From a virus: a DNA stretch of 63,198 nucleotides. The notes beneath the pieces were generated by a model. It had not been told where the DNA came from, did no database searches, and worked only from the letters and a program-made list of their open reading frames with translations. The position numbers and the translations under genes are program-made. The DNA is taken from positions 1-63,198 of IMG/VR virus record IMGVR_UViG_3300037485_001078; one strand, 5' to 3'. Below are positions 1 through 63,198 of the stretch, in pieces; the first letter of the stretch is position 1; each line of letters opens with the position of its first letter.

Positions 1-225
1 TTTCTACCTACCTGACCAACCCTACAGGCCCGAGAACTAATCCTGTAAATTCTGTTGTTAAACCAAGCGGTGGCGTTTCTACCTACCTGACCAACCCTAC
101 AGGCCCGAGAACTAATCCTGTAAATTCTGTTGTTAAACCAAGCGGTGGCGTTTCTACCTACCTGACCAACCCTACAGGCCCGAGAACTAATCCTGTAAAT
201 TCTGTTGTTAAACCAAGCGGTGGCG
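1..225 (+). repeat. Three tandem 75-bp coding repeats
   Basis: Three identical 75-bp units begin at 1, 76 and 151, in frame with the repeat protein. A direct join to the window end would give a 55-bp partial unit and break the frame, because 20 bases of a unit are missing. The true copy number across the junction is therefore not given by this assembly. Confidence 0.95.
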
Positions 226-350
226 TTTCTATGGGTAAGTCCACAGCAGGAGTTCCAATCGGTACATCCACGGCTAGAGTTCTTACCCCGACTACCTTGC
301 GAGTTCCAGTTACTACTACCTTGCGAGTCCCGCTGGGCGCCCGTAGGTAA
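1..350 (+). CDS. Repeat protein, C-terminal part (continues from the window end)
   Basis: The frame is open from the first base (first whole codon at 3) and ends with TAA at 348-350. It encodes three identical 25-residue units of the type TNPVNSVVKPSGGVSTYL followed by TNPTGPR. A unique tail after 225 starts SMGKSTAGVPIGTSTARVL and contains two short near-copies of TTLRVP before ending in GARR. The same units in the same reading frame close the window (62936-63198), so this is one gene cut by linearisation. No enzymatic motif is visible. The low-complexity Pro/Gly/Ser/Thr/Asn composition suggests a fibrous or surface protein, but function is unknown. Confidence 0.75.
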   Translation, partial: STYLTNPTGPRTNPVNSVVKPSGGVSTYLTNPTGPRTNPVNSVVKPSGGVSTYLTNPTGPRTNPVNSVVKPSGGVSMGKSTAGVPIGTSTARVLTPTTLRVPVTTTLRVPLGARR

Positions 351-455
351 AAAAAAATATTTAGCATTAAAGATTTGTGGGGTTTTTTTACTTTTGACAT
401 CCCAATCCTTTTTGGATCATGGTTATAACTTATGGACAATCTCAATTTCCCAAAA

Positions 456-620
456 ATGAAAACTAAAAAAGAAATCCCCGAATGCGTGCGCGAGTACCTG
501 AGTGCTCTTGGTAAAAAAGGAGGAAGCGTCAGCAGCGAAGCGAAGCGCCAGTCCTGCATCATCAACGGCCTGAAAGGCGTCGAGGCACGTAGAAAGAAAA
601 AAGAAAACTCCGCCGAATAA
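456..620 (+). CDS. Small basic protein (54 aa)
   Basis: A 54-residue Lys/Arg/Ser-rich protein starting MKTKKEIPECVREYLSALG. It continues into a KKGG turn and a basic tail ending in RRKKKENSAE. Short proteins with an 'EYLSxLGKKGG' core recur in phage genomes with no assigned function. An in-frame ATG at 432 would add eight residues; 456 is preferred because the conserved-looking part begins there. It precedes the nuclease gene by 41 bp and may be co-transcribed with it. Nucleic-acid binding is only a guess from the charge. Confidence 0.6.
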   Translation: MKTKKEIPECVREYLSALGKKGGSVSSEAKRQSCIINGLKGVEARRKKKENSAE

Positions 621-661
621 AGCATTGACCCAATCAGTTTCGCTTTGTAGTCTACTCGTCT

Positions 662-1879
662 ATGCCAACAAAATATAAGAGCAAGACCGCAGAGCTTGCG
701 CTAGCCGCCATGGAGAGCGGCAACGTGCAAGGCTTCCACGCATCGCTCCCAAAACTAAAACCCAAACCAATCGTTACCCATGCCGACTCCGAAACGCGCC
801 CACATCATCCCTTCGGCCCCAGCTCGCTCAAAAATTTTGAAGCGTGTCCCAGCTACAAAAGCAAAGGCGGATCAAACCCCATCGCCGAAGCGGGCACTCG
901 TATCCACCACGCGATCGAAAAAGGAAACCCCAGCATCCTCCTCGACGGAGAGGAGCAATCTCTTGCAGAAACATGCTTGGACTTTCTTGATAACGTTCGA
1001 CGAGCTCGTGCAGTCTCTGCGAATCTTGTCGCTAGTCATCAGGAAATCTTTCTTGAAATTGATCTTGGCGATCACTCAACTTATGGGACATGCGACCTCT
1101 TGGATATTTATTCTGACGGTGATGCTACGCTTTTCGACTGGAAGACGGGTTTCGGATCTGTGGACGATGCTGAGATTAACAGCCAAGGTATCTCCTATTG
1201 CTTGGGTGCTTTTGCCGCTTTTCCAGACATCAAAAGAATTCAACTCTACTTCGTCCTTCCCAGAAGACATGAAGTTTCCATGGCTGAATTCACGCGAGAT
1301 GACGTTCCTGCGCTCAGTCTTAGAATCTCAACTATCATTGCTAGAGCAAAAGAGCTCGCTGGTAAGGAGTTTTGCCCAACGGAAGGCGTCTGCAACTACT
1401 GCTCTTTCCAAGGCTCGTGCAAGGCGCTCGCAGGTAAAGCCCTCGTAGTCGCTCAGAAAGCGGGCTTCGAGGTTCCCTCCGATATCAGCGGATATGGATC
1501 CGTAGAGGACAAGGCGAAGTTGCTGAAGCTGGCCAACATCCTAGCTGATTGGTGCGACGCAACGAAGAAGGAGATGCTGCGTCAGGCGCTGGAGGAGGGG
1601 GTGGAGATACCGGGCTACCGCCTAGATCACCGCAAGACACCGCGCACCGTGGAATCTCCTTTGTTAGGTTTCGCAGCCGTAAGCGACATGATGACTTTCG
1701 ACGAATTTCTCGGAGCCTGTACCCGCGTGAGCGTGGTCGAGCTTGAGAAGATAGTCGCGGACAAAGCAGACCGAGGTCAGAAGGGTAACGCCCGTCAGAC
1801 GTTGGAGTGCCGACTACGCGACAAGGGAGCGCTCAAGGACGAGGGAGTAATCCACGTCCTGAAGGCGATCCGTAACTAA
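662..1879 (+). CDS. PD-(D/E)XK exonuclease, RecB/Cas4-like
   Basis: A 405-residue protein of the RecB/Cas4-like nuclease superfamily. Visible motifs are AGTRIHHAIE (about residues 76-86), YGTCDLLD then FDWKTG (about 140-163, the D...D-x-K core) and QGISY (about residue 176). A cluster CPTEGVCNYCSFQGSC follows (about 238-253) with four cysteines that could hold an iron-sulfur cluster, as in Cas4/AddB relatives. Known relatives degrade or trim DNA ends. The position upstream of a probable DNA-binding protein and the DNA polymerase suggests recombination or replication. The C-terminal 130 residues are not recognised. Confidence 0.85.
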   Translation: MPTKYKSKTAELALAAMESGNVQGFHASLPKLKPKPIVTHADSETRPHHPFGPSSLKNFEACPSYKSKGGSNPIAEAGTRIHHAIEKGNPSILLDGEEQSLAETCLDFLDNVRRARAVSANLVASHQEIFLEIDLGDHSTYGTCDLLDIYSDGDATLFDWKTGFGSVDDAEINSQGISYCLGAFAAFPDIKRIQLYFVLPRRHEVSMAEFTRDDVPALSLRISTIIARAKELAGKEFCPTEGVCNYCSFQGSCKALAGKALVVAQKAGFEVPSDISGYGSVEDKAKLLKLANILADWCDATKKEMLRQALEEGVEIPGYRLDHRKTPRTVESPLLGFAAVSDMMTFDEFLGACTRVSVVELEKIVADKADRGQKGNARQTLECRLRDKGALKDEGVIHVLKAIRN

Positions 1880-1907
1880 ACAACAAACCCAAAATACTAA
1901 CCATACC

Positions 1908-2642
1908 ATGGCTACACTAACCCTAACGCCGAAAGGCACCACCAAGCCCGCAGCACCCGTCGATATTGTCGATGAGGCCAGCGAGCTTGTCACCACGTCT
2001 CCAACAGCTCTAGCGACACCCATCAAGGTCTCCGCTTCAGGAATTGAGGGAGAGATCACCACGGGGGACGTAAACACCCCACGCGTCAACCTCGTCCAGA
2101 AGTCTGGTCAGCTTGTTGATAACTTCAGCCCGGGTTCCTTCCTCCTAGTCAAGGAGGTCGTTCTCGCCAAGCCGAACGAGTCGTTCAAGTTCACACCGCT
2201 TCGCCTGAAGAAGTACTACCAGCTCAAGGTCGAGTTTGGTACGTCTCAGGACATGCCCCCAAAGTTCAACACGATGCAGGAGGTCTTGGACTTCGGCGGG
2301 TCGTTGCAGTACGGGGACGAGAAGTACTGCGTCGAGATGGCAGACATCCTCATGGCCGTCGAGGCTCCTGAAGGTGCCGACGACCAGCTCTTCCCGTACA
2401 GCGATGGAACAAACAACTACGCGCTCGCCCTCTACACCGTGGGTAGCAGCTCGTACACGTCCCTCGCAAAGCGTTTGATCACCGACTCGGTCGGTCTTCT
2501 CCGCAGTGGCCTCTACACGGGCTGCTACGAGATCCACAGCGAGCTGCGCAAGAACGCGGCCAACAGCTGGTACGTGCCAGTCGCCAAGTTCATCGGAAAG
2601 CATCAGGATCCCGACTTCTTCAAGTCGATCGCTGGTCTCTAA
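1908..2642 (+). CDS. Replication-region protein, possibly single-strand DNA-binding
   Basis: A 244-residue protein with a Thr/Pro/Ala-rich N-terminus (about 45 residues) and a compact remainder containing LVKEVVLAKPNESFKFTPL and alternating aromatic and charged strands. I see no catalytic motif. It lies between the exonuclease and the DNA polymerase, where podoviruses often encode a DNA-binding protein, so this role is inferred from context only. The start has no clear Shine-Dalgarno sequence; the leader is A/C-rich and ends in ACCATGG, a pattern repeated at several genes here. A hairpin follows the stop. Confidence 0.55.
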   Translation: MATLTLTPKGTTKPAAPVDIVDEASELVTTSPTALATPIKVSASGIEGEITTGDVNTPRVNLVQKSGQLVDNFSPGSFLLVKEVVLAKPNESFKFTPLRLKKYYQLKVEFGTSQDMPPKFNTMQEVLDFGGSLQYGDEKYCVEMADILMAVEAPEGADDQLFPYSDGTNNYALALYTVGSSSYTSLAKRLITDSVGLLRSGLYTGCYEIHSELRKNAANSWYVPVAKFIGKHQDPDFFKSIAGL

Positions 2643-2649
2643 GTTAATC

Positions 2650-2690
2650 GCGACCCGTCGTTTTAATCGGCGGCGGGTCGCACTACTTTT
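2650..2690 (+). terminator. Hairpin, probable terminator
   Basis: GCGACCCGTCG (2650-2660) pairs with CGGCGGGTCGC (2671-2681) through 11 positions with one G-T wobble, loop TTTTAATCGG. A short ACTACTTTT follows. It separates the 1908 gene from the DNA polymerase gene. The weak T-tract makes partial termination more likely. Confidence 0.6.
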
Positions 2691-2705
2691 GAAAAGGAAT
2701 TTTAT

Positions 2706-5426
2706 ATGATTGTTGCTTTAGATACTGAAACTTATTACGACGACGAGGTCTCCATCAAGACGCTCGGAACGTGGCACTACCTACGTCACACAAAGGCCGA
2801 CCTGTACCTCCTATCGGTAGCCGCCGACAACGGGCTCAGATGGGTCGGACACCCCAAGGACTTCGACTGGTCGCAGATAACTGGGCCACACGTCACGTGG
2901 CTCTCCCACAACGTTTCGTTCGACTCCATGGTCATCGAGCGGCTGCAGGAGCTAGGACAAGCTCCAGACAGCATAGAGATCGCGGAGTGGGTATGCACAG
3001 CCGACATGGCTGCATACTTGGGACATAACCGGAGCCTGAAGGAAAGTGCCAACAGCCTGCTGGGAGTCGAGATGACGAAGACCGTCCGCGACAACATGAA
3101 GGGAAAGCGCTGGGAGGACATGGACGTGTTCTTTCAGGACGACGTGGTCAAGTACGCTCTCGACGACGCGGTTCATTGCCTCAACCTTTTCCTGCAGCAC
3201 GGCGACAAGTTCGTGGAGCACGAGCGTGAGATCAGCGCCATGACGCGCACGATGTGCTCACGCGGAGTTCCACTAGACGTGCCCGCTCTCGACAAGGCGA
3301 TCACCAAGCTGCAGACGGCTATCTGGCAGGCCAAGCTCGACATTCCATGGGCCGACCGCGAAGCGATTCTATCGCCGCTAGCGGTACGTGCGGAATGCGA
3401 GAAGGTTGGAATCTGGGCACCCGCGTCATTCGCCAAGGGCGACGACGAGGCGGAGCGTTGGGAGGACGAGTTCTCTCACCTCCACCCATGGATCAAAGCT
3501 GTGCGAAATTACCGACGCGGAAACAAGCACCTGAGCACACTTGAGACCATGAGAAGCCGCTGCAGGGAGGATGGGACTATGCCCTATGGATTGAAGTTCT
3601 TCGGAGCTCACACCGGGAGGGACAGCGGCGACGTCGGCTGGAACGCGCAGAACCTCCCGAAGGGCGAGGTCTTCGACGTCGATGTCCGAAGTATGATCAA
3701 AGCTCCTGAAGGATACACCTTCGCGATCGTTGACCTCAGTCAGATCGAGCCGCGTGTACTTCACTGGCTAGCGGGCGACACCAAGATGCTCGAACACATC
3801 CGCCAGTGCCCCGACTTCTACGAGGCGCAGGCGCGTGCCATGGGCCTCTGGAGCGGCGACGAGCCACTTCGTACTGATCCCAAAAAACGCCACCTGATTA
3901 AGGGCTTGAATCTTGGCTTGGGCTACGGCATGGGCGCGAAGAAATTTTCATCGGTCGCGAACATTCCGAGCGACGAGGCCGAGCGCCTCACACGCCTGTA
4001 CCGCAGCAAGAACCCACTCGTAACTAAGCTGTGGAAAGACTTGGAGGGGATATTGCGTGAGACTGCATCAGGCACAACGCCGCACGCGGAGTTCGGGATG
4101 CCTTCTGGCCGCAAGATGACATACCGAAACGTGTCGGTGGATCACGGCGGACTAACCGCGCAGATACCGCGTAAAGGCAAGTTCATGCGTCTCGGATTTT
4201 GGGGTGGTGTTATTACCGAAAATTGTTTGTCTGGAAACACTGAGGTATTAACTCAACGGGGGTGGATCAAGATTTCCGTGCTGAACTTAAATGATAAGGT
4301 ATGGGATGGAGTAGAATGGGTTACTCATCTCGGAATAAAAGAGATGGGAATCAAAAAAACCATAGATTGCCATGGGATATGTGCCACTGAAGATCATTTA
4401 TTCCTGACGGATTTGGGGTGGGTTGAAGCTAAAATAGCTTGTCAAACAGCTTGCACCGATGTGAGCTATGGTTCATATGAAACACAATACCATGGATCTA
4501 ACGGGAAAAAATATAGGGAACATGTCAGTAATTTCTTTAGCTGGGAGCAACGGGAAAAACAGCCTTTGGAACATAGTCTGCAAATGTGGGAACACGGAGG
4601 TGAAGATGGGAAAGGAGCTGACCCGAAGAGGGGGGCGAAAGTTCTGCGGGCGATCTTGCCGACTCAACAAGGAGAAGGTTCGGAACATCACCCACGGGAT
4701 GAGTCAGCATCCCGCGTTCGCCGTATGGAGCTCGATGAAATCGAGGTGTCATCGGAAAACTCATCCAGCGTACAAGAATTACGGGGGGAGGGGTATTTCG
4801 GTATGCCAAGAATGGTTAGATTCGTTCGAGAACTTCTGGGCCGATATGGGGAATGGCTATCAGACGGGACTCGACTTAGATCGAATAGACAACGAATCTG
4901 GGTACTCGAAAACAAATTGCCGTTGGGCAACACGCTCCAGAAATACCCGGAACAAGAGGAACGGGTGGAAGAACCGATCGGACATACCCGAGAATTTCTT
5001 AGAGATCGCCCAAGCGCACGGGATCAAGAGGACTACAGTGTACTACAGATTGAACAGGGGGCTTCCTTGGGACACGATTCTAAGCACGCCAGTAGATCCA
5101 AAGAACCAGTTTACGACATCCTAAACTGCGGCCCTAGAAATAGGTTTGTAGTTAGGGGGGGAGAAGGGATGCCCGCGATTATCGCACATAACTGCGTACA
5201 GGCAACGGCCCGCGACGTGTTTATGGACTGCTGCTTGCGCATCGAGGCGCAGGGATACCCAGTACTTATGAGGATCCACGACGAGGTCGTGTGTCAGGTG
5301 CCAGCTGGCGACGAGGGCAAGTGCTGCTTGGACGCCATCGTCAAGATCATGTCAACGGCTCCAGACTGGGCCGAGGGGCTTCCGCTTTCCGCCGAGGGAT
5401 CACTTTCCGACGTATACAAGAAATAA
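2706..5426 (+). CDS. Family A DNA polymerase with intein
   Basis: A 906-residue precursor. The N-terminal 3'-5' exonuclease domain shows ALDTETY (D6, E8), LSHNVSFDSM and YALDDAVH (DEDDy type). The polymerase domain shows motif A as DLSQIEPRVLHWL, motif B as KRHLIKGLNLGLGYG and motif C as IHDEVV near the C-terminus. Residues 507-829 form an intein inserted after VITEN, just before the conserved CVQATARD helix; excision would leave a 583-residue polymerase, close to phage enzymes of this type. AAGGA upstream of the ATG is a plausible ribosome binding site. It is the replicative polymerase by context. Confidence 0.93.
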   Translation: MIVALDTETYYDDEVSIKTLGTWHYLRHTKADLYLLSVAADNGLRWVGHPKDFDWSQITGPHVTWLSHNVSFDSMVIERLQELGQAPDSIEIAEWVCTADMAAYLGHNRSLKESANSLLGVEMTKTVRDNMKGKRWEDMDVFFQDDVVKYALDDAVHCLNLFLQHGDKFVEHEREISAMTRTMCSRGVPLDVPALDKAITKLQTAIWQAKLDIPWADREAILSPLAVRAECEKVGIWAPASFAKGDDEAERWEDEFSHLHPWIKAVRNYRRGNKHLSTLETMRSRCREDGTMPYGLKFFGAHTGRDSGDVGWNAQNLPKGEVFDVDVRSMIKAPEGYTFAIVDLSQIEPRVLHWLAGDTKMLEHIRQCPDFYEAQARAMGLWSGDEPLRTDPKKRHLIKGLNLGLGYGMGAKKFSSVANIPSDEAERLTRLYRSKNPLVTKLWKDLEGILRETASGTTPHAEFGMPSGRKMTYRNVSVDHGGLTAQIPRKGKFMRLGFWGGVITENCLSGNTEVLTQRGWIKISVLNLNDKVWDGVEWVTHLGIKEMGIKKTIDCHGICATEDHLFLTDLGWVEAKIACQTACTDVSYGSYETQYHGSNGKKYREHVSNFFSWEQREKQPLEHSLQMWEHGGEDGKGADPKRGAKVLRAILPTQQGEGSEHHPRDESASRVRRMELDEIEVSSENSSSVQELRGEGYFGMPRMVRFVRELLGRYGEWLSDGTRLRSNRQRIWVLENKLPLGNTLQKYPEQEERVEEPIGHTREFLRDRPSARDQEDYSVLQIEQGASLGHDSKHASRSKEPVYDILNCGPRNRFVVRGGEGMPAIIAHNCVQATARDVFMDCCLRIEAQGYPVLMRIHDEVVCQVPAGDEGKCCLDAIVKIMSTAPDWAEGLPLSAEGSLSDVYKK
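4224..5192 (+). other. Intein coding segment in the DNA polymerase (323 aa)
   Basis: The first residue is Cys (TGT 4224-4226), starting block A, CLSGNTEVLTQRGWIKI. Block B is GICATEDHLFLTDLGW with the T-x-x-H pair. The C-terminal splicing block starts PVYDILNCGPRNRFVV (from about 5104) and ends AIIAHN at 5192, followed by extein Cys at 5193. These are canonical self-splicing residues (Cys1, block B His, His-Asn, Cys+1). The middle, where an in-frame endonuclease normally sits, reads as low-identity sequence in this frame, because the endonuclease is encoded in another frame. Confidence 0.92.
4492..5124 (+). CDS. HNH homing endonuclease nested out of frame inside the intein
   Basis: A 210-residue protein shifted one base relative to the polymerase frame. 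It starts MDLTGKNIGNMSVISLAGSN and has an N-terminal zinc-ribbon-like part (CKCGNTEVKMG... KFCGRSC). The core follows: FAVWSSMKSRCHR, YKNYGGRGISVCQEW, DRIDNESGYSKTNCRWATR, the signature of the phage HNH/AP2-type endonuclease family. A C-terminal helix-turn-helix-like part (AQAHGIKRTTVYYRLNRG) ends at TAA 5122-5124. ATGs at 4468 and 4477 are also in frame; a stop at 4462 bounds the frame upstream. 4492 is preferred because family members begin there and the context is ACCATGG. It fills the gap between the two splicing half-domains. Confidence 0.85.
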   Translation: MDLTGKNIGNMSVISLAGSNGKNSLWNIVCKCGNTEVKMGKELTRRGGRKFCGRSCRLNKEKVRNITHGMSQHPAFAVWSSMKSRCHRKTHPAYKNYGGRGISVCQEWLDSFENFWADMGNGYQTGLDLDRIDNESGYSKTNCRWATRSRNTRNKRNGWKNRSDIPENFLEIAQAHGIKRTTVYYRLNRGLPWDTILSTPVDPKNQFTTS

Positions 5427-5428
5427 TT

Positions 5429-5722
5429 ATGAGCTGCGCTAAGAAAAAAGTTCTCTGTTTCCTGATCTCCGAGGATTTAGAGGTTTTCATCGGAGAGAAC
5501 ACGTGCTTGAATCCCCAACCCGCTTGCCCGCGAGAGAAAGGCGAGGGGTACGAAAAATGCAAATCAATCTGCCAACAAACCGCCCACGCCGAGGTCAACG
5601 CAATCGCGCTGGCTGGAGCAAAGGCCAAGGGTGCCAAGGCATTCGTGCTTCACAAGCGCGTGTGCTGCGACTGCCAAGATGCGCTTGAGCAGGCTGGAGT
5701 AAAGTCAGTAACGCTAGTCTAA
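5429..5722 (+). CDS. Zinc-dependent deaminase-like protein (97 aa)
   Basis: A 97-residue protein with HAEVNAIALAG (Zn-binding His and catalytic Glu) followed 20 residues later by VCCDCQDAL (C-x-x-C zinc ligands). These are the two hallmarks of the cytidine/dCMP deaminase fold. It is shorter than typical dCMP deaminases (about 150-180 aa), so it is a minimal member and the substrate is unknown. It starts 3 bp after the polymerase stop, implying translational coupling. A nucleotide-metabolism role next to the polymerase is inferred. Confidence 0.75.
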   Translation: MSCAKKKVLCFLISEDLEVFIGENTCLNPQPACPREKGEGYEKCKSICQQTAHAEVNAIALAGAKAKGAKAFVLHKRVCCDCQDALEQAGVKSVTLV

Positions 5723-5746
5723 ACACACACACACACACACACACAC
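5723..5746 (+). repeat. (AC)12 dinucleotide tract
   Basis: Twelve AC units directly after the deaminase-like stop codon and 9 bp before the primase-helicase ATG. It occupies the leader of the next gene, which has no Shine-Dalgarno sequence. It is a likely site of length variation by slippage. Confidence 0.95.
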
Positions 5747-5754
5747 CGACCCAT

Positions 5755-7938
5755 ATGAAGTTATTCTCACTAAAAAACCTAGTCACACACGAGATCCTCG
5801 AAACCGACGACCTGTACTTAGCAGGCACCGAGAACCCTCGCAACCTGCTAGACACGCCCCTCAAGACCAAGGAGGAGTACTCGAACTGGTGCGCCGACGC
5901 CACGACCAACGGCGTATTCCTCTCAGCTGTGGAGGGCGTCAATCCTCACGATCGAGTGAAGGACAGCAACCCAGCGAAACGGCTACACGGCATCATCGGC
6001 GACTACGACGCGGAGACCGCCATGGACAACATCGACAAGCTCTCGAAGAGCACCGCGTACATGCCAGCGTATATCGTCAGCACGTTTACGCCGGGCAAGG
6101 TGCGCCTGATCTGGATCTTCGAGGCTCCAGTCAACGTGCTCAACGAAGCAATCACCGAGAAGTTCCTACAGGAGCTGAACAAGGCCGTCCGTATCTCGTC
6201 GGCGTTGCCCGGATTCGACAAGAAGAGCTTCGAGCTCAACCAGTACTTCGAGATGGGCACGCAGTGGAACGCGGTGACGATTGAGGACAAGGCTCCAGTG
6301 CTTCCCTCCACGCTGCTTGAGACCTGCCTGCTGCAGGGCGCTGAGAAGGCGAAGATACAGCCCACAGACGCGCCCCTGATACCGATCGAGATCGTCGCGG
6401 CGGAGGTAGAGATCCAGTTCCCCAACCGCGTTCAGGGCACGTTCGAGATCGGAAAGAAGCAGCCCCTGTTCTGGATCAACGACGGCATCGATCGCCTCGC
6501 TTCCGTAGTCTCGGAGAACGGGATGGTGATCTATTCAGACCGAGAGGGAACCAACTTCAAGACGTGGCGTCAGATCTTGGGCGGAAAGTTCGTCGAGCGC
6601 TTCGAGCAGGAGCAGACTGGAAAGGCGGCTCAGATGTTCTGGTTCGATGGCAAGACGTACTGGACGAAGCACCACGCCGAGAACTTCGTGTACCTCGCCA
6701 AGGAGGACGCAAAGCTGCACCTGCGCGGAGCTGGGGTCAACGATCGCCCGCAGCGCGGACAGCAGGTAAGCGACGTGGAGCGTGTGCTCATTCACGTGCA
6801 GACTCAGCGCCGAGTATCCGCAGCCGTCCCCATCCTGTTCTCCCCAGACGAGACCGTGGACTTCGGTGGAGAGCGATACCTGAACATCAGCAACAAGCGC
6901 GTCACGCAACCAGCCGCCAGCGCGTCGGTGGATCAGTTTCCATGGATTCACGACTTCATTACGAACGCGTTTGACGGCGAATTTGAGGGCGTGCCAGCGT
7001 ACGAGTACTTCCTTGGATGGTTTAGGAGATTCTACGAGTCGGCGCTGAACTGTAGGCCGCTGCCGGGTCAAGTCATCATCATCGCTGGAGACGCGCACAC
7101 GGGCAAATCCTTCATCAACAAGTGGCTCATCGGCGAGGCGCTTGGTGGATCAGTTGACGCGGAGCCGCTCCTCATGAAGGAGACCAGCTTCAACAAGCAG
7201 GGCGCTGAGTGTGCTCTATGGCGCTGCGACGACGCCGCGACCGACGGCAACTGGAAGACCCGCGAGATGTTCACGAAGAGCCTCAAGCAGATGGCCGCAA
7301 ACCCTAGCCAGCTGTACCAGCCAAAGTTCCGAGACAGCGTCGAGCTCCCCTTCTTGGGGCGCGTCGTAGTTACCTGCAACGTCGATCCTGAGTCGCTGAG
7401 AATCCTCCCGACTCTTGACGGCACGATCCGCGACAAGATCATGCTATTCAAGCTGAAGGAGGGGTACCGCCCGCACTTCCATGGAACCAACTACGACAAC
7501 GAGCAGCGCATGTGCCGCGAGCTTCCCTTCTTCCTGCGTTGGCTACTCGATCGCGAGATGCCAGAGACCATCATCGATCCAGTTTTCAAACGTTTCGGAG
7601 TGAAGTCATTTCATCACGCGGAGCTAGTCACCGTGGCACAAACTACGCAGAGCGAGTACGTGTTCTCGGAGATCCTTGACGCGTGGCTCAACGCGAAGCG
7701 CGAGGAGAAGGTCAAGCAGGTCGAGGTGACGGCCACCGAGCTCAGGACGCAACTCGCGGCGGTGCTGGGTCAGGGCGCTGATCTCAGCAACTTCAAGACC
7801 GTCTCGATCGGAAAGCAGCTATCGAAGTTGATGCAGCAAGACATGGTACGAGAGCTCAAGGGCAAGCGGATGCTGGACGGCAAGGTCAAGTACCAGTTCG
7901 TCTTTACGGACGCGCCACCAGTCGAGCAGCCGTTCTAA
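5755..7938 (+). CDS. Primase-helicase (AEP-like primase plus SF3/D5-type ATPase)
   Basis: A 727-residue two-domain replication protein. The N-terminal part contains GIIGDYDAE (about residues 80-87) and PGKVRLIWIFEAP, resembling the metal-binding Asp pair and following strand of archaeo-eukaryotic-type primases in phages. The C-terminal part has Walker A GDAHTGKS (about 444-451), Walker B-like LWRCDDAAT (about 488) and sensor-like VVTCN (about 538-542), as in VirE/D5-type helicases. It would unwind the template and synthesise primers for the 2706 polymerase. Gene end is followed by a strong terminator, closing the replication module. Confidence 0.83.
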   Translation: MKLFSLKNLVTHEILETDDLYLAGTENPRNLLDTPLKTKEEYSNWCADATTNGVFLSAVEGVNPHDRVKDSNPAKRLHGIIGDYDAETAMDNIDKLSKSTAYMPAYIVSTFTPGKVRLIWIFEAPVNVLNEAITEKFLQELNKAVRISSALPGFDKKSFELNQYFEMGTQWNAVTIEDKAPVLPSTLLETCLLQGAEKAKIQPTDAPLIPIEIVAAEVEIQFPNRVQGTFEIGKKQPLFWINDGIDRLASVVSENGMVIYSDREGTNFKTWRQILGGKFVERFEQEQTGKAAQMFWFDGKTYWTKHHAENFVYLAKEDAKLHLRGAGVNDRPQRGQQVSDVERVLIHVQTQRRVSAAVPILFSPDETVDFGGERYLNISNKRVTQPAASASVDQFPWIHDFITNAFDGEFEGVPAYEYFLGWFRRFYESALNCRPLPGQVIIIAGDAHTGKSFINKWLIGEALGGSVDAEPLLMKETSFNKQGAECALWRCDDAATDGNWKTREMFTKSLKQMAANPSQLYQPKFRDSVELPFLGRVVVTCNVDPESLRILPTLDGTIRDKIMLFKLKEGYRPHFHGTNYDNEQRMCRELPFFLRWLLDREMPETIIDPVFKRFGVKSFHHAELVTVAQTTQSEYVFSEILDAWLNAKREEKVKQVEVTATELRTQLAAVLGQGADLSNFKTVSIGKQLSKLMQQDMVRELKGKRMLDGKVKYQFVFTDAPPVEQPF

Positions 7939-7962
7939 AAAATTTGGCGTCGGTAGTGTGTG

Positions 7963-8006
7963 AGGGGCTCCAGTCGTTTTCATCTGCGGCTGGGGCCCCT
8001 TTGTTT
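7963..8006 (+). terminator. Strong intrinsic terminator
   Basis: AGGGGCTCCAGTCG (7963-7976) pairs with CGGCTGGGGCCCCT (7987-8000) over 14 positions including two G-T wobbles. The loop is 10 nt and TTGTTT follows. It ends the replication operon and sits directly in front of a promoter-like module. Confidence 0.88.
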
Positions 8007-8068
8007 ATGCGGGTCTAGGAGGCATAAAAATAATTAAAACTTTTTGTTGCAACCTAAGCGGATTCGTA
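8003..8068 (+). promoter_or_regulatory. Promoter-like module, copy 1
   Basis: Contains TTTATGCGGGTC, then AATAATTAAAACTTTTT, then a TTGCAACCTAAGCGGATT core followed by TATATC. Very similar strings occur at 55329-55390 and (core only) at 56687-56735, each just before a cluster of small genes. TTGCA as -35 and TATATC as -10 are about 15-16 bp apart. It follows a terminator, as expected for a transcription restart. Compared with copy 2 it carries about 10 extra bases after GCGGGTC. Confidence 0.6.
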
Positions 8069-8120
8069 TATCTTCATTCCTAGACAGCAACAACAACCCA
8101 AACCAAAGGAACCCAATCCA

Positions 8121-8465
8121 GTGAACAACACCCACACCACCATCACCGACTTCGTCGCCCCCATCAACACCGTCTACTCCGAGTTGTACGAGCCCGCGCC
8201 GGGCGTCAACTTTGAAGACTTCGTTGAAGGGTTCGTCGAGCGCCTTCACGAGACGTTTCGGTACAACGCCAGATTCGACACCTACGACCGCTGGGACGGG
8301 AACGAGCGTTTCCTCCTCAACGGCGACTGGGGCTCCCTCTGCATCAAGGACGACGGGAGAGCACTCGCTCTGTTCTACGTGGCGCACAGCCGGGAGAGCA
8401 TCGATCAGGCAACTCAGGAGGCTGAATTTTGTCAGGAAATCGGGGAGTATCTTTTTACAAAATAA
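8121..8465 (+). CDS. Hypothetical protein (114 aa), first gene of the early island
   Basis: Begins with GTG, with AAAGGA about 12 bases upstream as a possible ribosome binding site. The 114-residue acidic protein has no motif I recognise; aromatic-rich segments such as LHETFRYNARFDTYDRW and LFYVAHSRE suggest a small folded domain. It is the first gene after the promoter module, and phages often place host-takeover functions there. Function unknown. Confidence 0.7.
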   Translation: MNNTHTTITDFVAPINTVYSELYEPAPGVNFEDFVEGFVERLHETFRYNARFDTYDRWDGNERFLLNGDWGSLCIKDDGRALALFYVAHSRESIDQATQEAEFCQEIGEYLFTK

Positions 8466-8509
8466 ATCTGTACAACCGAACCAGATTTGCAATTATCACA
8501 CACCACACC

Positions 8510-8611
8510 ATGAACGAAACCAACACACTACTCAGCCACGTTGAAGCTCTGCTGCACGTCTGCATCAATCAGGCGCAACGCCACGACCTCGACAAGATAC
8601 ACAGTCTCTAA
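8510..8611 (+). CDS. Small peptide (33 aa)
   Basis: ATG at 8510 in an A/C-rich leader gives a 33-residue peptide starting MNETNTLLSHVEALLHVC. It would form an amphipathic helix. It has the leader type shared by its neighbours (CACCACACCATG). It is too short to judge by composition; function unknown. Confidence 0.4.
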   Translation: MNETNTLLSHVEALLHVCINQAQRHDLDKIHSL

Positions 8612-8645
8612 TCACCAACACACACACCAACAACACACTACTACC

Positions 8646-9104
8646 ATGGGATACACACACTACTACAAATTCAACAGGGCCGCGCTGACGTCAGCGGAAA
8701 TTGCAACGGGCTTCGCGCTTGCTGCCAAGGAGATCAAGACACTCAAGCGTTATCTTCCCAAGGAGATCAAGATCCGGGGTGGGCTAGGGACGGGAGCTGC
8801 GGCCATCAACGACGAAGAGATCTGGTTCAATGGCGACTCCAAGTTCGACCTTGACCACGAGAGCTTCAGCGTAAAGCGCGATTCCAGTCCTTTATACCCA
8901 GAGCGTGACAACGGCTTCTGCAAGACGGCACGCAAGCCGTACGACGTCCTCGTGTGCTGCGCGTTGATAAGCCTGAAGCGCCACCTGCCCGGTGCCTTCA
9001 GCTTCACCAGCGACGGCGACAAGGACGACTGGGCCAGCGCCATCGCGTTCTACAACGCCAATACAGGCGGTCAACACGGCACCAACAACACCCTGCACCT
9101 GTAA
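8646..9104 (+). CDS. Conserved phage protein of the MGYTHYY/W type (152 aa)
   Basis: Starts MGYTHYYKFNRAAL, an N-terminus typical of a small uncharacterised family common in phage genomes (usually MGYTHYW). The later part holds WFNGD and NGFCKTARKPYDVLV, which also fit that family. The start lies in an ACCATGGG context without Shine-Dalgarno. The stop overlaps the next start (TAATG), implying coupling to the alpha-CTD-like gene. Biochemical function unknown. Confidence 0.8.
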   Translation: MGYTHYYKFNRAALTSAEIATGFALAAKEIKTLKRYLPKEIKIRGGLGTGAAAINDEEIWFNGDSKFDLDHESFSVKRDSSPLYPERDNGFCKTARKPYDVLVCCALISLKRHLPGAFSFTSDGDKDDWASAIAFYNANTGGQHGTNNTLHL

Positions 9105-9419
9105 TGAAACTAGACGAAATACCTTTTTCAGTCCGCGCACAAAACGCGTTCCAAATAGCTAACGTAAAAACCATCTCCGAGTTGTGTGACATGACCGTGA
9201 TGGATCTAATCAATATCCCCGGATGCGGAAAAAAAAACCATTTGGGAAATTAAAGACGTTCTTGAAACTCAAGGGCTACATTTAAAAAATGCATTTGTAA
9301 ATTATCCTTTGCTATCTCAAACCAAACCAATAAACGAGCCGCAGCTTTTATCGGAATTAAAAAGAATTGCGGCGGCATTAGAACGAGTAGAAATACGACT
9401 ACAATTATGGAAAAAATAA
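9104..9419 (+). CDS. RNA polymerase alpha C-terminal-domain-like protein, +1 frameshift at an A9 tract
   Basis: Frame 1 reads MKLDEIPFSVRAQNAF, then DLINIPGCGKK, and stops at once after an A9 run (9229-9237). Dropping one A gives GCGKKTIWEIKDVLETQG and an open frame to TAA 9417-9419, about 104 residues. The joined protein matches the alpha-CTD helix-hairpin-helix, keeping the positions that contact UP-element DNA in E. coli (R265, N268, G296, K298, S/T299, E302). The restored stop overlaps the next gene's ATG (9407), supporting a real second half. A sequencing indel, a polymorphic tract, slippage or decay are all possible. Role inferred: altering host RNA polymerase promoter choice. Confidence 0.75.
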
Positions 9420-9631
9420 AACACAAACGCGGAGACCTGAGCCCATGCGGCGAATTCAGGTTCTTCGGGTACCAGAAATACATCTCGAAAAAGACGGGCA
9501 AGCGCTGCGAGCGCTGGATACCAGCTCACAACTTTGATCGGTACAAGCAGGACGTCGAGGAACGCAACGCGCTTTCAAGCGCACGCGGCGACTACATCAG
9601 GAGCCAGCATGCCAAACTTAAAAAACAATGA
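9407..9631 (+). CDS. Small basic 'GD-DG-W' module protein (74 aa)
   Basis: A 74-residue basic protein starting MEKIKHKRGDLSPCGEFRFF, with ERWIPAHNFDRYK further on. The pattern K-x-G-D-x5-G-x-x-F...E-x-W...F is shared with the 12978 gene and with the N-terminus of the endonuclease VII-like protein at 31843. It overlaps the restored stop of the alpha-CTD-like gene and its own stop overlaps the next start (ATGA). Probably nucleic-acid binding, by analogy with the nuclease fusion; this is inference. Confidence 0.7.
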   Translation: MEKIKHKRGDLSPCGEFRFFGYQKYISKKTGKRCERWIPAHNFDRYKQDVEERNALSSARGDYIRSQHAKLKKQ

Positions 9632-9852
9632 ACACACCCATCTCACTCAAGGGACGCGCCGTCGATAGGCGATCCATCAACATCAGCGGAGTCGAACGTC
9701 AGGACTACCCAGACTTCTGCGACGCGTACATCTCGGAGGCTCAGTGGGCCAACGAAGGCACCGCGCTGAACGACGAGGAGCTCGAACAGCTCACCCAAGA
9801 GCAGTCGCAGCTAGTCAACGATCTATCGCAGCAGATCTTCATCGCCGCGTAG
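9628..9852 (+). CDS. Conserved phage hypothetical (74 aa, acidic)
   Basis: Starts MNTPISLKGRAVDRRSINIS and contains DYPDFCDAYISEA and LNDEELEQLTQEQ. Proteins with an RxVDRRSIxI...DYPDFCDAYI...LxDEELExL layout are common in phages and have no known function. The start overlaps the previous stop by ATGA, implying coupled translation. Acidic and mostly helical in appearance. Confidence 0.75.
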   Translation: MNTPISLKGRAVDRRSINISGVERQDYPDFCDAYISEAQWANEGTALNDEELEQLTQEQSQLVNDLSQQIFIAA

Positions 9853-9854
9853 CC

Positions 9855-10103
9855 ATGACAACACCAGACACACAGAATCGAGAGGAGAGTCTCGTGGACG
9901 TGATCCGTTCGCTGGAGGCCAAGCTCTACGTCGCGGAGTGCGAGGCGCGTGAGAAGATCTCGGCGCGTCAGGACGCTCGTGAGTCATTGCTTCAGCGTGC
10001 AATACGAATTGCTGAGAATGCGATTGACGCTCATGCCTGTGGGTGCTCAGGATGCAAAGAGGATTTGCAAAACCTCAACAATCTCAAAGCCGAAATACGC
10101 TAA
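9855..10103 (+). CDS. Coiled-coil small protein (82 aa)
   Basis: ATG at 9855, 3 bp after the previous stop. The 82-residue product has a heptad-like helix (SLVDVIRSLEAKLYVAECEA, then a long Arg/Glu-rich helix) and a C-terminal CGCSGCKEDLQNL with three cysteines spaced for metal binding. Function unknown. A GC-rich hairpin follows the stop. Confidence 0.6.
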   Translation: MTTPDTQNREESLVDVIRSLEAKLYVAECEAREKISARQDARESLLQRAIRIAENAIDAHACGCSGCKEDLQNLNNLKAEIR

Positions 10104-10111
10104 TACAATTT

Positions 10112-10173
10112 GCCCCCGGTTGGGTTTCAACGAAGCAGCCGTTTCGTCGATCCAATCCCCCACAGCCGGGGGC
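10112..10173 (+). terminator. Long-loop GC hairpin, possible terminator or processing site
   Basis: GCCCCCGGTTG (10112-10122) pairs with CAGCCGGGGGC (10163-10173) over 11 positions with one G-T wobble. The loop is about 40 nt. ATTCCCTTTAT follows, not a clean T-tract. It lies between the 9855 and 10187 genes. Confidence 0.45.
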
Positions 10174-10186
10174 ATTCCCTTTATCA

Positions 10187-10294
10187 ATGAAACAGAAAAT
10201 CAAAGCCTCACTTCCGACGTGCGCCAAGTGCGGTAAAAAAGCACCTGTCAACGCGAAGAACGAGAAATGCATCGAGTGCGACAAATCGAAATGA
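10187..10294 (+). CDS. Zinc-ribbon mini-protein (35 aa)
   Basis: Starts MKQKIKASLPTCAKCGKKAP and ends in CIECDKSK, giving two C-x-x-C pairs 15-16 residues apart, a minimal zinc ribbon. The stop overlaps the next ATG (ATGA). Basic and small; binding to RNA, DNA or a protein partner is possible, but no function is known. Confidence 0.6.
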   Translation: MKQKIKASLPTCAKCGKKAPVNAKNEKCIECDKSK

Positions 10295-10752
10295 GCGACG
10301 ATAAATACAAACACGGATCAACGACCGCTGGCGGATGGATGGAAGAAAACGAGCCGACCGACACACCGCGAACGGATGCTTGCCCTTATTGTGGGTCTGA
10401 AAGTTACGTATCCAAAGATGCGTTCCACGATTCAGACGGCAACCCTCAATGGAGACGTATTACACGGTATGAGTGCGGTTCAACCGCAGGAAATAAAGCT
10501 ACGATATGTTTTGAGCGAGAGCATCGGAAGAAAGCAGAGGCCGAGGTCGAAAGGCTTCAGAACGGATTTCAAGGCTCATGCTATTGCTGTGAACCAGTAG
10601 GTATTCTGAACCAGAAGCTAGAGGTCGAGGTCGAGAGGCTGCGGCACTTATTAACAGAGGCCAGCTACCGAATCGCTGATCCAGCCTTCGTTGCAGAAAT
10701 TGAAGCAACCCTCAACCCATCTAACGAGGATTCCTCGGCACATCAATTATGA
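10291..10752 (+). CDS. AEVERL-family protein with zinc ribbon (153 aa)
   Basis: The first 80 residues contain TDACPYCGSESYVS and later cysteines, resembling a zinc-binding restriction-alleviation (Lar)-like domain. A coiled-coil region follows with two copies of the motif AEVERL/EVEVERL. DNA encoding this motif (GCCGAGGTCGAGAGGCT and variants) recurs in four downstream genes, which makes it a paralogous family. Both ends overlap neighbours by ATGA. The Lar-like reading is tentative. Confidence 0.6.
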   Translation: MSDDKYKHGSTTAGGWMEENEPTDTPRTDACPYCGSESYVSKDAFHDSDGNPQWRRITRYECGSTAGNKATICFEREHRKKAEAEVERLQNGFQGSCYCCEPVGILNQKLEVEVERLRHLLTEASYRIADPAFVAEIEATLNPSNEDSSAHQL

Positions 10753-11075
10753 CAACCAACACACCATGCACTAATTCTGCGACTTTTGAGGTCAGGGCTA
10801 ACAACAGAGCCGTGCCAATCGACGTTGTTGCTGCCTCTTTTGCGGAAGGTCTTGAGCGAGAGCTAAACGCATCCAAGGCCGAGGTCGAGAGGCTGAAAAC
10901 CGTCAAGGATTATTGGGCTAACCTTTGGGCAGACTTAAGCCACGCAGCTATAAGTGATAATGTTCGATTGGAAAAGAGAGCCGAGAAATCAGAGGCCGAG
11001 GTCGAGAGGCTTCGGGCAATCATTGATGCGATGAACCTAGCTGTCCAAGCACTTCTCAACCCAACCGAAAAATGA
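10749..11075 (+). CDS. AEVERL-family coiled-coil protein (108 aa)
   Basis: A 108-residue protein starting MTTNTPCTNSATFEVRANNR, with ELNASKAEVERLKTVKDYW, then DNVRLEKRAEKSEAEVERL. It is a close paralogue of the 11499 gene: both share YWANL-x-ADL, then VRLEKRAEK, then EAEVERL. Mainly a long coiled coil. Start and stop overlap neighbours (ATGA), so it belongs to a tightly coupled operon. Function unknown. Confidence 0.65.
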   Translation: MTTNTPCTNSATFEVRANNRAVPIDVVAASFAEGLERELNASKAEVERLKTVKDYWANLWADLSHAAISDNVRLEKRAEKSEAEVERLRAIIDAMNLAVQALLNPTEK

Positions 11076-11182
11076 GCGACTTACTATTATTCATCGCAGG
11101 AGAAGCATCCGCACTTCTGTTCTGTGTGGCACTAGCTTGGCTTATACTCCGATTTGAAAAATGGAACCGCACCAAAAAATGA
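11072..11182 (+). CDS. Single-span membrane peptide (36 aa)
   Basis: ATG at 11072 overlaps the previous stop. The peptide is MSDLLLFIAGEASALLFCVA followed by LAWLILRFEKWNRTKK: one hydrophobic segment and a basic C-terminus, which predicts N-out/C-in topology. The next gene's ATG overlaps its stop. It might affect the host membrane; no family recognised. Confidence 0.5.
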   Translation: MSDLLLFIAGEASALLFCVALAWLILRFEKWNRTKK

Positions 11183-11379
11183 CAACCGACACACCACGCG
11201 CGGATGCCTGCCAAAAATGCAATGGATCTGGAACAAACGAGGTATGGGTGATCGACATTTATGAAACCCTACGATGCAACGAGTGCATGCCTCCAACAAA
11301 ATTAGAAAAGGCGCAAACAGCACTCTTTGTGCTGATACCCATTGCCGTTATTTTAACCATTTTAGCACTAACAAAATAA
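11179..11379 (+). CDS. Zinc-finger protein with C-terminal membrane anchor (66 aa)
   Basis: Begins MTTDTPRADACQKCNGSGTN, with a later RCNEC, giving a DnaJ-type paired C-x-x-C knuckle. The last 20 residues (TALFVLIPIAVILTILAL) form a clear transmembrane helix. The MTT(D/N)TP start is shared with the 10291 and 10749 genes (TDTPRTDAC, MTTNTP), another sign of duplication in this cluster. Function unknown. Confidence 0.55.
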   Translation: MTTDTPRADACQKCNGSGTNEVWVIDIYETLRCNECMPPTKLEKAQTALFVLIPIAVILTILALTK

Positions 11380-11381
11380 CA

Positions 11382-11462
11382 ATGCGCGAAAACTTTCTGA
11401 CGGCAGCAGTCTTTGGGTTCGTCTCCATCGCCCAATACTTCAAAGACGAAATGAACAAATGA
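11382..11462 (+). CDS. Possible 26-residue peptide
   Basis: ATG at 11382 two bases after the previous stop; MRENFLTAAVFGFVSIAQYF then KDEMNK. Weakly hydrophobic and it could be a membrane-associated peptide. Its length gives little support beyond the tight spacing. Confidence 0.3.
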   Translation: MRENFLTAAVFGFVSIAQYFKDEMNK

Positions 11463-11517
11463 CAAATAACTCAACGAGTTTAGCAAAACCCCAAACAAAT
11501 GACAAATAACTCAACAA
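11459..11517 (+). repeat. Short direct duplication of a gene start
   Basis: ATGACAAATAACTCAAC occurs at 11459-11475 and again at 11499-11515, 40 bp apart. Only the second copy leads into the long reading frame; the first reads into a stop after 15 codons. This looks like a local tandem duplication of the start region. Confidence 0.85.
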
Positions 11518-11810
11518 CACCGATACAACTCCTGCTGTCGCACATTGATGACTTGCAGAAAGAGCTGAAAGCATCTAAGGCGAATATTGAGATGATGAAT
11601 ATGGTGAAGCAATATTGGGCTAACCTTTGTGCAGATTTAAGACGCTCATCGGTCAGTGATTATGTGCGCTTGGAAAAACGAGCAGAGAAAGCAGAAGCCG
11701 AGGTCGAAAGGCTGACGAAACTCACCGAAGACTGCCTGAATGTCATCCGTGTCTACTGCCCGACTTATTACCAAGACGCTATGGAGCGTTTCAACAAAAC
11801 CAACAAATGA
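11499..11810 (+). CDS. AEVERL-family coiled-coil protein (103 aa)
   Basis: A 103-residue paralogue of the 10749 gene: QLLLSHIDDLQKELKASKAN, then KQYWANLCADL, then DYVRLEKRAEKAEAEVERLT. The C-terminus (IRVYCPTYYQDAMERF) is different. The start lies in the duplicated 17-bp string described at 11459. Extended coiled coil; function unknown. Confidence 0.65.
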   Translation: MTNNSTTPIQLLLSHIDDLQKELKASKANIEMMNMVKQYWANLCADLRRSSVSDYVRLEKRAEKAEAEVERLTKLTEDCLNVIRVYCPTYYQDAMERFNKTNK

Positions 11811-11835
11811 CCACAACCGCTCAAAATCCAACTAA

Positions 11836-12261
11836 ATGAATAAAAAAACCCTTAAAGGATGGAATAATATGCCAAACCGAGAAATATATGACAGGTTTTC
11901 AAGTATATCGTGTTCGCCCACACATATTAATAAATTATATCAGGAACTCGCTGCATCAAAGGCCGAGGTCGAGCGGCTGACGGAACAGCTAAATCGGGCC
12001 GTCGAGATACAAGAAGAGATGTGTACTGGATGCCGCGAACGCGAGGCCCATAAAAAAACCTGTGAGAATGCAGGGAGGGAAATTGCCAACTTAAAGGCCA
12101 TAGAACACAACCTCCTGCTCGATAAACACAACCTACATACAGAAAATGTCTGCCTCCAAGAGATCATCCAAGAACTCTACGAGTGGACACGCCGAGACTA
12201 CCCGACAGAGCAGGAAGTCCGTGAGATTATGACCCGATACCACGACCTAATAAACCTATAG
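11836..12261 (+). CDS. AEVERL-family coiled-coil protein (141 aa)
   Basis: A 141-residue protein containing ELAASKAEVERLTEQLNRA then EIQEEMCTGCREREAHKKTC, followed by a long helix. The EIQ-(D/E)-EMCTGCR block is shared with the 12279 gene and the ASKAEVERL block with the 10749 gene, so the protein joins segments of two paralogues. Cysteines in CTGCR...C could bind a metal. An internal ATG at 11869 (MPNRE) is an alternative start. Confidence 0.6.
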   Translation: MNKKTLKGWNNMPNREIYDRFSSISCSPTHINKLYQELAASKAEVERLTEQLNRAVEIQEEMCTGCREREAHKKTCENAGREIANLKAIEHNLLLDKHNLHTENVCLQEIIQELYEWTRRDYPTEQEVREIMTRYHDLINL

Positions 12262-12278
12262 CAAAACACACCCAAAAC

Positions 12279-12545
12279 ATGAATAACCACCTACAAATGA
12301 CTAAAGAAAACTTACATGAAATCCTTCGGCAGACTTGGAATAGAGAGATTTCCGCAGATGAAGCTCTCGAGCTTCTGGAAGACACTATATCAGAGGTAAC
12401 GGAATCCACCGACAAAGTTGAGATTTTGACTGCACGGCTCAAGCGATCCATTGAGATTCAAGATGAAATGTGTACTGGTTGCCGTTGCTACCACTGCGAC
12501 GATTTGCGAATGGAACTAGCGACCCTAAACCCAACCAACAGATGA
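12279..12545 (+). CDS. CTGCR-family small protein (88 aa)
   Basis: Begins MNNHLQMTKENLHEILRQTW, mostly helical and acidic. It then has RLKRSIEIQDEMCTGCRCYH and CDDL: four cysteines and a histidine suitable for a zinc site. The IQDEMCTGCR part matches the 11836 gene. Function unknown. Confidence 0.6.
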   Translation: MNNHLQMTKENLHEILRQTWNREISADEALELLEDTISEVTESTDKVEILTARLKRSIEIQDEMCTGCRCYHCDDLRMELATLNPTNR

Positions 12546-12557
12546 AAAAGTTAAATT

Positions 12558-12728
12558 ATGAAGATAAAACTAGAACTAACCGCTGATCAGGAAGTGGGGA
12601 TCGTTGCCAATAGCCTGCAAGAGGCATTTGATAACACCTACGGATTAAACTGCGAGCGCGATGTGTGTGAGCTTCAGGAAGCCATACGCGTCGTGTTTCA
12701 TTACTACACAGGGGAAGCAATCGAATGA
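12558..12728 (+). CDS. Small acidic protein (56 aa)
   Basis: ATG at 12558 encodes MKIKLELTADQEVGIVANSL, then NTYGLNCERDVCELQEAIRV and a short tail; acidic and helical. The next gene starts inside its stop (ATGA at 12725). Size and layout are typical of uncharacterised phage early genes. Confidence 0.55.
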   Translation: MKIKLELTADQEVGIVANSLQEAFDNTYGLNCERDVCELQEAIRVVFHYYTGEAIE

Positions 12729-12931
12729 AAGCAACACTACAATTCAACCTGCCAGAAGAGCAGCCAGAGCACCTCGCGGCCATCCATGGAATGGACTGGA
12801 AGCTCGTAGCTTGGCGCTTGAACGAGTTCCTTCACCGATGCAGGAAAGACGATATCAATGCTTCGGTGCAGCAGATCTCGGATCACCTGCACGACACGAT
12901 CGAGACGCTTGGCTTGTCTTTGGAGGACTGA
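12725..12931 (+). CDS. Conserved small phage protein (68 aa)
   Basis: Starts MKATLQFNLPEEQPEHLAAI, with GMDWKLVAWRLNEFLHRCRK and a helical C-terminus. Phage proteins with an 'LEFxLPEExxExxxAxxGxxW' opening, usually near nucleases or regulators, have this layout and no assigned role. Coupled to the preceding gene by ATGA. Confidence 0.65.
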   Translation: MKATLQFNLPEEQPEHLAAIHGMDWKLVAWRLNEFLHRCRKDDINASVQQISDHLHDTIETLGLSLED

Positions 12932-12941
12932 AAAATAGTGG

Positions 12942-12971
12942 TTGCAAAGTTGCGAAAAGTTGACTTATAGT
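12942..12971 (+). promoter_or_regulatory. Promoter candidate before the 12978 gene
   Basis: TTGCAA (12942-12947), an 18-bp spacer and TATAGT (12966-12971), ending 6 bp before ATG 12978. The layout resembles TTGTAA-18-TATTGT just before the HNH gene at 17137. Such a close start would leave almost no leader, so translation might begin from a near-leaderless transcript. Unproven. Confidence 0.4.
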
Positions 12972-12977
12972 AGTTGC

Positions 12978-13391
12978 ATGACAACTACCAACAAATCAAA
13001 ACGGCTGCACAAGCAGGGCGACATTCGGGAAGACGGAAAAATATTTTTCAAATATAGTGCGCGTATGGACGGCGCTCTTACGGAGCATTGGGTATCGACA
13101 AAGTACTTTGAAGAATACAAAAAGTACGGCGAAAAATGGCGGAAACAAAACAAAGGACTCATCCTGAGATACGGTGAGATTCGGAAAGAAACAAATTCTC
13201 GGTTGAAGAAAGGGAGAATCAAATTGGAGATATCATCCGAAAGATTACGGCCTGATGACACAAGTAAGTCGGGAATTAAACGTAGTCAAAAGAAGGCAGA
13301 GCTTCAGGCTTATCGACAACAATGTGAAGAAGCAGCCAAGCAAAATCCGTTGAAAGCGACGAATAATTTGGCACCAGAATGGAATCTGTAA
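12978..13391 (+). CDS. Basic 'GD-DG-W' module protein (137 aa)
   Basis: A 137-residue highly basic protein. Its start MTTTNKSKRLHKQGDIREDG then FFKY, EHWVSTKYFEEYKKYGEKWR matches the pattern found at 9407 and in the N-terminus of the endonuclease VII-like protein at 31843. The rest (RLKKGRIKLEISSERL, KAELQAYRQQCEEAAKQ) is Lys/Arg-rich and helical with no nuclease motif. The upstream in-frame ATG at 12942 lies inside the -35 element and is unlikely. It is the last gene before the gene-free segment. Confidence 0.65.
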   Translation: MTTTNKSKRLHKQGDIREDGKIFFKYSARMDGALTEHWVSTKYFEEYKKYGEKWRKQNKGLILRYGEIRKETNSRLKKGRIKLEISSERLRPDDTSKSGIKRSQKKAELQAYRQQCEEAAKQNPLKATNNLAPEWNL

Positions 13392-13600
13392 AGCTAAACG
13401 TGTAAGTAAATACATATTACATTGATTCAATGATTCAATGATTCAGTGCATCAAAGTAATATCAATTAGCCCGCGTAGTTAAGTGGGAGTGGGGTAGAAA
13501 TAAATGGAAAAATAAAGTCCACTACAGCTAAGTAATTAATTGACAAGCAATTACGAGCGAAGAAGTGGAGAAGTGTAGAAGTGCGTAAAAAAAAAACCTC

Positions 13601-13630
13601 GGCGGCGGCGGCGGCGCGGCGGCGGCGGCG
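13601..13630. repeat. GGC triplet tract
   Basis: GGC units interrupted once by GCGC, in a non-coding context between the two arms of the AAGTGGAGAAGTG inverted repeat. It could form a stable local structure. Confidence 0.9.
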
Positions 13631-14355
13631 TCTCTTACCACTACTACTTTCTCAACAATATATATAAATATACTCCACTTCTCCACTTCCACTGGCTGTT
13701 GGGCCTGTGTCTATGCGGCTGCGCGGCGAAGTGGAGATCGTTTTTTCAAGTCCACTTTACCCCACTTCCCTCTGTACAACCCCACTTCGCTGACGCGTAA
13801 CTCTGGTGCTCGTCTCCTTTGTACCAGTGTTACGGGGTTTGGTGTCGCAGGGTAACAGAGTAAACCTCACGGCTCGTCTCTATTGACCTCGCAAAATGCG
13901 ATACCAAACGCTTTCTCTGATCGCGTCGACCCCTTGTGTGCCTCGTTGCCGCTCCGCTATGGCACCTAGCGATCGTTATCAGTGTCGTCCTGCTACATCG
14001 TCGCAATGATGCTTTGCAAACTCGATAGCGGGGCTTTAAACGCTTTCGGTATTCAGGCTGAGATATTAAGTTAGTTATATGTTGCATTGTTGCATTGAAT
14101 CGGTGATGCATTGTTGCGGCTCCTAACACTACGTTAATGAATTACCGATGTAATGAGTAGTCTTCTCCGCGCTTCGGTAACAGAGTACGAACCTGATAAC
14201 CCGCTATAACATCAGATAACCTTCGTCATCGATACTTCTCCAGTATCGGTACCACTACATCACCACTTACTACCTAAGTGCATCATTGATACATGGTTAC
14301 CTATGTCAGTGCACCATGCCATCGACGACTCGGATGCTGGCTGGCCGCTCGATCG

Positions 14356-14408
14356 GGACGGGGGGTGGGGGGAGGAGGAGGGGGGTGGGTGGGTAGGGGG
14401 AGGAGGGG
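14356..14408 (+). repeat. G-run cluster with G-quadruplex potential
   Basis: At least five runs of three or more G separated by 1-3 bases lie on the + strand, followed by a C-rich block (about 14409-14432). It sits about 120 bp before the small terminase start. It may fold on one strand during replication or packaging; it may also be simple low-complexity sequence. Confidence 0.7.
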
Positions 14409-14526
14409 ACGCGGCCCGCCCGCCGCCCGCCACCCTCAAAAAGGGAGGTGGCCAAATTTTTAGAAATATTTTTTTTAGATTGCGTTGTCGTACCTATTCG
14501 ACATAGGGTCTCCAACTGCTATCCCC

Positions 14527-15087
14527 ATGCCAGTCTTAGAAAACCTCACACACGAACGATTCTGCTCCCTCATCGCCGAGACGGGCGATACGGCGGCTGT
14601 TGCATACGGAAAGGTCAACCCGACCGCCAAGGCCCCAAAGGTCTACGCGAGCAACTTGATAAAACGAGCGGACATCATGTCCCGCATCGCCGAGATCCGC
14701 ACCGAGGTCGCCACCCGTAGCGTCGCCGTCATTGGACGCAAGCGGGAGCTCCTACGTCTCATGATCGAGGGGGCGGTTCCTACCAAGGTCGTCAACCGAG
14801 CCAACGGGGTGGAGGAGACCTACGACAAGCTGGCGGCTATAGCGCTCGACGCAAAACTCGCCGGGGAGCTCTCGGACAACATTCACCTCACGGCGAACAG
14901 CGAGCTGAAACTGAACTTCACGGTTCGTGACCGCGATAGCAAAACCATCGATGGATCAGGCGTCATGGACGCTGTACTCATTCCAGACGCAAACGACGAG
15001 CCGCTAGCGCTTCCTGAGCCAGAGCCCGACGTCCAGTTTGCCCACCTCGTAGATGACGACCCAACAGCCGAAGACACCAGCGCGTAA
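14527..15087 (+). CDS. terS: Terminase small subunit
   Basis: A 186-residue protein from ATG 14527 (a TTG at 14485 in the same frame is less likely). LTHERFCSLIAETGDTAAVA then VYASNLIKRADIMSRIAEIR resembles the N-terminal DNA-binding helix-turn-helix of small terminases that recruit DNA for packaging. The C-terminal 50 residues are acidic and flexible. The end overlaps the large terminase start by 35 bp in another frame. Identity rests on the N-terminal pattern and this neighbour. Confidence 0.82.
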   Translation: MPVLENLTHERFCSLIAETGDTAAVAYGKVNPTAKAPKVYASNLIKRADIMSRIAEIRTEVATRSVAVIGRKRELLRLMIEGAVPTKVVNRANGVEETYDKLAAIALDAKLAGELSDNIHLTANSELKLNFTVRDRDSKTIDGSGVMDAVLIPDANDEPLALPEPEPDVQFAHLVDDDPTAEDTSA

Positions 15088-16939
15088 CGTAAGTCACGCT
15101 CTCAAGCTCGCGGAGGAGATCCGCAAGCAAGTTGATAGGGACGAGGAGAGGGGTATCCTCTACGGCGCTAGCCATATCCTGCGTCACGCTACGGCAAACG
15201 CCAACAACGTCGTCCTCGACATCCCCAAGGCAAAGGCCGTCGTGCTACAATTCGTGCAGCACCTGCTCGACAAGAATCAGTTCGAGGCCGCAGCCACGAT
15301 CCTATGGGGGTCGGAGGTGTACGACTGGAGACCAGAGTCGGCGCGAGACACGTGGCGCTGTCTTTTTAAGTACGACAAGCTCCTCATTCAGGGAGCTGGA
15401 GCCATGGGCAAGTCGTTCAACGGAGCGGCGTGGTTCTACCTAGATTGGCTCAGAGATCCTTTCTACACATGCATCAAGGTCATCAGTCTTACCCGCGAGC
15501 ACGCGGAGCGAAACATCTACGCGCATATCAAAAATTTCCACAGGTCGGCGCTTGTCAAGCCAGAGTTCCCGAAGGGCGAGGCGCTAGTCACATCGATTCA
15601 GGCCAACGAAGATTCCAAGCAAGGCATTCACCTAGTAGCAATTCCTCGTGGAGACAGCGGAGCTGGGACGCTGCGCGGATTCCACCCAGCACCGCGTTTC
15701 GGAAAGGCGCACCCAAGGTACGGACGCCTGTCTCGGATCAGGGTTGTCTTGGATGAGGCGGAGGAGATACCGGGCGGGGTGTGGGAGGGCGTCAACAACA
15801 TCGCATCGTCCATGGACGACGAGCACTTCGCTGGGCACATCAAAATTCTCGGCGCGTCAAACCCGAAGGACAGGACTAGCGACTTCGGGGCACGCTGCGA
15901 GCCCAAGAGCGGATGGGGAAGCGTTGACTGCGAGGACGACTTCGAGTGGACGAGCCGCGACGGCTTCAGGGTACTTCGCGTCGATGCGTCAAAGTGCGAG
16001 AACGTCATGGAAAAGAAGATCGTCTACGCGGGTCTCCAGACGTACGACGGATTCATGAACTACGCGAATCGTGGTCAAACGGCGGAGTACTTCACCATGG
16101 CAAGGGGTTGGTTCCCAGAGGAGGGCATAGCGATGGCCGTAATGACCCCATCGATGCTCGACAATGCTCTAGGACTCGTCCGATTCATTGGCCCTGTAGT
16201 TCCCCTCGCCGCGTTCGATCTAGCGCTTGAGGGCAACGACAGCGTCGTTTGCAGCTATGGTAGGTTCGGCTTGTCGGACGGCTACACTCCGCAGTCTGGA
16301 AAGTTCATCCCATACGATAGCCCAAGGACGGTTCTTCAACTCGACTCACAGATCACATTCCCAAAACGCGCCACACTCGAACAGACGACCGCGATCATCA
16401 AGTTCTGCCAGCAGATGAAGATCAATCCCAACTGGCTATGTGTCGATCGAACTGGAAACGGATCAGGAATTCACGACGGCCTATGCACGCTCTTCGGGGA
16501 GGAGGTCATGGGCGTCAACTACTCGTGGGCGGCTACCGATTCGCGCATCCTTGGAGACGACTCGCAGCAGGCCAACGAGCTGTACAGCGGCGTCGTCACC
16601 GAGCTACTCTTCGGCCTCGCAAAGTACATCGAGTTTGGATACCTGAAGATCTCGCCCGGGTTCCGAACCGAGGATCTCATTCGTCAGGCCACGGGGAGGA
16701 GGTACAAGCAGAAGGGAAAGGGACTCGTGCGGGTGGAAGCAAAGGCGGAGTTCGTAAAGCGCACCCGAAGCAAGTCTCCAGATGCCTTGGATTCACTCTC
16801 CCTCCTCGTCTACCTCATGCGTCAGCGATCAGGCGTCTCCGCCGAGATGGTCACCGACAAGCCCAAGGAGAAGAGGGTGAGGGAGCGCCGACTAGAGAGT
16901 TTAGTGGATGCAATGTCTTTTGTTGACATGTCGGAATGA
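15053..16939 (+). CDS. terL: Terminase large subunit
   Basis: A 628-residue packaging motor with ATPase and nuclease domains. Walker A is GAGAMGKSF (about residues 115-123) and Walker B is RIRVVLDEAEEIP (about 229-240). The motif KILGASNPKD follows, like the coupling motif. Nuclease-domain acidic residues appear as AAFDLALEGND (about 384-394), LCVDRTGNGSGIHDGL (about 462) and KSPDALDSLSLL (about 575). Length is in the usual large-terminase range. It packages DNA into the portal encoded at 19516. A terminator follows. Confidence 0.93.
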   Translation: MTTQQPKTPARNVSHALKLAEEIRKQVDRDEERGILYGASHILRHATANANNVVLDIPKAKAVVLQFVQHLLDKNQFEAAATILWGSEVYDWRPESARDTWRCLFKYDKLLIQGAGAMGKSFNGAAWFYLDWLRDPFYTCIKVISLTREHAERNIYAHIKNFHRSALVKPEFPKGEALVTSIQANEDSKQGIHLVAIPRGDSGAGTLRGFHPAPRFGKAHPRYGRLSRIRVVLDEAEEIPGGVWEGVNNIASSMDDEHFAGHIKILGASNPKDRTSDFGARCEPKSGWGSVDCEDDFEWTSRDGFRVLRVDASKCENVMEKKIVYAGLQTYDGFMNYANRGQTAEYFTMARGWFPEEGIAMAVMTPSMLDNALGLVRFIGPVVPLAAFDLALEGNDSVVCSYGRFGLSDGYTPQSGKFIPYDSPRTVLQLDSQITFPKRATLEQTTAIIKFCQQMKINPNWLCVDRTGNGSGIHDGLCTLFGEEVMGVNYSWAATDSRILGDDSQQANELYSGVVTELLFGLAKYIEFGYLKISPGFRTEDLIRQATGRRYKQKGKGLVRVEAKAEFVKRTRSKSPDALDSLSLLVYLMRQRSGVSAEMVTDKPKEKRVRERRLESLVDAMSFVDMSE

Positions 16940-16962
16940 CAACGATACTTTCCAACCAGCAA

Positions 16963-17011
16963 ACCGAGTGGGCCTCTGCACATGCAAGCTATCTCTCACT
17001 CGGTCTTTTTT
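16963..17011 (+). terminator. Intrinsic terminator after terL
   Basis: ACCGAGTG (16963-16970) pairs with CACTCGGT (16997-17004), loop 26 nt, followed by C and seven T. It ends the terminase transcript directly before the tRNA gene, which begins only 3 bp further on. Confidence 0.7.
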
Positions 17012-17013
17012 GT

Positions 17014-17087
17014 CGCGCGGTAGTGAAGGAGCCTCACGTTGCTCTCATACGGCAGAAACTCTGGTGCAACTCCAGACCGCGCCACCA
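17014..17087 (+). tRNA. tRNA with CAT anticodon (Met, or Ile after lysidine modification)
   Basis: A 74-nt cloverleaf. Acceptor CGCGCGG pairs with CCGCGCC except for a C-C mismatch at 1:72; D stem GTGA/TCAC; anticodon stem TTGCT/GGCAG with loop CTCATAC (anticodon CAT); T stem TCTGG/CCAGA with loop TGCAACT; encoded ACCA. The open 1:72 pair recalls initiator tRNAs, but the three G-C pairs typical of an initiator anticodon stem are missing. The T loop has G instead of the usual T at position 55, so it is atypical. The D loop is short. Confidence 0.8.
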
Positions 17088-17100
17088 AAATAAAAAAGTG

Positions 17101-17130
17101 TTGTAAAAATCAATGGGCATTGAGTATTGT
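17101..17130 (+). promoter_or_regulatory. Promoter candidate before the HNH gene
   Basis: TTGTAA (17101-17106), 18-bp spacer, TATTGT (17125-17130), six bases before ATG 17137. It has the same geometry as the candidate at 12942. It would give the endonuclease its own transcription independent of the phage operon. Low certainty. Confidence 0.35.
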
Positions 17131-17136
17131 CTAATC

Positions 17137-17658
17137 ATGAAGACAATATACGACATAAAGAAGACAGTTAAAAACGCTCGGTACATCTATGCGCTCACCG
17201 AACCAATACATCCTAAAGCAAATTTTCGGGGTTTTTACCCGCTACATCGGATTGTAATTGAAAATTATCTTGGACGAAAGTTGAAGTCCTCAGAAATCGT
17301 ACACCACAAGGATGAAAACAAATTAAACAATGAATTGTCTAATTTAGAAGTGTTGACTCAATCCAGCCACGGGAAATTGCACCACCCCAAAAATCCCGAA
17401 GAAAACGTGAAGTGTGATTTTTGCGGGTTAATCTTTCATTTAAAAACAAGCGTTCTACGGCACCGAAAAAAAGAATACAAAACAAATTCGTGCTCAAAAA
17501 AATGCCAATACTCTCTACAGGTAAAAACAAAATTTAAAATTTTACTGCCTAAAATACAAAAACTTCGAGACAATGGGTTGTCGTATTCCGAGATACAAAA
17601 ATTACTAGGTGTCCCTAAAGGATCCATCACGTACCTTTTGAATTATAGGAAAACTTAA
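17137..17658 (+). CDS. HNH homing endonuclease between two tRNA genes
   Basis: A 173-residue protein whose HNH core reads PLHRIVIENYLGRKL, then EIVHHKDENKLNNELSNLEV, then HGKLHH. A zinc finger (CDFCGLIF...C...C) follows, then a C-terminal helix-turn-helix (LRDNGLSYSEIQKLLGVPK). This HNH-HTH layout is common in free-standing phage homing endonucleases. The gene is clearly more A/T-rich than its neighbours, a sign of recent arrival. An in-frame ATG at 17113 is possible. tRNA genes on both sides make this a likely homing site. Confidence 0.85.
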   Translation: MKTIYDIKKTVKNARYIYALTEPIHPKANFRGFYPLHRIVIENYLGRKLKSSEIVHHKDENKLNNELSNLEVLTQSSHGKLHHPKNPEENVKCDFCGLIFHLKTSVLRHRKKEYKTNSCSKKCQYSLQVKTKFKILLPKIQKLRDNGLSYSEIQKLLGVPKGSITYLLNYRKT

Positions 17659-17667
17659 ACACAATTT

Positions 17668-17741
17668 TACCCTTTGGTGTAACGGTAGCACAGGTGACTT
17701 TGACTCATCTAGTCATGGTTCAAATCCATGAGGGGTAGCCA
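17668..17741 (+). tRNA. tRNA-Gln (TTG anticodon)
   Basis: A 74-nt cloverleaf: acceptor TACCCTT with AGGGGTA, D stem GTGT/GCAC with loop AACGGTA, anticodon stem GGTGA/TCATC with loop CTTTGAC (anticodon TTG), variable loop TAGT, T stem CATGG/CCATG with loop TTCAAAT. Discriminator G and CCA are encoded. All stems pair. It starts 9 bp after the HNH stop codon. Confidence 0.93.
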
Positions 17742-17790
17742 AAACATTTTTACTTGCACAGCAACTTGCAGTGCATTACAACGGCGTCTT

Positions 17791-17931
17791 ATGGGATTAT
17801 ATTCTAACATCAACGCTAAGAAGAAACGCATCAAAGCGGGAAGCGGAGAACGCATGAGGAAGGTCGGTTCCACTGGAGCCCCAACCGCAAAGGCATTCAA
17901 GCAATCCGCCAAGACAGCAAAAAAGCGATAA
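17791..17931 (+). CDS. Conserved small phage protein MGLYSNI (46 aa)
   Basis: Starts MGLYSNINAKKKRIKAGSGE and continues RMRKVGSTGAPTAKAFKQ. Short basic proteins with this 'MGLYxNIxAKxKRIxxGSGExMRK..GxxGAPTxxAF' pattern recur in podovirus genomes near the terminase genes. Possibly virion-associated or DNA-binding; no proven role. Its stop overlaps the next ATG (TAATG). Confidence 0.8.
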   Translation: MGLYSNINAKKKRIKAGSGERMRKVGSTGAPTAKAFKQSAKTAKKR

Positions 17932-18173
17932 TGGAAAAGCGATTCACCAAGATCGTAAAGAACGAGAAGACTGGCAGGACTAAGACGATTAAGTTCGGTC
18001 AGGCTGGTAGGGATTCTGAGGGCAAGGATCGCATCAAGCCGGGAACCCCCAAGGGTGACGCTTATTGTGCAAGGTCTAACAAGATCAAGGGAGACTGGAG
18101 GGATGACCCCAACTCGCCCAACAATTTGAGCCGCCGCAAGTGGAAGTGCATCGGCGGTCGCAGCAAGCGGTAA
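17931..18173 (+). CDS. Conserved small basic phage protein (80 aa)
   Basis: Contains TIKFGQAGRDSEGKDRIKPG, then GDAYCARSNKIKG, then DPNSPNNLSRRKWKC. The string 'GDAYCARSxxIKGxWxxDPNSPNNLSRxxWKC' marks a conserved phage family of unknown function often found next to the MGLYxNI protein. The two cysteines are conserved in that pattern. Translationally coupled to the preceding gene. Confidence 0.82.
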   Translation: MEKRFTKIVKNEKTGRTKTIKFGQAGRDSEGKDRIKPGTPKGDAYCARSNKIKGDWRDDPNSPNNLSRRKWKCIGGRSKR

Positions 18174-18929
18174 TTGCCGATCCTTTTGCCGATCCTTTTG
18201 CCGATCTCCAACAGAAGCTAAAGTTGTCTAAATGAGGCATTAATGCCGATAACGGGAGTTATAGCGGACATTGGGACTATCCCCTGAAGAATATAGAGAT
18301 GAGTTATACCTCAAGAATCATACCCAAACGGGTATAAAGTGACGTAGAACTCAAAAATCGACAGAATTCTTCTGAAAAGCCGAGTTAAGGGGGCTCCAAA
18401 GGGGCACTATCGTCTGATAAGACGAGTTAAGGGTCGCAAATGGTAACAGGAGTCGAGTTTACAAAACCTTGCCATTTGTGCAAAGATGTGTAGAGTTTGT
18501 AAATACCTCCTACGCATAATTAAAGTAGTCTGATCAACTATAGGTCTGAGTATTCGGGTGTTGTGTGGAAGAGGGCTTGGTAGCCAGCATGACTATCTGA
18601 CTCCGTGACTAGCGGATAACGGGGGTTTCCCAATCTAGTTACATCTCTCGTCGCTTGGAGCAAGGTTCACTTTATGCGTGATCCAGTTGATCCCAAGGGG
18701 CGAGGGCAATTTTATCGGGGGAGGCATTGAGGGGGTTCCTTACGCCGTGAAATTCGGATCGGAACTAGCGACCTGAACCTCCTCCGACCTTTTTGTTGGC
18801 TTCAACAATATGGTTGTTTAGATCTGGTGCAGATAATCCCCCTGTAGGGTCATTTGGACGCATGGATCTAATCAATTCTTTTTTTTCACTTGCGTTGACT
18901 TACATTATTGTATAATTACGCGGATAGAT
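18174..18929. other. Gene-free segment with short repeats, possible structured RNA
   Basis: About 750 bp without a convincing reading frame. It starts with three copies of TTTTGCCGATCC-like sequence (18177-18209), has GAGTTAAGGG twice (about 18384, 18425) and a GCAAATGG/CCATTTG inverted pair (about 18436, 18472). A G/C-rich stretch (about 18695-18790) has a GGGGGAGG and CCTCCTCC pair and then CCGACCTTTTTGTTGG. I searched by eye for tRNA arms and found none complete. It separates the terminase module from the portal module. Confidence 0.5.
18895..18916 (+). promoter_or_regulatory. Promoter candidate for the structural genes
   Basis: A consensus TATAAT lies at 18911-18916, 13 bp before the ATG at 18930. 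The nearest -35-like hexamers (TTGCGT at 18890, TTGACT at 18895) are 15 and 10 bp away, so spacing is poor. Its place at the end of a long gene-free segment favours a promoter. Confidence 0.35.
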
Positions 18930-19511
18930 ATGGCGAAACCAATCAACGGAATGATACCGCCGGGAGGCTGGCACTACTTCCAAAGCGACGTCAAGCTGGT
19001 CGGAGAATCACTCGACGATTTGTATAAAGTCGTTGAGAATTTTCGTGCCGACAACTCGTACCCCGCTGGAGATGTGAAGGGTGACGTGGATGGGTACATC
19101 TGCGGAAACTATCCATCATTTTGCCACGGCGTGGAAGACGTCACGATCAATATCGTGAGCAGACAAGCCGCCACGCGTTCAGGCGAACTGCTACAGGATG
19201 TCTCGACGTGGGCAAACAACATGCTACGATCCAAGGATCCGATCAAACTTGTTCAGGACGACGAGGCCGAGCGACGCGCAAAGATTTGCAAAGCGTGTCC
19301 GCACAACGCTAGCTGGCGTTCTGGCTGCATCTCATGCATCGTCAGTGCTGACCGCATCAGTGCTTCAGTGCGTCAGGCGAGAGATACAGACACCTCAAAG
19401 AAGCTGGGCGGTTGTCACTTGCTGAGACACGACAACAGGTCGGCTGTGTTCTTTGAGAAAGAAAACCTTGCAACAACTGGCGATTTGCCTACTAATTGCT
19501 GGCTAACGTAA
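18930..19511 (+). CDS. Cysteine-rich protein before the portal (193 aa)
   Basis: Starts MAKPINGMIPPGGWHYFQSD. The C-terminal half has CKACPHNASWRSGCISC and two more cysteines (GGCHLL, PTNCW), suggesting one or two metal sites. It lies 4 bp before the portal gene and so probably belongs to the head-assembly operon. I do not recognise a named family. Confidence 0.7.
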   Translation: MAKPINGMIPPGGWHYFQSDVKLVGESLDDLYKVVENFRADNSYPAGDVKGDVDGYICGNYPSFCHGVEDVTINIVSRQAATRSGELLQDVSTWANNMLRSKDPIKLVQDDEAERRAKICKACPHNASWRSGCISCIVSADRISASVRQARDTDTSKKLGGCHLLRHDNRSAVFFEKENLATTGDLPTNCWLT

Positions 19512-19515
19512 GACT

Positions 19516-21900
19516 ATGGCTTCCGACATCAAACCACTTTCTCCCCGTATCACGGACGCCTTTGCGAACAAGTCGGCGCGTATCGACGACCAGTCGAACC
19601 CTAGAATACTTGGTTTGGATGTAGTAAATGCCGACAACAATACCAACGACACAGTCAATCCTGAGACGCTACAAGTGCGTCGCACGTTTAAAGATTCCCG
19701 TCAGGCTCACAGCGCTTACCGCAGGCTGAAGCAGCAGAACTTAGAACGTAATCGCAAGAACCAGCTCATCCAGAAGAAGCTCAATCTTGAGCCTCCATAC
19801 CAGAACAAGAAGTTGGAGAGCATGGGTCAGAATTGGAGGAGCAATCGTCCTACAGGATTCCTCTCGACCATGGTGAGCAGGATCCAGCCCCCTTTCCGAG
19901 AGACTATCGAGAGCTCTCCAACTCTTACCTACAGCAAGTACCCACTTGAGTCTGTTGATTCTGAAAACAAAACAAAAGTTTTCCGCGAAGAGATTACAAA
20001 AACAATTCGTGCATGGAGGGGGAACGACGATCTCCTCGCTCAGACTACACACGAAAACACTTGCTTTGGATTTTGTGGTTGGGTATGGGATGACTTGAGA
20101 GATTGGAAGCCTGAATTCCTAAGACAGGATTACACGTTCTTCTCAATCGAAACCCCACAAGTAACCGATGCAACACCTATTTGGGCTCGTAAACGTCGCT
20201 ATCAAATCTCCGAACTGCTTCCAGTGCTTGAGAAGCCTGAAATATCCGCGCTGGCGGGATGGCACATCAACAACCTCGTCAAAGCTATCAACAATGCAAT
20301 TCCTGCTGGACGAACTCTGGACTCAAACGACGACGCTCGTAGGTACGAAGATTGGATCCGCGAAGGATCGTACGGCGCGGCTTACGAGAACGATGCGAAG
20401 TATGTTGAGCTAGGCGAGATCTTTGTCAAGGAGCCTCACGGCAAAATCTCCAGATACTTGTTCGACGACAAGAGTGGAGACGAGATCTGCACGCAGGTCG
20501 ATCGCTACAACAGCATGTCCGAGTGCTTGGCGCTCTTCTCCGTTGAGATTGGAAGTGGCAATCTTATGTCTAGCCGAGGAGCTGGACGCGATCTTTACAA
20601 CACGCACGTAGCGATCGAGAAAGCTCGTAACCTTGTCATAGACAACGTCTATCTCAAGGGTCTTCTGCTTCTCAAGAAGGGGCCGAACGCACGTCCCGAT
20701 ACCGCACCACTTTCTGTTGCACACCCCATCGCGTACATCTCGGATGGGTACGACGTCATTCCTCAGCAGATTCCTGCGGACGTTGAGGACTTTTTGAAGC
20801 TCGACCAGTTCGTCAGCGGACTAGCTGAGATTCAAGTTGGAACGTTCCTTCCCGGTGCGGCCACCGATTCTGGTGGTGCAAGGAAGACTGCCTCCGAAGT
20901 CAACCGTGTTGCCGCTATCGAGAACCAACTCCGTCAGGGAATCCTGATGCGCTGGTCTCGTCAGTACTCCAAGGGCATCGAGCGCATGCAGCGCGGAATC
21001 TGTCACCCTGAACACGTGAAAGCCGCTGCGGATCTCCATGGAATGTTGCAGCAGGTGCGTCAGGTGGAGCCTTCGGCCATCTGGGCTCGCAAGGAGATTG
21101 TGGACGCCTTTGAGCGATCTGGAATGGAGATGCCGAGGTTCCTTGTTGGATTTGAAATTGACCAGCACCTAGACGAGGACGCCGTAGCGTGCTGCTTGGC
21201 CATGATGGATCGGAATCTCCCCCCTTCCGACATCCTGCTTATGGCGTACAGCTCCGCTTCCGAGCTGCTTGTTGACGACACGCTTCAGATCAATCAGATG
21301 ATCGACTTGGTCGTTCAAAGGTACATCGGCAACCAGAACATTAACCAAGACGAGCTGATGAAACTCGACCTCGCTTCCAAGGTCGGAGCTGCAAAGGCCA
21401 ACGCGCTTGTGCTTCCGAAGGATCACGTCGAGGCGGTCGGCATCGAGGCTACCCGCCAGCAGGTCATTGAGCTCCAGTCGATCATGGCTGGTCAGGACAT
21501 CGGAGTGTCTCCTCGTGACAATGACGTCGTGCATCTTGAGACAATGACTCAAAAACTCATGCCACTTATTCAGCAGGCTCCAGCTGGATCCCTTTCACCA
21601 GAGATCATGGGGCCGCTTCAGGCCGCTGTTCAGCACTACGCAAACCATATCAAGCAGGCAGATGCCAAGGGCGTGCATGGTCAGGTCACTGGGCCCTTCA
21701 AGAAGGCACTCAACGCTGCGGTCAATCATCTCAGTGCAGGTGCAGTCAAGAATGTACCTACGGACGTGGAACCCGCTGCGGCTATGCCGAGCATGGGTCG
21801 CTCCCGTGGGCCAGCACCATCTCAAATCGGAACAGAAACTTCTCAGTCTGGAATTGTTGATAGCATAGCTAATCCTCCAAAACCCCCGACTGCGGCTTAA
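19516..21900 (+). CDS. Portal protein
   Basis: A 794-residue protein following the terminase module. Features expected of podovirus portals are a long N-terminal wing, a central segment with LESMGQNWRSNRPTGFLSTM near the start, and conserved-looking RDLYNTHVAIEKARNLVIDN and GGARKTASEVNRVAAIENQL (about residues 450-480), like the portal stem/crown helices. A Pro/Ser-rich C-terminal tail (about 745-794) follows. It forms the ring through which the terminase packages DNA. Assignment is by position, size and these helices. Confidence 0.82.
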   Translation: MASDIKPLSPRITDAFANKSARIDDQSNPRILGLDVVNADNNTNDTVNPETLQVRRTFKDSRQAHSAYRRLKQQNLERNRKNQLIQKKLNLEPPYQNKKLESMGQNWRSNRPTGFLSTMVSRIQPPFRETIESSPTLTYSKYPLESVDSENKTKVFREEITKTIRAWRGNDDLLAQTTHENTCFGFCGWVWDDLRDWKPEFLRQDYTFFSIETPQVTDATPIWARKRRYQISELLPVLEKPEISALAGWHINNLVKAINNAIPAGRTLDSNDDARRYEDWIREGSYGAAYENDAKYVELGEIFVKEPHGKISRYLFDDKSGDEICTQVDRYNSMSECLALFSVEIGSGNLMSSRGAGRDLYNTHVAIEKARNLVIDNVYLKGLLLLKKGPNARPDTAPLSVAHPIAYISDGYDVIPQQIPADVEDFLKLDQFVSGLAEIQVGTFLPGAATDSGGARKTASEVNRVAAIENQLRQGILMRWSRQYSKGIERMQRGICHPEHVKAAADLHGMLQQVRQVEPSAIWARKEIVDAFERSGMEMPRFLVGFEIDQHLDEDAVACCLAMMDRNLPPSDILLMAYSSASELLVDDTLQINQMIDLVVQRYIGNQNINQDELMKLDLASKVGAAKANALVLPKDHVEAVGIEATRQQVIELQSIMAGQDIGVSPRDNDVVHLETMTQKLMPLIQQAPAGSLSPEIMGPLQAAVQHYANHIKQADAKGVHGQVTGPFKKALNAAVNHLSAGAVKNVPTDVEPAAAMPSMGRSRGPAPSQIGTETSQSGIVDSIANPPKPPTAA

Positions 21901-21920
21901 CAACTAACCAAACTACGACC

Positions 21921-22196
21921 ATGGGCGGAGCAAATCCAACACCTCAATCACCTGAAGCAAACTACGCACGCCTTGAAAAACAAGGAATGAGCGATCAGGG
22001 AATCGTATCGTATCCAGAACTTAAAAAAGAAGTCGTCGATACCGCAAAGGAACTTGGATCCGCTATCAACAAAAAGATCATCCAACCAGCAGTAGCTGAA
22101 ACTGCAAATTTCTTTGGACGTGATGCAAGCAAGCCCGCAAGTGCTGACGACGAGATTGAGATGGGACTTCGCAATAGTGAACTCGGTACAAAATAG
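21921..22196 (+). CDS. Small hypothetical head-region protein (91 aa)
   Basis: Begins MGGANPTPQSPEANYARLEK. It is helical in the middle (YPELKKEVVDTAKELGSAIN) and acidic at the end. The MGG(A/S) start recurs in the 42544 and 43547 virion genes. The position between portal and scaffold suggests a head-associated or internal protein; function unknown. Confidence 0.65.
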   Translation: MGGANPTPQSPEANYARLEKQGMSDQGIVSYPELKKEVVDTAKELGSAINKKIIQPAVAETANFFGRDASKPASADDEIEMGLRNSELGTK

Positions 22197-22199
22197 TTT

Positions 22200-22445
22200 A
22201 TGTGGACACAAACAGACGCGGTTAATCTAAAAGAATATCTCGGCCATAGCAGGGCCAATCTGCTTTATCACCTGAAGGAAATTGTGCCCGCATTTTCCGT
22301 TGACGTAAATTCTAAGGTGGAGGGCGTTGCACTTCGCGGAGCCTACAAGGAGGGATTCCTCCTAGCCATTCAGCGCATCGAAGAGATGTCCATACCGTCA
22401 AGCAAACAGGACGACGCTGCAACCAGCTCGTTCGCAGCCATGTAA
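22200..22445 (+). CDS. Small hypothetical head-region protein (81 aa)
   Basis: An 81-residue protein with NLLYHLKEIVPAFSVDVNSK and a helix AYKEGFLLAIQRIEEMS. It begins 3 bp after the previous stop and ends 3 bp before the scaffold start, so it is part of the head operon. No motif recognised. Confidence 0.65.
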   Translation: MWTQTDAVNLKEYLGHSRANLLYHLKEIVPAFSVDVNSKVEGVALRGAYKEGFLLAIQRIEEMSIPSSKQDDAATSSFAAM

Positions 22446-22448
22446 TTT

Positions 22449-23735
22449 ATGTCAAACGATACCGAAAACGAAAACGTAGTCCCAGAATCCAACGCCATCA
22501 ACGGCATGCTTGGAGCACCATCACTCGATGCTGACCCCATCGAGGAGTCCACATCAGACCTGCTAGACTCTTTGCTTGATAGCGCGGAGGCTGGTAGCGC
22601 AGATATCACTCCAGAGATTCCACGCGAAACTGAGAGCGTGGATAACGATTTCACTTTGGAAGATGTTGCTGCTCCAACCCCAGAACCCGTTGAAGAAGTT
22701 GTGGCCCCAGTGGTCGAAGAGCCCGTCTCAACTCCAGAGATAGAAATTGACCCAGAGATCTCATCGATCCCGCAGCCACGTAATCTGTCCGAGGCCAACC
22801 AGAACAACTGGAAGAAGCTGCAGGAGACCGCTACGAACTACAAGAAGCAGGCCGTAGAGGCCGACCAGCTACGTCAGAAGGTTCAGGAGCTTGAGCAACG
22901 CCCAAGCCAAACACCCCCCGACTACGACGAACTGAAAAAGTTCCGAGCTATCTTTGATACCGAGAACGATCCTGAGTTTAAGAGCAAGTACGACACACCG
23001 ATCGCTAGCGCAAAGGAGAACATCTACAACATCCTAAGAAAGAACGGAGCTAGCGACGACGTCATCAACTCGATCGAGTCCGCTGGTGGCCCAGACAAGA
23101 TCAGTCAGGAGTGGTGGAAGAACCAAGCCATCGACAAGCTGCCCATGATCGACGCGGAGCGCCTGAAAAAGGATCTCTTCAACGTCATCGACCTCAAGGA
23201 GGGACGCACAAAGGAGATCGGAGATACCGCCGAGAAGCGCGACGAGTTTCTCCAGTCCCGCCAGACCGAACTCGTTGAAAACTTCAAGAAGCAGAACGAG
23301 GAGATCTACAGTCATACCGACGAGATCACCAAGGAGATTCCATGGGCACGCTTCAAGGAGATCAACCCAAACGATACTCCAGAGATTCAGGCGGAGACCC
23401 AGAAGCACAACGCAACGGTTCAGGATCTTTCCTCGAAGTTTGAGGCCGCACTTTGGCCCAAGACCCCGCAGGAACGCGCCGACGTAGCCGCAGCAGCATC
23501 TGGATTCCACGTCGTTGTTGGACAGCTGCGCTATGAGCAGGAGACCAAGCAGGCGATGCAGTCGAAGGTTGAGGCGCTCACCAAGGAGCTTACCGCGCTG
23601 AAAAACGCGGGGAGGATGCCGAAGGCCAATCCGACTCCAGCAAATACCAAACCAAGCACCAACGTACAAGATCGCATCAAGATGAACGCTAGCGACGCGA
23701 TTGACCTCGGTCTCGACGAAGCTGGTAGTTTCTAA
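22449..23735 (+). CDS. Scaffolding protein (probable)
   Basis: A 428-residue protein with a strongly acidic, Pro/Val-rich N-terminal third. A long predicted coiled coil follows (NWKKLQETATNYKKQAVEAD through EQRP), then a helical C-terminus with KVEALTKELTALKNAGRMPK. Acidic coiled-coil proteins between portal and capsid in podoviruses are scaffolds (T7 gp9-like). No catalytic motif is visible. The glycosyltransferase cassette separates it from the capsid gene. Confidence 0.75.
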   Translation: MSNDTENENVVPESNAINGMLGAPSLDADPIEESTSDLLDSLLDSAEAGSADITPEIPRETESVDNDFTLEDVAAPTPEPVEEVVAPVVEEPVSTPEIEIDPEISSIPQPRNLSEANQNNWKKLQETATNYKKQAVEADQLRQKVQELEQRPSQTPPDYDELKKFRAIFDTENDPEFKSKYDTPIASAKENIYNILRKNGASDDVINSIESAGGPDKISQEWWKNQAIDKLPMIDAERLKKDLFNVIDLKEGRTKEIGDTAEKRDEFLQSRQTELVENFKKQNEEIYSHTDEITKEIPWARFKEINPNDTPEIQAETQKHNATVQDLSSKFEAALWPKTPQERADVAAAASGFHVVVGQLRYEQETKQAMQSKVEALTKELTALKNAGRMPKANPTPANTKPSTNVQDRIKMNASDAIDLGLDEAGSF

Positions 23736-23740
23736 CGTAT

Positions 23741-24757
23741 ATGCCTGATCCCATCATAACCCCCCTAGTCAACGTAACTGCTAGGGCGCTGGAGTCGTTC
23801 AACCCAATGGGCGGGACGATTGTAGACCAGCCGTTTTCCGCTCAGAGGCTTAAACTCCCCCCGAAAGTAGAAACCCCAGAAGTGGTCGAAGAAGTTGAAA
23901 TTGAAGTCGAAGAAAACGACTTCGAGTTTGATGCGATTGAACCGATCGTGGAAGAGGCCCCAGTGGAAGAGGCCACTGTGCAGGAGGTTATTGTGGAGAA
24001 GAAAAAGCCGACTAAGAAGGCTAAGAACCCTATAATTGAAACGCGCTCTCAGGAGGGACTACCATCGTACCGCTGCGAGTTTGAAGGTAGGGACATCATG
24101 GTGGGTTGGCCGTGGTACAAGACTTCTAATCCAGTCACAACAGCCGTCAACGTGGCCCTAGCTCTTGATTTTGGACGGGATAGGATACGATTCGACATGA
24201 GCATCGGAGACGCCATGATCTATCATTCCAGAAACATTCTAGTTGAGAAGTTTATGGATACGGACGCCAAGTGGCTATTCATGATGGACGACGACATCAT
24301 CCCGTCGATCGGGCGTCCCTCGTGGATCCGCAATTGGATCCCTAGTACCCGTAGCGTTCTTGACGCTCCTCTACAAAGGCACGTTCTGCATCGATTGATC
24401 GGAGCGAACAAGACTTTGATTGGCGGCGCGTACTTCGGAAGACAGGAGGGAGCCGCCCTCATGTGTAGCAACATCGCGCTAGGGCCGAGGGCCAAGGTGT
24501 ATGAGGACATTGTGGTTGAAGTTGATTGGGTGGCCACTGGCTGCATGCTAGTGCACCGACAAGTGTTCGATGATATCCGCGCAAAGTTCCCCGATCAGGC
24601 AACACCAGACAACAAGGCGTACAAGTTTGATTACTTTTTACCTACAAAAACTGAAGGTGAGGACGTGGCTTTCTGCAAGCGGGCGAAACTAGCGGGCCAC
24701 CAGTCGCACATCGACCTTGGTTTGCCCGTGTTTCACGTTGGCTACAAGACCTATTGA
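23741..24757 (+). CDS. Glycosyltransferase-like protein with acidic N-terminal extension
   Basis: A 338-residue protein. Residues 1-105 are a tail with an acidic Glu/Val-rich and then Lys-rich stretch; the remainder is a GT-A-like fold. WLFMMDDDIIPSIG holds the DxD nucleotide-sugar/metal motif, and EGEDVAFCKRAKLAGH with LGLPVFHVG fits the C-terminal part of the family. It would transfer a sugar from an activated donor; acceptor unknown. The N-terminal extension could tether it to a virion protein. First gene of a cassette placed between scaffold and capsid. Confidence 0.8.
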   Translation: MPDPIITPLVNVTARALESFNPMGGTIVDQPFSAQRLKLPPKVETPEVVEEVEIEVEENDFEFDAIEPIVEEAPVEEATVQEVIVEKKKPTKKAKNPIIETRSQEGLPSYRCEFEGRDIMVGWPWYKTSNPVTTAVNVALALDFGRDRIRFDMSIGDAMIYHSRNILVEKFMDTDAKWLFMMDDDIIPSIGRPSWIRNWIPSTRSVLDAPLQRHVLHRLIGANKTLIGGAYFGRQEGAALMCSNIALGPRAKVYEDIVVEVDWVATGCMLVHRQVFDDIRAKFPDQATPDNKAYKFDYFLPTKTEGEDVAFCKRAKLAGHQSHIDLGLPVFHVGYKTY

Positions 24758-24758
24758 T

Positions 24759-25322
24759 ATGAAAAAGAAAATCTACGCGTACTACGAGTCGATTCCTTCC
24801 ATACGTCAGGAGGAGGAGTTCGCCTGCTCCAACCTTTGGAAAGGTTCTTGGGAGAGCAATGGATGGGAATGCACCATGCTAAATAAGACCCACGCAGCGG
24901 TCAGTCCCTTGTTCCGTGGCCTCATGGGTAAGTTTTTGAAGTACGATGGGATATCTCCATCTTCCATGGCGAGATTTTCTAGGTGGTGCGCTCTGCACGC
25001 CGTGGGTGGTGGATGGATGAGCGACTACGATGTTTTAAATTTAGGATTCACTCCCTCTCTGGCAACGGAGATTGAGTCTGTGCAGAAGCTGCACATGGTG
25101 GCGGGGAAGCGTTCGTATATTTTTTATACGACAAAAGAGAAGGCCGAAGAGGTGATTGGGAGCTTCATTGCAAAAGAAATACTTAGCAATGGGGCTCCCA
25201 TTCCAGAATGCGATATCTTTCCTAGCTCCGAAGCTCACCAAGATTTGACTTATCTTTTTCACCCCAGCCGAGACAACGAATTAACTCGATCTCAGCAGAT
25301 GGCGGAGAAAATTTCTAACTAG
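24759..25322 (+). CDS. GT32-like glycosyltransferase
   Basis: A 187-residue protein with ARFSRWCALHAVGGGWMSDY followed by DVLNL. The R-x-x-x-L-x-x-x-GG-x-x-x-D-x-D layout is characteristic of the DXD-sugar (GT32, Och1-like) family. Length is short, so this is a minimal catalytic domain. It starts one base after the previous stop. Substrate unknown. Confidence 0.72.
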   Translation: MKKKIYAYYESIPSIRQEEEFACSNLWKGSWESNGWECTMLNKTHAAVSPLFRGLMGKFLKYDGISPSSMARFSRWCALHAVGGGWMSDYDVLNLGFTPSLATEIESVQKLHMVAGKRSYIFYTTKEKAEEVIGSFIAKEILSNGAPIPECDIFPSSEAHQDLTYLFHPSRDNELTRSQQMAEKISN

Positions 25323-25337
25323 TTCCACGTAGAACAA

Positions 25338-26075
25338 ATGGACTCCCCCTTTACAAGACAAGTGATAGTCCTCCATCAAGGTCATATTGGTGACATCATT
25401 GCTTTTGTACCCATATACAGAAAAATAAAAGCCACTAGGATTCTGGTTACTGACGCATCTTGGGGAGCACCCATGACTGGGTACAAGTACGACTCGTTAA
25501 AACCTCTACTTGATAGTCAGGGGATACCCTCCGACCTGAACATTTGTAGGACGAGCATCGATTACGACACCACCAACTGGAGGGAGTGCTACAAGGATCA
25601 CATTTCTCTAATGGATTCTCAGGCAAGATACTTGCACGTGGTGGATAGAAATACTGGGCACATGGAAATAACTGAGCCTTGGTTAAAAGTTGAACCAAAT
25701 GAAGATTTGCGTGGGAAAGTGGTAATGAATCGCTCTCATCGGTACAGAAACGATAAATTTCCATGGGCTAAAGTTGTGGAGCGATACGCAAACGATGCGG
25801 TATTCGTTGGGAACGACGAAGAATACGGCGACTTTGTTCAATCGTTCGGCCAGATACCACGTCACTTGACGAAGGATTGCCTAGAAGTGGCTCAGGCCGT
25901 AGTCGCGAGCAAGTTGTACGTTGGAAATCAGTCCAGCGCCTACTGGATCGCAGCTGGACTCCGAGTCCCCCTACTTCAAGAGGTCTACGAGCCAGCTCCA
26001 AACAGCATAATCCCGTACGAAGGAGCTGTTTATTGCTTCGACGGCAACGTTGACTTTGAATCCTTGCCAAAATGA
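25338..26075 (+). CDS. GT9-like (heptosyltransferase-type) glycosyltransferase
   Basis: A 245-residue protein with the N-terminal LHQGHIGDIIAFVPIYRKI strand-loop typical of GT-B heptosyltransferase-like enzymes. The C-terminal part has LYVGNQSSAYWIAAGLRVPL, the donor-binding half. It lacks part of the usual length (about 320-350 aa). The final ATGA overlaps the next gene start. It probably acts with its neighbours on the same glycan. Confidence 0.75.
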   Translation: MDSPFTRQVIVLHQGHIGDIIAFVPIYRKIKATRILVTDASWGAPMTGYKYDSLKPLLDSQGIPSDLNICRTSIDYDTTNWRECYKDHISLMDSQARYLHVVDRNTGHMEITEPWLKVEPNEDLRGKVVMNRSHRYRNDKFPWAKVVERYANDAVFVGNDEEYGDFVQSFGQIPRHLTKDCLEVAQAVVASKLYVGNQSSAYWIAAGLRVPLLQEVYEPAPNSIIPYEGAVYCFDGNVDFESLPK

Positions 26076-26650
26076 AAGCTGTAATCGTGGCCGCAAAACG
26101 GCAATTCAAAGAAGTAAGCAATCTTGTCTCCTACATCAAGGGTCTTGATGGCACCGAGGTACTCATTATCCCAGCGATTGACAAAACTGAAGAGTACCCC
26201 GCTAGAAACAACTACGCATTTCATCAGGCGGCTCAAATTATGAGCGGAGAGGCATTCTTTTGGCTGGAACCTGACTCCGTACCCCTTTGTTCTGGCTGGC
26301 TCCGTAAGATTGAGTCCGAGTACAGCGAATGTCACAAGCAATTCATGCTGTCTTCGGATAAAAACCCGCCATTTGACTTCATTGGTGGGATTGGTGTCTA
26401 TGGGCCGAGGACTTTTGAGATAATCCCCAAAGAAATAAGTGGAGATCTACATGGACAGGGGTGGGATATGTACATTCTCAGAAAACAATCGAACATGATC
26501 CGCTGGTCACCCCTGATTCAGCATAGCTACGGAACATACGATAAATCAGGAGTAGCGACTCCCCATAGATTTCCCCAAGAAAAAGGAATGATAAGAAGCG
26601 ACGCTGTAATCTTTCACCGCGACAAGTGCCAAGACCTAATCCCCAACTAA
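26072..26650 (+). CDS. GT-A-like glycosyltransferase
   Basis: A 192-residue protein with MKAVIVAAKRQFKEVSNLVS at the N-terminus, GEAFFWLEPDSVPLCSGWL (D-x-S/E-x-D type metal site) and a C-terminal DAVIFHRDKCQDL. It resembles compact GT-A enzymes of phages. Overlaps the previous gene by ATGA. Donor and acceptor unknown. Confidence 0.65.
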   Translation: MKAVIVAAKRQFKEVSNLVSYIKGLDGTEVLIIPAIDKTEEYPARNNYAFHQAAQIMSGEAFFWLEPDSVPLCSGWLRKIESEYSECHKQFMLSSDKNPPFDFIGGIGVYGPRTFEIIPKEISGDLHGQGWDMYILRKQSNMIRWSPLIQHSYGTYDKSGVATPHRFPQEKGMIRSDAVIFHRDKCQDLIPN

Positions 26651-26658
26651 AAACCCCT

Positions 26659-27246
26659 ATGTGCCAAGAATCCTCCAAAGCAATGACCCGCAGACTATCT
26701 GGCGAAGAAAAGCCGTTCTGGGATAAAGTATTTACTGGGAAAGGAATCGACATCGGGGCTGGCGACGACCTCATCGCTATTGAGGGCGCTGTTGGATTTG
26801 ATGTTGAAGATGGCGACGCCAACAGGATCCACGAGTACTTCTCTCCGAATTCTTTTGACTACGTCCACGCCTCGCAATGCCTAGAGCACATGCACGACCC
26901 CGTGCAGGCGCTTAAATCGTGGATGAAGATCTTGAAGCAGGGTGGGTACGCCGTAGTCACGATCCCATCTTGGGAACTTTACGAGGGAATGGTCTGGCCA
27001 TCCCGCTACAACCCCGACCACAAAAGCACCTTCTCCATGTGGCAGAAAGGATCCCCAGCGCCTAACCACGTTCTATTCCCCGATTGGCTGAAGGACAACT
27101 TCGGTGAGCACAAAGTAGAGATGTGCCGACTTGTAGACACCAACTACAACTACAAAGTAGGAACTTCCGTAGATCAGACCTTCAATAGAGAAAATGCGGT
27201 GGAAGCGTTCATCGAATTTATTTTGAAAAAAGATCTTGCGTTGTAA
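26659..27246 (+). CDS. Class I SAM-dependent methyltransferase
   Basis: A 195-residue protein with GKGIDIGAGDDLIAIEGAVG (motif I), GFDVEDGDA (motif II), FDYVHASQCLEHMHDPVQAL (motif IV/post-I, characteristic of small-molecule or sugar methyltransferases) and LKQGGYAVVTIPSWE. In a glycosyltransferase cassette the likely substrate is a sugar. The start at 26659 is chosen because the earlier in-frame ATG (26626) lies inside the previous gene. Confidence 0.85.
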   Translation: MCQESSKAMTRRLSGEEKPFWDKVFTGKGIDIGAGDDLIAIEGAVGFDVEDGDANRIHEYFSPNSFDYVHASQCLEHMHDPVQALKSWMKILKQGGYAVVTIPSWELYEGMVWPSRYNPDHKSTFSMWQKGSPAPNHVLFPDWLKDNFGEHKVEMCRLVDTNYNYKVGTSVDQTFNRENAVEAFIEFILKKDLAL

Positions 27247-27479
27247 TACGCGTACTAGTAAAAACAACTCAACTCGGCGTGCTTCCTCCGTATGGAAGTG
27301 ACTTGGTAGAGGTCAAAAAAATTTACTAATCAGGCCGCAAACAAAAACTTCCAGCGTGCCGGGAAGTGACACAAAACCAAACTTCGTACCGAAAGCGCAC
27401 GCGCATTCCGTACAACTCTGTGGTTGTCACTTCCAAAATTGGACGAGGTGGCTGCAGGGAAAACAAAAAACAAAATCCC

Positions 27480-28688
27480 ATGGCTTCTAATTGCATCGAT
27501 CTGGCAACAGTCCAGAACTTCGCGTCTAAGGACACGAATCGTATCATTGGTCAAATCGCAAAGGTTCTTGCCCGCAAGAGCCCCTACATCAACTCCATCG
27601 ACGGTGGAACTCTCCCCAATGTCTCCGACGTTGTGCGTTCCGTTGTTGAGGAAATGGCCGTTCCTGAGTCCTCTCTGGCGTCCCCAACCTTCACCGCAGA
27701 CATCAATCTCTGCGGTATCGGTGCGACTCCCGACCGCGTAGGTTCGACCGAGTATCAGTTCCAGCTCGCCACTCTTCGTGGTGCTGGCCCACGCGTCTGC
27801 GTCAAGCAAGCCCGTACCGCCTTCAAGGGTTCATACCTTCAGGCACAGGTCTCGCTCGAAAAGACGATCCTCCAACTCATCAACGCTGATATCCGTTATC
27901 AGTTCCTGATCCAGTCGGGTATCAAGTACACCTGCTCCAGCACCAACACGTTCACCAGCAATTTGACTGGCGACATGCAGCAGATCAACACTCAGTTCTC
28001 TGGCAACGTTGTTGACAGTCCTCTGAACTTCAAAACTCTCTACCGCATCGGTAGCTTCCTCCGCGAGGAGATGCTTGCCGAGCCCTTCGCATCGAAGGAC
28101 GGCGAGTTTTTCCAAGTTCTCCTTGGTGCAGACGCCATCGAGAGCATCCGCAACGACGCCGACGTTAAAGAGGATCTCCTCTATCTAACGGCTGGTTCGT
28201 TCAAGCTCGGTGAGGAGTCCATCTCTGGTTATCAGTTCATGGGCTACCGTGGGTTCGCCTTCGGCATCGATCAACAGCCCCTGCGTAGCACTGGTATTGG
28301 TGGAGACGGCAACCTCGTCCTCGTCAACCCAATCGTTGCTCAGGCCGTGACCAATGGTTTCGGACAGCGTCGCAACCCAGCATGGGTCAACGCTCCTTAC
28401 GAAGTCGGTTTCGTCATCGCTGGAGATAGCTTCAAGCGTCTCGTTCCAGAGCAGTACGTGGGTGAGGGCACCTTCCGTTTCGCCCCGCAACTCAGCATGG
28501 GTGAACTGGAGTGGACCTACTTCCGCGACAACGATTGCAACTTGTATGGTGACTTCGGTCAGCATATCTACCAGATCCAGCGTGCGATCCAACCGATCCG
28601 CCCGCAGAACGTCTGCGCAGTCCTGTTCAAGCGTTGCCCATTCGATGGTCAGGCGCTTCCTTGCAGCACGACCACCACTGGTCTCTAA
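27480..28688 (+). CDS. Major capsid protein
   Basis: A 402-residue protein starting MASNCIDLATVQNFASKDTN. It has a stretch of balanced helix and strand typical of HK97-fold capsids, with features such as ISGYQFMGYRGFAFGIDQQP and ELEWTYFRDND late in the sequence. Codon use is strongly biased and even, as for highly expressed genes. A 233-bp leader precedes it and a hairpin follows. The ATG at 27480 (CCCATGG) is preferred over 27366, which adds a Lys/Arg-rich non-capsid-like stretch. Confidence 0.83.
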   Translation: MASNCIDLATVQNFASKDTNRIIGQIAKVLARKSPYINSIDGGTLPNVSDVVRSVVEEMAVPESSLASPTFTADINLCGIGATPDRVGSTEYQFQLATLRGAGPRVCVKQARTAFKGSYLQAQVSLEKTILQLINADIRYQFLIQSGIKYTCSSTNTFTSNLTGDMQQINTQFSGNVVDSPLNFKTLYRIGSFLREEMLAEPFASKDGEFFQVLLGADAIESIRNDADVKEDLLYLTAGSFKLGEESISGYQFMGYRGFAFGIDQQPLRSTGIGGDGNLVLVNPIVAQAVTNGFGQRRNPAWVNAPYEVGFVIAGDSFKRLVPEQYVGEGTFRFAPQLSMGELEWTYFRDNDCNLYGDFGQHIYQIQRAIQPIRPQNVCAVLFKRCPFDGQALPCSTTTTGL

Positions 28689-28704
28689 GAGGTAGTTTAA
28701 CACA

Positions 28705-28737
28705 GATGGGAGTTTAGGATTTTCCTAGACTCCTATC
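28705..28737 (+). terminator. Hairpin after the capsid gene
   Basis: GATGGGAGTTTAGG (28705-28718) pairs with CCTAGACTCCTATC (28724-28737) over 14 positions with two wobbles, loop 5 nt. No T-tract follows, so it may act as an mRNA-stabilising hairpin or a weak terminator between capsid and downstream genes. Confidence 0.6.
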
Positions 28738-28761
28738 TAGTTAGCCTATATCAATAATGCC

Positions 28762-29013
28762 ATGTCTAACATTCCTTCATCCCTCGACACCGCAACGTTC
28801 CGTCACCTCGTACTGGATGACCTGAACAACATCACGGCACTCAATGCTGGATTCTCCATACCTCCGTACGACGATGTCGTGATGGCATACGCAGACGCTG
28901 GATTCCCAACGAAGCCAACGACGATAACTTTCAAGCAAGGCGCAACGACTGTTTATGTTCTTCTCCTCACTTACGATGTGAATGGAGCCACAACTCGAGT
29001 AGTGCAGGGTTAA
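28762..29013 (+). CDS. Small hypothetical protein (83 aa)
   Basis: Starts MSNIPSSLDTATFRHLVLDD. The second half, PTTITFKQGATTVYVLLLTY, is beta-strand-rich. It lies directly after the capsid hairpin, where decoration or head-fibre genes often occur. No family recognised; 11 bp separate it from the solenoid protein. Confidence 0.65.
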   Translation: MSNIPSSLDTATFRHLVLDDLNNITALNAGFSIPPYDDVVMAYADAGFPTKPTTITFKQGATTVYVLLLTYDVNGATTRVVQG

Positions 29014-29024
29014 TTTCTTAGCAC

Positions 29025-29831
29025 ATGGCTAACTTATACTGGAAAAACTCTGGATCTGGCGCGTGGGAAGACGCTGGCAACTGGTGGACAAATGCTGCGG
29101 CAACTGCACCAGCAGCGAATGCGCCTTGGGTGGACGGCGTTGATTCAATCTACCTTGCATATAATTTGACTCTGGCGACCGTATCGCCAACCCCACCAGT
29201 GATTGATGGGCTGTTCAGCTTTTTTGGTTACGGAACAGGCGCAACAGGAGTGTGCGATATTTCTGGAATATCTTGCGGCCCACTACCCACGATAAACGGA
29301 GGCACATGGACTGGAAGCGGTTTTACAAGCGGGGGATTTGGAATATATGGCGGCACATTTACTGGCAGCGGTTTTACAAATAACACATCTATTTACCTCG
29401 GCACGTTTACTGGAGCCGGATTTTCCCACAATGGCGGAACCATCTACAACGGAACATTTACTGGAGCCGGATTTTCTTACAATTCCGGATTCATCTTCAA
29501 CGGAACATTTACTGGCGATGGATTTACACAAAACGCCGACATAAATGGAGGGACATTTAGCGGAACTAATTTTACGTCTTCTGGAGGCGCGATCACTGCA
29601 GGAACATTTTCTGGGGCTGGTTTTTTCATGAATCAATATCCTGCCAACCTTAGAGGTGGCACGTTTTTGAAAGACGCAGTTTCAGTCTCGACGGATAGCA
29701 CCAACACCTACCTAACGATGGTTGGCGGAGGCTATCAAATAAAATTTGGCTACCCAACGCCAGCAGCTCCGCCCGCTTCCGACCAAACGATTGCCCGACT
29801 CCTCAACCTACCTTGGTTCATCAACCTCTAA
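29025..29831 (+). CDS. Beta-solenoid repeat protein (GGTFTGxGF repeats)
   Basis: A 268-residue protein. After an N-terminal domain (LYWKNSGSGAWEDAGNWW...) it has at least six imperfect copies of a 15-17-residue unit, e.g. GTFTGAGFSHNGGTIYN and GTFTGAGFSYNSGFIFN (about residues 88-205). Such regular G-T-F-(T/S)-G units would stack as a parallel beta-helix. A C-terminal unique part follows. The same unit occurs in the fibre at 40291. Probably a surface or receptor-facing virion protein; role inferred. Confidence 0.72.
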   Translation: MANLYWKNSGSGAWEDAGNWWTNAAATAPAANAPWVDGVDSIYLAYNLTLATVSPTPPVIDGLFSFFGYGTGATGVCDISGISCGPLPTINGGTWTGSGFTSGGFGIYGGTFTGSGFTNNTSIYLGTFTGAGFSHNGGTIYNGTFTGAGFSYNSGFIFNGTFTGDGFTQNADINGGTFSGTNFTSSGGAITAGTFSGAGFFMNQYPANLRGGTFLKDAVSVSTDSTNTYLTMVGGGYQIKFGYPTPAAPPASDQTIARLLNLPWFINL

Positions 29832-29924
29832 ACTTTTGACCGACGAAAATGAAGAGGCATTAGCCAAACATTAATCGAAGGCAAACCACCAGAAGTCTAA
29901 CTGCCCAAAACAGACAAATATACC

Positions 29925-30140
29925 ATGTCCAACCCAACTCCAGTAACCCTTACTCCCGTCTCTCAACCCACACAGGCTCGCGCAACCCTCACCGCCGCTG
30001 ATGTCACCGCCTTCCAAGCCCTGCTTGCTGGCTCTGGCCTTATCGCCCTTCCAGAAGGCAAGACTGCCGCCGATATTCAGCAGTTCCTTGTGAACGTCCA
30101 GCCTAACGGCGGGGGCTTTCTACAGGTTTCGATCAAGTAA
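29925..30140 (+). CDS. Small hypothetical protein (71 aa)
   Basis: Begins MSNPTPVTLTPVSQPTQARA. A Thr/Pro-rich N-terminus is followed by a helical part (LTAADVTAFQALLAGSGLIA) and a short C-terminal strand. Preceded by about 90 bp without a gene. It heads a closely spaced set of lysis genes. Function unknown. Confidence 0.6.
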   Translation: MSNPTPVTLTPVSQPTQARATLTAADVTAFQALLAGSGLIALPEGKTAADIQQFLVNVQPNGGGFLQVSIK

Positions 30141-30144
30141 AGCT

Positions 30145-30327
30145 ATGAGCAGCCCCGCTCCAACAACTTCTGATAGTGGAGCGGGTGCTGTCAGTGCTCT
30201 TGTCTCTCTCATCACATTGGTGTGTTCGTTCTTTGATTCCCCGCACGTGTGGCTTCAGAACATCACGCTTCTAATTTCAGTCACCGCAGGTGTCATAGCG
30301 ATCTGTACAGCCACAAAGAAAAAATGA
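30145..30327 (+). CDS. Small membrane protein, holin candidate (60 aa)
   Basis: A 60-residue protein with two hydrophobic stretches, GAVSALVSLITLVCSFF and LQNITLLISVTAGVIAI, and a Lys-rich C-terminus (TATKKK). That is the layout of small class II holins with both ends inside. It lies four bases after the previous gene and overlaps the spanin start (ATGA). The 30671 gene is an alternative holin. Confidence 0.55.
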   Translation: MSSPAPTTSDSGAGAVSALVSLITLVCSFFDSPHVWLQNITLLISVTAGVIAICTATKKK

Positions 30328-30689
30328 AAAAACTTCTTATTGTATTAGCATCCATACTTCTTATTGGATGTGCTCATAAGGATAGTGTTTCTTATTCCGC
30401 ACCCTCCGTAGTTGCCGTTAAAACAGGTGTAGAGAAACTACGCCAGTATGTACGCCCAGAGGGACAACTAGCAGTTAAGGAGCTCTCTGATGCGATTACG
30501 ACCTATCAGAAGCAGGTGGACGATCAGTCTTCGGCTTTAGCAAAGGCACAGAACGATGTTGTCTATTGGCATGAGAAGCAAATCAAGGCACTAAAGGAAC
30601 TTTGGCTCTGGAGGGGCATCGCAATCCTTTCAATCGTCTGCGTTGTGGGATACATTGGGATTAAAACCTCATGGAAATTCCTCGTCTAA
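30324..30689 (+). CDS. Unimolecular spanin (lipoprotein with C-terminal membrane span)
   Basis: A 121-residue protein. MKKLLIVLASILLIGC is a lipoprotein signal with lipobox LLIGC (Cys16 lipidated). A periplasmic coiled coil follows (VKELSDAITTYQKQVDDQSS...), and the C-terminus (LWLWRGIAILSIVCVVGYIG) is a transmembrane helix. Outer-membrane lipid anchor plus inner-membrane span in one chain is the definition of a u-spanin, as in phage T1. It would fuse the two membranes at lysis and implies a host with an outer membrane. Confidence 0.82.
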   Translation: MKKLLIVLASILLIGCAHKDSVSYSAPSVVAVKTGVEKLRQYVRPEGQLAVKELSDAITTYQKQVDDQSSALAKAQNDVVYWHEKQIKALKELWLWRGIAILSIVCVVGYIGIKTSWKFLV

Positions 30690-31006
30690 ATAAAGTTGTT
30701 TCTCAGAGGCTTATTGTTTCTCTTGTCGGTATCGGTTTAATTCAAGCCTCGTGGAGGTGGGCGGTGGCGCATCTCTACACCCTGCCAGATCCAGCATTAG
30801 CGGGGTTCGTGACTATTACGACGAACGCCATGTACGTGACTGGAGCTATCGTTGTCTTCATGGTGACTGGCAGAATGGTTTACGACTGGAAGATGGGAAC
30901 AAGCCAAGTGCAAGAGGTCGTTTCTACCATTACAAAAATCAAACAAGACATATCTGAAAAGATTACGCACAACGCCAAGGAGGACGACTATGAAACCTCC
31001 ATCTAA
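30671..31006 (+). CDS. Membrane protein, holin candidate (111 aa)
   Basis: Two hydrophobic segments (LIVSLVGIGLIQASWRWAVA and ITTNAMYVTGAIVVFMVTG) with a charged C-terminal helix (VQEVVSTITKIKQDISEKI). Overlaps the spanin end by 19 bp and the endolysin start by 17 bp. In size and position between spanin and endolysin it could be the holin. It is not possible to say from sequence which of 30145 and 30671 makes the lethal hole. Confidence 0.62.
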   Translation: MEIPRLNKVVSQRLIVSLVGIGLIQASWRWAVAHLYTLPDPALAGFVTITTNAMYVTGAIVVFMVTGRMVYDWKMGTSQVQEVVSTITKIKQDISEKITHNAKEDDYETSI

Positions 31007-31601
31007 GTTGGCTTTAGACCTGATATTTGAGTACGAAGTCGGTGGTGGCGAGCAGTACTACAACAAGTTCCTGAAACGTTTCACGTGGCCGGGTGGCGCG
31101 TCTGGCCCAACGATTGGAATTGGAATTGACTGCGCGTATTATACCGCAAAGGAACTGGCTAGCCTTTTTTCTTATCTACCCCTCCAGAAACGCAAGCTGG
31201 TTGAAGCTGCAAGCGGAAAAACTGGACTTGCTGGGAAGGAGTATACAAAAGTTTTACGCAACGAGGGGATTGAGATGTCGTGGGAGCAGTCCCAGAAGAT
31301 ATTTATGTACACCACGTGGCCAAAGTTTGCGGCCATAACGGACAAGACATTCCCACGTGCCGACGAGCTCTGTGACTCAGCCTACGGGGCGCTTGTGTCG
31401 CTTGTATTTAATCGCGGCGGCAGTCTTTCTGGGCCGTCACGAGTGGAGATGCGATCTATCCGAGATCTTGTGCCATTGAAAAATTATAACGCGATCGCCA
31501 AGGAAATAAGGCAGATGAAGCGTCTGTGGGAGGGGAAAAACATGGAAGGTTTATTGCGAAGACGGGACGCGGAAGCTAATCTAGTCGCTTCGTGTGCCTA
31601 A
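30990..31601 (+). CDS. Endolysin, lysozyme-like
   Basis: A 203-residue protein with IFEYEVGGGEQYYNKFLK near the N-terminus (catalytic Glu likely E14 or E16), then GASGPTIGIGIDCAYY. The C-terminal side has ALVSLVFNRGG and LLRRRDAEANL. This is the arrangement of phage lysozymes of the GH24/pesticin-like type (E...T/D...RR-x-x-E). There is no signal peptide, so release depends on the holin. It would hydrolyse peptidoglycan. Confidence 0.85.
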   Translation: MKPPSKLALDLIFEYEVGGGEQYYNKFLKRFTWPGGASGPTIGIGIDCAYYTAKELASLFSYLPLQKRKLVEAASGKTGLAGKEYTKVLRNEGIEMSWEQSQKIFMYTTWPKFAAITDKTFPRADELCDSAYGALVSLVFNRGGSLSGPSRVEMRSIRDLVPLKNYNAIAKEIRQMKRLWEGKNMEGLLRRRDAEANLVASCA

Positions 31602-31613
31602 AATTTAATTACT

Positions 31614-31850
31614 ATGTCCAAAAAATATAACGACAAGGCGGAGGTCATCAACAAAGCGATCACCTTCATCACAGAATTTTTAGACAATGCGAACGTGTCG
31701 GTCTTTGTGAACTGGGTAGAAGATGGTGAGACTCATCGGGCGGAAATACTGCGAGGAAATCAATTCGCAATTAAGGGGCAGATAGAAAAGTGGGCGTGTG
31801 AAAACCTTAATGAAGTAAGCGACGGCTACCTCTCAAAAGAAGATGAATAA
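31614..31850 (+). CDS. Hypothetical protein (78 aa)
   Basis: Begins MSKKYNDKAEVINKAITFIT. Alternating strands (VSVFVNWVEDGETHRAEILR) and a helical, acidic end suggest a small alpha/beta domain. It overlaps the endonuclease VII-like gene by 8 bp. No function recognised. Confidence 0.62.
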   Translation: MSKKYNDKAEVINKAITFITEFLDNANVSVFVNWVEDGETHRAEILRGNQFAIKGQIEKWACENLNEVSDGYLSKEDE

Positions 31851-32394
31851 AAAACTAAAGTATGGAGATACCAGAAAAGATGGGTATCGCTTTGGTGGAA
31901 GCAGCACCGTTACCAACAAGTCAGGAGAAAAGAAGAAAATTGAAAAGTGGTACTCCCCAACCTCCTTTTTGAAGCTGGTCAAAGCCTCAAGAACGGCCAC
32001 AAACAGACTTAGAAGGGAGAATCCAGAGAAGTACCGCAAGCAGGCTAGGGACTACAAGGAGGCAAACAAGGAAAAGTACCGAAGTGGTCGCTTAAAACGG
32101 GAATTTGGGATAAGTATCGAAGACTACAACAAAAAACTAAAGCGTCAGGGGGATGGGTGTGCCATTTGCAAGAAGAAATGTGCCTCTGGCAACCATTTAT
32201 CTGTGGATCACTGCCATTCTAGCGGCTTTATCCGTGGTCTCCTATGCAACAAGTGCAATTTGGGCCTTGGACTCTTCAAGGATGACATTATCTTACTTGT
32301 AGAAGCCAAAAAGTACTTGGTAAAACACAAAAAGTTGTCATGCATAAAACAAAAAAAGTCTGCATCCAGATCTCAGGCAAAAAGTGGACGATAG
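31843..32394 (+). CDS. Endonuclease VII-like protein with N-terminal basic module
   Basis: A 183-residue protein. The C-terminal half has CAICKKKC, then LSVDHCHSSGFIRGLLCNKC and NLGLGLFKDD, the recombination endonuclease VII (His-Me finger) signature with zinc-binding Cys pairs and a catalytic DH. The N-terminal half starts MNKKLKYGDTRKDGYRFGGS...EKWYSPTSF and shares the 'GD..DG..F..E-W' pattern of the 9407 and 12978 proteins. It may cut branched DNA, or be a mobile nuclease. The C-terminus overlaps the next gene by 55 bp. Confidence 0.85.
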   Translation: MNKKLKYGDTRKDGYRFGGSSTVTNKSGEKKKIEKWYSPTSFLKLVKASRTATNRLRRENPEKYRKQARDYKEANKEKYRSGRLKREFGISIEDYNKKLKRQGDGCAICKKKCASGNHLSVDHCHSSGFIRGLLCNKCNLGLGLFKDDIILLVEAKKYLVKHKKLSCIKQKKSASRSQAKSGR

Positions 32395-32621
32395 AGTTCG
32401 GGAACCCGGGCAAGACTGGCGGAATCTCCGACGACGCCGTGTGTCTCTACAACGAACGCAGGATTATTCTACGCAGAAAGGCGAAGGGAAGTGTTTTGAA
32501 TTGCACCGCACACGAAATAATCCACGCGAGGTGCCCAGATCTTGACGAGAGCGCAGTCCACGACTGCGGAGACCTCATAGATGAAGCCATGAACAAGATC
32601 CTAGAAAATCTAGTCAATTAG
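32340..32621 (+). CDS. HExxH metallopeptidase-like small protein (93 aa)
   Basis: A 93-residue protein with CTAHEIIHARCPDLDESAVH, an HExxH zinc site with a downstream Glu, followed by a helical tail. It resembles minimal zincin-like proteases of phages. The target is unknown. A start inside the preceding gene (55-bp overlap) is required; an internal start would delete the first strand. Confidence 0.7.
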   Translation: MHKTKKVCIQISGKKWTIEFGNPGKTGGISDDAVCLYNERRIILRRKAKGSVLNCTAHEIIHARCPDLDESAVHDCGDLIDEAMNKILENLVN

Positions 32622-32669
32622 CGTTTTTCATCTTTACACCTTGTCTTACTAACCCTACTTTCTTCATCT

Positions 32670-33926
32670 ATGAGCTGCGATTGTAATTCTACCAACGCGT
32701 ACGGAAACGTTTGCCGTCAGGACATTCCATACCCAAACATCTCTCACGAGTCGGTTCCATCCATGATGGACAACTTGATCTCTTCTCTGTATGGAGTCAT
32801 CGAGAAGACCGTCGTGAACGGACGCATTGTATGGGTTATCCCCTGCGATCCAGTCACCTCTCCCGGTGAAATTGCTTGGCTCCCACGTGAAGATGGAGAG
32901 GGGCTTCTGTGCTACATCTTGCGAGCATTCAATGACGTGTTCCCAGCCGCAGTCACACTTACTGGCGTCCAAACACTCACCAACAAGACTCTCACTGCTC
33001 CCGTAATCAATGCTCCCACAGGCATCCTTGCAAGCGACATTGCTTCAGGTGCTTTTGGAGCTGGAGTTACCCTCGCTGGAACTCAACTCACTGGAACGGT
33101 TCCAAACGCAAGGACTACGGGTACAAACTTGAATAGTCCAGTCACCTTGGTTCTTAGGGACTCAGTCGGAGACTTTGCCGCTGGAGTTATCTCGGCAGAT
33201 CTTCTTGGTGATGTGACTGGTACCATCACAGGAAATGTCACTGGAAACGTCACTGGCAACGTCACTGGCAACGTCACTGGAAACCTTACTGGCAACGCCG
33301 CTACCGCGACCTACGCAACTACTTCAGGTTCTTCCACGACCGCTTCCTCTGTAACAAATCTTTTGGGTGGCGCTACTGGATCTCTGCCATTTCAATCTGG
33401 TGCTGGAACTACCTCGTTCCTTGCTGCTGGAACGGTTGGAAAAATCCTAGTCCAAAATTCAGGATCACCTATTTGGGCAACTGATTACAAAGGGACTACC
33501 ACCAACGATAACGCGCCCGCCGGGTATGTTGGAGAATATATCTCCGCAGCGGTTGCGCTTGCCTCCGCAATAACTCTTACCACAGCAACCGTTGTAGATG
33601 TCACTTCAATCTCTCTAACTGCTGGAGACTGGGACGTCTTTGGAACAGGTGATTTTACCCTTTCCGGTGTTACATCTACGGTTGGAACATATAATTATAT
33701 TGCAGGAGTAAGCACGACTTCCGCCACTCTTGGGATTGAAGAGGCTTTCTTCAACGTTCCCCTTGATATTTCAAACAAGACTGGTGCTTTTAGTAATTCT
33801 CTACCCAAAACTCGTATTTCAATTGCGTCCACAACGACTGTGTACCTAGTCGCAAGAGCCACCTTCACTGGTGGTGGCGCTGTTGTTAAGGCGTTTGGAA
33901 CAATCAAAGCTCGTCGCGTCCGATAA
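32670..33926 (+). CDS. Fibre-like protein with GNVT tetrapeptide repeats
   Basis: A 418-residue Thr/Gly/Val-rich protein. After a Cys-containing N-terminus (MSCDCNSTNAYGNVC) it shows LTGVQTLTNKTLTAPVINAP, a motif frequent in phage fibres. A (GNVT)n run follows (about residues 188-210) and then a C-terminal beta-rich domain ending TFTGGGAVVKAFGTIKARR. Likely a trimeric fibre or spike contacting the host; no chaperone gene is seen next to it. Confidence 0.75.
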   Translation: MSCDCNSTNAYGNVCRQDIPYPNISHESVPSMMDNLISSLYGVIEKTVVNGRIVWVIPCDPVTSPGEIAWLPREDGEGLLCYILRAFNDVFPAAVTLTGVQTLTNKTLTAPVINAPTGILASDIASGAFGAGVTLAGTQLTGTVPNARTTGTNLNSPVTLVLRDSVGDFAAGVISADLLGDVTGTITGNVTGNVTGNVTGNVTGNLTGNAATATYATTSGSSTTASSVTNLLGGATGSLPFQSGAGTTSFLAAGTVGKILVQNSGSPIWATDYKGTTTNDNAPAGYVGEYISAAVALASAITLTTATVVDVTSISLTAGDWDVFGTGDFTLSGVTSTVGTYNYIAGVSTTSATLGIEEAFFNVPLDISNKTGAFSNSLPKTRISIASTTTVYLVARATFTGGGAVVKAFGTIKARRVR

Positions 33927-33938
33927 CTTTTTAATTTT

Positions 33939-34352
33939 ATGTCCTACTCATCCAACCCAGTAAAACTCCCAGAAGGTTTCCATGACCTTGGGGAAAAAAT
34001 CAAACCCCTCGGCATGATGGAGACCGAGATAGAGGTAGAGGAGACCGAAAAAGAGGAAGTCGAAGAAGAGGTTCACTACCCATCTTTGTTTTTCTCGCAT
34101 GCCCCAGAGGGATTGAAGAACCTTCCACAAGCTGGAACTGCAACTATCCACTTCAAAAAGGTAATGGAACGCACCACGAAAGAAGAACGTGATGGAAAGA
34201 ATGTCACCAACTACTGCCTTGAACTTGAGATCCATGGCATCAAGCCATCTGGAAAGTCCGAGATCGATACTAAAGAAGTTGAACCTAACGATGAGGACGC
34301 CATCGAGAAGGGTTTAGAAGATGCGTCAGAAGAAACCTCAACCGAAGACTAA
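33939..34352 (+). CDS. Acidic hypothetical protein (137 aa)
   Basis: Starts MSYSSNPVKLPEGFHDLGEK. Long Glu-rich stretches flank a core with FFSHAPEGLKNLPQAGTATI. Its position between the fibre-like and neck genes suggests a virion or assembly role. No family recognised. Confidence 0.65.
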   Translation: MSYSSNPVKLPEGFHDLGEKIKPLGMMETEIEVEETEKEEVEEEVHYPSLFFSHAPEGLKNLPQAGTATIHFKKVMERTTKEERDGKNVTNYCLELEIHGIKPSGKSEIDTKEVEPNDEDAIEKGLEDASEETSTED

Positions 34353-34356
34353 TACC

Positions 34357-34686
34357 ATGCCCTCAGATCCATCCATGCCCCCTACGGAGGCTCCTACTCC
34401 CTCTCCTATCCCAGCTGGCATGCCAGAGGGCATCCCCGCGCCAATGGACGGCGGTTCTGTAATGATGCAGATGCCAAAGGGAGCTTTTGACACGATCCGA
34501 GACATCGTTAGGCAACTTGCAACTGCTTTGGAGCAGGCTGGTAACCAAGTTGATTCTGAAGCAGCTCAATCCGAAGCCCCTGTCCCAGATGGAATGCTAC
34601 CAGCAGAAGTTCCTGCTGAAATGATTTCTGCTGATGACCAAGATCTCGCAAATTTTGCTCAAGAGCTAAACAATCGCGGGGCGTAA
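34357..34686 (+). CDS. Pro/Met-rich hypothetical protein (109 aa)
   Basis: MPSDPSMPPTEAPTPSPIPA opens a Pro-rich tail. It is followed by a helix (FDTIRDIVRQLATALEQAGN) and an acidic end. ATG at 34357 is in the context ATACCATGC, 4 bp after the previous stop. Possibly a linker or head-completion protein; function unknown. Confidence 0.6.
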   Translation: MPSDPSMPPTEAPTPSPIPAGMPEGIPAPMDGGSVMMQMPKGAFDTIRDIVRQLATALEQAGNQVDSEAAQSEAPVPDGMLPAEVPAEMISADDQDLANFAQELNNRGA

Positions 34687-34698
34687 AATTTAAAAATT

Positions 34699-37600
34699 AT
34701 GTTCGTCTCAGAAATCTTTAGCGAGGCTGCTGAGATTCTAGGAACTACCGACCAAGAGAGGGTATTCCGAAAGTTGACTCAAGCGGTGCAGGCCCTCATG
34801 GAGAGTGGAAATTGGTTCCACACTACCCGTGAGGTCGATGTCTGTACTGGATGGGACGGGTTCACCGTCACCCTTCCAAAAGACATTGAAGTGCCGTTGG
34901 CAATCAATGTCGATGGGTCTCCCATGTACTTTCGCGGGAAACTTTTTCAGTACCACGTAAACCAAGGCGGTAGATTTGAGTCTGTAAATTGGGCTTGGGA
35001 CGACCGAGGATTTGTCGCTACCCAGATGGACATTCGCCAGCCTGCTCAAGTGATTGCTGTAGCCGAAAGCGATGCTGATGTTGGTGCAACACTTCGACTT
35101 GTAGGAACTAATCAATGGAATCGCGATCTGCGATCTCAAACAGCCGATGGAATTGGAGTCGATGGAATCATAATTCCTGTGCATAGTCTCAGTGACTTTG
35201 CACGTGGAACGATCGCACCAGATGGAAATACAATTGCAACACGCGATGTTGCTGTCACTCCAATCACCGATTTTGTTTCTTCCTCTCCACACCAACTCAA
35301 CTCTGGACAAGGAGTGATCCTGTCTACGGTTAGCGGAACCACTCCAACTGGAATTACTGATTCCAACCAATACTTTGTTGGAGTCGTAAACCCTACCACG
35401 ATCCAACTCTACAACGATCCGTTGTACGCACAGAGTGGAACATATCCCATCGCCCTCTCAAGCATCGCTGGAGCAGGAACACTTCGAGTTACCGACCAGA
35501 GAAATGTAAGACTAATTACAACGGTTGAGTTAGCCGCTGCTCCCATTATTACTTTGCAGACTGGCAACGAGGTTACCTTCACTGGGACGCTACCAAGTCC
35601 ATTGATAGCTAATGCGATCTACTTCGTAAATGTTGTGGACTCGACCAACTTGCAAATCTTTGAGACACTTGCTGACGCGCAGGCAAACATCAACCCCGTC
35701 TACCTTACAGGAACCATGGGTTCGTTCTTCATCTATCTCAGAAAGCCGATTGCCCCGGTAACACAGCTCACCTTCACAGTCCCTCACTACTACTCCACGG
35801 GTGACCTAGTGCAGGCAAACTCCAATGGTGGAACCCTTCCGTCCCCCCTAGTTCTTTCACAGAACTACTACGTGTACGTGATCGATGCACTTACTATCAC
35901 TCTCCACGTAAACAATACCGACGCCATAACTGGAAGTAACCCGATAATTCTAACCTCTGCAGGGTCAGGCCAGAATTCGTTGGACAAGTTGATTCCAGCA
36001 ACCGCTGTAATTGGAAACACAAATAACATTCTTGCCAGCAACGTTGGTCTGATCCCAGCAACTGGATCTGGAGCTGTTGTCACAGCGCGAGTCGCAGGCC
36101 CAGTCACAACCGCAACCGTAACGGTAGCTGGCTCTGGGTACACAAGCGCTCCAAGTGTTGCCTTCGATAGTGTTGGCGGAACTGGGTACGTATCGACTCC
36201 AAGTGTTCAGTTCGTTGGTGGAGCGGGAATTGGTGCAGTGTTCACAGCAAACATCGCTGGCGGGAAAATCACTTCATTCACACAAGTCTCTGGTGGCTCA
36301 GGATACACATTTGCGCCAGAAGTAGTCATAACTGGAGGAAGTGGATTCGGTGCTGCTGCTCACGCTATCGTCACGTCGGGAGCCATTAGTTCCTTGGTTC
36401 TTGACCCCGTCGGAACAGGAGTCACCGCACACGCACTCTTCAACTCTGGCTCTGGGCAAGTCACAAATGTTGTTATCGACAACCCCGGTACTGGGTACGA
36501 ATTCCCCCCAAGAGTCACTCTCTCTGGTGGCGGCGGTGCAAATGCTGCAGCAACCGTAGCAATCACAACATCTTTCGTTACGGGATACACCGTCGTAAAT
36601 GGTGGATCTGGATACACTTACCCACCTGCCGTTTCAATCGTAGGTGGCGGTGGAACTGGTGCATCTGCAACGGCAAACGTTCAGAGTGGAGTGGTAGTCT
36701 CCCTAACTGTGGTAGCCAACGGAACTGGGTACGCAGCAGCGCCCGGAGTCAATTTGATTCCATCAACGGGTGCCTTCGTTCAATTCTCTAGCACTGGCAC
36801 CCTACCAGCACCACTTGTTCAAGGCACAACGTACCGGGCGGAAGCGCCTCTCTCTGCCAATGGATTCACCGTTGTTGGCGCTGATTTCTCTCCTGTAAAC
36901 ATCAATTCCCTTGGTTCTGGCACTCTGTATGTCGTTATCGCTCGAGCATTTGGTGTTTCCTTCACAAACGAGTGGACTGGCGACTTCTCAACAACCCCAA
37001 CAGGGACAGCAATCTATTTTGGGTCTGATTACCTCTTGCCAATCACTTCTCCTGCAATCGATTCGAGCACAGAGTTCTGGTTGCGTAAGATTAGCAACAC
37101 GACCGCCACTGTATACGACACCGAGGCACATGCCAACGCTGGAGGCACAACAGGCAAAATAACAGTCACTGCCTTTGGTTCTGGTCAATCCTACTTCGCC
37201 ATCAAACAAGCTGCATCTGCCAATCCTCATGCCAATCAGGTGTCAATCGATACGGTTCAATACCTAAAGGATGACCAGACGGTACGTTTCAATACTACAG
37301 GAACCTTTCCAGCACCTCTTCTGGCAAATACAGATTACACAATTAGGATTGTTGAGTCCAACGTCGCAATATATCGACTTGGACTTCTTGTTGATTTCAC
37401 AAGTATTGGTGTCGGTCAGTTGAAGTTGACTGTAGCGCGTGATTTCACCGTTGTTCCGGCTACCACATTAACTCTTACCAATGCTTTTTTTGATACGGGG
37501 ACGGAAGTGATTCCTCGCGCCAACGAGGGTGACAGTCTGCCAACCCCGTTAGTCCCCGCAACCGCTTATTTCGTAAGGTTCTACGACAAAAACGAAATTG

Positions 37601-38151
37601 AATTGTACGACACCTTTGCTCATTCCACTGGCACAGGCACTACAGGTAGGGTTTCCTATACAAACACTGGTGACACCCTCACTAGCACCTTTGTTGTGGA
37701 TGCAATTAAGGATCTCACTCTGGTAAAGGCAATCTATCATGTCGAAAAACCGATTACACAGGGTTATATTAGCCTCTACGCATACGATTATGGCCGCAGC
37801 AACGACATGACATTGATCGGTCAATATCATCCGACCGAAGTGAACCCCATGTATCGCCGCGTACGACTTGGATCAGCATGCTCATGGGCTAGAATTCTCT
37901 ATCGAGTCAAAGCACCGAGAATAACTAGTATGTACGACTACATCCCAGTTGAGCAGGAACGTGCTTTGATTGCTGCTGTTCACGCTGCTGATCTTGAGGA
38001 CAAGGATTTCATGGAGCAGGCTGCAAAGTACTGGACGATGGCGCTTAACTACCTAAAGAATCAACAGAACAGCATGGATGGACACGCCTTTACACCACCA
38101 CAAATCAATAATATTACTTACGGAGATGGCACAGATCCTGTGATGTTCTAG
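34699..38151 (+). CDS. Neck/adaptor-like protein (gp11-type) with a large beta-rich insertion
   Basis: A 1150-residue protein. The first 90 residues (IFSEAAEILGTTDQERVFRK...) and the last 140 (from AIYHVEKPITQGYISLYAYD to the end) resemble T7 gp11-type adaptors, usually about 200 residues in all. Between them lie six or more related beta-rich units with PLPSPL...YFVNVVD/YYVYVID patterns and, at about 474-690, GSGYT-x-x-P-x-V glycine-rich repeats. The insertion would decorate the outside of the neck. The following gene is the nozzle, which supports the adaptor assignment. Confidence 0.72.
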   Translation: MFVSEIFSEAAEILGTTDQERVFRKLTQAVQALMESGNWFHTTREVDVCTGWDGFTVTLPKDIEVPLAINVDGSPMYFRGKLFQYHVNQGGRFESVNWAWDDRGFVATQMDIRQPAQVIAVAESDADVGATLRLVGTNQWNRDLRSQTADGIGVDGIIIPVHSLSDFARGTIAPDGNTIATRDVAVTPITDFVSSSPHQLNSGQGVILSTVSGTTPTGITDSNQYFVGVVNPTTIQLYNDPLYAQSGTYPIALSSIAGAGTLRVTDQRNVRLITTVELAAAPIITLQTGNEVTFTGTLPSPLIANAIYFVNVVDSTNLQIFETLADAQANINPVYLTGTMGSFFIYLRKPIAPVTQLTFTVPHYYSTGDLVQANSNGGTLPSPLVLSQNYYVYVIDALTITLHVNNTDAITGSNPIILTSAGSGQNSLDKLIPATAVIGNTNNILASNVGLIPATGSGAVVTARVAGPVTTATVTVAGSGYTSAPSVAFDSVGGTGYVSTPSVQFVGGAGIGAVFTANIAGGKITSFTQVSGGSGYTFAPEVVITGGSGFGAAAHAIVTSGAISSLVLDPVGTGVTAHALFNSGSGQVTNVVIDNPGTGYEFPPRVTLSGGGGANAAATVAITTSFVTGYTVVNGGSGYTYPPAVSIVGGGGTGASATANVQSGVVVSLTVVANGTGYAAAPGVNLIPSTGAFVQFSSTGTLPAPLVQGTTYRAEAPLSANGFTVVGADFSPVNINSLGSGTLYVVIARAFGVSFTNEWTGDFSTTPTGTAIYFGSDYLLPITSPAIDSSTEFWLRKISNTTATVYDTEAHANAGGTTGKITVTAFGSGQSYFAIKQAASANPHANQVSIDTVQYLKDDQTVRFNTTGTFPAPLLANTDYTIRIVESNVAIYRLGLLVDFTSIGVGQLKLTVARDFTVVPATTLTLTNAFFDTGTEVIPRANEGDSLPTPLVPATAYFVRFYDKNEIELYDTFAHSTGTGTTGRVSYTNTGDTLTSTFVVDAIKDLTLVKAIYHVEKPITQGYISLYAYDYGRSNDMTLIGQYHPTEVNPMYRRVRLGSACSWARILYRVKAPRITSMYDYIPVEQERALIAAVHAADLEDKDFMEQAAKYWTMALNYLKNQQNSMDGHAFTPPQINNITYGDGTDPVMF

Positions 38152-38155
38152 TCCT

Positions 38156-40288
38156 ATGAAATCTCCTAACGTAACTGAAGGTAGAGTTGAAAAAGTGACT
38201 GCTGGATGGATTCACGGTGTGAATAGCGTTCGCAATCCTTGGAATCTTCCTGCGGATCAACTCAAGTGGGGAGTCAATGTGGCGGTTCGTGGTGGAGTGG
38301 CACAGACCAGACCCGGACAGGGCATGAAGCTCTCCTTGCCACCCGGCAACCTGCAGGGAGGAACTTTCTTCGCCTCCAACAAGCAGGCAAAAGCAGCCAG
38401 CACTCAAACTTCAAGCTCTGGAACAACCACAACCTCAGCGACTATCTTTAATTACGATGGATCACAATCGTTTGAGAGTGAGTTGCCGTACGTTCTTTTT
38501 GCAGTTGGCGGATCCGTTTATTTCTCCCCCTTTCCACTGACTCAACCGAAGGACTGGAACGACTACAAGCTAACCAACATTCGTTTAGATCCCGGTGTTA
38601 AGGAAGTTGTGTTCCATGTGGCCACCCAAACTTCTACCTTAAACGATAGCGGTGACGTGACGGTGACACCATCAAACCGAGTTGTTATTATTCAAGATGG
38701 AGTGAGTTCTCCCGCCTATTGGGATGGTTCAGACAAGATTGGAGGTCAAGACAGCAAAATCCCTATTGGATATTGGATGGCTTTCTCAGGTAACCGCTTA
38801 TGGGTAGCGGCTGGCAATGTTGTTTTGGCTTCCGACATCGGAAACCCTTTTAGTTGGGTAGAAAGAACACAAGGAGCTGGTCGAGGTGACTTTTCCTTCC
38901 CACGACCTATCACGGCACTCGTGGATTATGTCGGACAGAACAACGATACTCGAATGATTGTCTTCACAGACCGCTCCACCTACTCTTTAGCTAGTGGAGT
39001 TCTGGACAGGTCTCAGTGGGCAACTACCGCAAATTTCCAGAACACGCTCTACCCATCACTTGGATGTGTTGCAGGCAAGTCAATAGCATTCCAAGCTGGT
39101 CTCATGTGGTGGTATTCACGTGGCGGTCTTGTAAACGCCAACGTTGCATCTTCCGCCTACCTATCATCACAGGTTCTGTACAAGGATGTTGAGATGACGC
39201 GAATAAAGCGTTTTATGCCAGCAGACACCTCAAGTATCTGTGCGGCGTCTTTTGAAAATTACTTGCTATACTCAATCCCGTATCTTGAAGCGTTGCCAAG
39301 TGCGACCATGGTTCTCGATTACGCAGCAGCAAGTGAATTGAATCAAGACCCAATACCTGCATGGGCTGGTGTATGGACTGGCACTCGTCCCATTGAGTGG
39401 ATGCCGGGTACCGTTGGCCAGCAACCTAGATTATTCCATCTTTCGGTAGACTACGTCCCGACCAACGACGGATCTTACAATCACTTGTGGGAGTCTTTCT
39501 TGCCACAAAGAGTTGATAGTTATTTACAACTTAATCCAGACGGCAGCGCCGACACCAAGTACTCACGCATCTATTGTCAGGCAGAAACAGCCTTGATGGG
39601 TGACGGCATGGATCTAAAGCAACTAAAGTTCGGGGAGTTGGAGTGTTCCCAAATAGGTGGAACCGTTGACTTGAGGGTATCGTACAGGGGGAGCAAGGGA
39701 GCATATATCCCAATCTTAAATACTAGGTTGCTTGCTGTTACCGACCCCTATCAGTTTGATCAGGCACCAGAAGCTGAAACCATAGCAAGCTATGGAATTC
39801 TTAGGACGCAACATCGAAGGATCTCAACCGAGTCAGTTGGGAGACCACCATCAAACTCGTGCGAGTCAAACATGGCGCTAGACTTAGACAAGGCATTTAG
39901 TTTTCTAGTTGAGTGGTGCGGAGAACTTGGCGTTGAGGTGGTGCGTATGTTCATGGATCCCTTCCAAGAGACTTCCGTTGGCATTCCACAAACTAACGAA
40001 AAGATCTCTTGTGTCGTTCATGAAAATGGAATCACTAGTCAAGTTGAGTTGCTAGAGTCTCCGTACGAAGTCGCTAACTACAATCAAGAGTCTTGGTTTG
40101 CTACCGAGACACAAACTTTTAATTCTAATTGTGCTCCCGGTAGTTCAGGACTAAGCATTGCTGCTACCGCAACCGCTTCTGCACAATCATTTGTCTCCTT
40201 GGCGGACGCCAAACAAAAGGCGACCACACTTGCATTGCAAGAGGCGTCGAATGCTGCGTATAAGTATAGGCAACAGAACCCTTGTTAA
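38156..40288 (+). CDS. Tail nozzle protein (gp12-type)
   Basis: A 710-residue protein starting MKSPNVTEGRVEKVTAGWIH. Beta-rich with recurrent GNRLWVAAGNVVLASD, TDRSTYSLASGV and FENYLLYSIPYLEA blocks, as in podovirus nozzle proteins with a propeller-like core (T7 gp12-like). The C-terminal 50 residues (AATATASAQSFVSLADAKQK) form an Ala/Gln-rich helix. It begins 4 bp after the adaptor gene; the pair would form the short tail tube. Confidence 0.75.
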   Translation: MKSPNVTEGRVEKVTAGWIHGVNSVRNPWNLPADQLKWGVNVAVRGGVAQTRPGQGMKLSLPPGNLQGGTFFASNKQAKAASTQTSSSGTTTTSATIFNYDGSQSFESELPYVLFAVGGSVYFSPFPLTQPKDWNDYKLTNIRLDPGVKEVVFHVATQTSTLNDSGDVTVTPSNRVVIIQDGVSSPAYWDGSDKIGGQDSKIPIGYWMAFSGNRLWVAAGNVVLASDIGNPFSWVERTQGAGRGDFSFPRPITALVDYVGQNNDTRMIVFTDRSTYSLASGVLDRSQWATTANFQNTLYPSLGCVAGKSIAFQAGLMWWYSRGGLVNANVASSAYLSSQVLYKDVEMTRIKRFMPADTSSICAASFENYLLYSIPYLEALPSATMVLDYAAASELNQDPIPAWAGVWTGTRPIEWMPGTVGQQPRLFHLSVDYVPTNDGSYNHLWESFLPQRVDSYLQLNPDGSADTKYSRIYCQAETALMGDGMDLKQLKFGELECSQIGGTVDLRVSYRGSKGAYIPILNTRLLAVTDPYQFDQAPEAETIASYGILRTQHRRISTESVGRPPSNSCESNMALDLDKAFSFLVEWCGELGVEVVRMFMDPFQETSVGIPQTNEKISCVVHENGITSQVELLESPYEVANYNQESWFATETQTFNSNCAPGSSGLSIAATATASAQSFVSLADAKQKATTLALQEASNAAYKYRQQNPC

Positions 40289-40290
40289 TT

Positions 40291-41109
40291 ATGCCGACGA
40301 TCCAAGACGCCAGCATCAAAATAACAAATTTCCCAAACAAGTTCGCAAGTCCTTTTGGGAACGATGATATTGTTCCCCTGTATTCTTCAGTTCCCTTGAA
40401 GAGTCCAGTGGAAGGTTGCTTGGATTGTGTGGTGTGTGGAAGTTCTCCAACTCGTTATCAAATCATCTCCAACGAGAGTGGAATAGGTAGCGGAGGTGGA
40501 GGCGTTATCATTACCCCCACACCAACACCGCCAGCGCCACCTAGCACTGCATATTATTACACAAACGCCGCAAATAATTATGACTGGGGAACTTTAGGAA
40601 ATTGGAACACAAAAAGTGATGGAAGTGGATTGCCACCAACTGAAATTCCTTGGTCTAATACAGATAACTCAACTACTCATAGTGATCTTATAGATGCGTC
40701 TGATAATTCTCGTGTGGGTATTGGCGGAAGCGATGAAAGTTATTCGATATCTCCACTTCTAAATGTAACTGGAAGTTGCAACATTTACGGAGTATCCAGT
40801 GACATATTAACCACGATTTACGGCGGCACATTTACTGGAAATGATTTTTTAAACGCTGGATATATCCGCGGAGGAACGTTTACTGGAGATAATTTTTTAA
40901 ACGCTAGAGACATCCACGGAGGCACGTTTACTGGAAATAATTTTATCAGCCCCGGAATGATAGACGGAGGCACGTTTACTGTAGATGGTTTTATCAACGC
41001 TGGCGCTATCTTTGGAGGCACGTTTAATGGAACTGGATATATAAATAATAATTATGTGTGTGCTCCCGGTTGGCCGTGCCCACAATCCTGTCCAGACTAC
41101 TGCCCATAA
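40291..41109 (+). CDS. Receptor-binding fibre, solenoid type
   Basis: A 272-residue protein. Residues 1-65 (MPTIQDASIKITNFPNKFAS ... GCLDCVVCGSSPTRYQIIS) are nearly identical to the N-terminus of the next gene: a shared anchor. A Pro-rich linker follows, then a domain DWGTLGNWNTKSDGSGL related to the N-terminus of the 29025 protein. Five GGTFTG-x-x-F solenoid units (about residues 175-255) come next. The end is Cys/Pro-rich. The anchor probably fixes it to the tail, with the solenoid facing the host. Confidence 0.75.
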   Translation: MPTIQDASIKITNFPNKFASPFGNDDIVPLYSSVPLKSPVEGCLDCVVCGSSPTRYQIISNESGIGSGGGGVIITPTPTPPAPPSTAYYYTNAANNYDWGTLGNWNTKSDGSGLPPTEIPWSNTDNSTTHSDLIDASDNSRVGIGGSDESYSISPLLNVTGSCNIYGVSSDILTTIYGGTFTGNDFLNAGYIRGGTFTGDNFLNARDIHGGTFTGNNFISPGMIDGGTFTVDGFINAGAIFGGTFNGTGYINNNYVCAPGWPCPQSCPDYCP

Positions 41110-41110
41110 C

Positions 41111-42148
41111 ATGCCATCCATCCAAACAGCATCAATCCCGGTGACCTCATTTCCGAATGAGTACGCGTCTCCGTTTGGAAACGACGACATTGTGCCCCTG
41201 TACTCCTCAGTGCCACTAAAAAGCCCCGTTGTCGGATGTCTCCCCTGCGTGGTGTGTGGCAGTTCTCCAACTCGCTACCAGATCATCTCCAATGAGAGTG
41301 AAATAGGTAGAGGAGATAATCGAGGTGAAGGTGAAAGGGAAGTAAGAATAGAGCCGATTACAGAGACTAATAATTATCTTATTGTTGGTGGCGGTGGTGG
41401 AAGTGCTGACCCAGTGTCTGCTGCATCAGGTGGAGGAGGTGGAGGGGGTGGAGTATTGAGAGGAATACTAGATTTAATTGCAGGACAAACTTATCAAATT
41501 ATAATAGGATCTAGCGATCAACCTAGTTCTGCTTTTGGGCTTACCGCACATGCTGGAGGTAGAGGTGCTGGAAATTATGGTGCTGCAACTATTGGTGCTT
41601 CTGGAGGGGGAGGAGGAGGATGGGCAATTTCGTATGGAACTCCACATCCAGTTGGAGCAGAAGGTATTTCTGGACAAGGACATAGAGGAGGCGATGCCTA
41701 TGGTACTGATGGTGATGGTAATCAACCACACACTGCTGGTGGAGGTGGTGGCGCTGGAGGCCCCGGAGGAACGGGAACCATAGAAAAAGCTGGCGATGGA
41801 GGAAATGGTATTGTTTCTGCGATTTCCGGTACTTCAACTTACTATGGTGGTGGTGGCGGTGGTGGTGCTTTTGGGTATAATCCGTATCCAGTAATACCAT
41901 TTAATGGAGTTGGTGGTTTAGGTGGTGGTGGTCAGGGTGGTCGTGATACTACCAACATTGGGGCAACCGCTGGACTTCCAAATACTGGCGGGGGGGGAGG
42001 TTCAGCAAAATTTGGGGGATCTGGAGTTGTAATTATTTCAATTTTCACGGATGAGTATTCTGGAATAACAACAGGTGCCCCAGAAATTACTGTTATCGGG
42101 GAAAAAACAATTATTACATTTAGAGAATCTGGTTCTTATACCGCATAA
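41111..42148 (+). CDS. Receptor-binding fibre, glycine-rich type
   Basis: A 345-residue protein. Residues 1-65 repeat the anchor of the previous gene (FASPFGNDDIVPLYSSVPLK-like), so this is a tandem paralogue with a different distal domain. The rest contains long runs of G and motifs such as SGGGGGGGGV and TAGGGGGAGGPGGTG, typical of polyglycine-helix adhesin tips (phage S16 gp38-like). Such tips determine host specificity and vary rapidly. A short beta domain ends the protein. Confidence 0.75.
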   Translation: MPSIQTASIPVTSFPNEYASPFGNDDIVPLYSSVPLKSPVVGCLPCVVCGSSPTRYQIISNESEIGRGDNRGEGEREVRIEPITETNNYLIVGGGGGSADPVSAASGGGGGGGGVLRGILDLIAGQTYQIIIGSSDQPSSAFGLTAHAGGRGAGNYGAATIGASGGGGGGWAISYGTPHPVGAEGISGQGHRGGDAYGTDGDGNQPHTAGGGGGAGGPGGTGTIEKAGDGGNGIVSAISGTSTYYGGGGGGGAFGYNPYPVIPFNGVGGLGGGGQGGRDTTNIGATAGLPNTGGGGGSAKFGGSGVVIISIFTDEYSGITTGAPEITVIGEKTIITFRESGSYTA

Positions 42149-42154
42149 AATTCT

Positions 42155-42538
42155 ATGAAGTCCCAAGTAACCTACAAACTAGTCCCACACGGCACTCAAG
42201 AGTTCCAGAAACTCCAAACCTTTGCCGAATCGTTCGACCACAAAATTGTCCCACATCCGCAGATAAATGTTTACGCGCACTACCGAGATGATATATGTTT
42301 TGGGTACTCAGACCACGTCTACATTCCAACCGTGTACCCCGCATTCCATCCAGCACTAACCAAGGCCAAGGACGTCATCCAAGTGATGTCGGACTGGAGA
42401 GCCCATGTTCAACTCTCTGGAACTACGGGATACATTGGAGTTCCATCTCCAGATCATAGTGGACGTGCAAACTTCCCTCAAACAATCATGGAAAAACTAG
42501 GACTTCATCGCCTTGAGCGTGAAGTCTACAGCCTCTAA
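42155..42538 (+). CDS. Hypothetical protein after the fibre genes (127 aa)
   Basis: A compact 127-residue protein with YKLVPHGTQEFQKLQTFAES and HYRDDICFGYSDHVYIPTV. No family recognised, though the His/Tyr/Pro-rich core looks like a folded domain. The position between fibres and internal virion genes suggests a tail-associated or assembly function. Confidence 0.62.
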   Translation: MKSQVTYKLVPHGTQEFQKLQTFAESFDHKIVPHPQINVYAHYRDDICFGYSDHVYIPTVYPAFHPALTKAKDVIQVMSDWRAHVQLSGTTGYIGVPSPDHSGRANFPQTIMEKLGLHRLEREVYSL

Positions 42539-42543
42539 TTATC

Positions 42544-43464
42544 ATGGGTGGATCTCCTTCAGCAGCACCTCAAGTTCAAGCACCAGACAATAGGCCAATG
42601 TGGGCCTCGCTGCAGATGCAGCAGAGTGGACAGAATCAGGCGCTGCAAAGTCGTGCTGACCTGCTCAAGTACATGTCGCAGATTTCTCCCGCAGTTTCCT
42701 ACACCGACGTTTGGGGTCAAAAGGGAGCTGCAAACGTAGCGAAAGACGCCGCAGAGATCAATTATCGCAACCAGCAGGCGATGCAGAAGGCGCTTGACCC
42801 ACAAGGTTTCCAAATTGCTGAAGATACGCGCAACCGAGTTGCTCAGATGGTTAGCCCCACTGGACAAAAGGCACTTGCCAACCAGCAGTTTGCACAACGC
42901 ACATTGCCGGGGATGTACGGAACTGGTCTTGATCCACGTTCCACAATTTATGGCAGTGGGTTGTTCGACTCTAACACGATTCAGGGTCTCCAACTTCAGC
43001 AGCAACTTGCCAATATCGGTCAGGGATACGGAGCCGCAAACCCAGCTCCGAAGGTTGGTATTGATCCCGGCATTGCAGCGTCTATTGCTTCTCAGGAGGG
43101 TGCGCGTGCTGCAGATCGCGCAAATGCCTTTACGCAAAATCTATTTCAAGGTGCTGGCAACCTTCAGCAAAGCTACGAACAAGGAATGAACAGCCTCTAC
43201 GGCAACATGGGACAAGCGGTTCAAACCGATGCGGCCAATCGTTTGGCAGTGCAGCAGGCAAACCAAGCAGCAGCAGCACAGGGCGCTCAGAGTCAAGCGT
43301 CCTCAAATGCTGGGATATACCAAGGCATTGGATCTCTAGCTGGTGGCATACTCGGTTCGTTTGCGGGCCCTGTTGGAAGCGCCGCACTAGGTTATGCTGG
43401 CAAATCATTAGGTGGAATGGCAGCTGGACAAAGCGCTGGTCGAGCAACTGGATTTGGGTACTAA
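42544..43464 (+). CDS. Internal virion/ejection protein with glycine-zipper end (306 aa)
   Basis: A 306-residue Gln/Ala/Gly-rich protein starting MGGSPSAAPQVQAPDNRPMW. The C-terminus (IGSLAGGILGSFAGPVGSAA then LGYAGKSLGGMAAG) is a hydrophobic glycine-zipper pattern that can form membrane-crossing helices. Podovirus internal proteins are ejected and form a channel through the host envelope; this would be the gp14-like member. Placement in the internal-protein block supports this. Confidence 0.66.
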   Translation: MGGSPSAAPQVQAPDNRPMWASLQMQQSGQNQALQSRADLLKYMSQISPAVSYTDVWGQKGAANVAKDAAEINYRNQQAMQKALDPQGFQIAEDTRNRVAQMVSPTGQKALANQQFAQRTLPGMYGTGLDPRSTIYGSGLFDSNTIQGLQLQQQLANIGQGYGAANPAPKVGIDPGIAASIASQEGARAADRANAFTQNLFQGAGNLQQSYEQGMNSLYGNMGQAVQTDAANRLAVQQANQAAAAQGAQSQASSNAGIYQGIGSLAGGILGSFAGPVGSAALGYAGKSLGGMAAGQSAGRATGFGY

Positions 43465-43546
43465 TTTAGTAGTTGCAGCACCATTTATTTTGTCCTACAA
43501 CTTGTCACAACTTTAACAACAACTAACCCCTAACCAATTAAATATC

Positions 43547-44074
43547 ATGGGAGGATCAGGAGGAGGAGGCGGCTATCAAGCCCCACAACAATATGACAAT
43601 ACAGCCGAGATCATGGCTCAGATGCAGAGACAGCAAGAGGCTGCTGCTGCTGCTGCTCGTGAGGCGCAGCGTCAAGCTGCCATCCAAGCTCAGAACCAAT
43701 CCAACCAGCAGATGGCCAACCAAAGTCAGCAGGCGGTTGGTCAGTACTTGAGTCAGCAGAACCAACTCCAACAGGGTAGGGATCTGGCTGCACAAAGCGC
43801 CGCATCGAGTGCCGCTAGTGCTGGTGCTGGTGCCGCCACAGGTGGTGGGTACGACCTTGCTAAGTCCCAACAGCAGGCGATGTCCAACCTCGGAGCCGCT
43901 TCAGCAGGGATGCCACAAACTAGTGCAAACCAAGTTGGTGCTGGTGGATCCACAATGAACCCAGCGCGTGCTGGACAGGCAGCTACTGTCAATCAGACCG
44001 CCTCTCAAGCGAATCAGTACTCCCTTCCTCCTATGGATGGAATCACTTTCGGAGGATCCAATCCCCTCCGTTAA
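43547..44074 (+). CDS. Q/A-rich internal virion protein (175 aa)
   Basis: Begins MGGSGGGGGYQAPQQYDNTA. A long Gln/Ala helix (AQMQRQQEAAAAAAREAQRQ) and Gly/Ala/Ser spacer follow. The composition is that of podovirus internal core proteins. The stop overlaps the next start (TTAATGG), implying coupling to the 44074 gene. The MGGS start matches the 42544 gene. Confidence 0.62.
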   Translation: MGGSGGGGGYQAPQQYDNTAEIMAQMQRQQEAAAAAAREAQRQAAIQAQNQSNQQMANQSQQAVGQYLSQQNQLQQGRDLAAQSAASSAASAGAGAATGGGYDLAKSQQQAMSNLGAASAGMPQTSANQVGAGGSTMNPARAGQAATVNQTASQANQYSLPPMDGITFGGSNPLR

Positions 44075-45783
44075 TGGCTTTCGACACCTCTGGCTTTAGT
44101 TTGAATTTAGGTCAGGAGCAGGCAATTGTGCCTTCTCTTGCTAACCTAGCTCCGTACGCTCCCAACTTCCAAGGGCTTGCGTGGAAACCAGCAGACATCA
44201 AGGCCCCTGTGGTTGTTGATAATTCCGTCATAGGAAAAGCAATAGGTTCTGCTCTCGGAGATGTCGGAAAGGGCATCAGTGTTGCCTACAAGAGTGCTCA
44301 AGACGAGAAGAAAGAAGCTAGGAAGTACGCCTTGGAAAGCGCCAAACTTGCTGCTTCTGAGAGCAAGGACGCCATCAGGGAGGCGCGTGCTCAACAGACC
44401 CACGCCGATTCCATGGCGATGCAGAATGCCAATCTTGCAGTGTCTCAGGGTCAATTGAGCCTAGCTCAACAAAGGCAAGCCGATAAAATGGGCGGTGGCG
44501 CTGATTACAGCGAGTATCTCCCAGAAGAAAAAGCTGTAGACACTGAAACTGGAGACAGAATAATTGATGTAATGGAGGGGATTAAAAAGAAAGAAACCCC
44601 CCAGTACTTCCCCGGTTCAAAACTTGAACTAGGTGCTCCAGCGCCTCCAGTGGATGAGCCCGGCATGTCTTTCGATGGGGAAAATAATCTAGGTTCTTTA
44701 TCAGCTCCAGTTGCAATGCCCCCGCAGGAAGATCAACGATACGCCGCGCTTCGAGATCTAGGCGGAAATGCCCCACAATTTAGCGTGGCCAGCGCCGATG
44801 GAGCTGGAATGCAAGCCCCGACACCCAATCTTCCCTATTCGTTGCAGGGCGGAGTGCCGAAGCCACTCGCTGATGTACAGGTTCCAAGTACAAGAGAGCT
44901 CTACGCGGGATCTGGATTCACTCCTACTCCGATCCCAACTTATGGGACTACGACGCAAGAAGCTCCTGCAGCTAAACAGACAGCGCCTAAAGCTGCAGAA
45001 TCTCCTTTCAAGGCTTTCGCAGTGGTAGACACACAAGGAGTTGTACGTGGTTACAAAGTGTACGACAAAGTCTCTAAAAAACTCCTTCCGGGGGGATTTA
45101 CTGCGGATTCAAAATCTTCCACAGCCCCGCTTGAAAGCATTCAAATTCCAGAGGGACAAAAATTGAAGGGCATGACGATCTCTGCGGAAGGTAAGCCCAG
45201 CTATACTTACGGATTGGAGAGCGAAGGAAAATCCACCGCACCTCTCTTGCAGGATCAGATGAAAGTTTTGACCAACATCGAGGGCGCTAACGCCACCTTG
45301 AACAACATCGAGACAAAACTCAAAGAGATCGGTAGTTCTACTGGCCCAGTTGTCGGAACTGCACGTGGGTACAATCCGTACGATGTTGAAGCCCAGTCTG
45401 TGGACAACATGGTTGCCAGTCTTGTATCTGGACTCGCTCGCGGCGTCTTCGGCGAGGTCGGCGTGCTTACCGATAGCGACGTGAAGCGATATACAAAACT
45501 CATTCCCAACATGAGGACTGATCCCAAGGTCGCACAGCAGATCATGAAGGATCTTCGAGAAAAATTAGACAGCACCAAGAAAGCTAACTTAGGCATCTGG
45601 GAAAAAGCTGGATACAACACGAAGGGATTCCAAGAAACTAAATCTCCCGAACAAATTAAGTTGGAAACTTTAGCGAAAGAACTCGATTCGGCTAAAGATC
45701 AAAATTCTCCTGAATACAAGGCTAAAGACGAAGAGGCGAGAAAGCTCTACAGACTTATAAACAATATAAAGGATAAAAAGTAG
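44074..45783 (+). CDS. Internal virion protein (569 aa)
   Basis: A 569-residue protein with an N-terminal helical segment (KSAQDEKKEARKYALESAKL). A disordered Pro/Gly-rich middle and a folded C-terminal part follow (VDNMVASLVSGLARGVFGEV, RYTKLIPNMRTDPKVAQQIM). The C-terminal helix-rich block resembles the tail domain of gp15-like internal proteins in phages. Overlaps the previous gene by one base and precedes the giant by 2 bp. Confidence 0.65.
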   Translation: MAFDTSGFSLNLGQEQAIVPSLANLAPYAPNFQGLAWKPADIKAPVVVDNSVIGKAIGSALGDVGKGISVAYKSAQDEKKEARKYALESAKLAASESKDAIREARAQQTHADSMAMQNANLAVSQGQLSLAQQRQADKMGGGADYSEYLPEEKAVDTETGDRIIDVMEGIKKKETPQYFPGSKLELGAPAPPVDEPGMSFDGENNLGSLSAPVAMPPQEDQRYAALRDLGGNAPQFSVASADGAGMQAPTPNLPYSLQGGVPKPLADVQVPSTRELYAGSGFTPTPIPTYGTTTQEAPAAKQTAPKAAESPFKAFAVVDTQGVVRGYKVYDKVSKKLLPGGFTADSKSSTAPLESIQIPEGQKLKGMTISAEGKPSYTYGLESEGKSTAPLLQDQMKVLTNIEGANATLNNIETKLKEIGSSTGPVVGTARGYNPYDVEAQSVDNMVASLVSGLARGVFGEVGVLTDSDVKRYTKLIPNMRTDPKVAQQIMKDLREKLDSTKKANLGIWEKAGYNTKGFQETKSPEQIKLETLAKELDSAKDQNSPEYKAKDEEARKLYRLINNIKDKK

Positions 45784-45785
45784 TT

Positions 45786-48700
45786 ATGTCCTATCTAAGC
45801 AAACTTGAAGAGGAGTATTCTCAACAAACTCAGAAGGAGGGGGTAGCTGCACAACCAACGGAGTCCGCAGAGCCGCCTAAGCCAGAAGGCTACCTTGCAA
45901 AGTTAGAGAGCGAGTACAAGTCAGCTCCTACAGAAAAGCCAAAATCATACCTAGAGGGGCTAGACCAAAAGTACGACGTAAATCCAGACTCCTTGCGCGG
46001 TAGGAAAGAGCGCGGAGAGCCGCTGTCTGAGGATCAGGAGCGAGTTATCTTCGATGCAGACCGAGCTCGCAGCGCAGGAGAACAAGCGGCTGCAACTGGC
46101 AAGGGAGTCTTCACCAGCCTCAGTGAATTGGTTCCACAAGCCTTCGAGGGAACAAAGAAAATTATTGGTGCTAGCAAAGACTTGACCAAACAAATTGGAC
46201 TCAAGTACCTAGACGTCAATCCGATTGTTCCCGAGATTGCAGTCGATTACATAGCTGGAAATACCGCAGAAGATAGGCAAACTAATTTGGAGAAAGCAGC
46301 CAAGAAAGAGCAAGAAGTTGTTCGGTCGGCGGCGTCTGGCGCGGTTCAGGCTGGTGAAGAAGTAATTAACGAAGCTGCACGCGGAGCTTTCTTTGGCACA
46401 CCGCTTACAGATCTCATTCAGGAGTACCCCGCTGGCAAGCTAGCGTTTGAAGCCATGAAGGCTGGTGGCCCCGTAGCATTCGCCACTGAAGCACTGGGTC
46501 AAAAGATTTTTGGAGCTCCGCTGGTTGACGTGCAGCCGATCACGAAGGACGAGTCGTTCCAGAGGTCGAGGAATCGTGAGAGCATGCGCCAGCAGGAGCA
46601 GCAGGAGTACAAAGATCTCCCAGAAAGAACTACCGCCGCGCTGGTAAAGCTGGCCGAAAGTTCCGCTGGATCCGCGCTCGGCAAATCTTTGGGAGTCCCC
46701 TCCAACGAGCAGTTCCAAAAGGACTTGGTTCAGGAGCTAAAAGACAGAGCTATCGTTCCAGACAAAGACATCGCCATGATCGGAAATATGTTGAGCCCGC
46801 TGGATCCTACCTTCGTCTTGGCTGGCCCGCTTGCAAGGGCGTCATCGAAAGCATTTGACCTAGCATCTGGGGCTGGTCTCCGAGCTCTCACCAAGCCGAC
46901 TATTGCTGGAATGAATCCCCTTGAAGCAACGGGTCGTGTAATACGATTCGGCGGAGAGGGCACACAAAAGGCCGCAAGAAAGTTCAGCGACTTCCTTACT
47001 GGTTCAGAAGACAGCTTTATCGGAAAACTAGCCGATCCAATTGTTGCGGTCACCCGTCGCCCCGGCATGATTGTCGAGGGCGCAGGACGCGCTCTCAGGG
47101 ACATCGGACGTCAGATCGACGACGTGGGAGTCCGATCTCGTACGGGAATCATCGAGCGGGCTGGACAGGACGCACGTTCTGGAGACTTTATGCGGACAGT
47201 TTTTGGCCCCGGCACCGAGAAGGCTCAGGCCAAAGCTCTCAAAGCAGCTGAGAAAGTGGCTGGTGAGGGTGGAGAGGCTAGCCTACCCGCATCCGCATTC
47301 GTTTCTAAGCGCCAAAAAGCCGCTAGGACTGCGGACTGGGTCTTTAGGCAAGCCGAAGCCATAGCGCGTTACGGAACAAGCGGAGCGGCCATTGGAACCG
47401 CCCTTGGACTTCCCGATATTGAGAACGCGGAGCAGCTCGGACAGATGGCCACTACTGGAGCCATGGTCGGTGCTATTGGTGGCATGAGGCTTGGAGAGAA
47501 GGGCGCAAAGCTGATTGATCCAAGGGTTTCCCTAAAAGGAAAGATCGACGCTATCCTAGCCGACGATCCTGTATCTAGGCGTGCGGACGAGGACGCCGAC
47601 ATCGAGCGTTTCCGAAATACTGCAGCTCCTGATATCATCAGCAAGGCCGACGAATTCGGAAATATTAATTCCGTTCTGCAATCTTTTGACGGACATCTTC
47701 AGAATCTTGCCATCCAACGCGACCAAGCAATTGCTCGTGGAGAGGCCGACGTCGCTGCTGGAATGGAACTTGAAATCAAGAAGACAGCTGCGAGCAAGGA
47801 CGCAGTTGCTAAGATGACTCCAGACGCGATGAAGGAGTACCAGCGCCGAGTTGACCTCACGCTAGCAGATTCGTTAGACCTAGCAAAAACCACAGGTGAA
47901 GCTGTGGGTCTCAACAACGTCGAGATCAAGCTGCTCTCTCCAGTAGAAATGTTGGGTCACCTACGTGACAAGTGGGGATCGACTTTGACAAACGCGGAGT
48001 ATGTTCTTCAGTCACTAGCTGGCAACAACGACCTTAGCGACGCGGATCAGCAGAAACTCAATCAGGCAACGGAGACCGTCAACCAGTTCAACGCCATGTA
48101 TCAGACAGCCATGGCGCAGCGCGGATACGCTATGTCTGAGAACACGTATTCGGATAGCCCAATGCATTTGCGCCCTGCAAATCTCAAGACCCCGTCGGTC
48201 GTCGTCAATTCCGAACTAGTCAAGAGCCAGCTTGGAAACAATTTGTACGCAACTTTGAATCATGAGCTTCTAGCCCACGCGCTAAGGAATTTCAAAGAGG
48301 TCAAAGCGATGATGGGGCCGCTTGAAGAGTACTTGTTTGGAAAGAAGGTTCAGAACGCTGATGGAAGCATCACCGAGATATCAAAAGGAATTTACGACGA
48401 CGCGGCGATCGATCGCATGGGCGACTACTACGCGGAGCTTTTGGGAGGAGACAAGTGGAAGGCTGGATTCTCTACCGAGCAGCAGTACAGGAGCTACATC
48501 AAGGAGGAGATTCTCGCGGAGGCCGCTGGTTTGTCATCCAACACGGCTAATCTACGTGCTGACTTAGACTCACCGGGTCAAGCGTTCGTCGATTGGGCCG
48601 CTACCTCCAACAAGAATACTTTCATCGGAAAGATCCGCGACGCGCTCGGCCTCAAGGGTGTGCTGCTAGACGACGCAGGAAGGATCTCGGACATTCTTGG

Positions 48701-51700
48701 AGAGACGATATCGCCAGAGGTTCTCGCACTCACTCGCCAGTACCAGCGCCAGCTCAGGGACTACAACGGATCCTTGTCGCAAGTCACTTCTGCCACTGGG
48801 CCAGAGGTTACGATCTCGGCTGTTGAGCTGCTATCGAGCAAGATTCTGCAGAACAAGTATCGCGGCCTCGACATCTGGCAAAAGGAGCAGGTGCTCACAA
48901 TCAAGGACGACGAAGGAAACGTGGTCAACGAGATCGTGGTTCCTCAGTCCGCATCTCTCAACGCGCTTGTGGGTCAGTACCGCCTCGAAGACGGCATGCT
49001 TGTGGACGAGAACGGAAACAAGATGCAGATCGCTCCTGAGATCGCCGCAGCAAATCTTCCGAACAACACCAACATTTCTGTTGACCAAAGGATTGCTAGA
49101 AACCCAGACGGCTCTCCAAAGATCCTTTCAAATAGGGAGATTCAGGCGCGTGCTAGGAAGCGCGGAGAGGTGTTGAAAAACGCTATCGAGGGCGCTATGG
49201 AGGATGGATCGACAAACCGAGTCCGACCAGTAGGAGAGAACGAGTACGCTGGCATTCTGAGCCCGACTCAGCTACAGGCGATCTTGGCGCTTCCTAATGA
49301 CATAGTGGCTCCTGAGTTGAAGCGCAAGATTGCAGCCTTCAACGAGACGGCCCTACGTAAGGATGGGACGCGAATGATCGTCGAGTACCAAGCAGCGATG
49401 AAGGGCGGAAAATACAAGGCGCTTGCACCTAAGATCCGCGACGTCGTGCCGTTCGGATTCAGAATTACAAAAGATGGTAACTTCCTAGCGACTACAATTT
49501 CTGTCAGCAGAATTTTCGACAAGATCAACGATTGGGCAAAGCCGAACAGGAACAGGCTAAACCTCTGGAACGGAGATACCAACGCGCTGTGGGAAGACAT
49601 CCTACACGTTCTTACGAACCATCAAAAGGGCGAGCGCGGAGAGGTTGGACTCGACGTTGATCCTGACATGGCGATGCTCAAGAAGGATCGAATCAACGAC
49701 ATCTTCAATCTCTTCGACAAGGCCACCGAGTCGAAGAACCCCGATCGTTCCGTAAGCAAGACACGCAAGGGACAAGACTCAATCGACCGCGTCATCATGG
49801 GAATGAGGATGGATCGCGTAAACGACTTCCAGATTTCAAACGCTCAGAAGATCCCAGTGGACTACGGCAAGATCAAAGAGAACTACATGCCAAACGTGCC
49901 TGTAGACGTCGTCCAGAATAATGTTGCCGAGGAAGGCCGCTTAGGTTATAAAGAATCTCCAACCATTAAATATCGTGAACCAAAATACGAAACCACCAAC
50001 CCCCCAAGACTGGGATACATCGATCCGCGAACTACAGAGGAAGGTCAGAGAGTCCTCCGAGAGGATCCAACCCTCGCGCGGGCCTTTGCCGCCCTTGAAG
50101 GAGCGTCTGAGGCTGGCGGAGATCAGCGCCCAACTTCAGGGTCTTCGGTAATACCAGCGGAAACAGAAGCTCTTAGAGAGTTCGCAAAAAACTCAGGGAC
50201 TATGGAGTCTCCTGAAGTCGTCCAAAAATTTACTGATGATTGGAACGCAGAAAATAGAACCGCTGGAACTGAACATCAGGTTTTATTGGGAAACGGAGAT
50301 CGAGTAGAAAAGCGTTTCACAGCCACGTACAACGATACGTGGAAAAACTATCTCAACCGAATATTGTTACACAATATCCTGTTCAGGGATTCAGCGATCA
50401 GGCTCGAAGGTTTCCAAGAAGTTCCTGAAATAACGCAGGATCGTAACGGGCAAGAGTGGAGTCCGGGGTTTTACGCCAAGATTTCTCAGCCATACGCTAG
50501 AGGAAAACACGTTGATCTCATAAAGGATCTCAAGCCGTACATGGAATCGTTGGGCTTCGTTTCTAACGGGCCGATGAATTATTACCACCCAGAATACGGA
50601 GTCCACGTCTCGGACATGCACCCCGGCAATGCATACGTGGAAACGGATGCACAAGGGAACAAGCACGTAAATGTGTTTGATCCAAACTTGCACTTGACTG
50701 GCGAGAAAGAAGGCGACGCCAAGGAACGTGCCCGCGTTGAAGCCAAGTTGGCTACTCAAAGACCAGTTGAGGAAGTTGGTTTTAGCTGGCCGCAAGAGGT
50801 TGACGCAGCGATAGGCCGCATGAAGTCGGTGGTGGAAAACCCGCAGAACATGCCGACTGAGGTCAAGCCTGAAGCACCGCTACCAGTCAATCTCTACGAG
50901 GCTGGAACTAGTTTGGAATCGTTTGGCGTTAATTCGTTGAAGGAAATTGCCGAGCACTACGGCTTCCCAGTCCCAGATAAAGCCAAGCGCGGGGAGATCA
51001 TCGATCTCGTTGAAAACAGGTCGTCTGAAGTGCAATTCAAGCCAGCTACTATAAGGCGCGAAGTTGGGAAGAACGAAGATTTCCTCGGAATGTCCGACGA
51101 GAAAGACGCACAAGAAGCTCTTGACGTCAGCAAGCGCCCGAAATTCGGACTAGCACGCGACCTCGAACAAGGTTACCCGGTCGCACTGCGAATCGACATC
51201 CCAGCGTTCAACCGCACTGGGAACTACGTCGTGACGGTTCATGAAAAGGGAACTCCAAGCAAGGTCGGAGAGGTCATCGGGTACGACAACGTCGCTCGTG
51301 TTGACAACCCCACGTTCATGTCTAACGAGACTGGTGCTGAAAAGATTTCTAAGGGAGAGAGCAAGAAGTTCCCGATTGCCACGGTGGCTGGTGAGTTCAA
51401 CCCATCCCGCGAAATCCCCGCAGATATCAACGATTGGACACCAGTCGGATTCGACCCCAAGGAGCACTCGTACTTCTACGACAAGGCGACCGACGAGCTT
51501 GTGCTGGGCGGAGACGAGGCCGTGAGTGTTGGCAACACCGTCTTTGTAAAGAACCCAGTCTACGGCGACAAGGGGATGGCCCGCTTTATGCCTGCAGCGA
51601 AGGGCGACTCTCCGCAGTCCAGCCTGTCCAAGGACGAGCGCGACGCAGCCGTCAAGTTCTTAGAGCGTGGCACGCTTTCCATGGCGGAGGTTCACGACTC

Positions 51701-54419
51701 ACTCGCCAAGCTCGCCAACGGCGACGTGCAGTCCATCACCGAAAAGCTCTCCACGGGCCGACTCTTCGAGCTCGCGCACAAAGCTACTGGCACTCCGATC
51801 CTGAACCGCGTAGATGCCCTCTCAGCCGTCCGTAGGAACATCAACAGCCGCAAGGACGCACTGACTCAGAGCAGCATGGCATCACCGATGGCCGACGACA
51901 TCGTCCGCACTCCTGTCAATCGTCAGGCCGCTCAGGGGTTGGCATTTAAGCCATCAGAAAGGTACACAACCGTCGAGGTGGCTCCCGACCCAGAAGACAA
52001 GAAAGCGGTTGAGGCTTGGAATTCTTTCAACGAGGCAAGCAAAAAGATAGTAACCGAAAAGGTAGCCAACGATATGCTCCCTAAGATTGCGTCTGACATG
52101 GGTCTACCTGAGCCAATAATCACGCACATCATTGGAGGTTTCCTGAAAGAGACCAATCCTAGCGTGCTGGTAGAATTTCCATCAGATATTCCCTACGAAA
52201 AGCAAATGGAGTTCGCCAAGGTGGCTGGTCACTTGCTCAAGCAGCAGGCGGTCATCACATTTGACGAAGCAAACAAGACTGATGATCAAGCGTTCTTTGT
52301 CGGACTCACTCCATCACGTGAACTTTCGTACGAGGAAACGTCTGAGCTGTACAAAAAAATCAACGATCAAATGGAAGAAGCCGCAGGCTTCACGGGTAAG
52401 ACGGATCAGCTTGTCTTCGGTAATTTCAGCGAAATGTCAAACGAAGATTTCTACACTAAATTGAAATCTGTTGTGGACGAAGTGGGAACTGGCGTTGATT
52501 ATGGCATCAACACCGTACAACACGAATTCCGATCGAACTACATCGAGACGGGATCACCAGACACACTCAACGAAACACAATATGGGAAAGGTAACACACA
52601 GGAAGGCGGAACCGGGGGAGACTCTATTCGGGGGGCTCAAGGGCGTTTTGATGCCCTTCAAACCGCTACAAACGAAGCCGTCCGAGGAGCCATCGAATCC
52701 GAACGAGCCAGTGCCGCAGGAGAAACCACAGGAGTAACCGCCACTCCACAGGCATCGGTAATGCCTCAGTCCGCTCTCAACGTCCTGCACGCCGATAGCG
52801 CCGACCTACCAAAGCCTGAGAAGAAGATCACGAATGCTCGTGTCGCGGTAAACATCGCAGACATTGCAGAGAAGTACTGGGGCGGAAAGATCACGAGTGA
52901 GACTATCACTCCTGAGCAGGAGCAGCAGCTTATCGACAACGGAGCCGAGGAGGCTATCGCTGCGCTTACCGCTAGTGGTAGGAACGCAGGTAACTGGTAC
53001 TTTACCGCAATTAAAGCCGCCATTGCGGTAGTTGGGGTTATCCACAAACAGCTCTCTTCATTGGTCGAAGCAAACAAGATTCCTTATTTTGCTAAGGAAT
53101 CAAACCCAGTAGAAGCAGCTCAGTTCATCCTGAGATTGCCACTTGCGATCACATCGCAGAACATGACCGTTCCTTTGAACGCTCGTTTCTCCGAGGAGCA
53201 GTACAATCACTACGTCAAGAATGGCGAGTTCGATCCATCCAAGCAGTATGGTGAGAAGGCGAAGAGCATCAGCGGCAACCTAAAGCTAGCCAATACCATG
53301 ATTAAGAACCATGGCGGAATCCTGCAGCTCCAAGAGTTTGTTAAGCAGGAATTCACCGTCAGGGATCTTGAGAAGGTCGCCAGCAAGATTGCAGGACAGA
53401 AAGTCACTATCTCAGGACGCAAGGACGACATCGTCAATGGAGCCGCTATCTTCGGCCCTAAGATTGGCCAAGGATTCCTGCAAAATCTCATGGGCAAGTT
53501 CGATCCAGTAACGATCGATCTCTGGATGCGTCGGACGTGGGGTAGGTGGACAGGAGATGTCGTAGGTGACGGCGTCACTGGCACACGACTAGCACGCTTA
53601 ATCGATGAATCTCGCAACTCAGGAAGGAAGTTGCCCCCATCGCTGAAAAACCTTCGTACTGTAGACCGCAGCCTTGACGTCAAGAAAAGCGGAGAGCCTA
53701 CAAAGCCAGTACGTACCATATCGGAAAACGTCGAGGAGAGGTTAGAAAACGATCCTCAGTTCAGGAAAGACGTTGAGACACTCGCCAAGGAGTGGAACCG
53801 CGAGTTCCAGAAGTATTATGACTTCATGGGAGCTCCTATCTCTCCAGCTACCGCCCAAGGAATCAGGGATCTCATCGCCAACCAAGCTCCAGAAGCAGAT
53901 ATCACGAAGGCGTACAACAAGTTGATTCGCAGCCAGAGCAAGATCCGCGAGGATCTCGATGAGGCGTACAAGCAGCTTTCTCCAGCTCAGAAACGTACTG
54001 CAGAAGGCAAGAATATCCCCAAGGATACTTGGATCGCCGAGCAGCACGCAAAGAACGGACGCACCGAGGTTCTAACCAACCCCGAAAAGAACAAGCTGAA
54101 GCCCCAGTGGGCCAACGCAGCGAAGTCAATCGTAGCCGAGCTGAATCCTATCGACATCCCCACCGATCAAGACCGCGTAGTCATTACGCGCATCGTGAAT
54201 GGCATCCGCAAGAAACTTGAGGACAAAGGGTACACGGTCACCAACGCCGATATCCAAGCCATTTTGTGGTATCCAGAAAAAGATCTCTGGGCTAAGTTGA
54301 GGGGAGAGGAAGAATCAAACCTGAACACATCTTATGACGACGAATTCATCAAAATCGCAGAGCAACGCGGACTTGGAGCAGAAGCCAAAGCAATTGCAAA
54401 ACCAATCCGAGGCTATTGA
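45786..54419 (+). CDS. Giant polyvalent internal virion protein (2877 aa)
   Basis: A 2877-residue multidomain protein. Three N-terminal repeats SYLSKLEEEY, GYLAKLESEY, SYLEGLDQKY (residues 2-58). ATLNHELLAHALRNFKE (about 823) is an HExxxH-like zincin site. VHVSDMHPGNAYV then VNVFDPNLHL (about 1618-1640) resembles the catalytic loop of kinase-like polyvalent domains. ESFGVNSLKEIAEHYGFPVP (about 1712) is SAP-like. WYFTAIKAAIAVVGVIH then LWMRRTWGRWTGD (about 2400-2590) matches a conserved phage polyvalent region. Such proteins are carried in the virion and ejected with the DNA. Individual activities are inferred. Confidence 0.75.
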   Translation: MSYLSKLEEEYSQQTQKEGVAAQPTESAEPPKPEGYLAKLESEYKSAPTEKPKSYLEGLDQKYDVNPDSLRGRKERGEPLSEDQERVIFDADRARSAGEQAAATGKGVFTSLSELVPQAFEGTKKIIGASKDLTKQIGLKYLDVNPIVPEIAVDYIAGNTAEDRQTNLEKAAKKEQEVVRSAASGAVQAGEEVINEAARGAFFGTPLTDLIQEYPAGKLAFEAMKAGGPVAFATEALGQKIFGAPLVDVQPITKDESFQRSRNRESMRQQEQQEYKDLPERTTAALVKLAESSAGSALGKSLGVPSNEQFQKDLVQELKDRAIVPDKDIAMIGNMLSPLDPTFVLAGPLARASSKAFDLASGAGLRALTKPTIAGMNPLEATGRVIRFGGEGTQKAARKFSDFLTGSEDSFIGKLADPIVAVTRRPGMIVEGAGRALRDIGRQIDDVGVRSRTGIIERAGQDARSGDFMRTVFGPGTEKAQAKALKAAEKVAGEGGEASLPASAFVSKRQKAARTADWVFRQAEAIARYGTSGAAIGTALGLPDIENAEQLGQMATTGAMVGAIGGMRLGEKGAKLIDPRVSLKGKIDAILADDPVSRRADEDADIERFRNTAAPDIISKADEFGNINSVLQSFDGHLQNLAIQRDQAIARGEADVAAGMELEIKKTAASKDAVAKMTPDAMKEYQRRVDLTLADSLDLAKTTGEAVGLNNVEIKLLSPVEMLGHLRDKWGSTLTNAEYVLQSLAGNNDLSDADQQKLNQATETVNQFNAMYQTAMAQRGYAMSENTYSDSPMHLRPANLKTPSVVVNSELVKSQLGNNLYATLNHELLAHALRNFKEVKAMMGPLEEYLFGKKVQNADGSITEISKGIYDDAAIDRMGDYYAELLGGDKWKAGFSTEQQYRSYIKEEILAEAAGLSSNTANLRADLDSPGQAFVDWAATSNKNTFIGKIRDALGLKGVLLDDAGRISDILGETISPEVLALTRQYQRQLRDYNGSLSQVTSATGPEVTISAVELLSSKILQNKYRGLDIWQKEQVLTIKDDEGNVVNEIVVPQSASLNALVGQYRLEDGMLVDENGNKMQIAPEIAAANLPNNTNISVDQRIARNPDGSPKILSNREIQARARKRGEVLKNAIEGAMEDGSTNRVRPVGENEYAGILSPTQLQAILALPNDIVAPELKRKIAAFNETALRKDGTRMIVEYQAAMKGGKYKALAPKIRDVVPFGFRITKDGNFLATTISVSRIFDKINDWAKPNRNRLNLWNGDTNALWEDILHVLTNHQKGERGEVGLDVDPDMAMLKKDRINDIFNLFDKATESKNPDRSVSKTRKGQDSIDRVIMGMRMDRVNDFQISNAQKIPVDYGKIKENYMPNVPVDVVQNNVAEEGRLGYKESPTIKYREPKYETTNPPRLGYIDPRTTEEGQRVLREDPTLARAFAALEGASEAGGDQRPTSGSSVIPAETEALREFAKNSGTMESPEVVQKFTDDWNAENRTAGTEHQVLLGNGDRVEKRFTATYNDTWKNYLNRILLHNILFRDSAIRLEGFQEVPEITQDRNGQEWSPGFYAKISQPYARGKHVDLIKDLKPYMESLGFVSNGPMNYYHPEYGVHVSDMHPGNAYVETDAQGNKHVNVFDPNLHLTGEKEGDAKERARVEAKLATQRPVEEVGFSWPQEVDAAIGRMKSVVENPQNMPTEVKPEAPLPVNLYEAGTSLESFGVNSLKEIAEHYGFPVPDKAKRGEIIDLVENRSSEVQFKPATIRREVGKNEDFLGMSDEKDAQEALDVSKRPKFGLARDLEQGYPVALRIDIPAFNRTGNYVVTVHEKGTPSKVGEVIGYDNVARVDNPTFMSNETGAEKISKGESKKFPIATVAGEFNPSREIPADINDWTPVGFDPKEHSYFYDKATDELVLGGDEAVSVGNTVFVKNPVYGDKGMARFMPAAKGDSPQSSLSKDERDAAVKFLERGTLSMAEVHDSLAKLANGDVQSITEKLSTGRLFELAHKATGTPILNRVDALSAVRRNINSRKDALTQSSMASPMADDIVRTPVNRQAAQGLAFKPSERYTTVEVAPDPEDKKAVEAWNSFNEASKKIVTEKVANDMLPKIASDMGLPEPIITHIIGGFLKETNPSVLVEFPSDIPYEKQMEFAKVAGHLLKQQAVITFDEANKTDDQAFFVGLTPSRELSYEETSELYKKINDQMEEAAGFTGKTDQLVFGNFSEMSNEDFYTKLKSVVDEVGTGVDYGINTVQHEFRSNYIETGSPDTLNETQYGKGNTQEGGTGGDSIRGAQGRFDALQTATNEAVRGAIESERASAAGETTGVTATPQASVMPQSALNVLHADSADLPKPEKKITNARVAVNIADIAEKYWGGKITSETITPEQEQQLIDNGAEEAIAALTASGRNAGNWYFTAIKAAIAVVGVIHKQLSSLVEANKIPYFAKESNPVEAAQFILRLPLAITSQNMTVPLNARFSEEQYNHYVKNGEFDPSKQYGEKAKSISGNLKLANTMIKNHGGILQLQEFVKQEFTVRDLEKVASKIAGQKVTISGRKDDIVNGAAIFGPKIGQGFLQNLMGKFDPVTIDLWMRRTWGRWTGDVVGDGVTGTRLARLIDESRNSGRKLPPSLKNLRTVDRSLDVKKSGEPTKPVRTISENVEERLENDPQFRKDVETLAKEWNREFQKYYDFMGAPISPATAQGIRDLIANQAPEADITKAYNKLIRSQSKIREDLDEAYKQLSPAQKRTAEGKNIPKDTWIAEQHAKNGRTEVLTNPEKNKLKPQWANAAKSIVAELNPIDIPTDQDRVVITRIVNGIRKKLEDKGYTVTNADIQAILWYPEKDLWAKLRGEEESNLNTSYDDEFIKIAEQRGLGAEAKAIAKPIRGY

Positions 54420-54441
54420 GCCCCATGAGCTCACCGAAAAT

Positions 54442-54531
54442 ATGTCAGAGGAGCAGATTGCAGAATTCGCTCAAGCCCTAACCGAGCTGATCAATTCCAA
54501 GAAGGATACAAACCAACCAACCACTCTTTAA
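54442..54531 (+). CDS. Short acidic peptide (29 aa)
   Basis: MSEEQIAEFAQALTELINSK then KDTNQPTTL, in a frame different from the giant gene. An ATG at 54334 in the same frame would add 36 residues but overlap the giant by 86 bp; 54442 is preferred. The peptide is a single amphipathic helix. Confidence 0.4.
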   Translation: MSEEQIAEFAQALTELINSKKDTNQPTTL

Positions 54532-54533
54532 CC

Positions 54534-54677
54534 ATGCCCCTTAAACAATGCGCCTCCCAGAATTGCTTTGAACGCAATATTGCCTCAGAAGTCCGTTCTG
54601 GCACTCCTGTAAAACAAGCTGTTGCCATCGCTTATAGCGTCAAACGTAGGGCTCAAGCAAAAGCCAAGAAAAAATAG
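54534..54677 (+). CDS. Small conserved basic phage protein (47 aa)
   Basis: MPLKQCASQNCFERNIASEV then RSGTPVKQAVAIAYSVKRRA and a Lys-rich tail. The pattern 'N-I-x-x-E-x-x-x-G-x-P-x-KQAVAIA' is widespread in short phage proteins of unknown function. Starts two bases after the preceding stop, in an ACCATGC context. Confidence 0.7.
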   Translation: MPLKQCASQNCFERNIASEVRSGTPVKQAVAIAYSVKRRAQAKAKKK

Positions 54678-54687
54678 TCGCGTCTAA

Positions 54688-55314
54688 ATGCGAATAGAAA
54701 TCAAGGCAGTTGATCCGATCGCGCTGCGCGAAAAATCTGTCTGGCTGAAGGACGGCTCGCTACAAGTTCTCGTCCCAGATTATGGGAACAACAACAACGG
54801 GTCTTTTTTAGTTGCACTACGTGAATTGGTAGAAGCGTGGCAGTGTCGTAAGTTGCACATCCCCAATGGAGCGGTTAAGCACAAACAAGAGATCGTTGCG
54901 GCTGAGATTGAGAGGCACGTTGCGAACGCACTTGAAATTGATTGGCAGCAGCACGAGAAGTGGGTCGAGAATTCGTACGACGAAGTTGCTCGTAATAGTA
55001 CGATAGAAGCTCCAAGAATTTTACTTCACGGCCCACGTGCTTGGGCCGAACTTCACCTCTTTGCACTGCGTCATGAAGCAACGCGTCATGGCGTCAGTGC
55101 TGCAAGTTGGTTTGCGGATTGGGTCGCGGATCTTCCCTTCGATGGTTGTCCATGCAAGGGGCACCTGCACGAATTTTTAGCGTGCAATCCTCCCGACTGG
55201 GACAAGTTTTTTTCGTGGTCAGTCAACCTGCACAACGCGGTGAATGCGCGTATCGGAAAACTCACGATTGGCCTTGATCAGGCGCGTGAGCTTTGGTCTT
55301 CGAGGTTGTTCTAG
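54688..55314 (+). CDS. Protein with Erv1/Alr-like C-terminal domain (208 aa)
   Basis: The C-terminal 60 residues read FDGCPCKGHLHEFLACNPPD then KFFSWSVNLHNAVNARIGK. C-x-C followed by W-x-x-x-LHN-x-VN-x-x-(L/I)GK is the signature of the Erv1/Alr sulfhydryl-oxidase helix bundle and of a related phage family. The N-terminal 120 residues are unassigned. A true oxidase would need the C-x-x-C active site; here the spacing is C-x-C, so activity is uncertain. It is followed by a terminator-like hairpin. Confidence 0.68.
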   Translation: MRIEIKAVDPIALREKSVWLKDGSLQVLVPDYGNNNNGSFLVALRELVEAWQCRKLHIPNGAVKHKQEIVAAEIERHVANALEIDWQQHEKWVENSYDEVARNSTIEAPRILLHGPRAWAELHLFALRHEATRHGVSAASWFADWVADLPFDGCPCKGHLHEFLACNPPDWDKFFSWSVNLHNAVNARIGKLTIGLDQARELWSSRLF

Positions 55315-55332
55315 CTCCTAGAGCTAGTGTTT
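55312..55332 (+). terminator. Short hairpin overlapping a stop codon
   Basis: TAGCTC (55312-55317, including the TAG stop) pairs with GAGCTA (55321-55326), loop CTA, then GTGTTT. It is small and directly precedes the second promoter module, like the terminator at 7963 before copy 1. Confidence 0.5.
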
Positions 55333-55390
55333 ATGCGGGTCAAAATAATTAAAACTTTTTATTGCTAACCGAAGCGGAATAGGCAATACT
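55329..55390 (+). promoter_or_regulatory. Promoter-like module, copy 2
   Basis: GTTTATGCGGGTC, AAAATAATTAAAACTTTTT and TTGCTAACCGAAGCGGAAT repeat the module at 8003 with a few substitutions and without its 10-bp insertion. TTGCTA would be the -35 region, with an A/T-rich -10 region around GCAATACT. It leads into an A/C-rich leader with AAAGGA before the ATG at 55430. Confidence 0.6.
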
Positions 55391-55429
55391 CACTCCAGTC
55401 AGTAACAACCAACCAAAGGAACCACTACA

Positions 55430-55858
55430 ATGAGCAGATCAGTATCCACACCAAATAACGCAATCGTCCGAGTTTTCATCGACGTATCCGACATCGAAGA
55501 TTCTTGGGAGTTTGACAACTGGATCGAAAGAATCCAAGAACTTGTCACCAACGTATTCCCAGAATTCAAGACATGCAGCTATTTCTGCAACCGCGAAGAC
55601 CACGTTATTCTTGAGTGCGACGCTGCAAGCGTGACTGTCTCCGAGTACAGCGGACTCGCTGCAGTTTGCCTCACTCAGAACAGCGAGTACAACGCGCAGC
55701 CCCTAGTCATTGCGGATCGTTTCAGAAAGCTAATCGAGCAGGAGCACCCATACAGCCTGCTACGCAAGCTCGGCACGTTCAGTAATGGCGAGGCGATCTT
55801 CGAGCTTGCAAATAAGCCGGGGTCTTGCGTCAGCAGCAAAGAAGGACAGCTCTGGTAA
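55430..55858 (+). CDS. Hypothetical phage protein (142 aa)
   Basis: First gene behind promoter copy 2. The 142-residue acidic protein has IVRVFIDVSDIEDSWEFDNW, then HVILECDAASVTVSEYSGLA and PLVIADRFRKLIEQEHPYSL. No known motif. AAAGGA lies about 11 bases before ATG. Position suggests an early gene. Confidence 0.7.
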   Translation: MSRSVSTPNNAIVRVFIDVSDIEDSWEFDNWIERIQELVTNVFPEFKTCSYFCNREDHVILECDAASVTVSEYSGLAAVCLTQNSEYNAQPLVIADRFRKLIEQEHPYSLLRKLGTFSNGEAIFELANKPGSCVSSKEGQLW

Positions 55859-55892
55859 AAACTCAACAATCCACCAACCACCAACTAATACA

Positions 55893-56396
55893 ATGAACGA
55901 CATCATCATCCCAGCAGCCTTCTACGACCGCGCTCTTGAGCGCAATGTTCCAGTGCCAGTCGAGCAGGAGATCCGCTCCAAGGGGCGCGGCAAGCAGTAC
56001 GTTATCGACAAGGATGACGCCAGCCTCGCCAGCCTCATCGAGTACGCCGACACCTGCCTCATCAGCGATCCCAAGACCGCTGCAGCAGCCAACTCCACGT
56101 TGCTCTCCCTCCGCAAGCAGGGAATCAAGCTGAACCTCAACAACACGCTGCGCATCAGCTCCGCCAAGCCAGTCACCCGCCGCACCGCAGCCAAGGCCAC
56201 GGGGCGCGACTACAACCGGGAGCTGATCGTCACGATCACGCCTCGCGGTGATCTCATCCTCCGCCCAGTCGGACGCCGTCAGGCCGAGCAGGTCGCTCTC
56301 TCCGACGTCTACGCTTGGGTGCAGCGCAACCGCTGTCTCAGGATCGCCCGCGACAAGGCCGCGCTCAAAGCCTCCAAGCGGAAGAGCCGCCGATAA
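55893..56396 (+). CDS. Conserved phage hypothetical (167 aa)
   Basis: Starts MNDIIIPAAFYDRALERNVP and contains GKQYVIDKDDASLASLIEYA, matching the layout of an uncharacterised phage family ('IPxxFYxDH...P...YxVxxDDPxLxELLxDAxFYA'). The C-terminal third is Arg/Lys-rich. Codon usage is markedly GC-rich relative to neighbours. Leader A/C-rich, no Shine-Dalgarno. Confidence 0.7.
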   Translation: MNDIIIPAAFYDRALERNVPVPVEQEIRSKGRGKQYVIDKDDASLASLIEYADTCLISDPKTAAAANSTLLSLRKQGIKLNLNNTLRISSAKPVTRRTAAKATGRDYNRELIVTITPRGDLILRPVGRRQAEQVALSDVYAWVQRNRCLRIARDKAALKASKRKSRR

Positions 56397-56450
56397 CAAT
56401 CACCCGCCCCGACGTTCCACCCGGAGGGGCACCATCAACGCACCACTACA

Positions 56451-56678
56451 ATGAACAGCAAACGCCGCACAGAAATCGCTGCAGCCATCAGCACGCTCGA
56501 AGATCTCATCTCCCGCATCGAAGACATCCAGAGCGAAGAGCAGGACGCCTACGACAACCTCCCAGAGGGGCTGCAGAGCAGCGAGCGCGGGGAGCAGTCC
56601 TCCGCAGCAGCCGACTCACTATCAAACGCAGCCAGCGAGCTGGAGTCAGCTCTCTCATCGCTGCAGGACATCGAATAA
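56451..56678 (+). CDS. Coiled-coil small protein (75 aa)
   Basis: Begins MNSKRRTEIAAAISTLEDLI. An almost entirely helical, acidic protein (RIEDIQSEEQDAYDNLPEGL and AASELESALSSLQDIE). Preceded by an A/C-rich leader (ACCACTACAATG). No function recognised. The third promoter module follows its stop. Confidence 0.65.
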   Translation: MNSKRRTEIAAAISTLEDLISRIEDIQSEEQDAYDNLPEGLQSSERGEQSSAAADSLSNAASELESALSSLQDIE

Positions 56679-56686
56679 TCACGGGG

Positions 56687-56735
56687 CTTAAAAATAATCA
56701 TTTACAACCTAAGCGGATTAGATAGTATCTCTCTC
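56687..56735 (+). promoter_or_regulatory. Promoter-like module, copy 3
   Basis: TTAAAAATAATCATTTACAA and CCTAAGCGGATTAG followed by TAGTATC match the 8003 and 55329 modules in the core. TTTACA (-35) and TAGTAT (-10) are separated by 16 bp. The GCGGGTC part is reduced to GGGGC. Confidence 0.58.
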
Positions 56736-56770
56736 GTCAGTAAACACCAAACCAACAAACACACATCACC

Positions 56771-56920
56771 ATGCACAGCCTACAAGTCATCATCTACAGC
56801 AACACCAACGCCGAGCGTAAAGCCCGCGCCAAAGCCATCGCCTACCGCGCAGAGCAGGCGCAGCGCAAGATCGCAGAGCGCTTCGCCATCTCACGCGGAA
56901 TCCCCATCAACCATCGCTAG
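56771..56920 (+). CDS. Small basic protein (49 aa)
   Basis: ATG 56771 encodes MHSLQVIIYSNTNAERKARA then KAIAYRAEQAQRKIAERFAI and a short basic end. A helical Arg/Ala-rich peptide, the first gene after promoter copy 3, with the A/C-rich ATCACCATG leader. Function unknown. Confidence 0.6.
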   Translation: MHSLQVIIYSNTNAERKARAKAIAYRAEQAQRKIAERFAISRGIPINHR

Positions 56921-56960
56921 TCAACCCATCAGTCAACACAACCAACAACCCACTACCAAC

Positions 56961-57782
56961 GTGAACAACACCAACACACTCCGCCCCCAGTTCGACACCG
57001 CAACCCGCTACGTCGATACCACCACCGAGAAGTTCGCCCCGATCCGCACTGCGGACGCGGTGGACGCGCTCCTCGACAACGGCTGGCAGATCCAGACCGC
57101 GAGCGTCGCCAAGACGCGCACGCTGGCTCGTCAACCATTCGCACGCCACGCGGCCACGCTCTCGTTCCCAGACGACCAGTCCTCCGCTGAGTTCCGCCCG
57201 CAGATCCTGATCGTCAACAGCAACGACGGCGGCTCAGCGTTCAAGCTCTTCGCGGGCATCTACCGCTTCGTTTGCGCCAACGGCATCGTTGTCGGTTCGA
57301 CCTTCGAGGGCATCTCGATCCGCCACATCGGCGACGTCGATACCATCAAGGCTCGCATCGTCGATGGCGCTGACCGCATCCGCCGTGGGGCTCCCGTACT
57401 GGGAACCTTGGCCGAGCAGTTCCGCAACACCGAGCTGAACCCCAGCCAGATCCTGCAGTTCAACACGATCGCCGCTGGCCTTCGGTTCCCCAAGCTCGGA
57501 GACCGCGAGAAGCTCGCCAACCTCGCGCTGCAGTTCGACGTGGTTCGCCGCAGGGAAGACCAGAACAACGACCTCTGGTCAACCTTCAACCGCGTGCAGG
57601 AGACCGCCATTCGTGGAGGCATCCAGAACGGACGTCGCCGCGTTCGTGGCCTCTCCAGCATCGGTCGCAACGTCTCGCTCAACCGCTCCCTCTGGGATCT
57701 CGCGGTGGACACCCGTGAGGGACGTCTCGACGAGCGCTTCGACGCCTTCCAGAGCAGCATTCAGGACGCCGTCCTCGTCTAA
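56961..57782 (+). CDS. DUF932-type protein (phage/plasmid-like)
   Basis: GTG start. A 273-residue protein with QILIVNSNDGGSAFKLFAGI, then FVCANGIVVGSTF and IRHIGDVDTI, the core pattern of the DUF932 family found in phages and plasmids. Its biochemical role is not established. A UUCG-capped terminator follows. The A/C-rich leader has no Shine-Dalgarno. Confidence 0.82.
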   Translation: MNNTNTLRPQFDTATRYVDTTTEKFAPIRTADAVDALLDNGWQIQTASVAKTRTLARQPFARHAATLSFPDDQSSAEFRPQILIVNSNDGGSAFKLFAGIYRFVCANGIVVGSTFEGISIRHIGDVDTIKARIVDGADRIRRGAPVLGTLAEQFRNTELNPSQILQFNTIAAGLRFPKLGDREKLANLALQFDVVRRREDQNNDLWSTFNRVQETAIRGGIQNGRRRVRGLSSIGRNVSLNRSLWDLAVDTREGRLDERFDAFQSSIQDAVLV

Positions 57783-57787
57783 GTTAA

Positions 57788-57827
57788 TCGGGGGGCTCCC
57801 TTCGGGGAGCCTCCACAACTTTTTATT
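57788..57827 (+). terminator. UUCG-tetraloop intrinsic terminator
   Basis: GGGGGCTCCC pairs with GGGAGCCTCC around a TTCG loop (about 57790-57813), followed by ACAACTTTTTATT. TTCG loops make very stable RNA hairpins. It ends the DUF932 transcript, although the next gene starts 4 bp later. Confidence 0.8.
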
Positions 57828-57830
57828 CCA

Positions 57831-58130
57831 ATGAGCGACGAATTTATACAAGCCATCAACGACGCGATCGAAGAGATCACGGGCGGGACGGCTATCAATT
57901 TCCCAGAAACAGTGGATCAGAACGACCCCGCGACAAGGCGTCAGATCGCAGAGCTAATCTGCAGCAATCCTGAGCGGTACAAGGTGTGCTGCGGCTGCGA
58001 AGCGGTCATCCGAGAGCCAGCCCCAGTCTGTCCTCAGTGCAGCGCGTATCGGTTCGAGACCGACGCCAGCGTCATCAGGGAGCAGGCACTTCTCTTGGCA
58101 GATCGTTTGCCAACAACTTGGTTAAATTAA
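57831..58130 (+). CDS. Zinc-ribbon protein (99 aa)
   Basis: The middle shows YKVCCGCEAVIREPAPVCPQ followed by CSAYRF, two C-x-x-C pairs of a rubredoxin-like zinc ribbon. The N-terminus (QAINDAIEEITGGTAINFPE) is acidic and helical. Stop overlaps the next start (TAATG). Function unknown; may bind nucleic acid or a host protein. Confidence 0.65.
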   Translation: MSDEFIQAINDAIEEITGGTAINFPETVDQNDPATRRQIAELICSNPERYKVCCGCEAVIREPAPVCPQCSAYRFETDASVIREQALLLADRLPTTWLN

Positions 58131-58312
58131 TGAACTGGATCATCAGAAAACCAATTTGGGGATCTTTAGAAGATCCAGTACTCGATCCATTGAAAATTGA
58201 CTTGGGTCTGGGGCTGCATAACGGAGCCTTAATTCTAGTTACTGGAAACAGGGATACGGAGTCGATAGACTGCTGGGCCACAACAAACAAACAAACACAT
58301 CACCATGAGTAA
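58130..58312 (+). CDS. Hypothetical protein (60 aa)
   Basis: MNWIIRKPIWGSLEDPVLDP then LKIDLGLGLHNGALILVTGN. Coupled to the previous gene by TAATG and overlaps the next gene start by 8 bp. Small mixed alpha/beta composition. No family recognised. Confidence 0.5.
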   Translation: MNWIIRKPIWGSLEDPVLDPLKIDLGLGLHNGALILVTGNRDTESIDCWATTNKQTHHHE

Positions 58313-58577
58313 TCGAGTTGACGAAATTTTAAAGGAGCTTGGTCTCCCCATAAACAAAGCGTACCGACCGCCTGAGCCTGAGCGCGAGAAGCGCGAACGC
58401 GGCCCCTGCGGCAAGGTAGCGTTTTCATCGGAGGGATCCGCCAAGAAAGGAGCTCGATCGCTGCTGCGTAGTGGCAGGACAAATACTTCTTTCCTGCGGA
58501 CGTACTTCTGCGATACATGCAAGGCTTGGCACATGTCTTCGAGCTACTTCGGAGAGTTTGCCAAACCAACAAAATGA
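58305..58577 (+). CDS. Small zinc-ribbon-like protein (90 aa)
   Basis: Contains RGPCGKVAFSSEGSAKKGAR and YFCDTCKAWHMSS, the 'Y-x-C-x-x-C-x-x-WH' pattern of many short phage proteins, with an N-terminal acidic helix. The Cys pair plus Cys/His could bind zinc. The stop overlaps the next ATG. Confidence 0.65.
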   Translation: MSNRVDEILKELGLPINKAYRPPEPEREKRERGPCGKVAFSSEGSAKKGARSLLRSGRTNTSFLRTYFCDTCKAWHMSSSYFGEFAKPTK

Positions 58578-58933
58578 TTATGATCACACCATCGCAGCAG
58601 GATAAGATCGACGAGATCTTGGACGAGTTTGACTTCCCCCGCGTTCACATGGTCATGGAGCACCTCGAATGGAAGTGGTCTACAATAGCTGGGGTTCCAT
58701 CGATAGGAGACCTACGCAGGGCCGCTAGGAACCACCTAAACGCGCTTGCACTGCGTCGCGCTACGTCTGGGCCATGGGAGCACAATACCATGACTGGCGG
58801 GCTTTCTGCGAGCCGCTGGGGCAATACTGACGAGTTCGGGCCATGGGAAAACTTTGGTTTGGAGTTCGTGCTGGAGCACTGGAGGACTGAGGAGCCAGAG
58901 GGAAAGCAGAACGATTTCAGTAGGAAGGAATGA
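58574..58933 (+). CDS. Hypothetical protein (119 aa)
   Basis: MIMITPSQQDKIDEILDEFD begins an acidic helical N-terminus. The middle has DLRRAARNHLNALALRRATS and a Trp-rich end. Coupled on both sides by ATGA overlaps, in a tight operon of small genes. No function recognised. Confidence 0.62.
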   Translation: MIMITPSQQDKIDEILDEFDFPRVHMVMEHLEWKWSTIAGVPSIGDLRRAARNHLNALALRRATSGPWEHNTMTGGLSASRWGNTDEFGPWENFGLEFVLEHWRTEEPEGKQNDFSRKE

Positions 58934-59418
58934 TCGTCTCACTAACTCAGATGGAAGTCGCCGTGGCCACCATGGTGGGATCGTACCGAAACGCAGAATC
59001 CAATTTCAGCGGGCGCAAACCTCGGTTTCCCGAAAAGACAAGCGGGGAACTGTGGGGGTTCCACATAGAATCGGCGCTGGCCGAGCTGGCTGTTTCCAAG
59101 GCCCTCGGTATCTACTGGGGATTCTCGGTGAACACGTTTCACGTGCCTGACATTGCGAACACGAATATTGAGGTGAGATGGTCAACGTCTCCGAGGCTTA
59201 AAATTCGACCAGATGATCCCGACGCCAGAATCATGGTTTCGGTTCGCGGTTCGTGTCACGAAAAAGAGATCATGGGCTGGTGCTACGCGAGGGAAGGAAA
59301 ATTAAAAGACAACAGGTCAGGATCTGAGCCGCCGTGCTACTTCCACGACCACGAAGACCTCTCTCCAATAAATTCACTGACCCCCGATATTTATTTGTTG
59401 ACTCCCAAATCCGATTAG
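58930..59418 (+). CDS. Conserved phage protein, possibly nuclease-like (162 aa)
   Basis: GFHIESALAELAVSKALGIY then NIEVRWSTSPRLKIRPDD, GSCHEKEIMGWCYAREGKL. This E...E-V-R-W...K...G-W layout occurs in an uncharacterised phage family and is compatible with a PD-(D/E)XK-like core, but the catalytic K is not clear. Coupled by ATGA to the previous gene; the following gene is a RuvC-like resolvase. Confidence 0.68.
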   Translation: MIVSLTQMEVAVATMVGSYRNAESNFSGRKPRFPEKTSGELWGFHIESALAELAVSKALGIYWGFSVNTFHVPDIANTNIEVRWSTSPRLKIRPDDPDARIMVSVRGSCHEKEIMGWCYAREGKLKDNRSGSEPPCYFHDHEDLSPINSLTPDIYLLTPKSD

Positions 59419-59458
59419 AATTAATGTCCTCGCCTATGAGGAAATTATTCATCGGTTT

Positions 59459-59962
59459 ATGCAACGCCCAAGAATCTCTCGTATGATCTACGGAATCGAC
59501 CCCGGCAAGGGCGGAGCAATCGTTATGTTGAACAACGATGCCACCATAAAAGCCATCGACCCCATGCCGCTGGAAGACGCCGATCTCGGCGCATACCTGA
59601 GCATGATCGTGGACGACTCGAAGCTCGCTGACGTGTGGGTCGAGCGCGTGCCCAAGTACGCGGGCAAGAACCAGTCAGGATCTTCCGTAGCAACTTTGTT
59701 TTCCAACTACCGATACATCGTCGGATACCTCGAAGGCCGAGGAGTAGTAGTCAATCAAGTCATCCCACAAGTGTGGATGAAGCCGTACCGCCTAATCACC
59801 CCCAAGTGGCAGGTTCTCACGTACCCCCAGAGGAAAAAGACTTTGCACGAGCTCGCGCTCGCTGAGTTTTTTACCGAAAAGAGAACCTTGCCACGATGGG
59901 CTGCGGACGCCGCTCTAATCGCTTTGCACGGGCATACCGCCTGTGCTCTAACCACAAAATAA
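59459..59962 (+). CDS. RuvC-like Holliday-junction resolvase
   Basis: MIYGIDPGKGGAIVML gives the first catalytic Asp in the ribonuclease H-like fold. ADVWVERVPKY has a conserved Glu. A C-terminal RWAADAALIALHGH has the final Asp pair region (DAAL-A-H). That is the RuvC-type layout common in phages. It would resolve branched DNA before packaging. The in-frame ATG at 59483 gives the more usual N-terminus; 59459 has a GAGGAAA upstream. Confidence 0.83.
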   Translation: MQRPRISRMIYGIDPGKGGAIVMLNNDATIKAIDPMPLEDADLGAYLSMIVDDSKLADVWVERVPKYAGKNQSGSSVATLFSNYRYIVGYLEGRGVVVNQVIPQVWMKPYRLITPKWQVLTYPQRKKTLHELALAEFFTEKRTLPRWAADAALIALHGHTACALTTK

Positions 59963-59968
59963 AATACC

Positions 59969-60154
59969 ATGGCAAAAGCAAACGTATCATTGAAAGTCGG
60001 GTCTCCAGAGATCCGCGTCCCTCTTGACGCCGTCAAGAAGCCAAAGTCCTCCATGATGGAAGTTATGGGCACAAAGAAAAACCCGACATTCACGAATGAG
60101 GCTTCTATGCCCAAGAACAAGAAGATGAAGCTACCAAAAAGGGCCAAACGCTAA
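59969..60154 (+). CDS. Small basic hypothetical protein (61 aa)
   Basis: Starts MAKANVSLKVGSPEIRVPLD. It ends with a Lys-rich tail (MPKNKKMKLPKRAKR). The leader has ACCATGG without Shine-Dalgarno. Stop overlaps the next ATG (TAATG). No family recognised. Confidence 0.6.
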   Translation: MAKANVSLKVGSPEIRVPLDAVKKPKSSMMEVMGTKKNPTFTNEASMPKNKKMKLPKRAKR

Positions 60155-60228
60155 TGGAACCTGTACCAGATTGGGCCGACGCTTTTATCCTGTTCTCAGC
60201 ACTAGCGTTTTCCGCCTTCATGATCTAA
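60154..60228 (+). CDS. Tiny membrane peptide (24 aa)
   Basis: ATG 60154 overlaps the previous stop. MEPVPDWADAFILFSALAFS then AFMI: an acidic N-terminus and one hydrophobic helix. Too short for homology; supported by coupling only. Confidence 0.35.
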   Translation: MEPVPDWADAFILFSALAFSAFMI

Positions 60229-60250
60229 CACAATAACCGCCGATAATTTT

Positions 60251-60607
60251 ATGTCAGAAAACACAACACCAGAAAACGTGGTGCCCTTCGTTGTGGCACC
60301 AGAAACCCCAGTCGTAGAAGTCCCTTTGGATTCTTCGGACTCCGAGCCGAGCCAACAGCTTGCATCGGATGTTTCAGAGACCCCTGCTGCCGCACCAACA
60401 GGAGTGCCAGCACCGAACGAGGCGAACACGATTGATCTCGCAACCATCACGCACGAAGACGTTATCCAGCGCCTCATCGATGTGAACAAGCGCCTCACCT
60501 ACGAGTTGCTCATTGGGCTCAAGCTGCACGAGCACATCAGCGTTCGTGATAACCCAGAGCTAGCTGCTCAGGCCGAAGCTAATGCCGTTGGCACGAGCGA
60601 AGAATAA
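60251..60607 (+). CDS. Acidic, Pro-rich hypothetical protein (118 aa)
   Basis: Starts MSENTTPENVVPFVVAPETP. The N-terminal 60 residues are disordered and acidic; the rest is helical (THEDVIQRLIDVNKRLTYEL). Followed by a stable hairpin. No function recognised. Confidence 0.6.
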   Translation: MSENTTPENVVPFVVAPETPVVEVPLDSSDSEPSQQLASDVSETPAAAPTGVPAPNEANTIDLATITHEDVIQRLIDVNKRLTYELLIGLKLHEHISVRDNPELAAQAEANAVGTSEE

Positions 60608-60621
60608 GTTCTTGCCAGTAT

Positions 60622-60662
60622 TTGAGACTCTCTCCCGCCGCAAGTGGGAGGGAGTTCCTCAA
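60622..60662 (+). terminator. Stable hairpin, probable terminator
   Basis: TTGAG and CTCTCTCCC on the 5' side pair with GGGAGGGAG and CTCAA on the 3' side, about 14 pairs around CGCCGCAAGT, with a small internal bulge. No T-tract follows, so termination is uncertain. Confidence 0.55.
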
Positions 60663-60759
60663 AGTGCGAACAAGATTTTAAAGTCTCCAGAGACCAACAA
60701 AACAAAACCTAAATTAACCCCAAGAGAAATATTCTCTTAGGACACAACGAAGAAAACCC

Positions 60760-61389
60760 ATGACAACAGGAATGACTTTTGAACCACTGGTAGAAATTTC
60801 CCGACTTAGGGAAAAGGTATTGCGCCTAGAGCGACTACTCAAACAGCCGAAACTTATCGGCCTGATTGGATGCGCTGGATCTGGGAAATCGACCGTCGCA
60901 AACATTATCGAGAGCGACTACGCGTTCTCAAAACTTCGATTCGCAAACGGAATAAAATCAATGCTTCGTGCCCTGCTATTTGAGTCGGGCATCGATCACG
61001 GGAGAATTCACGAGATGCTAGAGGGATCTCTGAAAGAGACCTCCTGCGACGAGCTATCGGGGAAGAGCCCTCGGTACTGCATGCAAACGCTAGGAACTGA
61101 GTGGGGGAGAGAGTTCATCTCTCAGAACTTCTGGGTAGACCTCACGATGCACGCGGTGGACAACTTGCTGGCCGCATCCCAGTCGGTAGTTATCGACGAC
61201 GTGAGGTTTCCGAACGAGGTCAACGCTATTAAAAATTCTGGCGGAAAGATATTCCGTATCATGCGAGATCAAGACGCGATACCAGAAGCTGGGCACAAGA
61301 GCGAGGGACAAATACTAGAATTTGACGCGTGCATCCTCAACACTGGATCAATTGCGGATCTTGAAAATCAGATCGCAAAGTTAATATGA
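60760..61389 (+). CDS. Deoxynucleoside monophosphate kinase
   Basis: A 209-residue P-loop kinase. LIGLIGCAGSGKSTVAN is the Walker A motif (about residues 32-48). QTLGTEWGREFISQNFWVDL and VVIDDVRFPNEVNAI are typical of the T4 gp1-like dNMP kinase family of phages. It would phosphorylate dNMPs for DNA synthesis. A short hairpin (AAGAGA/TCTCTT) lies in its leader. The next gene starts inside its stop. Confidence 0.85.
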   Translation: MTTGMTFEPLVEISRLREKVLRLERLLKQPKLIGLIGCAGSGKSTVANIIESDYAFSKLRFANGIKSMLRALLFESGIDHGRIHEMLEGSLKETSCDELSGKSPRYCMQTLGTEWGREFISQNFWVDLTMHAVDNLLAASQSVVIDDVRFPNEVNAIKNSGGKIFRIMRDQDAIPEAGHKSEGQILEFDACILNTGSIADLENQIAKLI

Positions 61390-61556
61390 GCGAAGCGATA
61401 AAATCAAACGAGTTCGGGCACGGGGCTGGCAAGGGCGACGAAGAGCGTCCAGTAAACCGAATTCGATACCGCAAGAACTACGAAGCCATAAAGCTGTTGG
61501 GAGTCAAGGGAACACCCAGCAAAAAGAAGGGTGGAAAGACTACCTACAAGTACTAG
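61386..61556 (+). CDS. Small conserved phage protein (56 aa)
   Basis: MSEAIKSNEFGHGAGKGDEE then RPVNRIRYRKNYEAIKLLG and a Lys/Gly-rich end. The 'FGHGAGKGDxxRPVN...YxxNYxxI' pattern is found in short phage proteins of unknown function. Coupled to the kinase by ATGA and ends one base before the helicase start. Confidence 0.75.
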   Translation: MSEAIKSNEFGHGAGKGDEERPVNRIRYRKNYEAIKLLGVKGTPSKKKGGKTTYKY

Positions 61557-61557
61557 C

Positions 61558-62904
61558 GTGATTACTCTCCGTGAGTATCAGGTAAAAGCCGTAGATGTAC
61601 TATCCAAGTCGATAGCTGACAACGGCGTCGCGGTAGACCTGTCCGATACGGGTCTCGGAAAGACGATGCACAGCCTCGGAACTATCCAACGATTTGGATC
61701 CGAGATCGAGTTCATCGTGATTTGCCGAGCCGTATCCCGGCACAAGTGGGAAAAAGCAGTTCGAGACTTCGGACTTCAGGATCGGTGCATCGCTGTGGAC
61801 AGCTACCAGAAGTTCACAAGCGGTCGTCACTACAAGGAGCACGTTACGAAAATAAAGGGACGCGGAGTCAAGTACGTGTGGGCCGATCGAGAAGTTCCGA
61901 TGATCGTTATCTTCGACGAGTGTCAGGACGCGGGCGGTCTCACAAGCCTGAATAGCCAGCTTCTAATCGGCTGTGGGGAGTGCGGCGGGACGTTCCCGCT
62001 ATGCCTAAGCGCGACGGTCGCTGACAGCCCTCTGAAGCTCAAGGCGCTGGGATTCTTAACGGGCATGCACGACGTGAAGAACTACTACCAGTGGTGCCTG
62101 CAGAACGGCTGCGGAAAGAGCCCCTTCGGGTTCAACAATTTGTATTTCAGAAACTCCGACCGAAAAACAGTAGTCGGAAAGTTGCACCAGCACCTCAAGC
62201 GGTACGGCGTGCGTGTGAAGCGCGAGGAGGTCATGGAGTACATGCCCGAAGAGACGATCGAGGTGGAGCTCTGGGACGTCGGGAGCAGACCAAAGTCTGG
62301 AGTCGTGGCCGACGCGCTGGAGAATCTGGAGCGGACGCGTGACGAGGATCTTGTGCGCCACGAGGAGGCGGTTCCCGGGGCCGTGGAGACCATGCGCAAT
62401 CGTCAGGAGGCGGAACTGCTAAAACTACCAGCGCTGGCACGTGAGATCGTTGCAGCTGCCGAGGACGGCCTCTACGTGCCAGTGTTCCTTAACTTCGTAA
62501 ACTCGATCGACGCGCTCGTCTCGCTACTAGCTGGAGATGGGATCACTGCGGGAGTCTTCGATGGTCGTGATACAAAGAACCGCGACCAAACTCTTCAGGA
62601 CTTCATGGACGCAAAGCTGCGGTGCATCATTCTTCAGTCTCAGGCTGGATCAGCGGCAATCGATTTGCACGACACCGTGGGAGGACGTCCACGATGCACA
62701 TTTGTTTGTCCGACTTATCAAGCGGAGACCATGCTCCAGATGCTGGGACGTGCCACGCGTTTCGGTGCCAAGTCTCCAGTGCTTCAGCGCATCTGCTTCG
62801 CCGAAGGAACGATCGAGGAGCGCGTGTACCGCGTCGCCGAAACGAAGTGCGAGAACATACGAGCGATGAACGACGGGGAGTGGGCCAACGCTTTTGGCAA
62901 TTGA
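61558..62904 (+). CDS. DEAD/H-box SF2 helicase
   Basis: A 448-residue protein from GTG 61558 (another GTG at 61531 lies inside the previous gene). DLSDTGLGKTMHSLG is Walker A (about 24-38). MIVIFDECQDAGG is the DExx box (about 118), LCLSATVADSP motif III, QSQAGSAAIDLHD motif V and LQMLGRATRFG motif VI. This is the SNF2/RapA-like SF2 layout of phage DNA helicases. Role in replication, recombination or packaging is inferred from the RuvC-like and dNMP kinase neighbours. Confidence 0.87.
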   Translation: MITLREYQVKAVDVLSKSIADNGVAVDLSDTGLGKTMHSLGTIQRFGSEIEFIVICRAVSRHKWEKAVRDFGLQDRCIAVDSYQKFTSGRHYKEHVTKIKGRGVKYVWADREVPMIVIFDECQDAGGLTSLNSQLLIGCGECGGTFPLCLSATVADSPLKLKALGFLTGMHDVKNYYQWCLQNGCGKSPFGFNNLYFRNSDRKTVVGKLHQHLKRYGVRVKREEVMEYMPEETIEVELWDVGSRPKSGVVADALENLERTRDEDLVRHEEAVPGAVETMRNRQEAELLKLPALAREIVAAAEDGLYVPVFLNFVNSIDALVSLLAGDGITAGVFDGRDTKNRDQTLQDFMDAKLRCIILQSQAGSAAIDLHDTVGGRPRCTFVCPTYQAETMLQMLGRATRFGAKSPVLQRICFAEGTIEERVYRVAETKCENIRAMNDGEWANAFGN

Positions 62905-62935
62905 CTCTATCGACAATAAAAATATATTTGTCCCT

Positions 62936-63198
62936 ATGGCAGTTACTAAAAGAACCAATCCTGTAAATACTGTTGTTAAACCGGGCGGTGGCGTTACTAC
63001 CTACCTGACCAACCCTACAGGCCCGAGAACTAATCCTGTAAATTCTGTTGTTAAACCAAGCGGTGGCGTTTCTACCTACCTGACCAACCCTACAGGCCCG
63101 AGAACTAATCCTGTAAATTCTGTTGTTAAACCAAGCGGTGGCGTTTCTACCTACCTGACCAACCCTACAGGCCCGAGAACTAATCCTGTAAATTCTGT
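62936..63198 (+). CDS. Repeat protein, N-terminal part (continues at the window start)
   Basis: ATG at 62936, 31 bp after the helicase stop, encodes MAVTKRTNPVNTVVKPGGGV then TTYL. It runs without stop to the window end. Units of 25 residues begin at 62951, 63026, 63101 and 63176 (partial). The first unit differs from the others (NTVVKPGGGVTT versus NSVVKPSGGVST), the rest are identical to those at 1-225. With the window start this gives one gene of at least six units. A structural or adhesive role is only a guess from composition. Confidence 0.75.
   Translation, partial: MAVTKRTNPVNTVVKPGGGVTTYLTNPTGPRTNPVNSVVKPSGGVSTYLTNPTGPRTNPVNSVVKPSGGVSTYLTNPTGPRTNPVNS
62951..63198 (+). repeat. 75-bp tandem coding repeats (3.3 units)
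   Basis: Units start at 62951, 63026 and 63101, with a 23-bp partial unit at 63176. Apart from the first, they are identical to the units at 1-225. The assembly ends inside a unit, so the repeat number between the window ends is undetermined. Confidence 0.95.

What the first reader, a model, noticed from the sequence alone, without database searches (positions are those of the whole stretch)
4224..5192. Out-of-frame HNH endonuclease gene nested exactly inside an intein
Seen in sequence: the DNA polymerase contains a canonical intein (Cys1, block B T-x-x-H, terminal HN, Cys+1). The N-terminal splicing part ends near 4465 and the C-terminal part begins near 5104. Between them, in a frame shifted by one base, an HNH/AP2-type homing endonuclease reads from 4492 (ACCATGG) to a stop at 5122-5124, bounded upstream by an in-frame stop at 4462. 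The polymerase frame stays open through the whole insertion for about 219 codons. Established: inteins normally carry the endonuclease fused in frame; split inteins with a free-standing endonuclease gene between the halves are also known. Inference: here both functions use the same DNA in two frames. Splicing needs read-through in one frame while an internal start makes the nuclease in the other, a constraint on the sequence that I do not know described in this form.
Basis: partly seen in the sequence, partly recalled or inferred. Interest (0 to 1): 0.95.

Follow-up and report, generated by a model that had tools for sequence, protein, structure and literature searches.

The report
Endonuclease gene overprinted inside an intein
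A phage DNA polymerase carries a self-excising protein segment whose DNA, read one base over, also spells a complete HNH-type nuclease gene; the same trick, in either alternative frame, recurs in about 170 distinct phage and prophage inteins examined here, so it is a real and apparently little-described way for a selfish nuclease to ride in an essential gene.

Summary
The family-A DNA polymerase ORF (2706-5426) stays open through a class-1 intein (4224-5192, 323 aa), and an HNH-family endonuclease ORF (4468-5124) lies inside it, in the +1 frame, with its own start and stop. It is not a sequencing artefact: 117 distinct inteins, including APSE, Caulobacter and Shewanella phages, have the same +1 arrangement with the host frame open. 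A further 51 carry a related HNH in the +2 frame. None carries it in frame. Host-frame stops inside the HNH total zero in 123 clusters, against 2.8-6.5 expected per sequence; free-standing relatives average 17. Pairwise tests show both protein functions conserved, and the overprinted linker kept open but otherwise unconstrained. Some relatives (L156, L094) are split inteins, with the HNH as a separate gene between the halves. I read it as an intein with an overprinted homing-endonuclease gene, translated by internal initiation. Splicing, initiation and cleavage are inferred, not shown. Closest published case: the 2025 'ShiLan' out-of-frame HNH insertion, which lacks an intein. One 2025 preprint on non-canonical actinophage inteins could not be read. 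New variant of a known kind.

The parts
2706..5426 (+). family-A DNA polymerase ORF interrupted by the intein; spliced product 583 aa
   Evidence: open ORF; Pfam DNA_pol_A, two stretches when unspliced, one continuous stretch 258-578 when spliced in silico
4224..5192 (+). class-1 intein, 323 aa, between EN and C of ...GGVITEN|C-VQATARD...
   Evidence: Cys1, TEDH, HN, Cys+1; 30 aligned relatives keep C1, T55, H58, N323 and C+1; Foldseek of the model to DnaX, gp41-1, DnaB and RecA inteins
4224..4445 (+). N-terminal splicing region (blocks A and B), host frame
   Evidence: AF2 pLDDT 94-98 over residues 1-70
4446..5090 (+). overprinted linker in the host frame: open but predicted disordered
   Evidence: pLDDT mostly under 50 for residues 88-285; apparent w about 2 in this frame
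5091..5192 (+). C-terminal splicing region (blocks F and G), host frame
   Evidence: pLDDT 93-97; VYDILNCGPRNRFVV...HN conserved
4468..5124 (+). HNH-family endonuclease gene, +1 frame relative to the polymerase; possible starts 4468, 4477 (favoured by homology), 4492; stop TAA 5122-5124 inside the I-L-N codons of intein block F
   Evidence: AF2 mean pLDDT 84.6
4462..4464 (+). TGA that closes the HNH frame just upstream of its first ATG
5193..5195 (+). Cys+1, splicing nucleophile of the C-extein (uninvaded relatives have V or I here: TEN-VVS, TEN-IVQ)

Best explanation
This is a mobile intein of phage family-A DNA polymerase whose homing-endonuclease gene is a complete HNH-family gene overprinted on the loop between splicing blocks B and F, in the +1 frame. 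Ribosomes reading the polymerase frame make a 906-aa precursor. Its two HINT halves fold together across a disordered linker of about 200 residues and splice out, leaving a 583-aa polymerase (inferred from conserved catalytic residues and the model). Other ribosomes start inside the same mRNA, at about 4477 or 4468, and make a separate HNH protein of about 215 aa that would cut intein-free polymerase genes, so that repair copies the whole element in (inferred). The host frame is under selection to stay open and to keep the two splicing ends; the HNH frame is under selection for its protein sequence. The simplest reason why it is never in frame is that a complete gene keeps its own stop codon, which would truncate the polymerase if in frame.
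For: Same +1 nesting with open host frame in 117 distinct inteins, and a related HNH in +2 in 51; none in frame, also in a scan seeded with mini-inteins. Zero host-frame stops in 95 (+1) and 28 (+2) clusters, against 6.5 and 2.75 expected per sequence after synonymous shuffling; 72 free-standing HNH relatives have 17 on average and never zero. HNH-frame w medians 0.11 and 0.10, splicing ends in the host frame 0.09 and 0.12, host frame within the overlap 2.0 and 1.5; w_HNH < w_host in 32/32 and 69/69 pairs. Cys1 in 167/168, TxxH in 167/168, HNH stop inside the intein in 167/168. HINT model with disordered middle. An in-frame stop lies close above the HNH start (median 12 codons above DLTG; immediately before the start in several), which argues for internal initiation and against frameshifting. 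In the +1 class there is strong anti-SD pairing at the start (mean -5.9 against -2.65 kcal/mol background). Transfer: inteins far more alike than their exteins in some pairs (L222/L233 96% against 71%; L122/L136 85% against 55%).
Against: No experiment shows splicing, HNH translation or cleavage. In the window itself the anti-SD pairing is weak (+0.4 to -2.5 kcal/mol at the three candidate starts). In the +1 class part of the SD signal comes from the codons of the conserved G-W (GGN TGG), so it is not independent of the intein. The canonical first His of the HNH motif is Arg in the family (LDRIDN), so catalysis must work in another way, perhaps as in PacI-type enzymes. Pairs chosen by extein rather than intein similarity show only a modest excess of intein identity (45 to 27), so homing is supported by individual cases more than by the average. 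NCBIfam intein_Nterm is below its cut-off in the window.
Confidence: 0.88

Rival explanations
1. The HNH is expressed by programmed frameshifting from the polymerase frame, giving an N-extein/IntN-HNH fusion rather than an independent protein.
For: The HNH ORF is open a few codons upstream of its start in many loci.
Against: An in-frame stop sits immediately or a few codons above the start, one codon away in the window; HNHs occur in both alternative frames, which no single shift explains; start codons line up at the conserved N-terminus; SD-like pairing in the +1 class.
Confidence: 0.06
2. The host frame is translated but never spliced, like the ShiLan insertion in methylase genes: the linker loops out and the polymerase tolerates it.
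For: Such elements exist (PMC11855218).
Against: ShiLan lacks splicing motifs; here the splicing residues are conserved across 168 inteins, with w about 0.1 in the splicing ends and a confident HINT model. The insertion splits the catalytic core just before the Q-A-x-A-R-D helix.
Confidence: 0.04
3. Sequencing or assembly error: two compensating indels disguise an ordinary in-frame HNH intein.
For: None found.
Against: The same relative frame in 117 distinct inteins down to about 40% identity, including finished phage genomes APSE-1, APSE-2, GB2A, SFCi1.
Confidence: 0.005
4. RNA-level removal: the segment is a group I or II intron carrying an HNH ORF and the open host frame is chance.
For: HNH genes often sit in phage group I introns.
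Against: No Rfam intron match in the window; stop-free host frame in all unsplit members; intein blocks conserved at protein level.
Confidence: 0.005

Closest known systems
ShiLan domain and Pacc40 gp60 insertion (Arsenault, Gosselin and Gogarten 2025, PMC11855218)
   Same: HNH endonuclease gene out of frame inside a phage gene whose own frame stays open; disjunct distribution; HNH translation proposed from an internal start
   Different: No intein: no splicing motifs, predicted to remain in the methylase. Here the host frame carries a complete class-1 intein, and well over a hundred relatives share it
APSE-1/APSE-2 P45 DNA polymerase with P46 (NC_000935, NC_011551)
   Same: The same arrangement: intein in P45, HNH ORF in +1; P46 annotated inside P45 in APSE-1
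   Different: I found no paper in the held library that states the two-frame arrangement; different polymerase insertion site
Fractured genes: natural split inteins with a free-standing endonuclease between the halves (Dassa et al. 2009; recalled, paper not held)
   Same: HEG as its own gene between splicing blocks B and F; relatives L156 and L094 of the present family look like this
   Different: In the window and 167 other inteins the two halves are one polypeptide and the HEG overlaps it in another frame
Canonical full-length inteins with an in-frame endonuclease domain (e.g. HNH intein of Synechocystis GyrB; recalled)
   Same: Splicing blocks, position of the endonuclease between blocks B and F
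   Different: Endonuclease is a separate protein in another frame, with its own start and stop
HNH genes in phage group I introns (e.g. I-HmuI; I-PfoP3I, PMC3428280)
   Same: HNH-family homing gene inside a DNA polymerase gene
   Different: Removal is by protein splicing, not RNA splicing

Membership tests
class-1 intein | Cys1, block B TxxH, C-terminal HN followed by Cys/Ser/Thr | tested here: met
   window sequence; 167/168 inteins have Cys1 and TxxH
class-1 intein | HINT fold | tested here: met
   AF2 ends at pLDDT 93-98 and Foldseek to solved inteins, best E 5.8e-5; Pfam Intein_splicing passes its cut-off in relative L047
class-1 intein | curated family score in the window itself | tested here: inconclusive
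   TIGR01445 18.3 bits against cut-off 24.5
class-1 intein | protein splicing | not testable with these tools
   inferred from conservation
HNH endonuclease | sequence family | tested here: met
   PHROG 374, 3377, 2081, E down to 5.6e-53; weak profile match to I-HmuI 1u3e; structural second look best to PacI 3ldy, Z 6.4, which is not above the usual background
HNH endonuclease | canonical first His of the motif | tested here: not met
   Arg139 in LDRIDN is invariant in the 37-sequence alignment; a D-R pair is known for PacI (recalled), so this is a variant HNH-superfamily enzyme rather than a canonical one
HNH endonuclease | site-specific DNA cleavage | not testable with these tools
   no assay
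in-frame endonuclease intein | endonuclease in the same frame as the splicing blocks | tested here: not met
   +1 in the window; 0 of 168 in frame
split (fractured) intein with free endonuclease | halves encoded by separate ORFs | tested here: not met
   single ORF in the window; met in L156, L094 and at another site in L014, L108
ShiLan-type insertion | no splicing domains in the host frame | tested here: not met
   splicing blocks present
group I or II intron | intron RNA family | tested here: inconclusive
   no Rfam match at gathering threshold; absence is not proof

The most novel reading that the evidence does not exclude
Phage polymerase and helicase inteins form a distinct, widespread class in which the homing endonuclease is always carried as a complete gene overprinted in one of the two alternative frames, reached independently at least two or three times, and this overprinted state is an evolutionary neighbour of natural split inteins: adding stops in the host frame and a start at the C-half (ATGA overlap of HNH stop and IntC start in L156 and L094) turns one into the other.
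Probability: 0.55. Interest if true: 0.85.

Novelty: new variant of a known kind. Interest (0 to 1): 0.75.

Why it matters
Annotation pipelines and authors use 'same frame' as the criterion for an intein endonuclease (for example, the Felix O1 paper ruled out inteins because the HNH genes were out of frame, PMC3185647), so this class is hidden: the middle of the intein looks like unique junk and the nuclease is often not called. It gives a large natural set of same-strand overprinted genes with clear function on both sides, where one frame needs only to stay open. It also makes the origin of split inteins testable: the mini, overprinted and fractured states all occur in one family, and two of them even in one gene (L014, L108). 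Disordered linkers of about 200 arbitrary residues between the halves are of practical interest for intein engineering.

Tried and rejected
Two-indel sequencing error: rejected by homologues. Frameshift expression: no consistent window for it, stops lie directly upstream. Group I/II intron: no Rfam hit. A sigma-70 promoter for the HNH inside the intein: none on the + strand. Statistical weight from the open frame in the window alone: rejected, similar double-open overlaps occur by chance there. Foldseek of the HNH model against the PDB gave no significant match; the VIA second look put PacI first at Z 6.4, not well above background. Homing inferred from intein-selected pairs alone: biased by the choice of pairs, so repeated with extein-selected pairs, where the excess is modest. 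Ten literature searches found no description of an out-of-frame HNH inside a splicing intein; [quoted passage not shown] The first may describe related cases: the ShiLan paper cites it for overlapping reading frames in actinophages.

Full report
WHAT IS THERE. The window (a 63-kb virus record) has a family-A DNA polymerase ORF at 2706-5426 that is open over 906 codons. Residues 507-829 (4224-5192) form an intein: C-L-S-G-N-T at its start, T-E-D-H in block B, VYDILNCGPRNRFVV in block F and A-H-N | C at its end. Cutting it out in silico gives 583 aa and turns two partial Pfam DNA_pol_A stretches into one continuous match. In the +1 frame, 4468-5124 encodes 218 aa that match phage HNH endonucleases (PHROG 374, E 5.6e-53).

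IT IS A FAMILY. A tblastn search of phage genomes with the HNH found it inside the polymerase gene of APSE-1, -2, -3, -4, -5 and -7, Caulobacter phages (GB2A, RW, RLK, KcrB) and Shewanella phage SFCi1. In the records read, the HNH is again +1 and the polymerase ORF is open; in APSE-1 the inner gene is annotated as P46 inside P45. Scans of viral contigs and GTDB genomes with the HNH, the whole intein and, as a less biased probe, mini-inteins without any nuclease gave 198 distinct inteins. Of these, 117 have the HNH in +1 with the host frame open, 51 have a related HNH in +2 with the host frame open, 22 have none, and 8 have a broken host frame. None has it in frame. Hosts are the polymerase (sites GGKL|C-EN.xQA, EN|C-xQA, and the O-helix region such as GKT|C or ELA|CGYGG) and an SNF2-type helicase (L012, L022, L047, L097, L098; Pfam). 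L012 carries two, one in each gene. On the HNH tree the +2 class is one clade (support 93). Most +1 members (87) form one set of 95 rows that also holds 6 free-standing and 2 fractured HNHs (support 95), while 6 others group elsewhere with different HNHs. So out-of-frame nesting probably arose two or three times. Each scan returned at most 80 loci, so the census is a sample.

MORE THAN CHANCE. The open second frame in the window alone proves little, since three other same-strand overlaps of 600-690 nt are open there. Across the family it is decisive. Shuffling synonymous codons of each HNH predicts 6.5 (+1) or 2.75 (+2) host-frame stops per sequence; observed are none in 95 and 28 clusters at 80% identity, with joint log10 P about -236 and -50 at a floor of 1/400 each, treating clusters as independent, which they are not fully. 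For the window 8.9 are expected. Seventy-two free-standing HNHs of the same family have 17 stops on average in the corresponding frame and never zero. Inclusion as 'open' was by construction, but only 8 of the 176 inteins that carry a nuclease or are interrupted failed it, and those read closely are mostly split inteins.

SELECTION IN BOTH FRAMES. In pairs of 72-96% identity the HNH frame has median w 0.11 (+1, 32 pairs) and 0.10 (+2, 69 pairs). The splicing ends in the host frame have 0.09 and 0.12. The host frame within the overlap has 2.0 and 1.5, the usual by-product of selection on the other frame. The pairs are not independent. So the nuclease protein and the splicing protein are both maintained, and the linker needs only to stay open. 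AlphaFold agrees: the two ends form a confident HINT fold (pLDDT 93-98) similar to DnaX, gp41-1, DnaB and RecA inteins, with about 200 disordered residues between them; the HNH is well predicted (84.6).

HOW IT WORKS. Shown: anatomy, conservation, selection. Inferred: splicing of the precursor; independent translation of the HNH; cleavage of empty alleles and homing. For translation, an in-frame stop lies within a few codons above the start (directly before it in L161, L166 and L047), which leaves internal initiation as the best reading. In the +1 class the start has strong anti-SD pairing (-5.9 against -2.65 kcal/mol, p 4e-27), formed by the GAR-GGN-TGG codons of the conserved E-G-W of the intein. 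This is partly forced by those codons, and weak in the window. For mobility, some inteins are far more alike than their hosts (L222/L233 96% against 71%), but with pairs chosen by extein similarity the excess is modest, 45 to 27. Uninvaded alleles read TEN-VVS or TEN-IVQ at the site. The enzyme is a variant: the first His of the HNH motif is an invariant Arg (LDRIDN), as in PacI (recalled), which is also the top structural second-look hit, at a Z not above background. Why never in frame? An inserted complete gene brings its own stop, which would truncate the host if in frame; 167 of 168 HNH stops lie inside the intein. This is inference.

LINK TO SPLIT INTEINS. In L156 and L094, whose HNHs sit inside the +1 tree at separate places (weak local support for L094), the N-half ends at a stop, the HNH follows, and the C-half starts at an ATG that overlaps the HNH stop (ATGA). 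In L156 the halves are still in the same frame with the HNH in +1, but the host frame now has five stops. At a third polymerase site (SGRWSG|C...HN|SDGINMQNLP) L014 and L108 carry what looks like such a split intein plus an overprinted one in the same gene. The overprinted and fractured states are thus evolutionary neighbours. The tree position of L156 and L094 favours overprinted to split for these two. How a free-standing HNH with many host-frame stops was first accommodated is open; passage through a split state is one possibility.

WHAT IS KNOWN. The nearest published element is the ShiLan insertion (PMC11855218): an out-of-frame HNH in a phage methylase, without splicing domains. I found no held paper describing an out-of-frame HNH in a splicing intein; the preprint by the same group on non-canonical actinophage inteins is not held and could contain related cases. 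Hence 'new variant of a known kind' rather than categorically new.

Noticed in passing
L156:4001-4966 and L094:3735-4710: Natural split polymerase inteins with an HNH gene between the halves; the HNH stop overlaps the start of the C-half as ATGA, as in translational coupling.
   Followed up: partly
L014:136-1142, L108:1287-2275, L262:3087-4102, L274:2775-3733: Second intein at the polymerase site SGRWSG|C...HN|SDGINMQNLP, apparently split with an HNH between the halves; in L014 and L108 the same polymerase also carries an overprinted +1 intein, in L262 and L274 a +2 one.
   Followed up: partly
L212-L284 (most), e.g. L212:4001-4897: A second large class of polymerase inteins with the HNH in the +2 frame, at the O-helix region (GKT|C, SALLG|CGYGLGW).
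   Followed up: partly
L196:4472-5075, L278:3517-4120: Looks like a split mini-intein without any nuclease between the halves at the same SGRYSG|C site.
   Followed up: no
L208:4001-4477, L210:4001-4549: Short inteins that keep a truncated HNH remnant in +2, as if decaying towards mini-inteins.
   Followed up: no
window 4224-4467: The N-terminal intein part is A+T-rich (G+C 0.42) against 0.58 in both exteins, consistent with acquisition from elsewhere.
   Followed up: no
window 629-1876 with 759-1445; 5689-7935 with 6345-6971: Other long same-strand double-open frames (687 and 627 nt) in G+C-rich genes, most likely without meaning; a caution for judging overlaps in this genome.
   Followed up: partly
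window 5724-5745: (CA)n run between a small Cys-rich ORF (stop near 5722) and the DUF5906-domain gene at 5755.
   Followed up: no
window 17014-17087 and 17668-17741: tRNA-Met (CAT) and tRNA-Gln (TTG) genes of the phage.
   Followed up: no
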